From positions 1 to 48,518 of the IMG/VR virus record IMGVR_UViG_3300036791_000092: a DNA stretch of 48,518 nt. The stretch is one strand, 5' to 3'. Of this stretch, positions 1 to 48,518 are shown one piece after another. The stretch comes from a virus. Position 1 is the first letter of the stretch; every line of letters starts with the position of its first letter. The notes under the pieces were generated by a model that ran no database searches, had not been told where the DNA came from, and saw only the letters and a list, made by a program, of their open reading frames with translations. The translations under genes and the position numbers were made by a program.

Positions 1-83
1 GCTAGTGCAAGCAAGTCATCCTTAGCTTCTAACAAGGCATACATATGCCAGTAGAATAGTTTGGTTGCTTCTCTCTTGCTCAT
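1..83 (-). pseudogene. Truncated copy of the 54-residue early protein
   Basis: The first 27 codons of the gene at 48092-48256 are repeated here, starting with ATG at 81-83 and running off the left edge of the window. It is a consequence of the terminal repeat and not a separate gene. Because the sequence just upstream differs between the two ends, the shared ATG marks the true start of this protein. Confidence 0.8.
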
Positions 84-316
84 CTCTATTTTTCCTTTCA
101 TCCACTTCCGTATTCACACAATACACTATACTTACCAGCGATCAAGATAATAATGAGAGGGAAAGATTACAAAATGGTAATGTTAAAACCCTACCAAACA
201 GGTCAATCATATAGGCCATATAAATCCCATAGGATACATAAATCCCATCGGATTAGTAGGAAATAGCACGATAGTTGGCTAGATTGGTGGCCACCTATCA
301 CGATAGGTATCTAGCA
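1..316. repeat. Left terminal repeat, imperfect
   Basis: Bases 1-99 are identical to 48174-48272 and bases 203-316 are identical to 48405-48518. Between these blocks the copies differ: 103 bases here against 132 at the right end, with patchy similarity around the shared GGGAAAGATTACAAAATG. Seen directly. Either the phage has a terminal redundancy or the assembly overlaps itself. The divergent middle is not expected for repeats copied from one concatemer and points to two population variants. Confidence 0.85.
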
Positions 317-400
317 TCCTAGTGTGATAGGTCGATAGGTAGCTAGCATGATAGTTCGATGGCTCGATAGGAGGGGGTATCGACCCTTTTCGGGCGTGGT
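270..400. promoter_or_regulatory. CGATAGG-rich palindromic control region
   Basis: Repeated short words CGATAGG, TGATAGG and CGATAGT in both orientations lie between GATTGGTGGCCACC (about 284-297) and TTTTCGGGCGTGG (about 387-399). These two outer pieces look like the arms of the dispersed GC-capped palindrome family, so this may be its most degenerate member or its source. It lies in the only divergent gap of the circle, between leftward early and rightward late genes, where an origin, packaging site or divergent promoters would be expected. The function is inferred. Confidence 0.4.
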
Positions 401-470
401 TGTCATAGAAACCTTTAAGATCTCCCACAATTTCCTAAACTTTTCCAATTTCACACCAAAGACTAACAAC

Positions 471-540
471 TGGCGCCCCGAAACTCTCATACTAGTCTAA
501 AAAATGAGACATACTATCAGCATTTCTGGCCATCAATCAG
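471..540 (+). repeat. GC-capped palindrome P1
   Basis: Left arm TGGCGCCCCGAAA, inner arm CTCATACTAGTCT, A-run loop, then GAGACATACTATCAG and right arm TTTCTGGCCATCAATCAG. It is a member of the dispersed hairpin family and lies upstream of the first late gene. Otherwise 84-627 holds no gene. Confidence 0.8.
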
Positions 541-627
541 ATCCAGCCTCTTTGGAATTACCAATTGAATACTATCGGGTTCTGAGAGAAGATAGTAGCA
601 TAAGAGTGGACTGGGGTGGATTATCAA

Positions 628-2034
628 ATGCCTGTTATTGGTGCTCCTTACAGTGCGAATAGTTGGATTTGGTTAGATCCTGAACAATCAGGAAGTGTTT
701 GGGTCATTGGTTCCTGGAGAGGACTGGTTCCATACGGGCATGTTGTCTTCCAAACTATAGTGTTTGGATCTGGAACTATCAGAGGTGGACTCATCTTTCC
801 ATTCTCTCTTCTCAACTCCTTCGCACAAGTCCTGTATACATCCACTAATCCAGTTGTTTTGAATATCAATAAGAATGATGATCTGATTGGAACGATCAAC
901 TTCGCTCCTGGATCTCATGATGGGACTTTCTCTTTCTCTAAAGATGTGCAGTTTCTCCCAGGAGATTTTCTGACAATAACTTCTACTGGAACTAGAGATC
1001 CAACCTTTTCTGACTTCTCTTGGAACTTACAAGGCATACCTGTTAGTAGCGATCCTGGTGGTTGGCCTAGTGGATACACTGCTCTTCCTCAGCCAACTGG
1101 GAAGAGTATTTTTGTGAATGGGGTTTCAGGAGATGGATTGGTTATAGTTGGAGCAGTTTATTATGATGAAGTTGCTCAGAATGGGCACGCTTGTTATTGG
1201 ACTCAGGATGGTGGATTGGTAGATATCGGATTGCTGCCCGGAGGGGTTGATGGTATGGCTCTTGATGCTAATCAAGACGGGAGTGTGATTATAGGTTGGT
1301 CTACTGATGGGACTGGACTTACTCATTCCTTCCGATGGACTAAGAGTAGTGGAGGAATGATTGATCTAGGACTTTTGAGTGGGTATAATCAACTCCTTGC
1401 TAGAGCAATCTCTGGGGATGGGAATATCATAGTTGGAACTGCTAGAGGTGGCAGTTCGTTCACTTCAATCAAGTGGACTTCAGGAGTTACAGGTTTTGTA
1501 GATCTTGGTAAGCTTCCTGGTCATTCCTACAGTCAAGCATATGGAATTTCCTCTGATGGTCAGGTAATAGTAGGAGAGTCTGCAACAGCTGTAGGTGCGA
1601 ATACTACTCCCTACCAATGGAAAGCTGGTAGTATGAGTGCTCTAACTCTTCTTGCTGGAGATACTAGAGGAAGTGCTGGAGACTGTTCTTCGGATGGTTC
1701 GATAATTGCTGGAACTACTAATAGTAGTGTATTCAGATGGACTCTTTCAGGAGGAATGGTTGCTATTTCTCTTCCTGCTGGAAATACTGGACGTGGAGAG
1801 TCTGGTATGACAGATGATGGCTCCAACATAGTTGGAATTGTTCTTATGTCCACTCAACAGAGTATATATCACTGGACTGCTGGAGTTGGAGCAGGAAGTA
1901 GTGTTTTGATACCAAATGTCCCTGGTGGGAATACTCATGATGCGTATAATGGAGTTATCAGTAAGAATGGTTCAGTTATAGCTGTAGATGTTCAGAGTAG
2001 TCCTCAGAATACTGGATGGGTTTATGGTCTCTAG
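628..2034 (+). CDS. Tail fibre/receptor-binding type protein with HAF repeats
   Basis: 468 residues. The ATG at 628 follows GGGGTGGA; an in-frame GTG at 616 is the alternative. Residues 1-135 have the look of a phage fibre beta domain (GTIRGGLIFPFS, then VVLNINKNDDLIGTINFA and SFSKDVQFLPGDFLTI). From about residue 160 to 455 there are about six repeats of the form SGDGxxIVGxxxxxxxxxxFRWT...MIDLGLLPG, matching the HAF extracellular repeat family and predicted to form a beta-propeller. HAF repeats are usual in secreted bacterial proteins, so their presence in a phage gene suggests a host-derived surface-binding module. The position beside a GH5 glycosidase fits an adsorption apparatus. Exact receptor unknown. 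Confidence 0.7.
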   Translation: MPVIGAPYSANSWIWLDPEQSGSVWVIGSWRGLVPYGHVVFQTIVFGSGTIRGGLIFPFSLLNSFAQVLYTSTNPVVLNINKNDDLIGTINFAPGSHDGTFSFSKDVQFLPGDFLTITSTGTRDPTFSDFSWNLQGIPVSSDPGGWPSGYTALPQPTGKSIFVNGVSGDGLVIVGAVYYDEVAQNGHACYWTQDGGLVDIGLLPGGVDGMALDANQDGSVIIGWSTDGTGLTHSFRWTKSSGGMIDLGLLSGYNQLLARAISGDGNIIVGTARGGSSFTSIKWTSGVTGFVDLGKLPGHSYSQAYGISSDGQVIVGESATAVGANTTPYQWKAGSMSALTLLAGDTRGSAGDCSSDGSIIAGTTNSSVFRWTLSGGMVAISLPAGNTGRGESGMTDDGSNIVGIVLMSTQQSIYHWTAGVGAGSSVLIPNVPGGNTHDAYNGVISKNGSVIAVDVQSSPQNTGWVYGL

Positions 2035-2044
2035 TTCTCTAATT

Positions 2045-2110
2045 ACCGGGGCTTCCGCGAGGCCGAAACTTGAGAGGCCGAGCGCCCGATATGGGCAGCG
2101 AGCCTATATA
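2045..2110. other. GC-rich structured island
   Basis: This stretch is clearly richer in G and C than the surrounding genes. It contains GGCTTCCGCGAGGCC, which can fold on itself, and GCCCGATATGGGC, a 5-bp stem with a short loop. It sits between two tail genes in a non-coding gap of 190 bases. It does not fit a tRNA. It may be a decayed palindrome cluster or a foreign insertion. Confidence 0.4.
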
Positions 2111-2149
2111 TAAGATATCTCTAATTACTAGACAAAGGACCAACTGTTC

Positions 2150-2213
2150 TCGGCCCGGATCTTCTATACCTATCGCCCCTCATACCTATCAGCTTTTTTG
2201 GCGCCAAACTAAG
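2150..2213 (+). repeat. GC-capped palindrome P2
   Basis: CGGCCCGGATCTTCTATACC opens the element and CATACCTATCAG followed by TTTTTTGGCGCC closes it. The core is diverged and lacks the A-run loop. The right arm ends a few bases before AAGGAA, the likely ribosome binding site of the GH5 gene. Confidence 0.65.
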
Positions 2214-2224
2214 GAACTCTCTAA

Positions 2225-3625
2225 ATGGTTGATCAAATCACTCAGAACTTCATCAATGATCTCGCCTCAGTTCATATCTATGTCCAACCTGCTCCCACAC
2301 CAACTCCAGCACCAACTCAACCTCCTGTTGCTCAAGAGAGTCCTGATGGAACTACTGTTCTAGTTGGGAGTAATACTATTATCACGGACTCACATGCAAT
2401 GGTTTGGACCATCAGTTCTACTGGAGTCATACTCAAGAATGGTCAACCAGATAATACTACTCAGAATGTCATCAAACTCTACTACAAGACTCATGAAGTA
2501 TATCAAGAGAACTCTTCAAATCTTTGGTGGGTTTGGAGAAACAACTCTTGGGTGTCAGTAAGTGATCCAACAGTTTCTGGAACTGGGAAGTTCAAGATTG
2601 CTAGTGGGAAGATCTATCAACCAAACGGGAAAGAGTTCATTGCTCGTGGGATCAATGTCAACGATTGGCAGATTAATACAGTCGTTACGAATGATGCTTG
2701 TGAGCCTCTTCTCAAATCCTTCCCACGACTAAATTGTATTCGTCTCAACTGTGGTAACTATCCAACGAATACGAGTCAATATGAACCGGCTCTTACTCGT
2801 CTGATCAACAAAGGTATTCTTGTTTGGTTCGATGATCATACTGGTATCAGTAAGCCTCCTTATACTGGGGCTGCTCTAACTAAAGAAGTCGAATGGTTCA
2901 AGATGGTTGCCAAAGCATATGCGTATACTCCATATGTTTGGATCAATGGTTTCAATGAACCAAGTGATGGGAAAAATCTCCCTGGAGTTACAGATCAGCA
3001 AGTTGCTATCTACAATGGTGTTCATCTTGTTTCTCCAGACGTATTCGTCGTCATGGAAGAACCTTGTGGTGGCAATCCTGGTCTAGTTGGTATCAAAGGT
3101 CGTGGGTATGATGGTTCTGGGCCGATGCCATCAGCAGCATACGCACAGATGAAGAATATCATATGGAGTCCTCACTTCTATGGATGGAGTTGCAACTATA
3201 GCAATGATCGAGCAACTGTTGCAGCAGCACTCAAAGGAAGTGTTGATAGTGCTAGTGGTATTGCTGCTGCTCAATCTATTACTAGTGTTGATAACCCTGT
3301 TCCAGTTATCATTGGAGAGTTCGGGGATAGCACTACTGGTGATGCTATTGACTCCAATGGCACTCTTGTTGTTGATGTAGTTGGAACAAGTGGGTATGGA
3401 TTTCTAGCTTGGCATTGGAGAGCATCTACTAATCCAGGAGATAAACTCACTGTTGATGACTCTGGGACTCTTACTCCTTATGGTCAACAAGTCAGAGATC
3501 TGATCTTGAGAGCAGCTGCAATTGAGGATGGACAACTTTCAGGAACAGCGACAACTTATGAAGTTGAAGTAGAGGTAGTTGAAGAAGTCATTGAGATTGA
3601 GACAGAAGATGGATCTCAATCCTGA
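2225..3625 (+). CDS. GH5-type glycoside hydrolase (cellulase-like), tail-associated depolymerase candidate
   Basis: 466 residues. Residues 1-35 are a leader ending in a PTPTPAPTQPP linker. Residues 38-112 match a small beta module often found before GH5 domains in Alphaproteobacteria (DGTTVLVG...VWTISSTGVILKNG...LYYKTHEVYQENSSNLWWVW). The GH5 barrel fills about 125-435. NGFNEP gives the acid/base Glu245, HFYGW lies at 317-321, and IIGEFGD gives the nucleophile Glu365. No signal peptide is visible, so action as a virion component is more likely than secretion. Beta-1,4-glucan or a related capsule or extracellular polysaccharide is the likely substrate class; the exact polymer is not readable from sequence. 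Confidence 0.85.
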   Translation: MVDQITQNFINDLASVHIYVQPAPTPTPAPTQPPVAQESPDGTTVLVGSNTIITDSHAMVWTISSTGVILKNGQPDNTTQNVIKLYYKTHEVYQENSSNLWWVWRNNSWVSVSDPTVSGTGKFKIASGKIYQPNGKEFIARGINVNDWQINTVVTNDACEPLLKSFPRLNCIRLNCGNYPTNTSQYEPALTRLINKGILVWFDDHTGISKPPYTGAALTKEVEWFKMVAKAYAYTPYVWINGFNEPSDGKNLPGVTDQQVAIYNGVHLVSPDVFVVMEEPCGGNPGLVGIKGRGYDGSGPMPSAAYAQMKNIIWSPHFYGWSCNYSNDRATVAAALKGSVDSASGIAAAQSITSVDNPVPVIIGEFGDSTTGDAIDSNGTLVVDVVGTSGYGFLAWHWRASTNPGDKLTVDDSGTLTPYGQQVRDLILRAAAIEDGQLSGTATTYEVEVEVVEEVIEIETEDGSQS

Positions 3626-3851
3626 ACCTTTTAGTAGTGATGATACTCCCATTAGTCTAGCTATTAAAGGATTTATTGCTTTAGGATTAGAAGAACTAGT
3701 TCCTTTGTTTCTAATACTAGTGGGACTAGTTACTGTTTTTTCTATTTGTTATTCTGTTATTAGTGGAGTAAGAAGAATTATTAGGAGGATTTTGATTTGG
3801 AGAAGAAGGAAGAAGAGTGTTAGGAATTTGAGTAAAGAGAAGTTGTATTAG
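3609..3851 (+). CDS. Small one-span membrane protein, holin candidate
   Basis: 80 residues starting MDLNPEPFSSDD and overlapping the GH5 gene end by 17 bases. An acidic N-terminus is followed by one long hydrophobic stretch (LEELVPLFLILVGLVTVFSI, about residues 27-46) and a strongly basic tail rich in Arg and Lys. This charge pattern is usual for small phage holins and related membrane proteins. An in-frame ATG at 3579 would add ten residues but lies deeper inside GH5. No endolysin is adjacent, so the lysis role is inferred only. Confidence 0.5.
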   Translation: MDLNPEPFSSDDTPISLAIKGFIALGLEELVPLFLILVGLVTVFSICYSVISGVRRIIRRILIWRRRKKSVRNLSKEKLY

Positions 3852-3872
3852 TTAGTTGGTTGGCTATTGAGA

Positions 3873-3932
3873 CCGCCCACAACCTTATAGGTATGTCTCA
3901 AAAAAGAGACACTAGCAGGAGTAAAAATCGCC
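3873..3932 (+). repeat. GC-capped palindrome P3, directly abutting a start codon
   Basis: ACCGCCCACAACC, then TATAGGTATGTCTCA, an A-run, GAGACACTAGCAGGAG and AAAAATCGCC. The element ends at the base before the ATG at 3933. The AGGAG ribosome binding site at 3917-3921 lies in its right arm, so folding of the hairpin could limit translation. Outer arms are weaker than in other copies. Confidence 0.65.
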
Positions 3933-4547
3933 ATGTCTAAGAAATTTCTCTCACTAACAACTGCTCTTATCTTTGGTCTTTCCACACTACGAGCAGATGC
4001 TGGACAAGCTATCATTGCTGTTCAACCTACTAATACTCCTCCTGTTAATGTTCCTAGTGATCCAAATGCTCAACCATATTTTAATACTGGAACTGCATTT
4101 ACATATATTACAACTCCACCTATATCTTTATCTGCATATGCTTCTGGTAACTGTGTAGGAGGTGCTCAAGCAGTTGCTGGAGCTAGTAGATTTTCTTCTA
4201 GTGGTGTAGCAACTGCTCCTAAAAGTTTGTGGATTACTAGTATTCAGATTATTGATAGATCCATTCAGAATATCCCTATTGATTTGGTGGTTTTTGATAA
4301 TAATAATGGATTATATACAGATAATACTCCTTGTAATATCAATGCTGCTGATACTGGTAAAATAATTGCTGTTTTTCATATTACTGATTGGTCAACAGCT
4401 GGATATGGATTGGCATTTTATAATGCTAATTTTCATATTTTAAGTGTTGCTCCTAGTGGGAATTTATATATTATTGCTGTAGCTAGAGGAGCAGCTACTT
4501 ATACTGCTTTGGCACTTACTTTTAAGTATTCTATTATTCAAGATTGA
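3933..4547 (+). CDS. Secreted structural-type protein, paralogue A
   Basis: 204 residues. Residues 1-22 look like a Sec signal peptide (MSKKFLSLTTALIFGLSTL, then RADA before GQA). The mature part (GSPISL-like start, CVGGAQAVAGASRF, APKSLWITSIQIIDRSIQN, DLVVFDNNN, VFHITDWSTAGYG, LYIIAVARGAATYTALALTF) matches a phage virion protein family of beta-rich decoration or baseplate type. It is a tandem duplicate of the next gene, with near-identical PVNVPSDPNAQPY and TDNTPC motifs. The gene is markedly more AT-rich than the GH5 gene before it. A signal peptide on such a protein is unusual: the product may act in the envelope, for instance in receptor masking. Confidence 0.6.
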   Translation: MSKKFLSLTTALIFGLSTLRADAGQAIIAVQPTNTPPVNVPSDPNAQPYFNTGTAFTYITTPPISLSAYASGNCVGGAQAVAGASRFSSSGVATAPKSLWITSIQIIDRSIQNIPIDLVVFDNNNGLYTDNTPCNINAADTGKIIAVFHITDWSTAGYGLAFYNANFHILSVAPSGNLYIIAVARGAATYTALALTFKYSIIQD

Positions 4548-4563
4548 AGGAAGGAGAAGGAAA

Positions 4564-5187
4564 ATGATTAAGAAGTTTTTGTTATCAACAGTAGCTTTTG
4601 GCTTTCTCACTTTACTTTCTCCTACTTCTATCCAAGCTGAGCAAGCTATCATAGCTGTTCAACCACCAACTACTTCTCCAGTAAATGTTCCAAGTGATGC
4701 AAATGCTCAGCCATATATAAATACTGGAACAGGAATAGTTTTTCTTAATGCTCCAACTATATCAGCTGCTACTTATACATCTGGTAACTGTGTAGGAGGT
4801 AGTCAGAGTATAACTACTGCCAGTAGATTTGGTTCTGCTGGTGGAGTTGGAACTGCTCCAAAGAGTGGATGGTTGACTAGTATTGAAGTCATAGATAAAG
4901 CATCTCAGACTGTTCCGTTGGATATAATTCTTTATGATAATACTCCTGCTACATATACAGATAATACTCCTTGTGCTGTTCAAACTGGAGATGCTAATAG
5001 AGTAATTGGTGTTTTTCATCTTACAGATTGGACATTAGTTGGATACAGTCTTGGCACTATTCTTACTAATTTTCATTATACAAGTGCTGCTCCATCAGGT
5101 CAAATATATGCTGTAATTATAGCAAGAGGAACTCCTACTTATACTGCTAATTCTCTTAGTTTCAGATATTCTCTTATTCAAGATTAG
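4564..5187 (+). CDS. Secreted structural-type protein, paralogue B
   Basis: 207 residues, 16 bases after its paralogue and preceded by GAAGGAGAAGG as ribosome binding site. Residues 1-25 form a predicted signal peptide (MIKKFLLSTVAFGFLTLLSP, then TSIQA before EQA). Motifs are shared in order with paralogue A: QAIIAVQP, PVNVPSDANAQPY, SGNCVGG, PKSGWLTSIEVIDKASQT, TDNTPC, GVFHLTDWT, ARGTPTYTANSLSFRYSLIQD. The core resembles phage virion decoration-type proteins that normally lack signal peptides. Two cysteines are conserved between the pair and could form a disulphide after export. Confidence 0.6.
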   Translation: MIKKFLLSTVAFGFLTLLSPTSIQAEQAIIAVQPPTTSPVNVPSDANAQPYINTGTGIVFLNAPTISAATYTSGNCVGGSQSITTASRFGSAGGVGTAPKSGWLTSIEVIDKASQTVPLDIILYDNTPATYTDNTPCAVQTGDANRVIGVFHLTDWTLVGYSLGTILTNFHYTSAAPSGQIYAVIIARGTPTYTANSLSFRYSLIQD

Positions 5188-5216
5188 AAGTGAAGAAAGA
5201 GAGGAGTTCGGAACAG

Positions 5217-5336
5217 ATGTTGAAGTATATACTACTGTTTGCTGTTATTCTAGGAGTCGCTAGTCAGAGTATTAACTACTCTCAAGCTGCTCCTACGAAT
5301 AAGACTATTCTTCTATATGTGAAGAAGATCAGATAG
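5217..5336 (+). CDS. 39-residue hydrophobic small protein
   Basis: Starts MLKYILLFAVILGVASQS after a GAGGAG ribosome binding site. It is a short hydrophobic N-terminus like a signal peptide or one membrane span, then an NYSQAAPTNK stretch and a basic end. It fills the gap between paralogue B and the next gene with only four bases to spare. The sequence after SQA-A could be a cleavage site. Function unknown; a lysis accessory or envelope peptide is possible. Confidence 0.5.
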   Translation: MLKYILLFAVILGVASQSINYSQAAPTNKTILLYVKKIR

Positions 5337-5340
5337 AAGA

Positions 5341-5640
5341 ATGAGGACTTTTTGGAATTGGAAAGAAGGATTTCCTAGAATGCCGCTTGACCGTCAAATG
5401 CCTCAGTACCAGAGCCATAAGAAGGTTTGGGCTCTGAGAATTCTCTCAGTAGAAGTGAATACTATACACTTCATGAGTTCTATTTATGCTCCTAGAGAAG
5501 TTGATCCTAAAATCTTCTCTAGATACATTCCTGTCTCAGGAGACTATTTCGTAGTCTATGATGATGGATACGAAAGTATTTCTCCTAAGAAAGCCTTCGA
5601 GGAAGGTTATACTTTAGTCAGTGGAAGTGAAAGGGAGTAA
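5341..5640 (+). CDS. Conserved phage protein with DYFVVYDDGYESISPKKAF motif
   Basis: 99 residues. The core SHKKVWALRILSVE, then FAPREVD-like YAPREVD and GDYFVVYDDGYESISPKKAFEEGY, is a pattern seen in many tailed-phage genomes near structural genes, where the function is unassigned. No signal peptide or membrane span. It sits seven bases from the next gene in the same orientation, suggesting a common transcript with the small virion-associated genes. Confidence 0.65.
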   Translation: MRTFWNWKEGFPRMPLDRQMPQYQSHKKVWALRILSVEVNTIHFMSSIYAPREVDPKIFSRYIPVSGDYFVVYDDGYESISPKKAFEEGYTLVSGSERE

Positions 5641-5646
5641 TAGGAA

Positions 5647-6060
5647 ATGACTACTCGTGTTACAATTGAAGTTTCTGGTAACCCAGTCAAGCTTGTTACC
5701 AGTGCTGATAATGCTTCTACTCCACAGGAGCCGATAGTTACTGAAACTCTTCTTACTCCTGGACAGCCTCATGTTCTTTATGTCTATCCTGGATATTCTA
5801 TTACTGAACTCATTGAGGTGGAGCAAGTCAAAGTAGTTGCTCCACCTCCAGCTGCTAGTGGTATTGATATTGGGACAAATCCTAGTGGAGGAGCCGCTTT
5901 GGCTCCTAGTAAAGAAGCTGTGGGTGGGACTCCGGAACCAACTCCTACTCCTGAGCCATCTCCAACTCCTGTTCCTACTCCAACTCCGGAACCTACTAAG
6001 ACTCCTGCTCCTCATTCATCTTCTTCCTCAAGTTCTAGTTCGAACAAACCCTCAAGATAG
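5647..6060 (+). CDS. Proline-rich small phage protein
   Basis: 137 residues after GGGAG and AGGAA. Residues 1-70 look like a compact beta domain (TTRVTIEVSGNPVKLVTSAD, HVLYVYPGYSITELIEVEQ). The rest is a low-complexity tail of PTPTPEP repeats and a run of nine serines. This two-part form is common for unassigned phage proteins in structural operons. The PT-rich tail is similar in character to the linker of the GH5 protein, so both may be extended surface linkers. Confidence 0.6.
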   Translation: MTTRVTIEVSGNPVKLVTSADNASTPQEPIVTETLLTPGQPHVLYVYPGYSITELIEVEQVKVVAPPPAASGIDIGTNPSGGAALAPSKEAVGGTPEPTPTPEPSPTPVPTPTPEPTKTPAPHSSSSSSSSSNKPSR

Positions 6061-6127
6061 GTGGCCCGAAAGTCTCATACTACGTCTCAAAAAAGAGAAT
6101 ACTAACAGACTTTTAGGGGCCCCAAAC
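6060..6127 (+). repeat. GC-capped palindrome P4, before the Acb2-like gene
   Basis: GTGGCCCGAAAGTCTCATAC, TACGTCTCA, an A-run, GAGAATACTAACAGACTTTT and AGGGGCCCC. It fills the whole gap between the proline-rich gene and the ATG at 6129. AGGGG in the right arm is the only visible ribosome binding site of the next gene. Confidence 0.8.
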
Positions 6128-6128
6128 A

Positions 6129-6362
6129 ATGCCAGTTGACAATCAACATCAAAAGATATCTGGATATCGAGATCTTTCTCAAGAAGAGATTGATCTTATG
6201 AATGAGTTGAAAAAAGCAGGGAATAATGTAGGAACTATTCTGGAACAGGTAGCATCTATTCCTAATATTGATCAGAGATGGTTGTCTATCGGAAGAACTG
6301 ATATCCAGAAAGGTTTCATGGCTGCTATTCGTAGTATTGCCAGACCTATTACTTTCTGCTAA
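6129..6362 (+). CDS. Acb2-like cyclic-nucleotide sponge (anti-CBASS) candidate
   Basis: 77 residues. The order [20 protein letters not shown], then [20 protein letters not shown], then [10 protein letters not shown] matches the compact helical Acb2/DUF7681 family as I recall it. Known members form hexamers that bind cyclic di- and trinucleotides and so block CBASS and related signalling immunity. Length fits the family. It is expressed with late genes by position, downstream of palindrome P4. The family match is from memory of the motif and the binding function in this phage is inferred. Confidence 0.6.
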
Positions 6363-6381
6363 CTAGAAGGTTTTCGCACCA

Positions 6382-6960
6382 ATGGCTGTTGCAGTTGACA
6401 AAATCAAAGAGCTCCTTGGTAACGGACTCTCTAATGAAGTCGTTGCTACAGCTGTTGGTGTGCATCCTTCCTATATAACTCAACTTATGTCTGATGAACA
6501 ATTCTCAGCAGAAGTTGTAGCTAGAAGAACTACTGCTCTAGCTGCTCATACTATCAGAGATCGCAGTTGGGATGGAATTGAGGACTCTCTACTCAGGAAA
6601 CTTGGAGAGTTAGTAGAAAATCACATGATCTACAAAACTCATGATGTCCTACAAGCGATAAGAGTAGTTAATGGAGCTAGGAGAAGAGGTGTTTCTACTC
6701 AAGAGTCTCTAGTCGTAAACAACAACGTTGTCAATCTAGTCATGCCTACAGTAGTCTTGAATTCCTACAAAAAGAACTCTCATGGGGAAGTAGTAGAAGT
6801 TTCTACTCCTACTGGGCAAACACAGACTCTGGTTACTATGCCAGCATCAGCTTTGATGGCTAAGCTTTCGGAGCAGCATCAAGGCCCGGAGAATAGGAAA
6901 GAGTATGAGCAAATTCGTAACTATCTACCAGAAAGTGATGGAGAGAAGAAAGAGTCTTAG
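6382..6960 (+). CDS. Terminase small subunit candidate (helix-turn-helix)
   Basis: 192 residues. Residues about 12-38 form a helix-turn-helix (LSNEVVATAVGVHPSYITQLM). The middle is helical with RRRG, and the end is acidic and lysine-rich. The position before TerL, the HTH and the length all fit a small terminase that recognises the packaging site and hands DNA to TerL. AGAAGG precedes the ATG. Assignment rests mainly on gene order. Confidence 0.6.
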   Translation: MAVAVDKIKELLGNGLSNEVVATAVGVHPSYITQLMSDEQFSAEVVARRTTALAAHTIRDRSWDGIEDSLLRKLGELVENHMIYKTHDVLQAIRVVNGARRRGVSTQESLVVNNNVVNLVMPTVVLNSYKKNSHGEVVEVSTPTGQTQTLVTMPASALMAKLSEQHQGPENRKEYEQIRNYLPESDGEKKES

Positions 6961-7150
6961 AGATGAGATTGATGTAGAGGAGATTATACTGCCAGAGGAA
7001 TTGAAGAGAGAATTGGAAGAAGAGAGAAGAAGGAAGATTGTTATCAATGAATTGAGGAATAAGGATAATAGATTTGCTAATGAGAGATTGAATAGGATCA
7101 GAGAGCAACTAGAGAAGAAGAGATTAGAAGGATCGGAGAATGACTCTTAG
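6938..7150 (+). CDS. Small charged coiled-coil protein between TerS and TerL
   Basis: 70 residues from ATG at 6938, overlapping the TerS candidate by 23 bases and TerL by 11 bases. An in-frame ATG at 6905 would give 81 residues. Almost wholly Glu, Lys, Arg, Leu and Ile, with a long predicted helix (LPEELKRELEEERRRK). Tight overlaps at both ends support translation. It could be an extra terminase-associated peptide. Function unknown. Confidence 0.5.
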   Translation: MERRKSLRDEIDVEEIILPEELKRELEEERRRKIVINELRNKDNRFANERLNRIREQLEKKRLEGSENDS

Positions 7151-8768
7151 AGAAGATATTGGGTTCTATGATGATACTCTAGCTCTTTCTAGGAAAGATG
7201 CTACTAAAGAGTCAATTTTGCGCTCCGAAGAGCAGATACTACGTCTCAAAAATGAGATACTAACAGAAAGTTCAGGCGCCGAATTAGAGTCCGATCCAGA
7301 GATAACTAGTGGGAATTTTGACAGACTCCAAATCATAGAAGCTTGTAAAATTGATCTCAACTTCTTCGCTGCTATTTCTATTCCAGATACATTTGTTTAT
7401 CCATTCCCAGCTACTCATATTACTGCTTGGCAGATACTTATAGATGGAGAACAAGATAGTGAGCACAAATTCTTACAATTTGCTATTGGTATTCCAAGAG
7501 GACACGCAAAAACTACACTTCTTAAACTCTTCGTTCTTAGATGTATTCTCTTCACAAATAGAAGCTTTTTCCTTATTACCTGTTCAACAGAACAGCATGC
7601 AATTAACTTCATCTCTGATATCGAACTTATGCTCAACAACTCGAACATCAAAGCAATCTTCGGAGATTGGAGACTAGGACTGGAGACGAATACTAGAGGT
7701 TTCAAGAAATTCGGTTTCAATGGTCGGAGTATTACTATCTTTGGTATCGGAGCAGAAGGTTCTGTTCGTGGTATTAATGTTGGTAACTCACGACCAGATG
7801 TTATTGTTATGGATGATATTCAGACTAAAGAATGTGCAGACTCTATTCTCATGAGTAAAGCACTTCTTGAGTGGATGGTTGGGACTCTTATGAAGGCTAA
7901 GAGTCCAAAGGGTTGTATGTTCATCTTTGCAGGGAATATGTTTGCTGCTAGAGGTAGTATTCTTAGGCAGTTGAAAACTAATCCTACTTGGATCAAGTTC
8001 ATTTCTGGAGCTATTCTTGCGGATGGTAGAGCTCTTTGGCCAGAACATCGTTCATTAGAGAGTTTGATTGAGGAACTCAATAATGATATTGCTATGGGTC
8101 AGGCTCATATCTTCTTCTCAGAAGTCCTTAATGATACCAATGCTGGGATCAATTCTACAGTCGATTATAGTAAATTCCCTATTTGGCCTTGGAGTAAAGA
8201 AGATCTTCCACAAGGAAAATTCCTTCTCATAGATCCTTCTCAAGGTAAGGGGAAGGATGCAGATGTTATTGTTACTGTTGAAGTCTACGACTCGAAAGTT
8301 GGGATCAGAGCAGTTCATGAGGATTACTATTCTCCGGCGAATTTGATCAGGAAAGCTCTGATTATAGCTATTCAGTCTGAGATATATTGTATAGCTATCG
8401 AAGCAATGGCTTATCAAAGCACTCTCATTTTTTGGTTTGAACAAATCTGTCAGGATATTGGCATCAGTGGAATATCTTTTGTTCCTATCTACACGAATTC
8501 CTACTCCAAGAACTCTCGTATCTCTAGTGCAATCAAAGCAATGCAGACTCGGGAGATATATCTTCATGACTCTATCAGAAGTGTTGTTCAGAGACAGATA
8601 GCAGATTGGAACCCTTTGAAGAGGGATAACAAAGATGATATTCTTGATGCTATTAGTAATGCTCCAAAAGTTGTGGCCGAATATACTTATGATATTATGT
8701 GTAAGAGTAATCTCTTAGTTCTTGAAGCCAACAAGGCTGAAGTAGTGGAATTTAATAGTTGTTTTTGA
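7140..8768 (+). CDS. terL: Terminase large subunit (ATPase/nuclease)
   Basis: 542 residues. The DNA-packaging motor has Walker A IPRGHAKTT at 118-126, Walker B VIVMDD at 221-226 with the catalytic acid just after the beta strand, and an RNase-H-like nuclease with LLIDPSQ (Asp365) and a later DDILDA. Length is usual for the family. Residues 27-50 (ILRSEEQILRLKNEIL and following) are encoded by a copy of the dispersed GC-capped palindrome, placed before the ATPase core. That region is variable in terminases, so the insert is likely tolerated. It pairs with the preceding TerS candidate and the portal downstream. Confidence 0.92.
   Translation: MTLREDIGFYDDTLALSRKDATKESILRSEEQILRLKNEILTESSGAELESDPEITSGNFDRLQIIEACKIDLNFFAAISIPDTFVYPFPATHITAWQILIDGEQDSEHKFLQFAIGIPRGHAKTTLLKLFVLRCILFTNRSFFLITCSTEQHAINFISDIELMLNNSNIKAIFGDWRLGLETNTRGFKKFGFNGRSITIFGIGAEGSVRGINVGNSRPDVIVMDDIQTKECADSILMSKALLEWMVGTLMKAKSPKGCMFIFAGNMFAARGSILRQLKTNPTWIKFISGAILADGRALWPEHRSLESLIEELNNDIAMGQAHIFFSEVLNDTNAGINSTVDYSKFPIWPWSKEDLPQGKFLLIDPSQGKGKDADVIVTVEVYDSKVGIRAVHEDYYSPANLIRKALIIAIQSEIYCIAIEAMAYQSTLIFWFEQICQDIGISGISFVPIYTNSYSKNSRISSAIKAMQTREIYLHDSIRSVVQRQIADWNPLKRDNKDDILDAISNAPKVVAEYTYDIMCKSNLLVLEANKAEVVEFNSCF
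7219..7288 (+). repeat. GC-capped palindrome P5 inside terL
   Basis: TTGCGCTCCGAAGAGCAGAT, ACTACGTCTCA, A-run, TGAGATACTAACAG, then AAAGTTCAGGCGCCGAA. The core is the same as in intergenic copies, but here it is read as coding sequence in a frame different from the MSQ-peptide copies. The frame stays open. Confidence 0.8.
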
Positions 8769-8789
8769 TTAACTGGATCTAATTGATGC

Positions 8790-8850
8790 ACTGAGTGTCT
8801 CATACTATGAGACAAAATCAAGGGGATAGTATCGAGATGTCAGGCGCTCA
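8790..8850 (+). repeat. Palindrome P6 (partial) at the portal start
   Basis: It includes the 17-bp palindrome GTCTCATACTATGAGAC at 8797-8813, then GATAGTATCGAGATG and a right-arm piece GGCGCTCAA. The left GC arm is missing. All candidate starts of the portal gene (8795, 8807, 8837) lie within it, so the portal N-terminus is element-derived. Confidence 0.6.
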
Positions 8851-10951
8851 AACAGTAACTCCTTTTCAACCTCCTCCAGGTCTTAGAAATAGACCTCCTG
8901 TTGGTTCTACTTCTACTGCTCAGGATACTGGAACAAATGCCTCTTCTACTATCATAATTCCTGTAAATACTGAGCAACAGACTCAGATAATTCGATCTAT
9001 AACTGCTTGGCAGAATTCTCAATATACTCAATACTCTCTTCGGACTGAGATGGAGAATATTGATCGGATATACATGAGAGAGAAGGATTGGACTGAGGAT
9101 CAGGTTAAGAGTAGACTTGCTAATAGAAAAGGTGACTCTAGGCAGATCCAGAATGTTACTGTTCCTATTGTTATGCCTCAAGTCAATTCTTGTCTTACTT
9201 ATCTATCTGATGTCTATCTAACTGGATATCCAATCTTTCCGGTAGTAGCTGATCCATCTAATGAAGATGCTGCTCTTCAGCTGGAGACAATTATCCAGGA
9301 GAATGCTGTTACTGCTGGTTGGGCTCATCAACTTGGAATGTTCTTTCGAGATGGTCTGAAGTATAATCTTCATGCGATTGAGTGTGATTGGAAACAGAGA
9401 GCTAATTGGACTGTTCAGAACGATTTGAGTAAAGCAAATAATGCTGGAGCCAGAAAGATACTATGGGAAGGGAATGTTCTCAAGAGGATGGATTTGTATA
9501 ATACTTTCTGGGACCCAAGAGTTCATCCTTCAGAGGTTCATCTGGAAGGAGAATTCATTGGGTATACTGAAGTCTATTCTAGAATTCGTTTTAAGAAATA
9601 CTGTAATAGTCTCTACAACATGGCTCCTAAGAGTGCAGTTATAGCTGCTCTTAACAGTCAACCAATCCAGGGAGCTATTGGAGCTTCTACTACTGCTCCA
9701 TTCGGATACTACATCCCAGCTGTAAATCCATATCCATTCTATAATAAGAGTGCGAATATGGACTGGTTGAATTGGGCTAGTAATACTCCTACTAGTAGAA
9801 CAGGAGTTAACTATGTCAATGCTTACTCAATTACTACTGTGTATGCTAGAATTCTTCCTGACGATTATGGTTTCACTGTTCCTGAGCGAAATACTCCTCA
9901 GGTATGGAAGTTTGTTATAGTCAACGGAGCAGTTGTCCTAACTGCAGAAAGACTCACGAATATTCACAACTTCCTTCCTATCTTCGTTGGACAACCAATC
10001 GAGGATGGATTGGACTATCAGACTAAGAGTTTTGCTACTAATGTCGCAGATATGCAGGATATTTGTTCTGGTCTTTGGAATGGACATATCGCCTCTAAAA
10101 GGAGGCTAGTAGGAGATCGTGTTCTCTATGATCCTTCCAGAGTGAACCAGAGAGATATCAACTCTGATAATCCTGCTGCTAAGATACCAGTCAGACCTAG
10201 TGCTTATGGGAAGCCAATGAGTGAAGCTGTTTATCAGTTTCCTTTCCGGGATGAACAAACAGACTCCTTGGTCCAGAGTTCCAATCTGGTTGTTGCTATG
10301 GCTAATCTTATCAATGGTCAGAACCCTGCTCAACAAGGACAGTTTGTCAAAGGGAATAAGACTAGACATGAGTATGCTGATGTTCAGGGCCATTCCAATG
10401 GACAGAACCAGCAGATTGCATTGAGTATTGAGTATCAAGTTCTTGTTCCTATGAAGGAAGTTCTCAAACTTAATACTCTTCAGTATCAGGGTGCGAAAAC
10501 TATCTACAATACTGGAAGAGGTAAACAAGTTAATGTCAGCCCAGAGGATCTGAGGAAGAGTGCTGTTCACTTCAAAGTAGCAGATGGTCTCATACCTACT
10601 GATAAGATAACTGGGGATGATTTGCTGCAAACAGTTATTCAACAATTTGGATCCAGCCCTCAACTTGCGGCCGGATACAATATAGCAGACGCTTTTACTT
10701 ACCTAATGAAAACTCAAGGTTTGGATCTTACTCCTTTCGCTAAGAGCCAAGCGCAACTCCAATATGAACAAGCTATTCAAGCTTGGCAACAAGCAGCACA
10801 AGAAGCTGCTAAAGCTGGAGCTCCTTTCTCTAGTCCACAACCACAACCAAGTCCTGCTCTTCAACAAGAGATGCAACAGAAACAACAAGGTATGGGTGGA
10901 ACTAGCAATTCTACTCCTACTACAGCAGCATTGGAAGCAACTCAATCATGA
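8837..10951 (+). CDS. Portal protein
   Basis: 704 residues from ATG at 8837, preceded by AGGGG; in-frame ATG 8807 and GTG 8795 would lengthen it to 714 or 718. It follows TerL and precedes scaffold and capsid, the usual portal place. The sequence (TEMENIDRIYMREKDWTEDQ, then VTVPIVMPQVNSCLTYLSDV, later FRDGLKYNLHAIECDW) is of the long podovirus portal type. The C-terminal 60 residues are rich in Gln, Ala and Pro (AWQQAAQEAAKAGAP). It forms the dodecameric ring through which DNA is packed and ejected. The product name rests on order, length and overall pattern. Confidence 0.8.
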   Translation: MSGAQTVTPFQPPPGLRNRPPVGSTSTAQDTGTNASSTIIIPVNTEQQTQIIRSITAWQNSQYTQYSLRTEMENIDRIYMREKDWTEDQVKSRLANRKGDSRQIQNVTVPIVMPQVNSCLTYLSDVYLTGYPIFPVVADPSNEDAALQLETIIQENAVTAGWAHQLGMFFRDGLKYNLHAIECDWKQRANWTVQNDLSKANNAGARKILWEGNVLKRMDLYNTFWDPRVHPSEVHLEGEFIGYTEVYSRIRFKKYCNSLYNMAPKSAVIAALNSQPIQGAIGASTTAPFGYYIPAVNPYPFYNKSANMDWLNWASNTPTSRTGVNYVNAYSITTVYARILPDDYGFTVPERNTPQVWKFVIVNGAVVLTAERLTNIHNFLPIFVGQPIEDGLDYQTKSFATNVADMQDICSGLWNGHIASKRRLVGDRVLYDPSRVNQRDINSDNPAAKIPVRPSAYGKPMSEAVYQFPFRDEQTDSLVQSSNLVVAMANLINGQNPAQQGQFVKGNKTRHEYADVQGHSNGQNQQIALSIEYQVLVPMKEVLKLNTLQYQGAKTIYNTGRGKQVNVSPEDLRKSAVHFKVADGLIPTDKITGDDLLQTVIQQFGSSPQLAAGYNIADAFTYLMKTQGLDLTPFAKSQAQLQYEQAIQAWQQAAQEAAKAGAPFSSPQPQPSPALQQEMQQKQQGMGGTSNSTPTTAALEATQS

Positions 10952-11235
10952 GTAGTAGAATAGAAGAACTTGTCAAGGATATTAACATAAACTTCCATAA
11001 GCGTGAATTCTCTTCTACTAGAGATGAACATCTTAGTAAAGTTCTCTCTCCACTTCAGAGGTTCGGATTGGAGAATTTACTAGTTGAATTGGTTGAAGAG
11101 AAACTTGGAGTAGCAGTTGGGACTGAGAATTACTTGTATACGCAAGAATATCTCAGAGGTCAGATAGAGTTAGTTAAGTATCTTCTTGCTCTTGATGACG
11201 CTGCTAGAGCTGATAACTCAAATCTAAATGTGTAG
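10948..11235 (+). CDS. Small phage protein after portal
   Basis: 95 residues. Its ATG overlaps the portal stop in an ATGA junction, pointing to translational coupling. Largely helical and charged (RIEELVKDININFHKREFSS, LENLLVELVEEKLG, YLRGQIELVKYLLALDDAAR). Comparable small ORFs occupy this slot in related podoviruses. No function can be read. Confidence 0.6.
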   Translation: MSSRIEELVKDININFHKREFSSTRDEHLSKVLSPLQRFGLENLLVELVEEKLGVAVGTENYLYTQEYLRGQIELVKYLLALDDAARADNSNLNV

Positions 11236-11246
11236 GAACTAAACAA

Positions 11247-11720
11247 ATGGTATATACAAGAAGTAATGACATCAGTGGACAGAAGTTTGGAAAACTCACT
11301 GTTGTGAAGCTAGCAGAGTCTAGAAAAACTAAATCAAGAACTCATGCTCGTTGGGTTTGTAAATGTGACTGTGGTGTTACTACAGTTGTATTTGCTACTA
11401 ATTTGAAGCAGAAAATTACTCGTAGTTGTGGCTGTATATCTGGTTCAGATATATTACCAGAAAATAGAACTGAAAGAACTAAACTTAAATTATGGGCACA
11501 AGCTGTTAGAAAATTGCACAAACATACTTGTGTGAATTGTGGAGAGACTAAAGGATTAATAGCTGCCCATCATATTATATCTAAAGAAATAGAAGCAACT
11601 AGATATGATATATCTAATGGCACTGTTCTTTGTTTTAGTTGTCATAAAATATTTCATATGTCATATCCAGGTGTTCATACTAATGCTGTAATATTCGTTG
11701 CTTGGTTGAAAGGAGAATAG
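11247..11720 (+). CDS. HNH homing endonuclease
   Basis: 157 residues. The N-terminal zinc module GQKFGKLTVV...WVCKCDCG...SCGC (Cys38, 40, 42, 61, 63) is usual in free-standing phage HNH enzymes. The C-terminal HNH fold has CVNC (95, 98), AAHH (108-109), CFSC (129, 132) and His137. It lies between the portal and scaffold genes and is visibly more AT-rich and more lysine-rich than its neighbours, as expected for a mobile intron-less homing gene. AGGAA precedes the ATG. It probably cuts related phages lacking the insertion. Confidence 0.85.
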   Translation: MVYTRSNDISGQKFGKLTVVKLAESRKTKSRTHARWVCKCDCGVTTVVFATNLKQKITRSCGCISGSDILPENRTERTKLKLWAQAVRKLHKHTCVNCGETKGLIAAHHIISKEIEATRYDISNGTVLCFSCHKIFHMSYPGVHTNAVIFVAWLKGE

Positions 11721-11723
11721 GTT

Positions 11724-12536
11724 ATGGCTTTGTTGCCCACGATTATGTCACTATTCGGAGCAAAGGATAACTCTAATTCTGCTCCAGCCAATCCAGCCAC
11801 TCCAACCAATCCAGCAGCTATAGCAGGAACAAATCCTACTGTTCCTTCTCAAACAACTCCTCAGAGTAATGGCTCCAATCCTGCTATTCCAGCTATTCCT
11901 CCTGGGGAAGGATCACCACTAGATAAGTTCCAGGATCTATGGAAAGCTGATACTACGGATACAACCAAAACAACTACTCAACCTTCTCTAGTTCCTAACT
12001 TCAATCTCGATCCAAAAGGATTGATGGAAGCAGCAAGTAAGGTAAACTTTACTGCTCACATTGATCCAGAATTGGTAACAAAAGCATTAGGTGGGGACTC
12101 ACAGTCCTTTCTAGAAGTTCTAAATCAAGCATCTAGATACGGTTTCGCAGCAGCGACAGCAAGTAGTGGAGAATTGATTAAGAATTCTCTAAACTCTGCT
12201 CAAACAGTTCTCCATGATAATGTGCTTCCAGGTGCATTTAGAGAACACCAAATCTCCCACGCACTAACTCAAAGTAATCCAATCTTCTCTGATCCTTCAG
12301 TAGCTCCTATGTTAGGAATGTTGAAAGATCAGTTGACTAGTAAGTTTCCAACCGCAAGTCCTGAACAGATTGCTGCGACTGCGGCTGAATACTTAGGACA
12401 AATGTCGAGCAAGATTGTTACTGCTTCTGGTGGTAGTATTCTTTCCAGGGAACAAGCTACTAGAGGTCCTGGTGGATATGGTAGGCAGAAAGAACAAGAT
12501 TGGTCGATATTCTTCGATACTCCGACTAGTGGATAG
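11724..12536 (+). CDS. Scaffolding protein candidate
   Basis: 270 residues. The N-terminal half is low-complexity Pro, Thr, Asn and Ala. The C-terminal half is helical, rich in Ala, Gln and Ser (LDPKGLMEAASKVNF, FREHQISHALTQSNP, SPEQIAATAAEYLGQMSS). Position two genes before the capsid protein and composition suit a scaffold that guides procapsid assembly and is lost later. AAAGGAG precedes the ATG. Assigned by context. Confidence 0.55.
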   Translation: MALLPTIMSLFGAKDNSNSAPANPATPTNPAAIAGTNPTVPSQTTPQSNGSNPAIPAIPPGEGSPLDKFQDLWKADTTDTTKTTTQPSLVPNFNLDPKGLMEAASKVNFTAHIDPELVTKALGGDSQSFLEVLNQASRYGFAAATASSGELIKNSLNSAQTVLHDNVLPGAFREHQISHALTQSNPIFSDPSVAPMLGMLKDQLTSKFPTASPEQIAATAAEYLGQMSSKIVTASGGSILSREQATRGPGGYGRQKEQDWSIFFDTPTSG

Positions 12537-12609
12537 AAATCAGTAGCTAGAAATCTAATGGAGAGCTCCAGGATATTTTAGCTACTTTAGTTAGAAAAGG
12601 AACAAAGTA

Positions 12610-13308
12610 ATGACTGCGTTTAGGATGACTGGACTCAGGGGTATTATGGGTGAAGCCATTAGTCCTGGGGATAGTGTTCTCTCTGGGGACTTGACAGCTT
12701 CAGTTCCAACAGTTGGTTCTACTACTCTCACAGCTGCGCAGATTGTTAGTGGGAATATCTTCAGATCCGGATCTGGAGCCGGGTATACTGATACTTTCGA
12801 TACCACTGGAAATGTTCTTAATGCACTAGGAGGAAATCTTCCTGGGGGTGCTATCGTCAACGGATTGAGTCTCAAGCTTCGGATTGTAAACACTGTTGCT
12901 TTTGCTGAAACTATTACTCTTCCAAATGGATATGTTACTGGACTAGGAACAGTAGCATCTGTTGCTGCTTCCACTTGGAGAGACTTTCTCCTTACTTTCA
13001 CCAACACTCAACCTCCAGTTAGTAACGTCTGCAATACTACTAGTGGTTCAGCAGTTGTTACTTGGAACCTTCCTGTAGGACAGCCTGTTCAGCCTATTGG
13101 TGTGAGTCCTCTTGCTATTAACATCATGCCTGGTTGTTCAGTTAGTGGACCCGGTGTTCCTGCTAATACAACAGTTCTTTCTGTTCAACAAGGTCAGGGT
13201 GGAAGTGTTGGATTTACTATGAGTGCCAATGCTACTATTACTGGCATTGCTGCTCTTACCTTCCAGCCTGTTATTACTGTCAACAGTTTGGGCTCCGGAC
13301 CTCTATAA
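12610..13308 (+). CDS. Capsid decoration/head-fibre type protein
   Basis: 232 residues, rich in Gly, Thr, Val and Ser and predicted all-beta (TGLRGIMGEAISPGDSVLSG at the start; GSAVVTWNLPVGQPVQPIG and MPGCSVSGPGVPANTTVLSV later). Directly upstream of the capsid gene, the usual slot for a decoration or stabilising protein. The last codons (LGSGPL and stop) fall inside palindrome P7, so the C-terminus and stop codon are element-derived. Confidence 0.55.
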   Translation: MTAFRMTGLRGIMGEAISPGDSVLSGDLTASVPTVGSTTLTAAQIVSGNIFRSGSGAGYTDTFDTTGNVLNALGGNLPGGAIVNGLSLKLRIVNTVAFAETITLPNGYVTGLGTVASVAASTWRDFLLTFTNTQPPVSNVCNTTSGSAVVTWNLPVGQPVQPIGVSPLAINIMPGCSVSGPGVPANTTVLSVQQGQGGSVGFTMSANATITGIAALTFQPVITVNSLGSGPL

Positions 13309-13357
13309 GTTTGTCTCAAAAAAGAGAATACTTATAGACTTTTTCGGCCACCAATCA
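13288..13357 (+). repeat. GC-capped palindrome P7 at a gene end
   Basis: GGGCTCCGGACCTCTATAAG, TTTGTCTCA, A-run, GAGAATACTTATAGAC and TTTTTCGGCCACCAATCAG. The left arm encodes the last residues and TAA of the decoration gene. The right arm ends about 20 bases before the capsid ATG. Confidence 0.8.
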
Positions 13358-13378
13358 GAAGCAAAGTGAGAACTCTCC

Positions 13379-14602
13379 ATGACTACAGGTATCTTCAATT
13401 CCGGCATGATTACTCAAGATCTTGCTAGGAAGTCCTTCGCTGGTATGCTGACTCGTCTCTTTCCTAATGGTAACAGTCCTCTATTCGGACTCACTTCCAT
13501 GCTCACTTCAGAAACTGCGCTCCAAGCAGAGCATGGGTTTTTCACTAAGACTATGCTCTTTCCTCAGCTAACAATCGGTGCAGCTGCTCAAACTGCTGTT
13601 GATACTATCTTTACTGTTACTTCCAGTGTAAACATTGTTCCTGGAATGGTTATGCGAGTGGACTCCACTGGTGAGAATGTCCTCATCAATGGTATCGTCT
13701 CTCCAACTCAAGTCTCCGTTCAACGAGGAATTGGTTCTACAGCTGCTGCTGTAATTGCTGGTGGGACTAATCTCTATCAAGTTGGAAGTGCATTTGAAGA
13801 AGCAAGTCTCCGACCGAATGCTTTGGCTATTAATCCGGTCAGGGTTACTAACCTTACTCAAATCTTCCGGAATACTTGGGCTATATCTGATAGTGCTCGT
13901 GCTACTCAGGTTATTGCCGGTGATACTAATGTTGCTGAAAATCGGCAGGATTGTGCAGCCTTCCATGCAGTTGATATTGAGAAAGCTATCTTCTTTGGTC
14001 AGAAGTTTTCTGGCACTAGGAACGGACAGCCGTTTAGAACAATGGATGGAATATACTCTATTGTTTCTAATCTGGCTTATTACCCTCCTAGCTATTCTTC
14101 TGTCAATGTTACGGTAGCTGGAGGAACTACGAACTATACTCAGTTCGAGACTGCTTTTGATCCTTGCTTCAATCAGGCAACTGATCCGAAGGTAGCTAAC
14201 GAACGAGTTATGTTTGTTGGTGGAACTGCTAAGAAGGTCATCAATAACATTGGTCGTTTGAATGGGACTTACTACATGGTCTCAGGAATGACTGATTGGG
14301 GACTTCAGTTTGATACTATCAAGATTGCTCGTGGAACTTTCAGAGTTATCGAGCATCCACTCTTTAACACTAATGCCTCCTGGAGTAAGCTAGCTATTGC
14401 TGTTGATCTTTCCTCCTTCTCTCTTGCGTATCTTGGAGATAGAAAGACTCAGAATAAAGAGTTCAATCTGGATGCAGCTGATGTTGCAGACAATGGAATT
14501 GATGCTGTTGGTGGAACTCTGACTACTGAGTTGACTACAGTTATCAAGAACCCTCCTGCTTATGGAATTATGACAAATCTCACAGCTGCGGCAGTTGGAT
14601 AG
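13379..14602 (+). CDS. Major capsid protein
   Basis: 407 residues. The pattern DLARKSFAGMLTRLFPNGNS, PLFGLTSML, AEHGFFTKTMLFP, then an inserted beta domain (FTVTSSVNIVPGMVMRV...VSVQRGIGSTAAAVI) and later LGDRKTQNKEFNLDAADVAD, fits the podovirus HK97-fold capsid type with an extra surface domain. Length is usual. It lies after scaffold and decoration genes. No strong Shine-Dalgarno is visible directly upstream; the A-rich palindrome P7 lies 22 bases before the ATG and may act in expression. Expected to be the most abundant virion protein. Confidence 0.85.
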   Translation: MTTGIFNSGMITQDLARKSFAGMLTRLFPNGNSPLFGLTSMLTSETALQAEHGFFTKTMLFPQLTIGAAAQTAVDTIFTVTSSVNIVPGMVMRVDSTGENVLINGIVSPTQVSVQRGIGSTAAAVIAGGTNLYQVGSAFEEASLRPNALAINPVRVTNLTQIFRNTWAISDSARATQVIAGDTNVAENRQDCAAFHAVDIEKAIFFGQKFSGTRNGQPFRTMDGIYSIVSNLAYYPPSYSSVNVTVAGGTTNYTQFETAFDPCFNQATDPKVANERVMFVGGTAKKVINNIGRLNGTYYMVSGMTDWGLQFDTIKIARGTFRVIEHPLFNTNASWSKLAIAVDLSSFSLAYLGDRKTQNKEFNLDAADVADNGIDAVGGTLTTELTTVIKNPPAYGIMTNLTAAAVG

Positions 14603-14624
14603 AAGGATCAAAGACCAACTATTT

Positions 14625-14690
14625 GGGCGCCGAATTTCTTGATACTATGTCTCAAAAATGAGAATACCTATTAAGAATTCCGGCGCTCAA
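14625..14690 (+). repeat. GC-capped palindrome P8
   Basis: GGGCGCCGAATTTCTTGATA, CTATGTCTCA, A-run, GAGAATACCTATTAAG, AATTCCGGCGCTC. The arms pair well along most of their length. It fills most of the 119-base gap between the capsid gene and the next gene. Confidence 0.85.
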
Positions 14691-14721
14691 CAAATCTCTT
14701 ACCAGAAGGAATTTCTCTCAA

Positions 14722-15423
14722 ATGTCTGACTCTTACCAAATTCAGAATAACCCAAATCTTCTCAATCCTCAGAACACTAGTAACCAAAGTGTTCCTTCTC
14801 ACAACGCAAATATCACAGCACCATTTCCTGTTAAAACTCAACAGGAAACTGTATACTATACTTGCTCAATGCTCAACCATCATATGATCCGAACTGATGG
14901 GAAGAAGCTTGCATTTGTCTTTGGAATTCTCTCCACAAATGATGTTTACGATATTCAATATCTTGATGCTGAAATCAAGTTTGGAAATCCTTATGTTCGT
15001 AAAGCCAGTAAGGAGGAAGTTGATTTCTATCAGATGAAGATTGATCCTAGAGGAACTATGGAGAAACAACTTACTCCTGAGATTGAGTCCAGAGTTAGAG
15101 TGGAACTAGAAGTTGAACTCAGGAAGCAACTAGAGAAGAAACTCTCTGTTCTTGGAACTGATCTTACTCAAGAACAGAAAGATATATTCCTCAAACTAAT
15201 GGATCAGCCAGTTCCAGAAGAACAACTGAATAGAGATGCAAAGAGTATTGCTCAAACTGATGCACTCCAAAGACTTCGTGCTGCTTCTCAAGAAGGAGTT
15301 AGAAGTGGAACTGGAACAGTTAGAGTGAATACTGCTGGAACTACTCAAGATGTTCCTTCTCTCAAAGGAATAGTTGGAACTGATCGACTTCCTAATCAAG
15401 CTGACAGTTCTACAGATAAGTAA
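14722..15423 (+). CDS. Putative head-completion/structural protein
   Basis: 233 residues after AGAAGGAA. The start is Asn/Gln-rich, then a compact part (TVYYTCSMLNHHMIRTDGKK, AFVFGILSTNDVYDIQYLD, IDPRGTM) and a helical C-terminal half (ESRVRVELEVELRKQLEKKL). It lies between capsid and adaptor genes, so it is probably a small virion or head-assembly protein. No named family recognised. Confidence 0.5.
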   Translation: MSDSYQIQNNPNLLNPQNTSNQSVPSHNANITAPFPVKTQQETVYYTCSMLNHHMIRTDGKKLAFVFGILSTNDVYDIQYLDAEIKFGNPYVRKASKEEVDFYQMKIDPRGTMEKQLTPEIESRVRVELEVELRKQLEKKLSVLGTDLTQEQKDIFLKLMDQPVPEEQLNRDAKSIAQTDALQRLRAASQEGVRSGTGTVRVNTAGTTQDVPSLKGIVGTDRLPNQADSSTDK

Positions 15424-15445
15424 TTGGAGATTGGAGTTCGGAGAG

Positions 15446-16123
15446 ATGAACCTCCAGGAATTAATCTCAGCTGTTTATACTGAAACTGCTAGACCAGACT
15501 TGGTAGATGAAACTCTACAAGCAGTTCTTGAAGCTACTTTGAGTGTTCATACTTGTGAGCAGTTTCCTAAGGATATTGTAGAAGCAACTGTTACTTTTGA
15601 TGATCCTCTTCTTCATGTCCAAACTCTAGACACTGGAGCTCTTCCTAACTATCGGAGTATTGCATACATTAGGAAGATGGACCCTGGTATCAATTCTGTT
15701 CAACTCACTGGGAATGTTCTTCCAAATCAGAATACCTATCGTTCTACTCAATTCAATTTTCTCAAAAGAGTTGATATTGGAGATATTGTAGATAGATATG
15801 GATATGAGAAAACAGATGTTTGGTATCAAGCAGGAAATCTGATCAACATCAAGAGCACTACTGCTCTAGCATATGTAACTGCTGCTTGGTATCAGTATCC
15901 AACTCTTGATCCAACTGGAGTTAATTTTGTCAGTTGGGTAGCAAATGAGAGTCCTTGGTGTATTGTCTACAAAGCCTCTGGACAAGTATTCTCTAAGATC
16001 GGAGAAGATAAGAGTGCTGCTCTGTATCTCAGACAACCTACTCCTGGTCAGAGTGAAGATACTGGTGGATCTTTTTACCAACAACTTGCTATTCTGAAGA
16101 GAAATAATATTCTACTTGGATGA
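15446..16123 (+). CDS. Head-to-tail adaptor protein
   Basis: 225 residues from ATG at 15446 (CGGAGAG upstream; an earlier in-frame start at 15374 would overlap the previous gene). The opening MNLQELISAVYTETARPDLV followed by a helical start, then beta parts (ALPNYRSIAYIRKMD, FNFLKRVDIGDIVDRYG) and W-rich TAAWYQYP, fits the podovirus adaptor between portal and nozzle (T7 gp11 / P22 gp4 role). Function by pattern and position. Confidence 0.65.
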   Translation: MNLQELISAVYTETARPDLVDETLQAVLEATLSVHTCEQFPKDIVEATVTFDDPLLHVQTLDTGALPNYRSIAYIRKMDPGINSVQLTGNVLPNQNTYRSTQFNFLKRVDIGDIVDRYGYEKTDVWYQAGNLINIKSTTALAYVTAAWYQYPTLDPTGVNFVSWVANESPWCIVYKASGQVFSKIGEDKSAALYLRQPTPGQSEDTGGSFYQQLAILKRNNILLG

Positions 16124-16132
16124 GGATTTTGA

Positions 16133-16204
16133 TTGCCGGCCTGAGACATTACATACTATCCATGTTTGCATGTCTCATACTATGAGACTCCGGAGCACCA
16201 ATCA
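16133..16204 (+). repeat. GC-capped palindrome P9 (subtype B)
   Basis: GCCGGCCTGAGACATTACAT, ACTATCCATG, then the 17-bp palindrome GTCTCATACTATGAGAC at 16172-16188 and CCGGAGCACCAATCA. It shares a long collinear pattern with P13 at 27.2 kb. It fills the gap and ends at the ATG of the next gene; GGAG in its right arm is the likely ribosome binding site. Confidence 0.8.
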
Positions 16205-17755
16205 ATGGCTAATCAATTTATCAGACTCAATCTAGCTAGTGCTATCTTCCCGTTCTATACGGAAGCTGCTGGCAGAACTATCATAATGCCTGCGATAGAT
16301 GAGAATTTTGATCGGTATAATGCTGCGAACACTACTCCTGATAAAGGAGTTCCACAAGTATTCTACATGCACAATTGTATGCCTATCTCTGGAGGTTTTC
16401 AAAGCATCAGTTACGATCAAGCTATTCCTGCTTATGCAACTCCAGCTACTGATTTTGATACTTGTTTCTCTCTAGTATCCTCTCACTTCAATCCTTATCT
16501 ATTCGTTCCTGCTAGAGGTAAGAACTACATCTTTGATGGGAACAACAATGCTTGGACATCTACTAATCCATTTACTCCAGGAAGTGTTCCTCCGAATTGC
16601 TTAGTAACTACAGCCTTCATTAAAGGAATAACTTATATCTACTATGCTGGTATAGGTTGTTATCAATACAACGATGCTACTGCAACTTTCTCTCCAATAA
16701 CTCTTACTGGTCTGATAGCTACTGATATCCTTGGTATCTGTGAAGCCAATGGATATATGATTGCTTTCAGTGCTGCTGCTATTGCTTGGTCGTCGATCTC
16801 CAATCCTACTGATTTTGTTCCTAATATTCAAACAGGTGCTGGTGGTGGTGCTATTCAAGAAGCTAAAGGTAAGATCAACTTCTGTGTTCATCTAGCTGGA
16901 GGTTTTCTTATCTACTGTGAGAGGAATATAGTTGGAGCTTCTTATACTGCCAATACTGCTTTTCCTTATATCATCGTAGAAGTCAAAGGTTCTGGAGGAG
17001 TTGATAGTATTGATAAGGTAGCTTATCAAGGCAATCTCTCATATATGGTTGCTATGACTACTGCTGGACTTCAGCAGATTTCTCTTGACTCCGCTATTCC
17101 TACTATGCCAGAAGTTAGTGATTTTCTCACAGCTAAAGTATTTGAGGACTTTGATGAGACAACTGCTAGTTTCAGTATGCAATATCCTACTACTGCATTG
17201 TCTATTAAATTATCTTCTGTGAGTAATAAATTCATAGTCATCTCCTATGGACTTGCTGCTCCTGATTTTACTCATGCAATTATCTTTGATATTGGTCTCA
17301 ATAGATATGGGAAAGTAAAAATCAATCATAGATGTGCATTTGTTTTTATTGATCCTGGTCCTGGAGTATTTGGTGCTGTTAGAGCTAAAGAAAATCTTGC
17401 GTTTCTTCAGAAGGATGGGAAAGTCCAACTAGCGAATTTTAATATCTCAACAGCTAATTCTGATGGAGTTTTTATCTTAGGAAAACTTCAATTCTCCAGA
17501 CAGAATGTTATTATTCATCAGACTACTGATGTAGAGAGTGTTCATCCAGAAAGAAATGATTTTGAGTTACTTCTTCTTCCAACCTTTAATGGTAAGGATT
17601 TTGATACAGCTGTTCCTACTGTTCCAATCAGATCAGGAAGATTGGTGAATACTTTTGCTAAGAGATTTACTGCTATCAATCTTTCTCTATGTTGCATAGG
17701 AGCTTTCAATCTTACTTCTTTGATTACTAATTTCACTATCGGAGGAAATAGATGA
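16205..17755 (+). CDS. Tail nozzle/tubular-type protein
   Basis: 516 residues from ATG at 16205, whose ribosome binding site GGAG comes from palindrome P9. Beta-rich, with repeated aromatic turns (YLFVPARGKNYIFDGNNNAW, GITYIYYAGIGCYQYNDATA, GGFLIYCERNIVGASYT). Size, composition and place after the adaptor fit the nozzle proteins of short-tailed phages (T7 gp12 or P22 gp10 role) with a propeller-like fold. Product assigned by context and pattern, not by a definite family motif. Confidence 0.6.
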   Translation: MANQFIRLNLASAIFPFYTEAAGRTIIMPAIDENFDRYNAANTTPDKGVPQVFYMHNCMPISGGFQSISYDQAIPAYATPATDFDTCFSLVSSHFNPYLFVPARGKNYIFDGNNNAWTSTNPFTPGSVPPNCLVTTAFIKGITYIYYAGIGCYQYNDATATFSPITLTGLIATDILGICEANGYMIAFSAAAIAWSSISNPTDFVPNIQTGAGGGAIQEAKGKINFCVHLAGGFLIYCERNIVGASYTANTAFPYIIVEVKGSGGVDSIDKVAYQGNLSYMVAMTTAGLQQISLDSAIPTMPEVSDFLTAKVFEDFDETTASFSMQYPTTALSIKLSSVSNKFIVISYGLAAPDFTHAIIFDIGLNRYGKVKINHRCAFVFIDPGPGVFGAVRAKENLAFLQKDGKVQLANFNISTANSDGVFILGKLQFSRQNVIIHQTTDVESVHPERNDFELLLLPTFNGKDFDTAVPTVPIRSGRLVNTFAKRFTAINLSLCCIGAFNLTSLITNFTIGGNR

Positions 17756-17756
17756 G

Positions 17757-17927
17757 ATGAAAGAATTATTCAAATATCTCAGACATAGATTGGTGCATAA
17801 ACTTCATTGGCAATATGGAATGATAGTTTCTTGGACTCAGGAAGGAGATGTTTGGATAGGTTTTAAGTGTCTGACATGTGGAGAAGTTACTGGAATACAC
17901 AAGAGTCGTGCTAGATGGAGTAGGTAG
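17757..17927 (+). CDS. 56-residue small protein
   Basis: Starts MKELFKYLRHRLVHKLHWQY one base after the nozzle stop codon and ends one base before the start of the fibre gene. It contains VWIGFKCLTCGEVTGIHKSR with one CxxC pair and a nearby His, a possible small zinc-binding or redox site. Tight packing between two genes in the same orientation supports it as real. Function unknown. Confidence 0.6.
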   Translation: MKELFKYLRHRLVHKLHWQYGMIVSWTQEGDVWIGFKCLTCGEVTGIHKSRARWSR

Positions 17928-17928
17928 A

Positions 17929-18519
17929 ATGTCTGGAACTCCCAGTAGCAGTAACTATCAGAGTCCTAACTTTTCAATACCTTATGTCTTTCCTCCAGAT
18001 GTTCCTCCTGCTCTCATACCTGTAATCAAGCCAATATATATGGCACTTCAAAATCTCATTCAGATCATGATTACTTCCTCAGGTATTGCTTCTAGAAATC
18101 CTGGGGCTGTTCTCTCTAGCGCAGGAGATCCTACTGCATTTCTTGCAAACAATACTCATAGGTTCTATGTCCAAGCAACTGAAGCTATAGCTCAAGGAGC
18201 TATGATTAACTTAGTTGCAGTTCTCGGAACTATCCAAGTTAGGAATGCTAATGCTACTACTGGAGCTAGACAAGTTGATGGTTTCTGTTCTCAGACTGCT
18301 GGAATAGCAGCAGGAGCTATTGGAGAAGTTGTCCTTGGGAATGGGATGAATTCCTTCTTGACTGGTATGACAGTTGGATCTAGATACTATTTATCTACTA
18401 CCAATGGTCTAATAACTTCTTCACCTCCAGTTGCAGCAGGAAATCTTCAACAATCAGTAGGGATAGCAATCTCTCCTACTTCTTTGGTTTTCTGGACTGG
18501 ACAACAAATTCAACATTAG
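17929..18519 (+). CDS. Tail-fibre-domain virion protein
   Basis: 196 residues starting MSGTPSSSNYQSPNF at 17929 (an in-frame start at 17878 would overlap the small gene before it). The C-terminal pattern HRFYVQATEAIAQGAMINLV, VRNANATTGARQVDGFC, GAIGEVVLGNGMNSFLTG, YLSTTNGLITSSPP matches a widespread phage fibre or capsid-surface domain. The N-terminal LIPVIKPIYMALQNLIQIMI is helical. Probably a minor virion protein. Confidence 0.6.
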   Translation: MSGTPSSSNYQSPNFSIPYVFPPDVPPALIPVIKPIYMALQNLIQIMITSSGIASRNPGAVLSSAGDPTAFLANNTHRFYVQATEAIAQGAMINLVAVLGTIQVRNANATTGARQVDGFCSQTAGIAAGAIGEVVLGNGMNSFLTGMTVGSRYYLSTTNGLITSSPPVAAGNLQQSVGIAISPTSLVFWTGQQIQH

Positions 18520-18537
18520 GAATAGGAGTCTGGAACA

Positions 18538-19611
18538 ATGTCTGGTGATGTAACTGGAGTAGGAGCTATAATCAGTGCAGCTACTGATCTAGCCAAGTAT
18601 GTGATTGGAGTTAATACTTCAACCAATACAAGTGGATTGACTGATACTAAGAGTAATGTTACAACAAAAGTTGCTGCTGATACTGATACTACCCAGACAA
18701 CAACTGGTAGAACTACAACTACTGGTCAGAGTATTACGGATACTACTAACACTCAGACTACTCAGAACTTCGCTGATCCAACTGTTATTGCTGCTCTCAA
18801 GCAGTTTGCTTCTACTGCTATCAGTAATTCAACTGATCCGAATAAGACCCAAGGACTTCTACAGGGAATTCTCCAAACAGCTGGAGATGCTATGACTAGT
18901 GTCTTTGGTCAACAATCCCAGTCTGGTATCTACAACTCCAGTGCTACTAGGTCTCAGAATGATAACATTCTAGCTAGAGCTTCTGCTATGGCTTCTCAGG
19001 CAATTCTCGGATATCAGACTACTGAGCAAGGTCTAGCGAAAGATGCTCTCAGTCAACTAGCTACTTCTACTGCTGGAACTACTAGCACTCAGACCAGTAG
19101 GAGTGAGACTGATACTAGTAATATTGTTGATGTCAATCAAATCGTCAACACTGCTACTCATCAAGCAGCAACTACACAAGTAGCAGGAGAAACTAGTGGA
19201 GCTTCTACTTCTAATGTCAAGGGCAAGTCTGGAATGTCTGTTGTTTGCACTTGGATGTATCAGAGAGATCTACTAGATTGGAAAGAATACTACATCTGTT
19301 CTGATGCACTAGCGAGAAAGCCTTGGTATCATGCTCGTGGTTATCAAACTATTGGTGGCCCGATGGTCTCATACCTAAACGCTTTCGATACTAACAACTT
19401 TGGTTCACGCCTCATACTATCAACCTTCCGGGCGCGTAGTAGTTATATTTGCTCCAAACTAGGATACAAAAAATACTCTCCTACTCTCAAGGGTTTCCTA
19501 GCAACTGCTCTGATTGCTTCTCTTACCTATCCATTCGCATCCTTCTATTACCTACTTTATCTCTTAGGTATGAAAAATCCATACTATCAAGATCTCCAGG
19601 CCGCGAACTAA
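18538..19611 (+). CDS. Ejection/internal virion protein candidate 1
   Basis: 357 residues. The first 225 are Thr-, Ser- and Gln-rich helices typical of small ejection proteins. After residue 235 comes a cysteine- and aromatic-rich part (SVVCTWMYQRDLLDWKEYYI) and a hydrophobic end (LKGFLATALIASLTYPFASF). The C-terminal part resembles a conserved phage domain of this gene position. Palindrome P10 lies inside (residues about 273-300, GGPMVSYLNAFDTNNF) and seems merged with native-looking sequence. First of three genes placed like the T7 gp14-15-16 set. Confidence 0.55.
   Translation: MSGDVTGVGAIISAATDLAKYVIGVNTSTNTSGLTDTKSNVTTKVAADTDTTQTTTGRTTTTGQSITDTTNTQTTQNFADPTVIAALKQFASTAISNSTDPNKTQGLLQGILQTAGDAMTSVFGQQSQSGIYNSSATRSQNDNILARASAMASQAILGYQTTEQGLAKDALSQLATSTAGTTSTQTSRSETDTSNIVDVNQIVNTATHQAATTQVAGETSGASTSNVKGKSGMSVVCTWMYQRDLLDWKEYYICSDALARKPWYHARGYQTIGGPMVSYLNAFDTNNFGSRLILSTFRARSSYICSKLGYKKYSPTLKGFLATALIASLTYPFASFYYLLYLLGMKNPYYQDLQAAN
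19354..19436 (+). repeat. GC-capped palindrome P10 inside ejection-protein gene
   Basis: GGTGGCCCGATGGTCTCATA opens it and CTCATACTATCAACCTTCCG followed by GGCGCG closes it. Longer and more diverged than most, without the A-run. The reading frame stays open across it. Confidence 0.6.
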
Positions 19612-19629
19612 AATCGAAGGACTTTTCCA

Positions 19630-21594
19630 ATGCCTGATCCAATGGACGATCAAAGACAACATCCAGATCTTCCTCCTAACAATCCAAACTCCTATACTCC
19701 AACAGATGCAACCAAGACAGTTGCTCCAGTTGTTGCTCAGGTAACAGGAGGAAATGCAGGAGCAACTATTGCTGGAGTTCAAGGTGCTACAGATGCTAGT
19801 AACAATTTCTTCGGAGATATCGGAGCAGCTATTGGTAAGGTAGCTAATCAACTAGGTGCAGTTTTCAATGCTGGAAAAGCAGTTGGGTCTGGAGTATCTG
19901 CTCCTGTTATTGAGGACTTAGCTCAGAAGAGAGCAGCAGCAATAGTTCAGAAAGGTATAGCTGATGCAGCTACTGCTGGTATGGATGGTATGCACAAAGC
20001 TCTAGCTGCTGATCAAGTTAGAGATGATGCTCTTCGTTTAGGAGCAGGATCAGATCAACCAAAGACTCAGCAACTTCTCTCTTCTATTGGAGAAGCTGGA
20101 ACTCAGATGGCTGGACATTTAGCTGCTATCAACAAAGCTTCTCAAAAGGGATTTCTTGAAGATCCTGCTAGTTGGTTGATTAATCACATCGTCACAATTC
20201 CTTCTGAACAGAATAGAGCGAATATTAATCTTGGAGTTATCAAAGCTGGAAGTGCTGCTTTAGCTGCTGACTCGGAAACTATTCAGAGTAGAACAGTAGT
20301 CGATAATGCTGTGAATAGTATATATACTAAAGAACGAGCCCAATCAGAAGTTGTTTCTGGATTAGCAGCAGCCGCAGCAGCTGGATACTCAGTTCTCTCC
20401 GAAGGTAAGCAACTAGAGATTAGTGCTTATCAACTTGCTAATGAGCAGGAAAGAACTAGGATTGCTAATGCTCATCTTAAAATGGAACAAGAGCTTCAGC
20501 CAGGTAAACTTGCATTACAAGATATGCAAAAACTATATTATGGACAAGCTAAAGAAAGTCTTATGGCAGAACAAGCTCAAAAGACTGCGCTCTATCATGA
20601 ACAGATGCTTAGACTAGCTGAAGCTAATAGTCAACATGCTGAAGTTCTTTCTGATGTGAATAATGTCTATCAGAGTGTAGGACTTCCTGGAGGAGTTACT
20701 GATGTGAATAAACTTCCTCCTGTTCAAAGAGGAGCTCTTATGGAGTTAGGAGCAAATCTCAGGACTACTAATCAATTCTCTCCGAATGCTGGTAAGTCTA
20801 TTCAACTTCTCCAGGATGCTGGAATTCCTCTTACTAAGATAGCTCCGAGTCAGATACCTACTGTTCAGAACTTAGATGAACTCTATCAAAGAGGAGTTAC
20901 TGAGGCTCTAACTCTTCGTGTTGGAGAACAGAGACCAACAGGGAAGATACTTGAAGATAGAGTTAATGCTTTTGTTCAGAATGAACTTATTAAAGAGCAG
21001 AATGGTGGATATTCTGCAAGTAACAAATTCTACTCTCTTCCTTCAGTTGCTCAGACTATGGAACTTCCTTGGGCTCAGAACAATCCAATCATACAAGCCC
21101 TCAAACCTCTTACTGTTGATGGGAATGGAAGTCCAGTTAATAGACCGATGGATGGAAATTTAATTATCAATACTGCTGCTCGTCTTATTAGTGAAGGAAA
21201 ACTTACTGAGAACCAAGCAGTTGCTGCTCTTAAGGATTATGGATTTAATACTCTCAATGATGGTCAGAAAGCTGGAGGATATTATAAGCTTGGAATTCCA
21301 GTTCAAGAGAAATTTCCTATTATGTATAACAAATCTGGTTTCTCTTTCGGATCCAGTTCGAACAGAGTAGATCTTTATTCTAGTGCTAGTGTTCTTTCTG
21401 TTCTCAGAGCTCAGATTGCTGGAACTAGAGCAGAGCAATTAGGAGCAGGAGGTGGATTTGGAGCAGGAACTACTGGTCCTGCTAGTTTGAGTCCTGAGAG
21501 TGCTAGAGATATTCGTGCTGGTGGAGCTAGGAGTTTGCAGATCCTTAAAGGAGGACTTCTTATTCCTTCTCAGGATCAACAACAGACTAGATAG
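19630..21594 (+). CDS. Ejection/internal virion protein candidate 2
   Basis: 654 residues after GAAGGA. Ala-, Gln- and Ser-rich with long helices (SGLAAAAAAGYSVLSEGKQL, NEQERTRIANAHLKMEQELQ). No enzymatic motif seen. Position between the 357- and 1772-residue proteins and composition fit the middle internal-core protein of a podovirus. It would leave the virion with the DNA and line a channel through the envelope; this is inferred from gene order. Confidence 0.6.
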   Translation: MPDPMDDQRQHPDLPPNNPNSYTPTDATKTVAPVVAQVTGGNAGATIAGVQGATDASNNFFGDIGAAIGKVANQLGAVFNAGKAVGSGVSAPVIEDLAQKRAAAIVQKGIADAATAGMDGMHKALAADQVRDDALRLGAGSDQPKTQQLLSSIGEAGTQMAGHLAAINKASQKGFLEDPASWLINHIVTIPSEQNRANINLGVIKAGSAALAADSETIQSRTVVDNAVNSIYTKERAQSEVVSGLAAAAAAGYSVLSEGKQLEISAYQLANEQERTRIANAHLKMEQELQPGKLALQDMQKLYYGQAKESLMAEQAQKTALYHEQMLRLAEANSQHAEVLSDVNNVYQSVGLPGGVTDVNKLPPVQRGALMELGANLRTTNQFSPNAGKSIQLLQDAGIPLTKIAPSQIPTVQNLDELYQRGVTEALTLRVGEQRPTGKILEDRVNAFVQNELIKEQNGGYSASNKFYSLPSVAQTMELPWAQNNPIIQALKPLTVDGNGSPVNRPMDGNLIINTAARLISEGKLTENQAVAALKDYGFNTLNDGQKAGGYYKLGIPVQEKFPIMYNKSGFSFGSSSNRVDLYSSASVLSVLRAQIAGTRAEQLGAGGGFGAGTTGPASLSPESARDIRAGGARSLQILKGGLLIPSQDQQQTR

Positions 21595-21610
21595 ATAGAG
21601 GAACTAGAAG

Positions 21611-24600
21611 ATGGCTGATGATGAGTTTCTTAATCCAACAAATCCTTTAGGTATTGCTGGTGCTGGAGGAATTGGAACTGGATCTCGTTTTAGTTCGGGC
21701 GCCGAAACTCCTGATAGTATGTCTCAAAATTTAGACACTACCAGCCCGATCAGGCCGTCATCATATGCAGATAGAGTTTCTAATACTCTGACTGGTGCAT
21801 CTTTAGATGCTCAGGCTCAAGGTTCCAAACCTATTTCAGATATCGCATATGATCTAGTAACCAAAGCTGCTCCTCTTACTGGTGCAGCAGTTGTTAACTC
21901 CTTCTACAACACAGCAGTAGAAATAGGAAACTTCCTTGGTGGAGATTTCCACAAGGCTACTATCGAAGATGAATTCGGACCAAGTTCTGAAACTACTGCT
22001 TACTATCAACAACATGCTGGTCCAATAGAAGGAGCAGCTTTAGCTATAGGATCTCTTGCTCCAGGTCTCGGAGCAATCAAAGTTCTCAAACTCGCACAAG
22101 CTGGGAAGTTTGGGAATGCTATGAAGATAACTACTGGTCTAGCTTCTGGTATTCAAGATGCTGCAATCAAAGCAGCCGCTGATGATATGGTTGGGAATGC
22201 TACTGGAGCTAGTCTGTTTGGACTCTCTTCAGTTAACAAGACTAAAGCTATTCTCGCTGGTATCGGAGATCAGGCTCTCCAAGGAGTTGCATATCAGACT
22301 GCTACTCTAGCTACTATGCACGCTAGTCCGATAACAGATGCGAATACATTTGGGGATAATCTTTCTGATGTCTTTGATGCGGCCAAAGGATTTGCAGTAG
22401 TTGGAGGTTTGATAGAAGGGGCTTCTTCTATTTATAAGATCAACAAAGCTATCAAAGCAGCAGACTTGAGCACTAAACAACAAGAAGCTTTTGGTCTCCT
22501 AGGAAAAGGTAACTACACTCCTGGGGATCGAGTAGTTAAAGCTTATGAGACTCTGGATCAGATACCTGCTCCAACTAATACTCTTGGACAGCAGAAACTC
22601 AACATAACGACTCATACTACTAATCGAGAGATCCAGAAGATCCTAATCGGAGCAGCTGGTGGGGATGAAGAAGTTGCTGGGACTTTTAGGAACTTCCTTG
22701 AGAAAGGAAGAAAGGATGGTTCCATAGGTCCAGAGGAACTTCAGAATAATCTCGGTCAGATGTCTAGAATTGGAAGATATGATGATATTGGAGTAGTCTC
22801 TACTCCTAGTGATGTTTTCTATATTCCTTCTAAGATTGATCCTGCTGGTATTTCTACTTCTACTCATGATGATCTTATGTTTCGAGACTCTCATTCAGAT
22901 TTTGACACTCAAGTATCCAGAGCTATGACTCTGACAAATCCAACTCAACTTCCAACTATCGGGCGCGCCACAGACCGATTGGTATTGAGCCCGTTAGGTA
23001 TGCAAACTTCCGGCGTCACAGCACAAAAATATGCTGGAGTTCTTGATGCTTATAAGCAAGGAGTTGATATCTTCATCTCTTCTGATGGTAAGACTCATAT
23101 CAATCCATCTTCTGGAACTTTCAAAGAAGTTGCTCGTCCTGGAGAAAGTAGAGTTCTTTCAGTAGCAGAAAGAGCAGAATATGAAAAGACTGGAAATCTT
23201 CCTAAGGACTCTAAACCTTTGGAGTCTGTAGGAACTATTCTTGATACTGCTACTGGTAAACTCTTTGATGCAGCAAGTCCTCCACTTCCAGTAGTCGGAG
23301 ATATTGGTAAGCCAAATCTTACTAATCAAGGTCTCATGGTTGGGAAACAAGTATTCCCTCAGAAAGCTGGATCAGAATTCGATCCTCTTTCAGTTACTCC
23401 TCTTGATGCTAATGCTCGATACGTTTGGGCTTCTCTCAGAGGGATTAAGAACTCTGACTCTATAGCATCAAACGATCTTCCTATGCTAGAGCAAATGTAT
23501 AGAGAAAAAGCCGCAGGTTTTGAGCATGAGAATATACCTGTTTTTAATGACGGTTCTAGCGTTCCTTCTACTGCTGGAGATCTTCTCGATCATATTTCCC
23601 AGTTAAAACAAGCAGCATATGGAGATCTGTTGAGTCAAGGAAAGAATACTGATGAGATTGGTCGGATACTTAACTCTCCGACTAGTGGAATGACTAAGAA
23701 CTTTAATTCCTTAGATCCAGCAGATCTGATAACTGATCCTGCTCTTAATGCAAACACTCGTCATATTCGTCTAGCTTATGATATTGGAACTACTAAGGAC
23801 TCTGAAGGAAATCTTCTTAGAGGTCTACAGAATACTAATTATCGAGTTAAGTTAGCAAGAGATACTAACTCTGATACTGTATCCAATTACCTCTCCACAA
23901 TCTCAGGAGGTTCTCAACAAAGAGCTCAGGAACTCTTCTCTAGACTCCAATTCACTAAAGGTGCTGGAGATGCAGATATCTTAGGCGCAGGAAGTTCTTT
24001 CCTACGAAATGCGAACTCTGACTTTGGAACTATTGGTCAACAATCCGAACGGATGGGTAGAGCAGTTTCTGAGATTGGAACTCAAAGAACTTCAGTAGTA
24101 GCAGATACTCTAGCTAGTCCAACTAATTCCTTACGAAGAGATCCTGCTCTAGCAGCAGAGTATGGGAATTTCGTAGCAGTCAGGAGAATGACTGGAGAAC
24201 ATTATGTTCTTCTCTCAGATGTAGATGCAGCAGCAAATAAACTGCCGCCCAACACTGCTATACTAGAGGGGGCTGTTAAGAAAGATCCGAAAACTGGAGC
24301 AGTTACTATTGATAGAACATACCTACCAAATGGTTTTGTATCTGGTGATACAGATATGCAAGGGTTCTTTGGAACTACTCAGAGGAATGTTCTCAAATCC
24401 TATTACACTCTTTCCCCTGAAGTAGTAGCAGTAGAACGAGCTTCTCAGGGTTTGAACAATATTCGTAACTCTCTTAGATCAGATTGGTGGAAATCTCAGG
24501 GAATAAACAAAGAAGCTCCTAATCCTGATCGTCTTTACACTCCTCCGATAGATGGAAGTAAGTATCCATTCTTTGCTTATGTTCGCCAGAAAGAAGGATA

Positions 24601-26929
24601 TGCTCTTGGAGAGAGTGGAGCTAGTATCATAACTGCTAGAAGTGATGCAGAACTCCAGACTAAGATTGCTAGACTTGGTCCTGAGTGGGATGCGTTCACT
24701 AAAGAAGAGATTGCTGATTTCAAAAGAAGTCAAGGAGAATATGAATTCAATCGGAACTTCATGAATAATCAAGCGAATACTGAACTTGCTAGAAAAGGTA
24801 TTCTAAACAATGTGGTTCCTGATACTAGAGCACAAACAGCTATTGACGATCTAGCTAGCTGGCATTATAAACAAGAACTTCAACTTCTCAGGGATCATGT
24901 AGAACTTCACAATGCAGAACCATTTGCTCAACTCACTGCAATGGGTCAGAGATTTGCTGATACTGGAACTGCTAGATTTGGAGCTATAACTCCATTCATG
25001 GCTAGAACTGCTACTAATCCTTACAACTCATACATACGAACTGCTCTTGGAGTCTCCAGTAAGGACAACTATCCTCTTTGGCAACTAGCACAAGAGAGAC
25101 TAGAGTCCTTTGGAGATACTGCTTTTAATAGAATTCGAGATGCTTTTGGAGCTACTAGGAAAGGACTTCTTTCTGTTGAAGATGCGAGTAAAGTATCTGA
25201 GAAGTTTGGTCTAGGAAATCCTTATGGAACTGCTCTGGATCAGATGAGTAGGGAACAGAACTATTATGGAGGATTAGCTAATCAACTTCCTAATCCTGGG
25301 CTCTTCTCTAAGTTCATAGCTACTGCGAATACTGCTCTTGGAGCTACAATCATTCGACTGGATACTTTCCAGCAACTTATCCATGCAGTTACGATGCCTA
25401 TCATGAGTGCATTGGAATTTGGTTCTGCTAGTAAGGACTTGCAAAAACTTCTTACTATCCAAGTTCCGGGCCAGCAATCGTTAACAGTTCCAGGTTTCTC
25501 AAGAACTCTCTTCAATGCTGTGAAGAACTATTTCGGTCCAGACTCTGAGAAACTTCAAACTCTCTACCAGTCAACTGGACTCACTAGAGATGAACTCCAA
25601 GTTCACCGTCAGATGATTAATGAACTCTCTATGCCACTAGGAAAACTCTCAGAAAGTGGCTGGGCTCAGAAGATAGATAATGCTTCTCAGTATGCAGAAC
25701 GTCTGACTGGAACTAAGTTCACAAATCAATTCATCCATTTCGTCTCTTCAGATATTGGTCGACAACTAGGAGAAGCTGTTGGTCAAACTGGTCAGGATCT
25801 TCTTGATACTATCGGAACTTTCTCGAATAGAGTTCTTGGAAACATATCTGCTGGTCAGAGAGCAGGAATATTCCAAGGACCAGTAGGACAAGCAGTTGGT
25901 CTATTCCAATCCTACCAATGGAACTTGATGCAGCAACTTCTCAGACATATAGGAGAAGGAGATGTTAAGAGTCTTGCTATGGGTGCTGGTATGCAGTCTA
26001 GCATTTTTGGTCTCAGTTCTCTTCCAGGGTTCCATGCACTTAACTCAATCATAGCGGAGAAACATGGAAATACTCAGGGAAATGATCTATACAGTGCTGC
26101 TAATAGCATGTTGGGTCAGACTGCTTCTGATTATCTTCTCTATGGAAGTCTCAGCGGACTTACGGGATTATCACTCTATTCAAGAGGTGATATTAATCCT
26201 CGCAGTACTACTATTCTTCCGGTCAATCCTCTTAACTTCCCGTCTGTATCAGCAGGAATTCGTGTATACCAAACTCTCGCTCAATTGGAAAATAATATCA
26301 CTACAAAGGGTGGTGATATTCCTACTTCTCTGTTGCTTGCTGCTGAACATAATGGTTTATCAAGACCACTCTCAGGAATAGCTCAGTTGATGCAAGGGTT
26401 CTCTACTGCTCCAAGTGGGAACTTGATCTCTACTAATCCAGGATTTTCAGATCTTTCAAATATCTCTACTATGAGTAGAATACTTGGAGCAAAACCTTTA
26501 GAAGAAGCTACAGCTATGGATGCTATGTATAGGAGTAATGCTCTAAAGACTCTAGATAGAGCTAGACTTCAGGAACTTGGAAGTGCTGCTATGACTGTTA
26601 TGTATGGAGATCATCCTCTAGCACCAGAGGTAACTCATCAATTCCTATCTGATTATGTGAAAGCAGGAGGAAATGTTAATAACTTCAACTCCTGGTTCAT
26701 GCAAAAAAGTAAGGATGCAAATACAGCAGCTGTGAATAGAGTGATGGAGAATTTTAGGAGTCCTAGAAGTCAATCCTTAATGGTTCAAATGGGAGGCACC
26801 CCGTTACCAGACTTCCGAAATAATCCTTCAACTACTGCTAGTTCTAGTCCTACTAGAGATTTATCTCCATCTTCAACTGCTACTGCTCCAGTCTCTTCTC
26901 CAGTCCCAGTCTCTGACGAAGTTCAGTAG
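21611..26929 (+). CDS. Large ejection/internal virion protein
   Basis: 1772 residues, the largest gene. It is the last plus-strand gene, in the slot of the giant core protein of podoviruses. Mostly helical, rich in Ala, Ser, Leu and Gln, with a Pro/Ser-rich last 40 residues. Alanine/glycine-rich parts near residues 150-235 could insert in membrane. No lysozyme or transglycosylase motif was confidently found. It carries palindromes P11 (residues about 29-49, PDSMSQNLDTTSP) and P12 (residues about 451-469) in frame, and a lone right-arm relic near 25466. Its last 50 bases overlap the facing minus-strand gene. Confidence 0.7.
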   Translation: MADDEFLNPTNPLGIAGAGGIGTGSRFSSGAETPDSMSQNLDTTSPIRPSSYADRVSNTLTGASLDAQAQGSKPISDIAYDLVTKAAPLTGAAVVNSFYNTAVEIGNFLGGDFHKATIEDEFGPSSETTAYYQQHAGPIEGAALAIGSLAPGLGAIKVLKLAQAGKFGNAMKITTGLASGIQDAAIKAAADDMVGNATGASLFGLSSVNKTKAILAGIGDQALQGVAYQTATLATMHASPITDANTFGDNLSDVFDAAKGFAVVGGLIEGASSIYKINKAIKAADLSTKQQEAFGLLGKGNYTPGDRVVKAYETLDQIPAPTNTLGQQKLNITTHTTNREIQKILIGAAGGDEEVAGTFRNFLEKGRKDGSIGPEELQNNLGQMSRIGRYDDIGVVSTPSDVFYIPSKIDPAGISTSTHDDLMFRDSHSDFDTQVSRAMTLTNPTQLPTIGRATDRLVLSPLGMQTSGVTAQKYAGVLDAYKQGVDIFISSDGKTHINPSSGTFKEVARPGESRVLSVAERAEYEKTGNLPKDSKPLESVGTILDTATGKLFDAASPPLPVVGDIGKPNLTNQGLMVGKQVFPQKAGSEFDPLSVTPLDANARYVWASLRGIKNSDSIASNDLPMLEQMYREKAAGFEHENIPVFNDGSSVPSTAGDLLDHISQLKQAAYGDLLSQGKNTDEIGRILNSPTSGMTKNFNSLDPADLITDPALNANTRHIRLAYDIGTTKDSEGNLLRGLQNTNYRVKLARDTNSDTVSNYLSTISGGSQQRAQELFSRLQFTKGAGDADILGAGSSFLRNANSDFGTIGQQSERMGRAVSEIGTQRTSVVADTLASPTNSLRRDPALAAEYGNFVAVRRMTGEHYVLLSDVDAAANKLPPNTAILEGAVKKDPKTGAVTIDRTYLPNGFVSGDTDMQGFFGTTQRNVLKSYYTLSPEVVAVERASQGLNNIRNSLRSDWWKSQGINKEAPNPDRLYTPPIDGSKYPFFAYVRQKEGYALGESGASIITARSDAELQTKIARLGPEWDAFTKEEIADFKRSQGEYEFNRNFMNNQANTELARKGILNNVVPDTRAQTAIDDLASWHYKQELQLLRDHVELHNAEPFAQLTAMGQRFADTGTARFGAITPFMARTATNPYNSYIRTALGVSSKDNYPLWQLAQERLESFGDTAFNRIRDAFGATRKGLLSVEDASKVSEKFGLGNPYGTALDQMSREQNYYGGLANQLPNPGLFSKFIATANTALGATIIRLDTFQQLIHAVTMPIMSALEFGSASKDLQKLLTIQVPGQQSLTVPGFSRTLFNAVKNYFGPDSEKLQTLYQSTGLTRDELQVHRQMINELSMPLGKLSESGWAQKIDNASQYAERLTGTKFTNQFIHFVSSDIGRQLGEAVGQTGQDLLDTIGTFSNRVLGNISAGQRAGIFQGPVGQAVGLFQSYQWNLMQQLLRHIGEGDVKSLAMGAGMQSSIFGLSSLPGFHALNSIIAEKHGNTQGNDLYSAANSMLGQTASDYLLYGSLSGLTGLSLYSRGDINPRSTTILPVNPLNFPSVSAGIRVYQTLAQLENNITTKGGDIPTSLLLAAEHNGLSRPLSGIAQLMQGFSTAPSGNLISTNPGFSDLSNISTMSRILGAKPLEEATAMDAMYRSNALKTLDRARLQELGSAAMTVMYGDHPLAPEVTHQFLSDYVKAGGNVNNFNSWFMQKSKDANTAAVNRVMENFRSPRSQSLMVQMGGTPLPDFRNNPSTTASSSPTRDLSPSSTATAPVSSPVPVSDEVQ
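21696..21757 (+). repeat. GC-capped palindrome P11, coding, MSQ peptide
   Basis: CGGGCGCCGAAACTCCTGAT, AGTATGTCTCAAAA, TTTAGACACTACCAG and CCCGATCAGGCCG. Read in frame it gives PDSMSQNLDT, the same peptide core as in three minus-strand proteins. Confidence 0.85.
22960..23016 (+). repeat. Palindrome P12, coding, degenerate
   Basis: CGGGCGCGCCACAGACCGAT, GGTATTGAGCCCG, GGTATGCAAACTTCCGGCG. GC caps are clear, the core has decayed, and the frame is open. Confidence 0.5.
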
Positions 26930-27206
26930 TTACTAGTTGAGTGAATTCTTCAGGAGATATGAGAAGGACATTCTTATAAAATAATCCTTCTTCATCTCTT
27001 CTGAGAGTTTTTAGAACTTTCTTTCTAGATCTACTTCTTATCTGAAAAGTAGATTTAGTATCCACTCCATTCTTTCTAGCACATCTCTTTACTACTCCAC
27101 GAGATGTTCCTAATTTACTAGCTATCTCCTGTAGACTGTAATGAGCAGTCCTCATCCTGATTAGAGTAGTAATCATATTTTTTGTCCAGAAAAATCTTTT
27201 TGCCAT
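26880..27206 (-). CDS. Small helix-turn-helix DNA-binding protein
   Basis: 108 residues starting MAKRFFWTKNMITTL at 27206; palindrome P13 abuts the start. HTH at about residues 22-43 (SLQEIASKLGTSRGVVKRCA), followed by a basic stretch and an acidic, Leu-rich end. It may be a regulator of late or early transcription. It is the last gene of the minus-strand block and overlaps the end of the 1772-residue gene by 50 bases in antisense, so opposing transcripts collide here. Confidence 0.6.
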   Translation of the reverse strand: MAKRFFWTKNMITTLIRMRTAHYSLQEIASKLGTSRGVVKRCARKNGVDTKSTFQIRSRSRKKVLKTLRRDEEGLFYKNVLLISPEEFTQLVTTELRQRLGLEKRLEQ

Positions 27207-27207
27207 G

Positions 27208-27279
27208 ATTGGTGGCCCAAACATTACATACTATTAACTTTAGTTTTGTCTCATACTGTGAGACAGTCAGGCCATCAAT
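27208..27279 (-). repeat. GC-capped palindrome P13 (subtype B)
   Basis: GGTGGCCCAAACATTACATA, CTATTAACTTTAGTTTT, GTCTCATACTGTGAGAC at 27248-27264 and CAGGCCATCAATC. It fills the gap between two minus-strand genes exactly. The right-hand GC cap on the minus strand reads GGGCCACCAATC and runs straight into the ATG. Confidence 0.85.
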
Positions 27280-27281
27280 CG

Positions 27282-27551
27282 TTACTCTTCTATTCCAGCA
27301 TCTGTTCTCCACTTATTCAAATTCTCTTTTCTCCATCTCTCCATATCTCCTGCAATTTTCATTGCTTCCACATATACCTTTGCATCATCAACTGGTCTTT
27401 TGTTGTGGAGAACTTCATCCATTCTTTCTCTAGCCCAGACTCGAATTATATTCGGAGCACTGGTATCTCTAGCTAGAAGGATGAATATTGGTTCATCTGG
27501 AAGAGCATTGTAGTAGCAATCATACTCACCAGGATGAGTCTTAGTTCCCAT
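27282..27551 (-). CDS. Conserved small phage protein
   Basis: 89 residues after AAAGGAG. The pattern THPGEYDCYYNALPDEPIFI, LLARDTSAP, IRVWARER, VYVEAMKIAGDMERWRKEN is shared with many unassigned phage proteins near structural or replication blocks. No catalytic motif. Helical C-terminus. Confidence 0.65.
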   Translation of the reverse strand: MGTKTHPGEYDCYYNALPDEPIFILLARDTSAPNIIRVWARERMDEVLHNKRPVDDAKVYVEAMKIAGDMERWRKENLNKWRTDAGIEE

Positions 27552-27565
27552 TTCTTTTACTCCTT

Positions 27566-27757
27566 TTATCCTCTATTAGTTTCCCAACGATCTTGGAGAA
27601 CATCCAGTTTCTCAATATGAGAAACTCTAGCCTCTAAGGAAGATACTCGTATCTGAAGTATATGAAACTCATTATTTATCAGATCTTGTTCTTTCATTAG
27701 AATTGTTATTTGTCGTCTCAGTAACAACACTTCCTTCAGGAACCTTAGTAGCCACAT
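27566..27757 (-). CDS. Small coiled-coil protein, overlapping gene
   Basis: 63 residues from ATG at 27757 with AGGAGAG seven bases upstream; an in-frame TTG at 27775 is possible. It starts MWLLRFLKEVLLLRRQ (hydrophobic and basic), then a coiled coil (NNEFHILQIRVSSLEARVSH). It overlaps the previous gene by 86 bases in another frame. The good ribosome binding site supports it. Could be a small membrane-linked spanin-like or regulatory peptide; unknown. Confidence 0.5.
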   Translation of the reverse strand: MWLLRFLKEVLLLRRQITILMKEQDLINNEFHILQIRVSSLEARVSHIEKLDVLQDRWETNRG

Positions 27758-28118
27758 TTCGATCTCTCCTGACAAGTTCTACACTATCCTCTTTCTCAAC
27801 TAATTCCACATCTTCTAGACCAGGAACTCTAAGATGAGGATTTTGAGGATGGAATCTTCTGTTCCTGAGAGCAGTTACTAGAACTCCACAAAGATCCTCA
27901 CAATCATACTCTCCATCTAGAGCAATATCTACTTTGAGAGCTATACGTCCAAGACATTCCTCGAATGTCTCTCCTTTCTGTGCAAACTCAATCACATCAG
28001 GATGATAAGCTAGTTCCTCTCGGAGAGTTACTAGAGTATCAGGAGGTTGATGGATATGGATTAGATGATGAGTAGTATCATCAAATCCTCCAGAGGAATT
28101 CTTCTTCTTCTTAGTCAT
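27672..28118 (-). CDS. Hypothetical phage protein
   Basis: 148 residues. Middle part HPDVIEFAQKGETFEECLGR, IALKVDIALDGEYDCEDLCG, then a flexible acidic and Asn/Thr-rich end (VVTETTNNNSNERTRSDK). The KKKK start suggests nucleic-acid contact but nothing definite. GGAG lies upstream of the ATG. Confidence 0.6.
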   Translation of the reverse strand: MTKKKKNSSGGFDDTTHHLIHIHQPPDTLVTLREELAYHPDVIEFAQKGETFEECLGRIALKVDIALDGEYDCEDLCGVLVTALRNRRFHPQNPHLRVPGLEDVELVEKEDSVELVRRDRNVATKVPEGSVVTETTNNNSNERTRSDK

Positions 28119-28124
28119 ACTGTC

Positions 28125-28493
28125 TTACTCCGGTAACGGTGAATATTTTGGTTTTGCTGCTTGTTTAGCTCGTATTTTATTTGATAACAACCAACAACGC
28201 TCTAATTCTTTATCAGCTGCTCCAATAAGATTTATGTTATAAGTATTACACAATGCAGCTAATGTAGTCATTACACCACCAATTTCTTGAATTTGATCTC
28301 CTATTGGACGATTGAATACATAGTCAACAAGTTGTAGAACTTCACTTTTACTACATCCTGACGTTTGCACTAATTCAAGTGCTTCTTCTATGAAACGATG
28401 ATTGCGTTCTCTTTTATCTGTTCCGATTTCTGGACCAAAACAATACTGTATCCAATCATTTACTCTAATTTGAAAACTTACTTCTTTATTCAT
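28125..28493 (-). CDS. MazG-like NTP pyrophosphohydrolase
   Basis: 122 residues. HRFIEEALELVQTSG...LVDYVFNRPIGDQIQEIGGV with ExxE and a second acidic helix fits the all-alpha NTP-PPase fold of phage MazG-type enzymes, which hydrolyse dNTPs or alarmone-type nucleotides. RAKQAAKP near the end is frequent in phage members. Its ATG overlaps the stop of the upstream ATPase gene (ATGA). AT-rich codon use unlike its neighbours hints at recent acquisition. Confidence 0.7.
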   Translation of the reverse strand: MNKEVSFQIRVNDWIQYCFGPEIGTDKRERNHRFIEEALELVQTSGCSKSEVLQLVDYVFNRPIGDQIQEIGGVMTTLAALCNTYNINLIGAADKELERCWLLSNKIRAKQAAKPKYSPLPE

Positions 28494-29803
28494 ACTACTT
28501 GCTCCTTCTCTTCCTTACTTAGAAACTGCCAATCAATAAACTTAGGTTCTTCTCGTAACTTCTTCTTAGGAAGGAACCCACTTCCTTGGTTTGTCTGAAC
28601 AGTCTGAAGTTTCTCAGCCTGGATCATTCCAGATACTATATCCATCATATCTTTCTGACTGTTCAGATCATTACAGACTTGCATCCAGAGTTCTTTAGGA
28701 GTCACAGTAGAAACTGCTGCTTCTATGTAATCCATAATCTTATTCGCTATATCCGAATTCTTTCCTTTTCCAAACTCCCCCATAGCTTTAGGCATTTGGA
28801 GTTCTGCATGAGTCAGGATTGTATTAGCTTGGAGAATATCTTCGTAGGAGATTTCTGTTGAGAACCTAGCAGTTGCTAGGATTATAGAAATCCTAAGGAG
28901 TTGATTGAACCGACGATTAGAATAAGCCTTGAAGCGAATATCAGGAACTCCGATCTCTGATTGATAGATCGAGTCTAGTAACTTATCGGCGGCCGGAGAA
29001 ACTTCTAACCTATGAGTCTCGATACTATGAAGCCTCGATAGGTATAGACTTAACGAGCCGCCAAGTATTTCATCCGGAGGTGGAGGTTTAGTTATTCTTC
29101 TTCCACTTCTTTCGCCGTGCACCAATATAAGTCTTGAGAGGAAACCGCTTCCAATACTTTCTGGCGGAAATGCTCTTGCGAATAGTTCTGGAGTGTTCCC
29201 ACTAAGTATTGAAATCGTTGGTTGACAGATTGATACTGACTTGGAGTTTTTGAGTCTCTGAGAAAAAGGTTGCTCGGGACTATCAAAGTCCCAGAGGTTT
29301 CCAAGAGTCGTAAAGAAATCAAGATTTCCTGGGCCTGCGAATTCGTTAAATTCGTCAGCAACAATGAACACTTCTCTTGGTTCATTACTATCTGATCCTC
29401 CCCAGAGGTTTTCTGCTGTCGTGAGGTTATAGCTTTTCTTACTACTTTTAGTTCCTTCGGTGTCAGAGTCATCTTCTGTTAGTCCTTCCAGGTCAAGTAG
29501 GAATTTCTCTTTACTCGTCTTATCCGCAGAGAACTTATTGTATCCACTAGAAGAGAGAACTCTTCTAACCATCTTGATACTAGTGGACTTTCTAGCAGCA
29601 GGTTCTCCGAGAAGCATTACATATAGATTTGGAAATACTCTGAAGTGACCGTGTTGAACATGAGTCTTTCTACCAATGCAAGCTCCAAGCGTAGTTAACC
29701 AACACCATCTATGATACTGGACTGGTGGTTCGGAAACTTCTACATATTTGAAATAGTTTCTAAACACATCTTGCTCTAGATCGTGCGGATGATCTCTTGG
29801 CAT
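28490..29803 (-). CDS. DUF3987-like primase-helicase ATPase
   Basis: 437 residues. P-loop variant LLGEPAARKSTSI (66-74) and Walker B VFIVADEFNEF (145-155), then SILSGNTPELFARAFPPESIG with GFLSRLILV, a pattern of DUF3987 proteins that serve as replicative helicase or primase-helicase in many phages. No separate DnaB or primase was recognised elsewhere. Palindrome P14 lies inside (LGGSLSLYLSRLHSIETHRL), yet that part looks native for the family, so the structure may be imposed on coding sequence. It is next to DNA polymerase. Confidence 0.65.
   Translation of the reverse strand: MPRDHPHDLEQDVFRNYFKYVEVSEPPVQYHRWCWLTTLGACIGRKTHVQHGHFRVFPNLYVMLLGEPAARKSTSIKMVRRVLSSSGYNKFSADKTSKEKFLLDLEGLTEDDSDTEGTKSSKKSYNLTTAENLWGGSDSNEPREVFIVADEFNEFAGPGNLDFFTTLGNLWDFDSPEQPFSQRLKNSKSVSICQPTISILSGNTPELFARAFPPESIGSGFLSRLILVHGERSGRRITKPPPPDEILGGSLSLYLSRLHSIETHRLEVSPAADKLLDSIYQSEIGVPDIRFKAYSNRRFNQLLRISIILATARFSTEISYEDILQANTILTHAELQMPKAMGEFGKGKNSDIANKIMDYIEAAVSTVTPKELWMQVCNDLNSQKDMMDIVSGMIQAEKLQTVQTNQGSGFLPKKKLREEPKFIDWQFLSKEEKEQVV
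28987..29063 (-). repeat. GC-capped palindrome P14 inside the DUF3987-like gene
   Basis: CGGCGGCCGGAGAAACTTCT, AACCTATGAGTCTCGATAC, then TCGATAGGTATAGACTTAAC and GAGCCGCC. GGCGGC and GCCGCC form perfect ends; inner arms match in part. Confidence 0.65.
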
Positions 29804-29815
29804 TGTCTAGGAGTC

Positions 29816-32122
29816 CTAGGCTACTTTCTGGATCTTCAATCCTTTAGACTTCTTCAACTTCTTAACATCACTCCATCTAGTTCCTTCTCCTTTGAGATCA
29901 ACAGGAACTATCAGAGTTCTAGTTACTCCAAAAATATCCTTAACAGGAGTAGGAATTCTCATTTCTTCAGCTACTCTGAAAGCTAAATCCTCTCTTCCTT
30001 TTCTATAGGAAAAGAGAATTGAGTCATGTATTTGAGTGTGAAGTTTGAAATCCTTAGGATTAGGAAGATAGATGTTTGTAAAAACTCTGAGGTATGCTTT
30101 ATTTAATAGCATAGCTGCTAGAGATTGAGGACAATGAGCAATGTAAGCATTGAGGAAATGTTTATTAGTAGTCGGATCACCAAAGCATCTACGAGTCCAG
30201 CCAGTTGGTCCAACTAATAGACCTGAACTCTTGACTTGTTGTTTGATCCACTTCTGATAATCATATCTGACTACCGAATAGGTATTAGCAAATTGCTTGA
30301 GAAGATGTCCAGTTACCTGAAGAAGAGTCCAATGGACTGGAAGTTTGAGAAGTTTCTTAGCTTGAAGAACTTTAGCTATCTTCATGGTGTCGAGCATAAC
30401 TTGCTCTCTCATATTGTAAGATGCACCATGATTGGTATTTTTAGAAAGTTGTCTGATTGGTTTATTCAGAGCTTCATGAACCCACTCTTCTTCTTCAGCA
30501 TCCCAATAACTATTCACAATCTCTTCATAAGGAAGTCCGAAGAAAGAGCTAGCATTTGTTCCATGAAAGTCCTTACTAGGATCATCAACAGCTTTGATGA
30601 GAGCAGTATCTCCAGTTATATATCCAGTCCCTCTACTCTCATTCTGAGCGTAATCTGCTTCTCCAATGTAGAACCCATCATCAGCTACAAAACATTCCTT
30701 AACTGAGTCATCATCCTCACCATCTTCATTCCTAGGAATATTATGTATTTGAAGTCCACACCAGAATTGAGACTCTCTAGCTGCAAGTCTCCCAGTATCA
30801 GTTCCATGAGGATTGAGAGCATAGAAAGTTCTTCCTAACCAGGAAATTCCTTCTTTATAATAGCTCCCACGGAGCTTACTATCTTCCCGGTAAGATGTAA
30901 TTGTATCAATGATCCTTTTGTTAAGAGGATGTCTGTTAGCCACTTTGTCTTTCTCCGCGTCGGCAGAGCTAGTAATATCTTTACTCCCCAATATATGAAA
31001 TAATCTAACAGTCTGTTGAGGGCTGTTAGGGTTATAATTTTGATTACCAACCATCTTACGTAGAGATAGGAGTCTCGACTCCATATCTTTTTCCACGTTC
31101 CCTTTGGCAATGGTAGCTCTTTCCGGATCATATTTAAGTCCAGTATGTTCTGAGAGGATACAAGGGAATACAACTGGGAACTCTTGAAGGAAATTCCCTA
31201 TTGCATATTCAGGAACTTCAAGAATAAGAGCGAGACATGAGAGGACAGTAGTGTAGCAGTCTTTCGCATTGTATTGGTAGTAGTCAAGTAAGTCCCCAGT
31301 CTTTCCATCATTTTTGTGGAAGGTGTAGTTTCTGACCATGAATGCTGAGATAAAGCCCAAGTCTTTAGGCAACTCGGACAACCAGCTATGAAAGAGGTTG
31401 ATGGTATCGAATGAATAATTAGTAATCGGTATTCCATATCTGAACAAGTATGCAATATCATACTTACCATTCTGTAGAACCTTTGGAGCAGCAGTTGAAC
31501 AGATGTATCGGACGAAGAGGATATTATATTCCTCATTCATAGGGACTACTACAGTAACTAAGGAGAGCTTTCCAGTCTCTTGAGAGATCTGGAGTCCACA
31601 GAAACCTACACAAGTTATAGTCTTGAGAGGATCTCCAATACGAGTTTCTAGATCTATTCCGATCAAAGAGCAAGAGTCGAAATAAGAACAGAGGAACTCA
31701 AGACGAGAAGGAGTGAAGAGTTCCCATTTGAAAGGAGGTTCAATTACCCAATCTTGAGGATTGAGGAATTTGTTCAGGAACCTCTGAAGGATGAATTTTC
31801 CAGTTGGAGTGGAGACTAGGTTCTTAAGAGGATCAATGAAAAGGAACTCAACTTCCTTATAGGAAATAATACTCCCAGCATATTCACTGATCTTTGGCCT
31901 GGCAGAACCAGTAGTAACGCCCACTATTAGTTCCAGAAGTCTCTGACTAGTGGAGACTATTGGACAACCACCTTTCTGTTTGCTCTTGAGAACGAACTCC
32001 AGAGGAACAGTATTAGGATCAGTTGTGTCGAAATATACCTGAGCTCTTCCCATTAGAAGAGGCTTGAGGAAACTTAGATAAGGAGTATCCTCGTAAGTGA
32101 GATGGAAGATTAAGGACTTCAT
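29816..32122 (-). CDS. polA: Family-A DNA polymerase with 3'-5' exonuclease
   Basis: 768 residues. Exonuclease motif I IGIDLET (154-160). Polymerase motif A has EADYAQNESRG with Asp490. Motif B has RQLSKNTNHGASY (Arg557, Lys561, Tyr569). Motif C has QIHDSIL (His699-Asp700), with Ser in place of the usual Glu. It replicates phage DNA, with proofreading suggested by the exonuclease motif. Length is normal for a phage polymerase. It stands between the DUF3987-like ATPase and a second DnaQ-type exonuclease, forming a replication block. GGAAA precedes the ATG. Confidence 0.92.
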   Translation of the reverse strand: MKSLIFHLTYEDTPYLSFLKPLLMGRAQVYFDTTDPNTVPLEFVLKSKQKGGCPIVSTSQRLLELIVGVTTGSARPKISEYAGSIISYKEVEFLFIDPLKNLVSTPTGKFILQRFLNKFLNPQDWVIEPPFKWELFTPSRLEFLCSYFDSCSLIGIDLETRIGDPLKTITCVGFCGLQISQETGKLSLVTVVVPMNEEYNILFVRYICSTAAPKVLQNGKYDIAYLFRYGIPITNYSFDTINLFHSWLSELPKDLGFISAFMVRNYTFHKNDGKTGDLLDYYQYNAKDCYTTVLSCLALILEVPEYAIGNFLQEFPVVFPCILSEHTGLKYDPERATIAKGNVEKDMESRLLSLRKMVGNQNYNPNSPQQTVRLFHILGSKDITSSADAEKDKVANRHPLNKRIIDTITSYREDSKLRGSYYKEGISWLGRTFYALNPHGTDTGRLAARESQFWCGLQIHNIPRNEDGEDDDSVKECFVADDGFYIGEADYAQNESRGTGYITGDTALIKAVDDPSKDFHGTNASSFFGLPYEEIVNSYWDAEEEEWVHEALNKPIRQLSKNTNHGASYNMREQVMLDTMKIAKVLQAKKLLKLPVHWTLLQVTGHLLKQFANTYSVVRYDYQKWIKQQVKSSGLLVGPTGWTRRCFGDPTTNKHFLNAYIAHCPQSLAAMLLNKAYLRVFTNIYLPNPKDFKLHTQIHDSILFSYRKGREDLAFRVAEEMRIPTPVKDIFGVTRTLIVPVDLKGEGTRWSDVKKLKKSKGLKIQKVA

Positions 32123-32154
32123 ATACTAAGTTTCCCCAAACTCTTCTAGTTTAA

Positions 32155-32724
32155 TTAGTTAGCATGTTCAGTCATTAGTTTTTCCCAAGACTTCTGAACA
32201 CACTTAACTTGATGAATTGCATCATCAAGAGCGTTGTGGAAAGTTCCTTCTCTTGGTTCATTCTTGAAATCGAAATCTGCTAGATCGAAGATTGTTCTAG
32301 TATCTCTTGGACTGTTGTAGGACCAAGGAAGAGGTGTTCTAGTTACTCTGAAAGCATTCTCTAGAATAACTATATCGAAACTAGGACCATGACACCAGAC
32401 TGGAGTTTTAGGTGTGAGACCGTTAACATTCCACCAACTAAGGAATTCTGCAAAAACTGCGGTTATATGAGAAGAAGCTCCAGCAACAGGAACAGTCTTT
32501 TTGTTTCCAGCGATGAGATCAAACCAGAAAGTAACAGTGCCAACATCCATTGTGAGTCCGAACTGCTCACAAGAAAGAGGATCTATCCAATCGAAAAAAG
32601 AATAAGTAGTATTGATGAAGTTACTTTTTGGATCGAAGATAACTGCTCCGATGGAGGTGATGATTGAAGTATTACGAACTCCGAGAGTTTCGATATCAAT
32701 CATAACTGCTTTGGTATCTGTCAT
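32155..32724 (-). CDS. DnaQ-fold 3'-5' exonuclease
   Basis: 189 residues. DEDD-type motifs: MIDIETLG (Asp9, Glu11), WCHGPSFDIVILENAF and HNALDDAIHQ (HxAxxDA form, DEDDh). This fits the small Rv2179c-like exoribonuclease/DnaQ group found in phages. It may trim RNA or DNA during replication or degrade nucleic acids. Same strand as polymerase, 32 bases upstream of it. Confidence 0.85.
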   Translation of the reverse strand: MTDTKAVMIDIETLGVRNTSIITSIGAVIFDPKSNFINTTYSFFDWIDPLSCEQFGLTMDVGTVTFWFDLIAGNKKTVPVAGASSHITAVFAEFLSWWNVNGLTPKTPVWCHGPSFDIVILENAFRVTRTPLPWSYNSPRDTRTIFDLADFDFKNEPREGTFHNALDDAIHQVKCVQKSWEKLMTEHAN

Positions 32725-32743
32725 TGAGAAGTTCCTTCTATTG

Positions 32744-32804
32744 CCGCCCGGAAAGTTCTATACCTATTCTCATTTTTGAGACATACTATAGAACTCTCCG
32801 GCGG
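32744..32804 (-). repeat. GC-capped palindrome P15, best hairpin
   Basis: CCGCCCGGAAAGTTCTATAC, CTATTCTCA, TTTTT, then TGAGACATACTATAGAACTC and TCCGGCGG. Arms of about 28 bases pair almost throughout around a short loop. It fills the gap between the exonuclease and the ssDNA-binding candidate. The A-run is on the minus (coding) strand. Confidence 0.9.
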
Positions 32805-32823
32805 TCTGGTTAGAAGTCGGAAG

Positions 32824-33300
32824 CTAGATCACATGTGCAGTTTTGACGTTGAGGTTGTAACGGTCCTTGTCTTTGTTATACACCCTCTTCAGAATAACCA
32901 ACATCTGAACTCCTGGCATAACTTCCCTTAGTTTACCTATCGCACCTTTCTCACTGAAAGTAATATTATACTTCTGAGCAATACTCAGAACAAATTTCTT
33001 GAAGTTTCCAACTCCAAACGCATTCCTACGATGGAAAACAGTTGAACAAACTTCTCCAACTTCTGGCATAGTTTCTCCTTCCCCTAACTCCTTCTCATTC
33101 ACATCTTCAACGGAGAGGATAGTCATATCAATTTGCCAGTAAGGTTCATCATTGATATCCACATCAAAAAAACCTTTGGTGAGTTCTACAGTGTAAGCTC
33201 CTGTAGGAGGAACTTTGAATGAGGGCAAGTCCTCAATGTCATCCAGGGAGAAGTTGTCATCAACGATATGATCTAGCTTACCTTTGGGATTGTCAACCAT
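32824..33300 (-). CDS. ssDNA-binding protein candidate
   Basis: 158 residues. An acidic protein (DHIVDDNFSLDDIEDLPSF) with an OB-like pattern GAYTVELTKGFFDV...YWQIDMTILSVEDV, and a later VMPGVQMLVILKRVYNKDKD. It resembles phage proteins of the DUF669/DUF2815 kind that bind ssDNA beside Sak4-type ATPases. Located directly between the exonuclease and the RecA-like ATPase, which supports a replication-recombination role. No acidic C-terminal tip as in bacterial SSB. Confidence 0.5.
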   Translation of the reverse strand: MVDNPKGKLDHIVDDNFSLDDIEDLPSFKVPPTGAYTVELTKGFFDVDINDEPYWQIDMTILSVEDVNEKELGEGETMPEVGEVCSTVFHRRNAFGVGNFKKFVLSIAQKYNITFSEKGAIGKLREVMPGVQMLVILKRVYNKDKDRYNLNVKTAHVI

Positions 33301-33411
33301 TTTGGATACCTATTTCCTTGTTGAGAGTGACGTTTCTTGGGCACTTTATTTAGTTATTTAAGCTTCTCAGTTTGTTGGGTGGAAAACTGATTGCCCCAAG
33401 TCTGTTAGTAG
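33301..33411 (-). promoter_or_regulatory. Intergenic inverted repeat
   Basis: CTTGGGCA at 33336-33343 pairs with TGCCCCAAG at 33392-33400 across an AT-rich 48-base spacer. The right part CTGATTGCCCC is similar to the outer tag of the GC-capped palindromes, so it may be a distant member. No gene in this gap. Confidence 0.4.
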
Positions 33412-34491
33412 TTATCTATGTCCTTGTCTTAACCTTTTCAGTAGCTCACTCCTATCTGTTGTGGAAGTTGAAGGTGTTGGTGGAGGTGGAGAAGTAGAAA
33501 GAGAAACTGTTCCTGTTTGCGGCCCGGAAGTTTCATTAGTATCGTGTCCATTACTAACTATTCCTGTTTCAGCCTCTTTAGTATGAGAGCTGATAGTATC
33601 AAGTATCCGGGCCGCCGATTGTTGGTCCTTCTCCTCAATTTCCTTACTAACAGTTCCATTCATGAACTTAACTAGAGAAGGAGGTTTCTCCTTCTCAATA
33701 GCTACATCCAATCGAGAACCAGTTATCACTCGGTTCTGATAAGTAGAAGAACTTCCGAACCTGTGAGTAGAATTGACAATATGAGAATAGACCATATGAT
33801 CGAAATACTTACCTACTCCAGCAGAGAAGTTCATACTCCCTACGAATGGGGTAATCTTCTTACTCCCATCTTCTTGCTCACTTTCAGTGGTATGAGCAAT
33901 GCAGATAACATTGTATCCTGCAATCTGAATGTTCGTAAGGAGTCTATCAAGAAGAACTCCTAGAACTCTCCAATGATCCAGTTGTTGTCTCTCATCTAAA
34001 TCAGTAACATCTGTTTTCCTATGATCCTTCCCCATTGGTCTAGTCAGGAGGAAGTTCATAATCGAGTTACTTAACTGAGAAATGTGATCTATAACCAATA
34101 CATCTTTACTAGTGAAGCTGTTAACACAAACGACACTCCACTTAGCATCACCATCACGAGTGCAAGTAGAACAAGAAGCTTGTCCATGTCGATCACAAAC
34201 CTTAGTTTCCTTACCTGAGAGGATCTCCTGACAAGTCTTTAGAGCTACAGGAAATTCCGCAGTATCAGGAATTACTAGAAGGTTGAGTTGTTTGTCCAAC
34301 TGCTCCCAAGATATCTTTCCTTGATCTACTAGTTTGAAGATCACTTCATGACCTCCATCTAGAGATATCCAAGTAAGATTAAAATCGTGGAGTAAGAGTT
34401 CTGCTGCTAGAGTGCTCTTACCAGTTTTAGTCTCTCCGAAGATGATAGTATGACTGGCTCTTCGACGGGATATTTCTGATGGTTTAGTCAT
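33412..34491 (-). CDS. Sak4-like RecA-type ATPase
   Basis: 359 residues from ATG at 34491, which overlaps the upstream stop codon (ATGA); an earlier in-frame start would be inside that gene. Walker A GETKTGKST (19-27), Walker B VLVIDH (Asp135), and IQIAGYNVICIAHTTESEQE in the L1-like region match phage Sak4 RecA-like recombinases. Cys99, His102, Cys107 and Cys110 (CDRHGQASCSTC) could hold zinc. The last 90 residues are low complexity and carry palindrome P16. Expected to promote strand annealing or recombination with the adjacent ssDNA-binding protein. Confidence 0.75.
   Translation of the reverse strand: MTKPSEISRRRASHTIIFGETKTGKSTLAAELLLHDFNLTWISLDGGHEVIFKLVDQGKISWEQLDKQLNLLVIPDTAEFPVALKTCQEILSGKETKVCDRHGQASCSTCTRDGDAKWSVVCVNSFTSKDVLVIDHISQLSNSIMNFLLTRPMGKDHRKTDVTDLDERQQLDHWRVLGVLLDRLLTNIQIAGYNVICIAHTTESEQEDGSKKITPFVGSMNFSAGVGKYFDHMVYSHIVNSTHRFGSSSTYQNRVITGSRLDVAIEKEKPPSLVKFMNGTVSKEIEEKDQQSAARILDTISSHTKEAETGIVSNGHDTNETSGPQTGTVSLSTSPPPPTPSTSTTDRSELLKRLRQGHR
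33519..33618 (-). repeat. GC-capped palindrome P16 inside Sak4-like gene
   Basis: GCGGCCCGGAAGTTTCATTA with AGTATCGTGTCC on one side and TGATAGTATCAAGTATCCGG with GCCGCCGATT on the other. The spacer is expanded to a total of about 100 bases. It codes part of the disordered C-terminal tail in frame. Confidence 0.7.
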
Positions 34492-34766
34492 TTGTTGAAC
34501 ACACTCCAATCAGGAGTAAGTATCTCTACTTCCTTCCCATTATTCAAATCTTCTTCTGTCTTGTAAACAGTGATAGTTCCATTCTCAAGAGAGATCTGAA
34601 TACATTCATACTCTGGATCATCTGTAGGATTACCCTTGATGAGGTTCATACCTACATCACTGAGAGTGATCTTATCAAACTGCCATACATCATCGTATGG
34701 AGTATCAAAGCTCACTACTTGTCCGATTACTTTTCCTAGAACCATAGCTGGTGTTTTCTCAGACAC
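34488..34766 (-). CDS. Small acidic protein before the RecA-like gene
   Basis: 92 residues from GTG at 34766 with AAGGAG well placed upstream. Acidic, beta-rich (VLGKVIGQVVSFDTPYDDVW, CIQISLENGTITVYKTEEDL). Stop overlaps the ATG of the Sak4-like gene, so the two are translationally coupled. Function unknown. Confidence 0.6.
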   Translation of the reverse strand: MSEKTPAMVLGKVIGQVVSFDTPYDDVWQFDKITLSDVGMNLIKGNPTDDPEYECIQISLENGTITVYKTEEDLNNGKEVEILTPDWSVFNK

Positions 34767-34772
34767 TTTCTG

Positions 34773-35810
34773 TTACTCCTTTTTGTTATAGATATTCATC
34801 TTTCCAACTTGACCTTCTACTAGATCAAGAATGCTGAACTCAATAGGATATTCTCCTACCTTATCAAACCTAGGCTCTGGAAGTTTCGGACCAAACATCA
34901 ACTCATTCCTGAAGTGACAAGTTCCATAATGAGTGCATTGTTTTCCGAATGAGAAACAACTCTCCCCACGTTGAGGAAAGTATCCAGCCTCTGAGTATCC
35001 TCTGATATGCTCCATATCCAGAAGGAGACTCTGAAGCCAAAGAGCTCTGGAACTGTTGTTCTTAGGGAACCTGAAAGGAACCCATTCCATCTTTCTAGTC
35101 ATATACACTGGATAGAAGATGTCATAGGAGTTGTATTCGATCTCCATCTCATGGGCTACTCTGTCAATAACAACGCCATAACCAATTCCTTGGCTACTAT
35201 TGCCATACATGGCTTCGTCAAGGTAAGCCCATCCTGTAGTCTTACATTCAAGAGGTAAGAACTCTCGTCTAATCTTATGAATGAGAAGTGCGTCAAGCTT
35301 TCCCCTATAGGTAAAACCATCCCCACAGTCGATAGAAAAGCCAAGCTCAATGGCTGGTCTACCTTGATAGTATGCCAATTCATATTGAGCAAGAGGTCCA
35401 TTGAGTATCTCCTGAAACTTACTGATTGCTATGAGAGCGTGCCAGAAAGTCTTGGAGGACTTCAAACCTCTTTCACTTTCCAGATTATCATTCCAAGTGA
35501 TGAAAGCTTTGAAGTATGCCTTCTCAATGGAATGAGTAACAAGGAGTTCTTGAACTCCATTTCCTACAACACTTCCGAAATCCAAATGTCCAGCAGAGTC
35601 TGGATCAATATCTGGATCGTAGTTACGAACAGAATATCTGTTGAGTTCGTAGCGACGAGGACAAGAGTGGAGAGTTAGAAGGGAGGAATAGGAAGTTGTT
35701 CTGAGATTGTAGTGCAGTTCGCTATTTGGCGCCCGATCAACTACATAAGTATCTCTTTTTTGAGACATACTATCCAGATTTTCGGGCCACAAATCAGAGT
35801 CATTGCTCAT
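34773..35810 (-). CDS. Cas4/AddB-like PD-(D/E)XK nuclease
   Basis: 345 residues from ATG at 35810 (an in-frame TTG lies four codons earlier). SYSSLLTLHSCPRRYELNRY at about 40-59, then GKLDALL (Asp173) and LECKTTG (Glu188, Lys190) form the PD-(D/E)XK core. One early Cys plus three late Cys in CFSFGKQCTHYGTCHF suggest the 4Fe-4S cluster of Cas4 and AddB nucleases. It would process DNA ends for the Sak4-like recombinase. Residues about 5-27 (LDSMSQKRDTYVVDRAP) come from palindrome P17, right behind the start codon. Confidence 0.8.
   Translation of the reverse strand: MSNDSDLWPENLDSMSQKRDTYVVDRAPNSELHYNLRTTSYSSLLTLHSCPRRYELNRYSVRNYDPDIDPDSAGHLDFGSVVGNGVQELLVTHSIEKAYFKAFITWNDNLESERGLKSSKTFWHALIAISKFQEILNGPLAQYELAYYQGRPAIELGFSIDCGDGFTYRGKLDALLIHKIRREFLPLECKTTGWAYLDEAMYGNSSQGIGYGVVIDRVAHEMEIEYNSYDIFYPVYMTRKMEWVPFRFPKNNSSRALWLQSLLLDMEHIRGYSEAGYFPQRGESCFSFGKQCTHYGTCHFRNELMFGPKLPEPRFDKVGEYPIEFSILDLVEGQVGKMNIYNKKE
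35727..35797 (-). repeat. GC-capped palindrome P17, coding, MSQ peptide
   Basis: On the plus strand TTGGCGCCCGATCAAC, AAGTATCTC, T-run, TGAGACATACTATCCAG and TTTTCGGGCCACAAATCAG. On the coding strand it reads LDSMSQKRDT. It sits at the extreme N-terminus of the nuclease. Confidence 0.85.
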
Positions 35811-36198
35811 AGTATGTTCCAAACCTCTTTATATACATTTGTTGGTTTACAGCTATGTTGAGGAGTTTGTAATTCAATCGACAAAGATAATGCTCTACCA
35901 ACTTACCCCATGAAAGTTGTTCTTTTTCTTCTTGAACCAACTCCATATGATGGCCACCTTCTGGAGTATAAATATCACAAACTGTATCTGTTCCTGTTAC
36001 TTGAATTCTCACAGAACATCCATTATATAGGAGTCTCAAACAACCAAATATTGGATGATAATTCAAATCATTATCAGGATTGAAAGATTGGATTATTAGT
36101 TTGTTTGATAACAAAACTAAATTGTCCATAATAAAAATTTGTTTTAATTCTGGACTAACATATTTGTCAGGATCAACATCTGATAGAGTAATTCTCAT
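35800..36198 (-). CDS. Hypothetical protein, AT-rich
   Basis: 132 residues after GAGGAG. Its end overlaps the nuclease start by 11 bases. Features LVLLSNKLIIQSFNPDNDLN, TDTVCDIYTPEGGHHMELVQ, LCRLNYKLLNIAVNQQMYIK. AT-rich codons, like the MazG-like gene, suggest transfer. No family recognised. Confidence 0.6.
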   Translation of the reverse strand: MRITLSDVDPDKYVSPELKQIFIMDNLVLLSNKLIIQSFNPDNDLNYHPIFGCLRLLYNGCSVRIQVTGTDTVCDIYTPEGGHHMELVQEEKEQLSWGKLVEHYLCRLNYKLLNIAVNQQMYIKRFGTYYEQ

Positions 36199-36210
36199 AT
36201 CTCTAACTCC

Positions 36211-36519
36211 TCACAAATCTCCTAAAACTACCTTCCCACTCTTAACAGATTTCTTAGCTTTCTCCTCAATCTCTTTCATTATAAGAACTCCTGTTCTCTT
36301 TGAGAGTGCTGCAACTATCACTCCGATCTCTTCCTCAGAGAGAAGATGAACAGTGTCTGGATCACTTGCAAGATTACGATGGATCGTATGAAGGAGACTT
36401 TCATATCCTGGAAGCTGTTGTTGAAGAGCTTCTTGGAGAGAAAGAATACGCTCCTTCATTTGTTCAGCAACAGTCAGAGGTATGGAAACTGTTACTTGAG
36501 AGTTCTCTGAACTAGACAT
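36211..36519 (-). CDS. Conserved small phage protein
   Basis: 102 residues from ATG at 36519 with GAGGAG upstream; an earlier in-frame start overlaps the preceding gene. Pattern LPGYESLLHTIHRNLASDPD, TVHLLSEEEIGVIVAALSKR, TGVLIMKE is shared with small proteins of many phages and is thought to be replication-region linked. C-terminus basic (KAKKSVKSGKVVLGDL), similar in ending to the gene at 36851-37240 (LGKIVLADL). Confidence 0.6.
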   Translation of the reverse strand: MSSSENSQVTVSIPLTVAEQMKERILSLQEALQQQLPGYESLLHTIHRNLASDPDTVHLLSEEEIGVIVAALSKRTGVLIMKEIEEKAKKSVKSGKVVLGDL

Positions 36520-36532
36520 TCGATCTCCTCTT

Positions 36533-36829
36533 CTAACCATTCATATCTGAAACACCAAATCTACTGACCAATTGAACAGTCAGTTTCTTATCTTTCTCTA
36601 CCCAATCGAACTTGAGATTATACTTCTCAATCTCATTGAGTAACTTAAAACCCTGATCCATGCACTTCTCCTTAATAATCATCCTCTTAATCCTAGGATA
36701 AAATCCTGGATCAATGAGAACTAGAACAACTTTCCTAGTATTCCTAAGCTCTCTCCAGATACCTTCGTAAGTTCTAAGAGGTCTAGGTTTGGAATGATTA
36801 TTAGAAGAAGAACCTGGCATGTAATTCAT
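36533..36829 (-). CDS. Hypothetical small basic protein
   Basis: 98 residues. The start is flexible (PGSSSNNHSKPRPLRTYEGI), then a compact part with VVLVLIDPGFYPRIKRMIIK and DWVEKDKKLTVQLVSRFG. Basic overall, possibly nucleic-acid binding. No strong ribosome binding site seen. Confidence 0.5.
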   Translation of the reverse strand: MNYMPGSSSNNHSKPRPLRTYEGIWRELRNTRKVVLVLIDPGFYPRIKRMIIKEKCMDQGFKLLNEIEKYNLKFDWVEKDKKLTVQLVSRFGVSDMNG

Positions 36830-36850
36830 TTGAATTATTTTTTCATTTAC

Positions 36851-37240
36851 CTAGAGGTCTGCCAGAACTATCTTACCAAGTTCCCTCTTTTGAGCCGCTT
36901 GGTATCTAGCCTCTTTGGTATCAACTATTCCGGCGCCCGATCGTGCTCGGATACTATTCAGATATTCCATATCTTTTCGATATTTCGCAATCTTATCATT
37001 CTTGTTGATGACATTAGCATAAGCTTCAATGACAGCATCTCTAGCAGTCTGACCCTTATATGAGCCATTAGTTATTTCTACTTCATTCTGCATAGAGCAG
37101 GAGTAGAGATTTTTCTCTAGCTGATAGATAGTAACTCTAAATCCCTCCTCGCTTAAAAGGAATAATATTCTTTCTAGTCCTAGTGGCGAGCACAAAGACC
37201 TCTTTAGCTTTTCTCCTTCGTTCACTAATCTCCCACTCAT
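36851..37240 (-). CDS. Hypothetical protein with half palindrome
   Basis: 129 residues from ATG at 37240, where GGAG lies ten bases upstream; earlier in-frame starts have poor spacing. Helical: LERILFLLSEEGFRVTIYQL, ARDAVIEAYANVINKNDKIA. A half copy of the GC-capped palindrome (36930-36962) encodes NSIRARSGAG. Overlaps the next gene by 104 bases. It ends GKIVLADL, like the gene at 36211-36519. Function unknown. Confidence 0.5.
   Translation of the reverse strand: MSGRLVNEGEKLKRSLCSPLGLERILFLLSEEGFRVTIYQLEKNLYSCSMQNEVEITNGSYKGQTARDAVIEAYANVINKNDKIAKYRKDMEYLNSIRARSGAGIVDTKEARYQAAQKRELGKIVLADL
36930..36962 (-). repeat. Half palindrome relic
   Basis: CCGGCGCCCGATCGTGCTCG followed by GATACTATTCAG. 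One GC cap plus one inner arm of the family; the other half is absent. Confidence 0.5.
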
Positions 37241-37349
37241 CTTTCTGTCTCCTATAAGTTTCATTCCTCCTGATCCCAGTGCAGACATAACAAATAGCTC
37301 CTGAGAATGGAGCAGTTATCTGATGTCTTACACAAATCAGGAAATCCAT
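37137..37349 (-). CDS. Small Cys-containing basic protein
   Basis: 70 residues starting MDFLICVRHQITAPFSGAIC with CVRH and CYVC, a possible zinc site, followed by a basic helix (RRKAKEVFVLATRTRKNIIP). AGAGAG precedes the ATG. It overlaps the following gene in a different frame. Similar short Cys-His proteins are common in phage early regions. Function unknown. Confidence 0.5.
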   Translation of the reverse strand: MDFLICVRHQITAPFSGAICYVCTGIRRNETYRRQKDEWEISERRRKAKEVFVLATRTRKNIIPFKRGGI

Positions 37350-37421
37350 CTCTCTACTATCTCACTCTTATTCTGTTTTTCTCTAAGAAGAAGTTTGATC
37401 TAACTCTTCTACTTAAAGAAA

Positions 37422-37452
37422 AACCTCGGTAGCTTCTGCAACCACCGAGGTT
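37422..37452 (-). terminator. Rho-independent terminator
   Basis: AACCTCGGT pairs with ACCGAGGTT around a 13-base loop. On the minus strand the stem is followed by TTTTTC. It lies 39 bases after the end of the 225-residue gene, so it probably ends that transcript. Confidence 0.75.
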
Positions 37453-37490
37453 ATTTCTAGTATCCGGAAACTGGTTCTTACAAGCTAGAG

Positions 37491-38168
37491 CTAGAGAGAA
37501 GCAAGCTGGCTTGTAAGATCACGAGCAAGAAGATCACTTGCCTTGTTATCGAGATAGTTGAAGATCTCTCCATGATCTTCCAAGTTCTTTGTGTTACTAG
37601 CCCATTGAGCCAACTGACCACGAAGGAAAGTAAGAACAGGCTTGTCAGTCTTGCAAGGATTGAACCTGGAAGTCATCAACTTCGCAGCCTTAGTAACCTT
37701 ATCCGTAGCATCCTCCTTAGTGATGCCACCAACTGCTCTGAGAGGAACCATAGTCTCGATATAGTCCTTGCTCCATTCCTCCCAAGCTTCCTTACTAATA
37801 CCACCACCAGTCCTTTCAGACTTCGGAAGATTAGCAATGAATTGGATAGTCAGTTTGGAAAGATCCAGATCTTCTTGCCTATTAACAGGTTTATCCTCAT
37901 CAGAGATCTGAGTCCTGATCTGATCTTTGATTGCCTCTTCCACAAGATCCAGAATGAAAGGAGCAATCTTCGGATCTTCCGAACTGAGAGCTTCAAGAAG
38001 TCCATCGTAAGTAGGAATAGGAACAGTCAGAGTAACAGGAGGACGCTTCTGTTCAATACCCAACTCATCCTTAACAGTCTGTCGCTTGAATGAGAACTTG
38101 AACTCCCGATCGAGATACAAAGGAGCAGGAGCACTTGCAGGCTTTTGGGCAATCTGAGTTTCAGACAT
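37491..38168 (-). CDS. Conserved hypothetical replication-region protein
   Basis: 225 residues after AAGGAA. Compact start (YLDREFKFSFKRQTVKDELG), then charged helices (AIKDQIRTQISDEDKPVNRQ, EEWSKDYIETMVPLRAVGGI, FLRGQLAQWASNTKNLEDHG). Its own terminator downstream and its structured leader upstream suggest strong, separately controlled expression, as for an abundant DNA-binding or early protein. No family recognised. Confidence 0.6.
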   Translation of the reverse strand: MSETQIAQKPASAPAPLYLDREFKFSFKRQTVKDELGIEQKRPPVTLTVPIPTYDGLLEALSSEDPKIAPFILDLVEEAIKDQIRTQISDEDKPVNRQEDLDLSKLTIQFIANLPKSERTGGGISKEAWEEWSKDYIETMVPLRAVGGITKEDATDKVTKAAKLMTSRFNPCKTDKPVLTFLRGQLAQWASNTKNLEDHGEIFNYLDNKASDLLARDLTSQLASL

Positions 38169-38281
38169 TGGAGACTAGTTCCTTTGGTAGGATGATTGTT
38201 GAAAGTTTAGGATACTGATCGACTACGCTTCGCCGACAATACATATCCTAATGCGGGCACTCGTAATTGTCAAGCCAAAAA
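38169..38281 (-). promoter_or_regulatory. Structured leader with nested inverted repeats
   Basis: AGGATA and TATCCT pair around CTGATCGACTACGCTTCGCC, and GACAAT pairs with ATTGTC further on. The two pairs interlock, so alternative folds are possible. It lies between two minus-strand genes and ahead of the well-isolated 225-residue gene. A regulated leader or operator is inferred. Confidence 0.4.
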
Positions 38282-38629
38282 TCATCCGTGTTGAAGAGAC
38301 TTCGCTTTCAATCTGTTGAGCTTCTCAGCACGAATGGTTGCAAGGGTTGGAGTTGGTTCAGGAGAAATTCCCTGTTCCTGTTCTTTCTTCTTATCTCCTT
38401 CCTCCTTATCCACGATCCAACTCCTGTAGTTTTGATCTACTAGGCTGTCAATCTCATCCCAGTCAATAGGATTTGGTATGGGAAGAGTTGGTATGTGTAA
38501 ATTTTCTAATGAAATTTTCCTCTCATCAATACTATTGATAGCGCTATTGGTAACAGTAGTTTTCTGGGCATCAATCTTTCTGTTTGAGTGTCCTGCCAAG
38601 AATTGCTTGACAAGCCGGTAGATATTCAT
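38282..38629 (-). CDS. Hypothetical protein
   Basis: 115 residues after AAGGG. Flexible, with IPTLPIPNPIDWDEIDSLVD in the middle and a charged, Pro-containing end (KEEGDKKKEQEQGISPEPTP). May be a disordered linker or binding partner protein. Nothing diagnostic. Confidence 0.55.
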   Translation of the reverse strand: MNIYRLVKQFLAGHSNRKIDAQKTTVTNSAINSIDERKISLENLHIPTLPIPNPIDWDEIDSLVDQNYRSWIVDKEEGDKKKEQEQGISPEPTPTLATIRAEKLNRLKAKSLQHG

Positions 38630-38699
38630 CTTTTTGTATCCCTTTTCATTGTAGACAGCTTTTTATGTTACACACTTGTTACTTTGAGTAGAGTCATTC

Positions 38700-38757
38700 C
38701 ACTCTCCGTATGGAAAATTCTATGAGCTTTTTATAGAATTAACAAGTAATATTTTTG
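38700..38757 (-). terminator. Possible terminator after the helicase gene
   Basis: AATTCTAT pairs with ATAGAATT around nine bases (about 38716-38740), with TTTT following on the minus strand. Located just after the helicase stop codon. Stem is AT-only, so strength is doubtful. Confidence 0.4.
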
Positions 38758-39735
38758 TTACTGAGTATTACGTCTCTTCGCAAGAAGAAGTCTGACTTTC
38801 TCAGCCGGAGTTAGAACTCTGGTGGGTTCCTGTGGTTGCTCTTGTTTGGAGGGAGAAATATCATTACCAGGAGTTTTATTATCACTACTATTATCACTAG
38901 TGCTAACAAGAACCTCATGAACTGCATCTTGCAAGTTCCTTCCTTCTGGATCTAAGAGAGTGTAGTCGATTTCTAGATATTCTGGTTCTTCTCTTGTTTC
39001 TATTGATGGCCTGGAAATCTCGGTAGTATCTCTTTTTTGAGACATAGTATCAGACTTGTTAGGCCGCAAATTTTCATACATCTCTTCATCAAATCTATAT
39101 CCAAGTTCTTCTTCTTTCTGATCTTGCTCCAACTCTTTCTCTCTAGCCTCTTCCAATCTCCTTCTTTTCAATTCCTTTTGCTCTTTCAAGAGTTCTGCCT
39201 CTTCCTCCATCTGCTTGAATTCTCCCTTACCTTTGAAGAATTCAATCTTATCCTCCAGTGTAACTCCACGAACCTTATGACTCTTAACTCCTTTGAAGAA
39301 TGAGTCTGTCTCACAGATGATGTGAAGTTTCTTTCTTGCTCTAGTTACAGCAGTATAGAGAAGTTCATTGTTCAACAGAGGTCCAGCATGACTGGAATGA
39401 AGAAGGAGAAATACATTCTCAGCTTCTGATCCTTGCATCTTATGCACAGTGATTGCATATCCACCAAGAAGATCGTTAACTTCTCCAGCACCTATGAGTA
39501 TCATAGTCTCATCTGAGTAAGTGAATTGTATCTCTATCGCATGAGAAGCAGCATTAGTCTTATCCTCGTCATCATCTCCGAAACTTTCGAGGAATTTATC
39601 CATACTAGCGAGACCAAACTCTGCATCTTCTTTAGCTTCTTGCGCTAGTTCCTCATCAGTTTTTTCTTTCTGAAGAGTTCCCCATCTGTCTAGGAATTGA
39701 GAAGGATGTTGAGGAGACTTACCAAGATAAGTCAT
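38758..39735 (-). CDS. RecD-like SF1 helicase, C-terminal part after the amber codon
   Basis: 325 residues from the first ATG after the stop. AITVHKMQGSEAENVFLLLH and LLNNELLYTAVTRARKKLHI are helicase motifs V and VI. It is in the same frame as the upstream N-terminal part: beyond TAG at 39811-39813 the frame continues as KHYLAVGDRVLFDKEDATII without another stop up to this ATG. So it is probably made by readthrough, or is the broken end of one gene. Residues about 225-248 (DTMSQKRDT) come from palindrome P18. The tail is acidic and flexible. Confidence 0.75.
   Translation of the reverse strand: MTYLGKSPQHPSQFLDRWGTLQKEKTDEELAQEAKEDAEFGLASMDKFLESFGDDDEDKTNAASHAIEIQFTYSDETMILIGAGEVNDLLGGYAITVHKMQGSEAENVFLLLHSSHAGPLLNNELLYTAVTRARKKLHIICETDSFFKGVKSHKVRGVTLEDKIEFFKGKGEFKQMEEEAELLKEQKELKRRRLEEAREKELEQDQKEEELGYRFDEEMYENLRPNKSDTMSQKRDTTEISRPSIETREEPEYLEIDYTLLDPEGRNLQDAVHEVLVSTSDNSSDNKTPGNDISPSKQEQPQEPTRVLTPAEKVRLLLAKRRNTQ
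39008..39069 (-). repeat. GC-capped palindrome P18, coding, MSQ peptide
   Basis: On the plus strand GGCCTGGAAATCTCGGTAGT, ATCTC, T-run, GAGACATAGTATCAGAC and TTGTTAGGCCGCAAAT. On the coding strand it gives DTMSQKRDTTEISRP, flanked by RP residues from the GC caps. Confidence 0.85.
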
Positions 39736-39810
39736 ATTCCTCTTGATAGAGATGATAGTTGCATCTTCCTTATCAAAGAGAACTCTATCCCCAACAGCTA
39801 GATAGTGTTT

Positions 39811-41169
39811 CTATTCTCTAGCTATTACTTCATGAACTATTGCATCTCTTTCCTTACCAAGGAAGTTACTAATTCCTTTGTTGAGTTCAAGAGTTCCGAA
39901 ACTTTTGTTGAATGGACAGAGAATAACATCCTCATCAGGATTGTAATATCCAATCTTCTTCCAAGCATGAAATTGCATTACTGAGATATTCTCAGCAACA
40001 CTCTTCTCTAGAGATTTCTGCCAGATTTGGAACTTAACTTCTCCATGCTCTCCACTCTCATTGAAAGCCTCAAGAGCAGGAACACTTTTGTAATCTTTGA
40101 TAACAAGAGGTTTCTGAGTTTTTGGATCAATTACGAATGGATGCTGATAGTTCTTGATACTAGCAGTCTGAGCAGAGAACTTACTACTATCTCCCGATAG
40201 TATCGAATGTGCCAGGCGGATAATAGGACTCAGAAGTGCTTGTCTATAGACTTCATCCAACTGGACTACTTGAAGAAGAGACATCTTGAAACCAAGAATT
40301 GCTGGTCCAAAGATAGGAGGAAGTTGATGAATATCTCCAATGAAGATCTCTTGTGGAGAGTGAGGAAGAGCAGCAATCAGAAGATTGTAGAGATCAGTTC
40401 CAATCATGGAACTCTCTTCATAAGCTATGAGTTTGAGGTTCCTAGGAAGAGGATTGAAAGCACCTCTTTGAGGCTCAAACTTCATAGTTCTCTTCATTGA
40501 GTTTGTCTTAGTATCCCAGATCTCGTAAAAGACTGGAGCGAATTCTAAGACCTTATGAATAGTAAGAACATGAGGTTTGAGAAGATCAGAAACTGCTCGT
40601 TTGATGTTGTTAACTGCTTTACGAGTAAAGGAGCAGATTAGGACTCCAGGAACATTCGCTCGTAACCATTTAGTATCTGATCCGAGTTCTTCCAAATCTC
40701 CACTCTCAATCAGAGCATTAGTGAATTTTCCAACAACTGTTGTTTTCCCAGTTCCTGCTGCTCCAATTAGACAAATATCTTCTCCACTCAGAGCAGTTTC
40801 CATGAAGAGTTTCTGTTTGGAATTAAGAGTAACATCTGCTGCTACTCCTTTGAGTTTGTTTCGCTCCTTAGCAGTTAGTTTGTGCGCCGGAACTTCTGTT
40901 AGTAAGTCTATTTTTTGAGACAAACTACCAGACTGTTCGGGCCGCGAATGTATGTCTTGAATAATCTCAATAACTTCCTCTTCATCACTATCCTCTGAAA
41001 GTCCTAGATTACTCAAATCAACTTCCTCAACTCCATTCATCTGAAGAGAGTGAGAAGTAGTATCCAAAGAAGCAAGAGAAGCAATCCGAGACTCTTCTCT
41101 AGAAGCTTCAAGTTTAGCCTTAGCTTTAGCTAGGATCTCTTGAAACTTATTCGATTGCATTCCGCTCAT
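39811..41169 (-). CDS. RecD-like SF1 helicase, N-terminal part ending at an in-frame amber codon
   Basis: 452 residues to TAG. Walker A LIGAAGTGKTTVVGKF, Walker B LIAYEESSMIG, motif III FIGDIHQLPP and motif IV-like LDEVYRQALLSPIIRLAHSI define an SF1B RecD/Dda-type helicase. The stop falls just before the SH3-like LAVGDRVLF part expected in the same chain, and the C-terminal motifs follow in frame, for 804 codons in all. An unwinding role in replication or recombination is likely. Residues about 97-118 (SGSLSQKIDLLTE) come from palindrome P19. Confidence 0.85.
   Translation of the reverse strand: MSGMQSNKFQEILAKAKAKLEASREESRIASLASLDTTSHSLQMNGVEEVDLSNLGLSEDSDEEEVIEIIQDIHSRPEQSGSLSQKIDLLTEVPAHKLTAKERNKLKGVAADVTLNSKQKLFMETALSGEDICLIGAAGTGKTTVVGKFTNALIESGDLEELGSDTKWLRANVPGVLICSFTRKAVNNIKRAVSDLLKPHVLTIHKVLEFAPVFYEIWDTKTNSMKRTMKFEPQRGAFNPLPRNLKLIAYEESSMIGTDLYNLLIAALPHSPQEIFIGDIHQLPPIFGPAILGFKMSLLQVVQLDEVYRQALLSPIIRLAHSILSGDSSKFSAQTASIKNYQHPFVIDPKTQKPLVIKDYKSVPALEAFNESGEHGEVKFQIWQKSLEKSVAENISVMQFHAWKKIGYYNPDEDVILCPFNKSFGTLELNKGISNFLGKERDAIVHEVIARE
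40883..40946 (-). repeat. GC-capped palindrome P19, coding, SQ peptide
   Basis: On the plus strand GCGCCGGAACTTCTGTTAGT, AAGTCTA, T-run, GAGACAAACTACCAG and ACTGTTCGGGCCGCGAAT. Coding strand: SGSLSQKID, the same core as MSQKRD with small changes. Confidence 0.85.
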
Positions 41170-41172
41170 CTC

Positions 41173-41502
41173 TTACTCACCTTTTCTTTCTTCTTCCTCA
41201 AGAAGTTGTCTACATATACTATCCAACTTATCAGTTCCATCTCTGATTACATGAAAATAGAACTCTGAGAGTTCTTCCTTATAATCAGATTGTCTATACC
41301 ACCGTTGAAGGTAGTAGAGAACATAAGGAATGGAGACTCTCAAGTCATCAATAGTAATATCAATATCTCCACGAGGACCCACAGTAGTAAAGTTACTGAA
41401 TATCAATCCTACATGATTGGAGATTTTCTTAGGGGTAGTATACTGACTCATGAAAAGAGTATAGTCTTTCATGAACAGTTCTCTTTTTACTCTACTAATC
41501 AT
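41173..41502 (-). CDS. Hypothetical protein
   Basis: 109 residues. Its ATG overlaps the stop of the upstream gene (ATGA). Pattern FSNFTTVGPRGDIDITIDDL, RVSIPYVLYYLQRWYRQSDY, then an acidic end LLEEEERKGE. The helicase ribosome binding site AAAGGTGAG is formed by its last codons, so the genes are coupled. Function unknown. Confidence 0.6.
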   Translation of the reverse strand: MISRVKRELFMKDYTLFMSQYTTPKKISNHVGLIFSNFTTVGPRGDIDITIDDLRVSIPYVLYYLQRWYRQSDYKEELSEFYFHVIRDGTDKLDSICRQLLEEEERKGE

Positions 41503-41966
41503 GGTAGTTTCTTAGCTCCGTTAGCAAGAAGATTACTCTCAATCCAACTTCTATCCCACGGTCTGATCAGACAGTAGTAGAAGTTATTCCTTGTGTTCTC
41601 TCTGAACTGAATAGCGATTGGAGTTTCTGGTTTGTTGTGAGAGAGATCCTCAAGAAAGAGACCAGAACAGAAGAGATAGGAAACAAAGTATCTTGGATGT
41701 CCATTCCTACTTCTCTCTCCTTCCACATGATCTATAGTATCCTCATAGAAGTGAGGATACTTCTCACTTCTGATAAGAGAAGCAATCTTACCAGCAGTAG
41801 TTAGATAGGTTTGTTGGTAGTCTAGTAAGAGAGTAGTTTTGATATTCAGCGTCCAGACATGCTTTAGTATAGCATGGTCATACCTACTGAACTTCTGGGC
41901 CACCGATCGGATAACTGGATCAGAACTTGTTCTGGAAAAATCAAAAGTATCCATTGGAGCATTCAT
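41499..41966 (-). CDS. Hypothetical protein
   Basis: 155 residues after GAGGAT. Tyr/His-rich with FSRYDHAILKHVWTLNIKTT, GHPRYFVSYLFCSGLFLEDL and FYYCLIRPWDRSWIESNLLA. A relic of a GC cap (GGGCCACCGATCGG near 41898) encodes PVIRSVAQ. Coupled to the next gene by a 4-base overlap. No family recognised. Confidence 0.55.
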   Translation of the reverse strand: MNAPMDTFDFSRTSSDPVIRSVAQKFSRYDHAILKHVWTLNIKTTLLLDYQQTYLTTAGKIASLIRSEKYPHFYEDTIDHVEGERSRNGHPRYFVSYLFCSGLFLEDLSHNKPETPIAIQFRENTRNNFYYCLIRPWDRSWIESNLLANGAKKLP

Positions 41967-41967
41967 G

Positions 41968-43125
41968 TCATTTAATCCTCAGATCTAGATATTCTCTCTC
42001 TTGTTCTTCTTCCACATCTCTCTCATATTCCTCATCCTCTCTTCTTTGTTCCTCATCTCTGAAGAGCATAGTTTTAATCTCTCTGATACTAGCCAGAGTT
42101 GGTTCAATAATTCTCCAAGCAGCTTTAGCTTTCCAGAAAGCTAATTTATTCCCTCCAAAAGAGGATTGTTTTGGTTCTTCAGTAGGAATTGGAATTCCTT
42201 GAGATTGGAGAGTAGAATGAGAACTTGAGAGAATTTCTTCAAGTTCTAAAACTTTCATACTCTTTTCTTCATGAGAAGAAGCAGAAGAGAGCATTTGGAA
42301 TGTTCCTGCTGGACCTCCTACAGAGTCAGAGATACTTCCTAGTCTTCCACCTCTTTTGATTTTGACTATCTTATCTGTATGCTCAAGAACTTTTGCACTG
42401 AATAGATTTCCACTTCCACCTCCTAGAGAAGAAGGATGATAGAGATGATCTCTCATCCAATTGAAGATATCTTCTAGCTCCTCAAGATCCTCTCGATAGA
42501 TCTCTTCTTCACTCTGGAGACAGAGAATTCTTCTCCATTCTTCTCTCTTATCTGCTCCTTTAACTTCTGCGCTGTTAAGAGCCCAAACAGCTAATCCATT
42601 TCTCATCAATTGGAACGTATTAGTTCCAGGAGTATGGATCAATTTGTTGATACGATATTCGATATTCTCATTGAGATCCTGAAGAAGTTTCTTAGAGTGA
42701 GGAAGATTGAATTCCTTTCTTGCTTCATACCAAGCAGCAATCCAGATTGCTATGTTATCCAGGTTCTTATTGACTTCCGAGACGCGCATCTTAGGAAGTT
42801 GATTGCTTGGAGAGGATACTTTGTAATACCAAGTTGCAACTCGTAAGACTGGATCGAGATTTTTAAGTACTAGAGAGTAGGAAGGATTAGCTGGAACTTC
42901 CCATTCTACTGCTCCAGTTGAGTGAAGAAGAGCAAGAAAGATAAGAGTTTGTTCTTCTTCCGAGAACCTCTTCTCTCCATATCTAACTGCAACAGCAGCT
43001 TTAGGAAGAAGAGTTTCGATTGGAACTCGAAAGATTGGATGTGGATCAATCAAAGTAGTCCACTTGTCTTTGAAGATATTATCCGAGAAGTAGTTTCTTC
43101 CTGAGATAGGACAGTAGCATCTCAT
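41968..43125 (-). CDS. Hypothetical replication-region protein
   Basis: 385 residues after GGGAGA. The N-terminus has CYCPISGRNYFSDNI with CxC, then a helical part (FSEEEQTLIFLALLHSTGAV, WIAAWYEARKEFNLPHSKKL, HTPGTNTFQLMRNGLAVWAL), a Gly/Ser-rich middle, and a very acidic C-terminus (EEYERDVEEEQEREYLDL). The acidic tail and location upstream of the helicase suggest interaction with replication proteins. Not recognised; a small primase cannot be excluded. Confidence 0.55.
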   Translation of the reverse strand: MRCYCPISGRNYFSDNIFKDKWTTLIDPHPIFRVPIETLLPKAAVAVRYGEKRFSEEEQTLIFLALLHSTGAVEWEVPANPSYSLVLKNLDPVLRVATWYYKVSSPSNQLPKMRVSEVNKNLDNIAIWIAAWYEARKEFNLPHSKKLLQDLNENIEYRINKLIHTPGTNTFQLMRNGLAVWALNSAEVKGADKREEWRRILCLQSEEEIYREDLEELEDIFNWMRDHLYHPSSLGGGSGNLFSAKVLEHTDKIVKIKRGGRLGSISDSVGGPAGTFQMLSSASSHEEKSMKVLELEEILSSSHSTLQSQGIPIPTEEPKQSSFGGNKLAFWKAKAAWRIIEPTLASIREIKTMLFRDEEQRREDEEYERDVEEEQEREYLDLRIK

Positions 43126-43165
43126 TGTTAGGTATCTCCCTAGTTCTTCCTAGTTCTCTAGTTGC

Positions 43166-43228
43166 TGGCCGGGATTTCTGATTGGTATGAGATTTCGATA
43201 CCTATCAGACTTTTCGCGCAGCGATCAG
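43166..43228 (-). repeat. GC-capped palindrome P20
   Basis: TGGCCGGGATTTCTGATTGG, TATGAGATTTCGATACCTATCAG in two pieces with a shortened loop, then ACTTTTCGCGCAGCGATCAG. Intergenic, filling the gap between two minus-strand genes. No A-run. Confidence 0.7.
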
Positions 43229-43233
43229 AGTCC

Positions 43234-43545
43234 TCATCCAACTGAATACACTCTTCTCTTGATATCTTTAGCCCAGAAGAGTTGTCTATTACTCAAATCC
43301 TCAAAAGTAGTAATCAATCCTCTCTGCATTCCTTTGTTGAGATCAAGAATGAAATTCATCTCTCTTCCTACTACTCTAGAACTCTGAAGAGCATCTGTTA
43401 TAAACTCTTTGAATTCCTTCTCCTTTCTCTCAATCTCTCTGAGAAGTGCTTTAACTTCTCCTTCGGTTGGTTTGATTGGATTTGGGAAAGGAGGAATAGT
43501 TGGGAATTTGTTTCTATCTCTCTTATCTGAGTTCCACTCATTCAT
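43234..43545 (-). CDS. Hypothetical charged helical protein
   Basis: 103 residues from ATG at 43545, with AAAGG nine bases upstream; an earlier in-frame ATG at 43563 has no such site. Pattern PTIPPFPNPIKPTEGEVKAL, LREIERKEKEFKEFITDALQ, then EDLSNRQLFWAKDIKRRVYS. The last segment resembles a motif near the end of several phage DNA-binding proteins, but the match is weak. Confidence 0.5.
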   Translation of the reverse strand: MNEWNSDKRDRNKFPTIPPFPNPIKPTEGEVKALLREIERKEKEFKEFITDALQSSRVVGREMNFILDLNKGMQRGLITTFEDLSNRQLFWAKDIKRRVYSVG

Positions 43546-43594
43546 TTGTATGAACCTTTCCATATCTGGATGTTTATTAATCTGCTCTCAGTTA

Positions 43595-43640
43595 TTCCTA
43601 AGAGCAGTATCGAGTATTCTACTCTCCGGGCAATTTTCTG
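43595..43640. repeat. Palindrome relic
   Basis: GCAGTATCGAGTATTCTACT followed by CTCCGGGCAATTTT. One GC cap and one inner arm only. The gap 43564-43672 holds nothing else recognisable. Confidence 0.35.
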
Positions 43641-43672
43641 TCAAGAAAAATCGACACGATTGTATTTGTTCT

Positions 43673-43963
43673 CTATCTCTTAAATCTCACTTGAAATCCA
43701 AGAGAAGTATATTTCTCAATCAATTTCCTTCTCATTTCATCCCTATCTTTTGCTCTATCTTCTCCAGACCAATCAACAGAGACAGGAGAAGATATAGAAG
43801 GAGGAAATTCTACTCCATTTACTTCCCATCTGTATACATTAGTTTCTGGTTCAAATCCATAATAGTTATGAGTTCCTACTTCATATCCAGCTTTGGATAT
43901 GATTAGTTTATGGAAGTTTATTATGAGTGTTGTCTTATCTGTATTTGCCACTTTTTTCTCCAT
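43673..43963 (-). CDS. Hypothetical protein
   Basis: 96 residues from ATG at 43963, directly after a partial palindrome. Compact (TTLIINFHKLIISKAGYEVG, HNYYGFEPETNVYRWEVNGV), ending in charged helix (DRDEMRRKLIEKYTSLGFQV). A longer reading from 44086 would have to be translated through the element and overlap the neighbour. No family recognised. Confidence 0.5.
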   Translation of the reverse strand: MEKKVANTDKTTLIINFHKLIISKAGYEVGTHNYYGFEPETNVYRWEVNGVEFPPSISSPVSVDWSGEDRAKDRDEMRRKLIEKYTSLGFQVRFKR

Positions 43964-44012
43964 AGTAGTCTCATTTTTGAGACATAGGTATAAAGATAAA
44001 ATCGGTCTGGTT
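43964..44012 (-). repeat. Partial palindrome abutting a start codon
   Basis: GTAGTCTCA, T-run, GAGACATAGGTATAAAG on the plus strand; the A-run is on the coding strand. GC caps are reduced to GACCGA-like remains. It stands right before the ATG of the 96-residue protein. Confidence 0.55.
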
Positions 44013-44027
44013 TTTGTTCCTTCTCTT

Positions 44028-44288
44028 TCAGTCTCTACTCCACAACTCCTTAACTCTCTCAATCCTTTCCAAACTCTCTTCTTCATTCCTCTTAGTTACT
44101 TCAATCAAGAGTTTGATTTCGATTTGATAGAGAAGATTAATTCTCTTAAGAAGTTTAAGAGTTCCATCAAACCCTTCATGTCTCCTTTCTTCTAGGACTC
44201 TCAGAACAATTAGATTATGAAATCTGATTGTTTCTAGTTCTTCCAGAGAGAACTCTATTTGTATATTCTCACCAGTTTTAGTAGTCAT
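44028..44288 (-). CDS. Hypothetical helical protein
   Basis: 86 residues from ATG at 44288 after CGGAGAG; an in-frame TTG lies two codons earlier. Nearly all helical and charged (FSLEELETIRFHNLIVLRVL, LLKRINLLYQIEIKLLIEVT). May dimerise. First gene after the large inverted repeat. Function unknown. Confidence 0.55.
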   Translation of the reverse strand: MTTKTGENIQIEFSLEELETIRFHNLIVLRVLEERRHEGFDGTLKLLKRINLLYQIEIKLLIEVTKRNEEESLERIERVKELWSRD

Positions 44289-44324
44289 TTCCAACTCTCC
44301 GAATTTCTCTTACCTATCTTCTTG

Positions 44325-44724
44325 TGAAAGATTACATAGTATTAACTTTTTCACAATTACACAAAAACTGTAAAAAACCAATTACACAGACCCCTACCTC
44401 TCCATCCCCCTCCTTTCCATTCCTCTCCTGTAATATCTATCCATCTCTCATACCTATCTACTATCTAATTACACATACCTAATTACGCACACTATGCGTA
44501 TGTTTTCTACCCCTACTTTAAAAAAATTAAAAATTAAAGATACCCCCCTCTATAGATATGAGAGTAATTGTGTATATGTGATCGAATAGGAGCGATAGTA
44601 TGAGGATTGGATAGGTATAAGGAGGGAGGGGCCGAGAGAGAGAGGGAGGGAGAAGGAGGGGTCTGAAACTTTGTGTTTTTAGCCTTTTTGTGTTTTTATG
44701 AAAAAGTTAATACTATCCATTTTT
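44325..44724. promoter_or_regulatory. Large imperfect inverted repeat, origin or control-region candidate
   Basis: The longest early gap. The left arm begins ACATAGTATTAACTTTTTCA (about 44335) and continues with ACACAAAAA and CAGACCCCT plus C/T-rich sequence. The right arm gives the reverse: G/A-rich sequence, AGGGGTCTGAAA, TTTTTGTG and GAAAAAGTTAATACTATCC (to 44717). The centre is AT-rich (TTAAAAAAATTAAAAATTAA) and carries GCGCACAC-free TACGCACACTATGCGTA, itself a palindrome. Polypurine/polypyrimidine arms with an easily melted centre fit an origin; divergent or strong promoter control is the alternative. Confidence 0.45.
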
Positions 44725-44725
44725 T

Positions 44726-45217
44726 TTATTCCTTAGGACTATGTTGATTGAAGAATTCAGTCCAATTATCATCATCTTCAGAAGTCCATTCTTTAGATCT
44801 TTTCTTCTTAGGTTTTTTTTCTTTCAAATTATTCACTACTAAAGATTTATGTTCTTCAAGATGAATAATCTCAATTCCATCATCTATAAGATCAGAAAGC
44901 TCAACTGAATTCTTTCCTCTTCTCTTATTGACAGCAAGTTCTGGATGATGAAATTCTAACTTCAAAGTCATCTCATTCTGTTTATACCAATTATATATCT
45001 TCTCTCTGACAGGAACTTGAATTTCATTTCTTAATTCATATCTACCAGATATACAGAACAAATCAAAATCTTTGAATTTCTCTCCTTTCAAAAGAAGTTG
45101 TCCTGCTATGAAAGAAAGAGGAGTAGAATGATCCGTTCTATTATTTCCTCGGACAAAAGGAATTTTAATCTTCTTTCCTGTAGAAGAATTCATACAAAGA
45201 ACAGTAAATATTGCCAT
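44726..45217 (-). CDS. Hypothetical protein, AT-rich
   Basis: 163 residues after GGATACC. Compact start (TVLCMNSSTGKKIKIPFVRG, FDLFCISGRYELRNEIQVPV), then LEFHHPELAVNKRRGKNSVE and a strongly basic-acidic end (KKPKKKRSKEWTSEDDDNW). The basic KKPKKKRSK patch suggests nucleic-acid contact. Located next to the large inverted repeat, so an origin-binding role is possible but unproven. Confidence 0.5.
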   Translation of the reverse strand: MAIFTVLCMNSSTGKKIKIPFVRGNNRTDHSTPLSFIAGQLLLKGEKFKDFDLFCISGRYELRNEIQVPVREKIYNWYKQNEMTLKLEFHHPELAVNKRRGKNSVELSDLIDDGIEIIHLEEHKSLVVNNLKEKKPKKKRSKEWTSEDDDNWTEFFNQHSPKE

Positions 45218-45295
45218 TTTTTTGGTATCCTATTCTGTTTTGATAGTCTAAGAGTTTTGTTTGGTAGAGTTTTTGATAGTTTCTTTTAGAAGTAT

Positions 45296-45541
45296 CTAGA
45301 ACAATCTTCCTCCAATACTTCTATACTTCTTCACTCTCATATGAAAGACTTCACTCCTAACAACATCAGGAGCAAGAAAGAGATTACTTCTCTTAAGATC
45401 CTCCCAAAGGAGAAGATAATAGTAATGAAGTTCCCCAATATGAGGAACATGAACACAATCGCTAGCGATTGCTGGAACTAAAGGATCGAAAGAACAATCA
45501 CTCTTGTTCAATTTCTTTCTTGGAACATTACTATTAGTCAT
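45296..45541 (-). CDS. Hypothetical small protein
   Basis: 81 residues from ATG at 45541 with AAGGAG upstream; a longer frame would run into the leader hairpin. Has PLVPAIASDCVHVPHIGELH and YYYLLLWEDLKRSNLFLAPD. No signal peptide. Function unknown. Confidence 0.55.
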   Translation of the reverse strand: MTNSNVPRKKLNKSDCSFDPLVPAIASDCVHVPHIGELHYYYLLLWEDLKRSNLFLAPDVVRSEVFHMRVKKYRSIGGRLF

Positions 45542-45599
45542 TTTGAGTAATTTCTCCTTATGCGCTACGACCGACATATCGTTTCGATCAATCAATGAA

Positions 45600-45645
45600 A
45601 ATCACCGAGTTAGTATCAATCTCTCAATACTAACTCAGAAATTTA
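45600..45645 (-). promoter_or_regulatory. Leader hairpin
   Basis: GAGTTAGTAT (45607-45616) pairs perfectly with ATACTAACTC (45627-45636). Outside it, CAATCAAT and ATTGATT also pair. The TTAGTAT core is similar to the inner arm of the dispersed palindromes but GC caps are absent. It lies in the leader of the 81-residue gene. Confidence 0.5.
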
Positions 45646-45658
45646 TTGATTATAAAAA

Positions 45659-45895
45659 TCAGATATTCTTCTCTCTTTCATCCAAACTTTCAGAGAATAT
45701 ACTCATCACATAATCATCGTAAGTTTTGAATTCTTCCTCATAATCATCGGAATAATGATTTCTCCAGATATAGAAGATTTCTTCATCTGAAAGAGATAGT
45801 AGACGATTTGTTTTTTCGGCCCAGAGTTCTCGATAGTTTCGAGGTATATGGGAATGAAATTCTGGATTGTATGGAGTGCTTTGAGTGATAGCCAT
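45659..45895 (-). CDS. Hypothetical acidic protein
   Basis: 78 residues after GAGGAG. Acidic and aromatic: HSHIPRNYRELWAEKTNRLL, SLSDEEIFYIWRNHYSDDYE, EEFKTYDDYVMSIFSESLDE. Small acidic early proteins often act as protein inhibitors or DNA mimics; this is only a possibility here. One-base junction with the next gene. Confidence 0.55.
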   Translation of the reverse strand: MAITQSTPYNPEFHSHIPRNYRELWAEKTNRLLSLSDEEIFYIWRNHYSDDYEEEFKTYDDYVMSIFSESLDEREKNI

Positions 45896-46092
45896 TAGTT
45901 CTTATACTCCTCTTTCTTTTCTCCAACTATTGGAGTCAGAGTTACATCCCAATAGAGATCACCTTGTAGCTTCTGATATTGCTTCAGCAAAGCAATAGTC
46001 AGAGAGAATAGTGCTTGAGATTTCTCATCTCCTATAGCTTCATCTTCTAGAAGCTCTAGATCAGAAATCACTTGTTCTGTGATATTGACCAT
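45895..46092 (-). CDS. Hypothetical small acidic helical protein
   Basis: 65 residues after AAAAGGAG. Helical (NITEQVISDLELLEDEAIGD, SLTIALLKQYQKLQGDLYWD), acidic. Stop codon touches the ATG of the next gene. Function unknown. Confidence 0.55.
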   Translation of the reverse strand: MVNITEQVISDLELLEDEAIGDEKSQALFSLTIALLKQYQKLQGDLYWDVTLTPIVGEKKEEYKN

Positions 46093-46130
46093 CTGTTTGT
46101 TACTCCTTTTCAGTTTCAGTTCTTTTGTTT

Positions 46131-46232
46131 CTAATAGTTTGAATGTCCAAATGCCAGAACAAACATACTACATGCTAGGGATATAGCAATCCAGACAGAA
46201 AGCCAGAAAATCCAATGTCGTATTGTATCCAT
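46131..46232 (-). CDS. 33-residue membrane peptide
   Basis: MDTIRHWIFWLSVWIAISLA followed by CSMFVLAFGHSNY. One membrane span with a short charged start, preceded by AAAAGGAG identical to the site of the neighbouring gene. Too short for usual gene callers. It may be a superinfection-exclusion or holin-like small protein. Confidence 0.6.
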   Translation of the reverse strand: MDTIRHWIFWLSVWIAISLACSMFVLAFGHSNY

Positions 46233-46273
46233 AGTTATTTGTTACTCCTTTTCAGTTATCCTGTTGACTATTC

Positions 46274-46312
46274 GCGGCCTGAAACCTTGATACTAAGCCC
46301 TAATACCAAGGT
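46274..46312 (-). repeat. Partial palindrome relic
   Basis: GCGGCCTGAAACCTTGATAC followed by TAAGCCCTAATACCAAGGTT. AACCTTG and CAAGGTT pair well. One GC cap remains. It lies between the 33-residue gene and the 60-residue gene. Confidence 0.5.
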
Positions 46313-46334
46313 TACAAGTATGTAATCTTTGTAT

Positions 46335-46517
46335 CTAGTTAGGCATCTTCAACTGATTGAGATTATTCATGATAGTATGAACTAAACCGATATCCCAAGG
46401 TTCTGCAATTTGATCCTCATACAACTTCAGTGCCTGTTTGAGAATAGCAACACCATTAGGTGTAATAATGAGTGTCTCACTTGGCAGATAGTTTATGAGA
46501 TTGGGACTGTCAGACAT
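46335..46517 (-). CDS. Hypothetical small protein
   Basis: 60 residues from ATG at 46517 (MSDSPNLINYLPSETLIITP, VAILKQALKLYEDQI). A GTG at 46592 could extend it to 85 residues, but that would place the CTAG-box element C1 inside the coding part, whereas the other copies are all intergenic. Function unknown. Confidence 0.5.
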   Translation of the reverse strand: MSDSPNLINYLPSETLIITPNGVAILKQALKLYEDQIAEPWDIGLVHTIMNNLNQLKMPN

Positions 46518-46567
46518 TTGAATATACTCTATTTCTATTCTAGAACCACTTCTAGGATAGGCTGAGG

Positions 46568-46616
46568 CTAGATAAGTATCAGATCCAGTCACTTACCTAG
46601 TCTCAGTATGCCCTAG
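46568..46616 (-). promoter_or_regulatory. CTAG-box element C1
   Basis: On the minus strand: CTAG, 12 bases with CATACT, CTAG, 8 bases, CTGG, 13 bases, CTAG. Most diverged of four copies (49 bp). It begins four bases after the stop codon of the 237-residue gene. Confidence 0.6.
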
Positions 46617-46619
46617 CCC

Positions 46620-47333
46620 TCAGAGAGAAGCAAGAGAAATCTGTTTCTCCTCAGGAGGATTGATAATTGTTTCCAGTTTCCTTTCTAGCTTGCGAGCAAT
46701 GATATTAGTATCTTTAGCATCTCCCATCAACTCAATAGCCATCTTCAATTGCTTAGCCTCAGAGATATTAACCTTAGGAGTTGGAGCTGCTAGGCGTGCA
46801 AGAACAGCACAATAGCCATTAGACATCTGCTCCAGCTTCTTTTCCTGTTCTTTAGTCAACTCCTTACTCTCCAACGTAATCATGCCAGACTTTTCAGCAA
46901 TGGCCAACATAACAAGATGGGATAGGGTTTCCTCATACCAAGTTTCAATCTGCTTAGCATTAAGCTTCCCTCGTGAACTATCACTATCACTTTCCTCGCT
47001 CAGAAACTCAGCCAAAATCTGTCTCGGTTCAAGCAATTCCGCTGGTATGTCATTGCATACGCCACCATTAGTTTCAAGCATCATGGTGACATACTTATGA
47101 GCAGTAGCTTTCTGTCGCATCTCTACAGCATCAATCAGGATATCAACAAAATCCTTATCCTCACCATTGAGGACAGGGAACCATTGAGGAATAGAGATAT
47201 ATCGTGCGCTATGTGCTTCACGACCTGTTTTGGTATTACCCTTCCAACCAAGAACAACAATCCTATCCCCAGGGAGTTCTGTTCCCTGTTTGCCAGTCCA
47301 CATACGAACTGGATAAGCTTGACGAATATGCAC
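46620..47333 (-). CDS. Early phage protein, conserved-looking
   Basis: 237 residues from GTG at 47333 with AAAGGAG eight bases before it. A compact N-terminus (LPGDRIVVLGWKGNTKTGRE, SARYISIPQWFPVLNGEDKD), then helices (AKQIETWYEETLSHLVMLAI, SEAKQLKMAIELMGDAKDTN). Less AT-biased than the genes to its left. No catalytic motif. Located downstream of element C2 in the earliest region. Confidence 0.55.
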   Translation of the reverse strand: MHIRQAYPVRMWTGKQGTELPGDRIVVLGWKGNTKTGREAHSARYISIPQWFPVLNGEDKDFVDILIDAVEMRQKATAHKYVTMMLETNGGVCNDIPAELLEPRQILAEFLSEESDSDSSRGKLNAKQIETWYEETLSHLVMLAIAEKSGMITLESKELTKEQEKKLEQMSNGYCAVLARLAAPTPKVNISEAKQLKMAIELMGDAKDTNIIARKLERKLETIINPPEEKQISLASL

Positions 47334-47375
47334 GATACGCTCCTTTATAAGAGTTATAAGATAGTTCCTGTTAGG

Positions 47376-47426
47376 CTAGATCAGGCTACTAGCTAGGTTC
47401 TCACGCTAGCTAATAGTATGCTCTAG
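47376..47426 (-). promoter_or_regulatory. CTAG-box element C2
   Basis: Exactly 51 bp: CTAG boxes spaced 13, 9 and 13. The central boxes form a stem (TTAGCTAG with CTAGCTAG) around about nine bases. The first box contains the TAG stop of the upstream 78-residue gene (47423-47425). Confidence 0.75.
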
Positions 47427-47659
47427 ACCAAATGGGCAGTTACAGCAAGCATTTTATCCTTAGTATCCTGTCTGACTGGCAAGCATGTTGTCCTGTTCTT
47501 TCCCAGTCTGACAGAGCCTGAGTTACCAAGATACCAAAATTTACAATCAGGCACTTCAGGATGTTGATAGGCTAGATACTTATTGGTTTTGTTTACACGC
47601 TTGAAGCCACGGCTTTCCAGAGCCATAGCAAACCGTGTCTGTAGTGTTAACTTAGCCAT
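47423..47659 (-). CDS. Small basic early protein
   Basis: 78 residues after AAAGGAA. Basic and compact: LQTRFAMALESRGFKRVNKT, YLAYQHPEVPDCKFWYLGNS, GSVRLGKNRTTC. The fold pattern (helix then beta hairpins, Gly-Phe turn) is similar in spirit to HicA-like dsRNA-binding proteins, but the match is too weak to assign. Lies between elements C2 and C3. Confidence 0.55.
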   Translation of the reverse strand: MAKLTLQTRFAMALESRGFKRVNKTNKYLAYQHPEVPDCKFWYLGNSGSVRLGKNRTTCLPVRQDTKDKMLAVTAHLV

Positions 47660-47700
47660 AGGTAAGTTATTCCTTTCCTGTTCAATCCTGCTAGGTATCT

Positions 47701-47751
47701 CTAGATCAGGCTGATAACTAGTCTGTCACACTAGCTATCAGTATGTTCTAG
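47701..47751 (-). promoter_or_regulatory. CTAG-box element C3
   Basis: 51 bp, spacing 13, 9, 13. The centre makes the best hairpin of the family: CTGATAGCTAGT pairs with ACTAGTTATCAG around a 7-base loop. It lies ten bases after the stop of the 40-residue gene. Confidence 0.75.
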
Positions 47752-47760
47752 CGAGGGCAG

Positions 47761-47883
47761 TTATTGTATATCCTTTCTATAACCTTTCTTCCTAACTTGG
47801 CAGAAACTGAATTGTAGCTGCCCGATCCGTAGAAACCTTATACCGCCAATCTTTCGGTATGTAAAGAACTTTTTTGCGTTCAT
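47761..47883 (-). CDS. 40-residue basic peptide
   Basis: MNAKKFFTYRKIGGIRFLRI, then GQLQFSFCQVRKKGYRKDIQ. Its ATG overlaps the stop of the membrane peptide before it (ATGA junction). Basic throughout. Short, but coupling supports translation. Function unknown. Confidence 0.5.
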   Translation of the reverse strand: MNAKKFFTYRKIGGIRFLRIGQLQFSFCQVRKKGYRKDIQ

Positions 47884-48020
47884 GTCAGATAATTCCTAAT
47901 CAAAGAAACAAAGAAAGCAATCCACGTGATTACGAGCGCGGTCACTAGACCACAGCCAATCAATCCATATTCGTTCACACAGTCCGGATACAAATCCAGG
48001 ATCATCTCAACGAGATGCAT
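47880..48020 (-). CDS. 46-residue membrane peptide
   Basis: MHLVEMILDLYPDCVNEYGL, then IGCGLVTALVITWIAFFVSL and IRNYLT. A clear single membrane span after an acidic start; GAAGGAG precedes the ATG. Early expression by position. Could alter the host membrane or exclude other phages; inferred only. Confidence 0.6.
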   Translation of the reverse strand: MHLVEMILDLYPDCVNEYGLIGCGLVTALVITWIAFFVSLIRNYLT

Positions 48021-48044
48021 AGCTAACTCCTTCTCAGTCTGTTT

Positions 48045-48095
48045 CTAGGCTAGGTGACTTGCTAGTTCGCTACTCTAGCAAATCATATAGGCTAG
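48045..48095 (-). promoter_or_regulatory. CTAG-box element C4
   Basis: 51 bp, spacing 13, 9, 13, with TGCTAG and CTAGCA pairing across nine bases. The first box overlaps the TAG stop (48092-48094) of the 54-residue gene. An extra CTAG lies directly inside the last box. Confidence 0.7.
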
Positions 48096-48256
48096 ATGCT
48101 CGCAAAACCGATTGCATTAGCAGCATATCGGATAATAGCCTTGCGTTTCGCACCAAACATTAGACCACCTTGCGCTAGTGCAAGCAAGTCATCCTTAGCT
48201 TCTAACAAGGCATACATATGCCAGTAGAATAGTTTGGTTGCTTCTCTCTTGCTCAT
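48092..48256 (-). CDS. First leftward early gene, 54 residues
   Basis: From ATG at 48256 after AAAGGAAA; an in-frame upstream ATG is not shared by the left-end copy. KREATKLFYWHMYALLEAKD, DLLALAQGG, KRKAIIRYAANAIGFASI: helical, basic. Truncated copy at window bases 1-83. Being first behind the divergent region it is probably the earliest expressed gene. Function unknown. Confidence 0.6.
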   Translation of the reverse strand: MSKREATKLFYWHMYALLEAKDDLLALAQGGLMFGAKRKAIIRYAANAIGFASI

Positions 48257-48518
48257 CTCTATTTTTCCTTTCTCTCTGCTCCGATAACCAGACATTAGAG
48301 CATCTGATATCGATAGTCAACATAGAAATGATAGGGAAAGATTACAAAATGTTAATGTTAAAGTCCTACAAAACCCATCAATCCGATCGATCCTATAGGA
48401 TACATCAATCATATAGGCCATATAAATCCCATAGGATACATAAATCCCATCGGATTAGTAGGAAATAGCACGATAGTTGGCTAGATTGGTGGCCACCTAT
48501 CACGATAGGTATCTAGCA
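48174..48518. repeat. Right terminal repeat, imperfect
   Basis: Matches bases 1-99 and 203-316 exactly, with a diverged 132-base middle against 103 at the left. The extra part includes ATCCGATCGATCCTATAGGA, a palindrome-like stretch. The AGGCCATATAAATCCCATAG stretch repeats short CATAGG words. Closing the circle here gives a genome of about 48.2 kb. Confidence 0.85.

Follow-up and report, generated by a model that had tools for sequence, protein, structure and literature searches.

The four CTAG-framed elements C1 to C4 of the virus record IMGVR_UViG_3300036791_000092 are best explained as RNA hairpins which serve the processing or stabilisation of a polycistronic early mRNA, a function that on the present analysis has about an even chance of being the correct one. 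The window referred to below is the whole stretch of DNA analysed, that is, the record at its full 48,518 bases. All four elements lie on the minus strand, the strand of the surrounding genes, each flanked upstream by one gene's stop codon and downstream by the next gene's ribosome-binding site (RBS). The gene series is called early on account of its position and the layout of relatives, and a single transcript presumably runs across all its genes. In the proposed mechanism C1-C4 would form hairpins at the gene junctions of this one polycistronic message and would work like the RNase III processing signals of phage T7: an endonuclease, probably the host RNase III, would cut at or near a conserved internal loop, yielding single-gene units with structured ends and free RBSs. 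The size of the elements, their irregular stem and their stop-hairpin-start placement match those of the T7 sites, and processing of the early mRNA is therefore favoured. The elements and their surroundings, in the order of transcription, are:

48328..48355, minus strand: candidate operon promoter, the sole sigma-70-like 10/12 match in the early region, before the first gene
48092..48295, minus strand: 67-aa early gene (ORF list) upstream of C4; no Pfam or PHROG match
48045..48095, minus strand: C4, 51 nt; CTAG 13-9-13; TAG stop of the upstream gene inside the first box
47880..48020, minus strand: 46-aa early gene in the C4-C3 interval; overlaps a possible 40-aa gene at 47761-47883
47701..47751, minus strand: C3, 51 nt; CTAG 13-9-13; starts 9 nt past a TAA stop
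47423..47659, minus strand: 78-aa early gene in the C3-C2 interval
47376..47426, minus strand: C2, 51 nt; CTAG 13-9-13; TAG stop of the upstream gene inside the first box
46620..47333, minus strand: 237-aa early gene in the C2-C1 interval; no known family
46552..46616, minus strand: C1, 65 nt; CTAG 12-25-12; starts 3 nt past a TGA stop
46335..46517, minus strand: 60-aa early gene past C1, with its ATG at 46517
46278..46318, minus strand: 17-bp junction hairpin without CTAG in the next gap, 16 nt past a TAG stop
45605..45638, minus strand: junction hairpin of about 15 bp without CTAG, in the early series; flagged as terminator-like

Structural genes occupy the left half of the record, on the plus strand; replication genes and early genes occupy the right half, on the minus strand. 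Distant kin of its terminase and DNA polymerase were found in the Pseudomonas phages PaP2, 119X and PaMx41 (Fredfastierviridae), as well as in Aeromonas phage P5, Polaromonas phage Tiera and EBPR podovirus 3. The large virion protein encoded at 21611-26929 gave one PHROG match, of unknown function, and no Pfam family. The final 346 bases of the window (48173-48518) repeat the initial 316 (1-316), so that the record must be terminally redundant or an overlapping assembly, and the CTAG elements are located near the beginning of the minus-strand early series. Both flanks of the repeat are identical and its middle part of about 120 bp, ahead of the first early gene, has diverged, as though the early promoter regions of two strain variants had been joined.

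An exact search of the whole window for CTAG-N13-CTAG-N9-CTAG-N13-CTAG returned positions 47376, 47701 and 48045. The original prediction had listed four copies with this spacing, and the one at 46568 did not stand. It had been described as 49 bp long with one CTGG; the string is present, but the register was wrong, since the second box is the pairing partner of the box at 46568, and a further CTAG, at 46552, supplies the outer partner. With boxes at 46552, 46568, 46597 and 46613, C1 is a symmetric 12-25-12 element whose outer boxes are paired in the fold. A covariance model built from C2-C4 only (R1) recovered C1 at 46552-46616 with an E value of 5e-4, and across the window it gave, beyond C1-C4, only chance-level matches and the antisense strands of the same elements. 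No other CTAG quadruple of the exact spacing was detected in the window, nor was an intergenic fourth 13-9-13 copy when up to three mismatches were allowed, in agreement with the earlier observation that no copy occurs elsewhere. The genome contains four copies only, two of them partial duplicates. None of the elements was matched by an Rfam covariance model at E values of up to 2. CTAG words are not unusually frequent in the window (307 versus 283 in dinucleotide shuffles). When 307 such words were placed at random, symmetric quadruples arose at a mean of 0.05 per window and two of the same spacing appeared in 1 of 2000 trials; the window has three same-spacing quadruples and one further symmetric quadruple. 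A chance origin of the CTAG quadruples is negligible.

Read on the minus strand, C1-C4 have a CUAG base, one mismatch, a 2x2 internal loop UA/CC at equal depth and an upper stem. The upper stem of C2-C4 comprises 11 bp and ends in a second CUAG/CUAG block beside a 9-nt loop; the complete fold of C4, for instance, is CUAG, a C.C mismatch, 3 bp, the UA-CC 2x2 loop, 11 bp and the 9-nt loop. The lower part of C1 is the same, with a longer upper stem containing one A.C mismatch and a bigger loop. The lower stem of the elements has 7-8 bp with one mismatch, and arms of 21 nt correspond to about two turns of A-form RNA. A stem of about two helical turns broken by an internal loop is thus present, with 18-23 bp in arms of at least 21 nt and the 2x2 loop.

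Six pairs among C2-C4 have changed on both sides with pairing kept (7-45, 11-41, 12-40, 13-39, 14-38 and 16-36), and pairs 13-39 and 14-38 bear out the compensatory changes noted before between the copies at 47376 and 47701. The total rises to nine when hairpins of the IMG/VR contigs G002 and G003 are included; homology of the latter to the window elements is not established and therefore only the six pairs of the window itself were counted. Comparison of C2 with C4 revealed that the CTAG boxes are kept at all 16 positions, versus 17 identical positions among the remaining 35. The CAUACU/AGCCUG sequences around the internal loop and the CTAG boxes are better conserved than the rest of the stem, and the CATACT word previously seen in three copies was found in them again. 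C2 and C3 have the flank TAACTGCCC and 25 of the 35 non-box bases in common, which implies at least one duplication. In a gap-wide dinucleotide-shuffle test the z scores were -3.7 for C4, -4.6 for C3, -3.5 for C2 and only -1.8 for C1, a weak result that was counted against the processing reading. Two more early gaps, whose hairpins are without CTAG, scored -3.7 and -5.0; a z beyond -2.5 was reached in 5 of 7 early gaps versus 2 of 6 late gaps. The window elements contain 6 G-U pairs in the sense and 6 in the antisense strand, so in the window pairing alone cannot tell an RNA from a DNA dyad. That the elements act as RNA is suggested by where they lie, by the strand of the genes and by the covariation.

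Stop codons are placed at -4 to +9 nt relative to the start of the elements, i.e. within the first box of C2 and C4, 3 nt before C1 and 9 nt before C3. The original prediction, which gave plus-strand coordinates for genes, stop codons and CATACT words of the minus strand, was right in having each element begin at or just after a stop codon, and also in making the TAG stop part of the first box in two copies (48045 and 47376). The distance from the end of the element to the next start codon is 24 nt for C4, 41 nt for C3, 42 nt for C2 and 34 nt for C1, with the RBS outside the hairpin. No U-tract is present past the hairpins C1-C4 (1-5 T in the following 15 nt, with no run), which argues that they are not ordinary terminators, and terminator prediction flagged none of the four. 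The best sigma-70-like matches in the four gaps scored 7-9 of 12 versus a mean of 8.0 in random 120-nt windows, a scoring that covered promoters of the sigma-70 type. Among the roles suggested at the outset (promoter, operator or RNA processing element), position, kept pairing and the T7-like layout favour an RNA element, whereas the promoter matches of the gaps do not exceed those of random sequence.

A second dispersed palindrome family was observed in the same genome. It comprises about 12 copies of about 60 bp on both strands, with the core TGTCTCAAAAAWGAGA and ends such as GGCGCC or GGGCCC:

468-540, 3868-3939, 6055-6126, 7214-7285, 13284-13355, 14620-14691: copies of the second palindrome family
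21692-21763, 32738-32809, 35721-35792, 38998-39069, 40877-40948, 43940-44011: further copies of the same family

Several copies are in frame within ORFs (SMSQKRD, TMSQKRD, SLSQKID), a feature they share with the Rickettsia palindromic elements. The family is also present in the near-identical contig G004 and in the 91 % relative L086, and it is absent from more distant relatives.

When relatives were examined for the box spacing, as the original prediction had proposed, no support for it was obtained, the distant ones being devoid of the element: R1 found no match in 703 kb of phage sequence, relatives included, a scan which covered the early regions of PaMx41, P5, Tiera, EBPR podovirus 3 and IMG/VR relatives. 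CTAG clusters in G005-G009, P5, Tiera, EBPR3 and PaMx41 likewise did not contain any group of four boxes that matched the window elements in spacing or design. The close relatives (91-100 % identity, with IMG/VR 3300036785_000074 at 91 %) are contigs without the early region, scans of IMG/VR with the 237-aa protein, the 78-aa protein, the helicase and the DNA polymerase gave no early-region sequence relatives, and blastn of the early region against phages gave none. The exact 13-9-13 pattern was found in 15 stretches of 84,980 prokaryote genomes, mostly tandem repeats or unpaired chance matches, with one unrelated hairpin (Alkalibaculum). Period-30 tandem repeats with CTAG in 13-9 spacing, unrelated to the window elements, were seen in L059, L065, L068, L071 and L072 (one Planctomycetota MAG) and in L064 and L066 (Shewanella). 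In IMG/VR the exact pattern occurs in four stretches. The matches L007 and L009 were rejected as chance, having no hairpin arms evident in their sequence. Those in G002 and G003 are one intergenic hairpin each, spaced exactly 13-9-13; the first box contains the TAG stop, the RBS follows closely, and a protein encoded near the G002 hairpin has its best matches in BRock-like Streptomyces phages.

Gene junctions were inspected in the Streptomyces phages BRock, LuckySocke and pSt2308. Strong hairpins occupy 12 of 14 plus-strand and 3 of 3 minus-strand early junctions of BRock and 12 of 12 minus-strand junctions of pSt2308; many begin at the stop codon and many are CTAG-framed. The terminal genes concerned are presumably early, judging by their position. 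Strong scores were also obtained for BRock genes beyond the terminal region, hence its hairpins are not confined to the terminal genes. Nine elements of BRock, pSt2308, G002 and G003 were selected because they have CTAG boxes; in 9 of 9 the sense strand gives the more stable fold, with 36 G-U pairs in the sense versus 6 in the antisense strand, which is as expected for RNA. Most junctions near the genome end, at 5927-14314 of L079 (BRock) and 4327-13203 of L080 (pSt2308), carry hairpins of about 60 nt, often with a recurring mismatch region, TTGCATC versus GRTGTTG. Hairpins at L079 13865-13922 (minus strand), L080 4696-4754 (plus strand) and L077 9484-9542 (plus strand) overlap TTGACA-17-TAGGTT, which we take to be a Streptomyces-type promoter layout, and some hairpins may therefore combine a promoter with a hairpin. 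Such junction hairpins were not found described in the limited set of literature searched.

RNase III does not require CTAG. The retention of all 16 box positions between C2 and C4 hints at sequence-specific recognition and would count against RNase III. Since RNase III alone would not conserve CTAG, the main rival explanation is that C1-C4 are RNA operators, i.e. CUAG-framed hairpins that would be bound by a specific phage or host protein, not primarily cut, and would control the stability, translation or antitermination of the early message. Such operators are possible without being probable. The boxes and CAUACU/AGCCUG outdo the rest of the stem in conservation and the box arrangement recurs in unrelated phages, but the RBS is not within the hairpins. 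The 78-aa protein encoded between C3 and C2 gives weak HicA-like (dsRNA-binding-like) structural matches, yet the resemblance is non-significant (single-sequence model with pLDDT 66; Foldseek E 0.3). Tentatively, and with rather low confidence, CUAG-framed hairpins could also constitute a distinct sequence-specific class of early-message punctuation, in which a factor would read paired CUAG blocks at a fixed distance and which would have originated independently in a podovirus-like lineage and in Streptomyces phages.

Binding could also take place at the DNA level, with a repressor or activator recognising a dyad of CTAG half-sites at an early promoter. As DNA, the outer and inner boxes are indeed dyad-symmetric, the G-U pairs of the window favour neither strand, and a few BRock-like elements overlap the promoter layout described above; this explanation is nevertheless unlikely, as the gaps show no promoter-like sequence beyond random for the sigma-70 types scored, the half-sites outside the boxes covary instead of being conserved in sequence, and the elements come after stop codons within a same-strand gene series. 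The lack of an early promoter motif in the gaps and of a U-tract after the hairpins also makes it very improbable that the elements are simple intrinsic terminators or cassettes like the PeSLs of T4-like phages, although PeSLs and the HGTV-1 motif, too, are stem-loops that separate small, variable genes (PMC4503421, PMC3950731). Mobile or duplicated palindromes of REP/RPE type, lying in the gaps by happenstance and having no role in expression, are the least probable explanation. The sequence shared by C2 and C3 and the other palindrome family of the genome are in its favour, but scatter would be expected, as in that family, whereas all four elements belong to a single gene cluster, in which they share type of position and orientation, and the compensatory changes indicate that pairing has been maintained.

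In the textbooks, the punctuation of early mRNA by RNase III in the manner of T7 belongs to one phage group. If the processing function favoured here is true, the junction hairpins of the window and those at most early junctions of BRock-like Streptomyces phages, similar to the T7 sites in structure but unrelated to them, would point to the cutting of early messages into single-gene units as a general phage strategy, for which the BRock-like phages offer a cultured test system; should a specific protein read the CTAG boxes, this would represent a new RNA recognition system.

The T7 early sites were folded with the same tool and compared with reference to their cut positions. Their upper stems measure about 9-13 bp, their lower stems are irregular and their energies range from -18 to -23 kcal/mol; the stop-hairpin-start layout is present, with 27-35 nt to the start codon in 4 of 5. 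R0.3, R0.5, R1, R1.1 and R1.3 resemble the window elements as irregular hairpins of about 45-60 nt, one per early junction. A stop codon coincides with the base or lies close to it (R0.5, R1), an internal loop sits beneath some 10 bp of stem, and the RBS and start codon of the downstream gene come next. The T7 sites differ in that no sequence similarity was seen, a CTAG frame is missing, the apical loop is of 3-5 nt versus 9 nt, and the internal loops are mostly asymmetric versus 2x2 in the window elements, whose cleavage is only predicted. R1.1, for example, is an in vivo RNase III site with a 4/5-nt internal loop (PMC6121014). The PeSLs of T4-like phages and the TATA/inverted-repeat motif of HGTV-1 are, like the window elements, repeated intergenic stem-loops between small early genes (PMC4503421, PMC3950731). 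PeSLs are composite promoter-terminators, whereas the window elements have neither a promoter beyond random nor a U-tract. The resemblance of the window elements to those of the BRock-like set (BRock, LuckySocke, pSt2308 and the uncultured relatives G002 and G003) is one of design, and common descent is not claimed: these phages are unrelated to the window virus, their stems are mostly longer (often 25-28 bp), the conserved sequence around the mismatch differs, and most early junctions carry a hairpin, versus four in the window. Common to both are the stop codon in the base, often as the TAG of a CTAG, the CTAG at the base and often also at the loop, lower-stem mismatches and an RBS that closely follows the hairpin.
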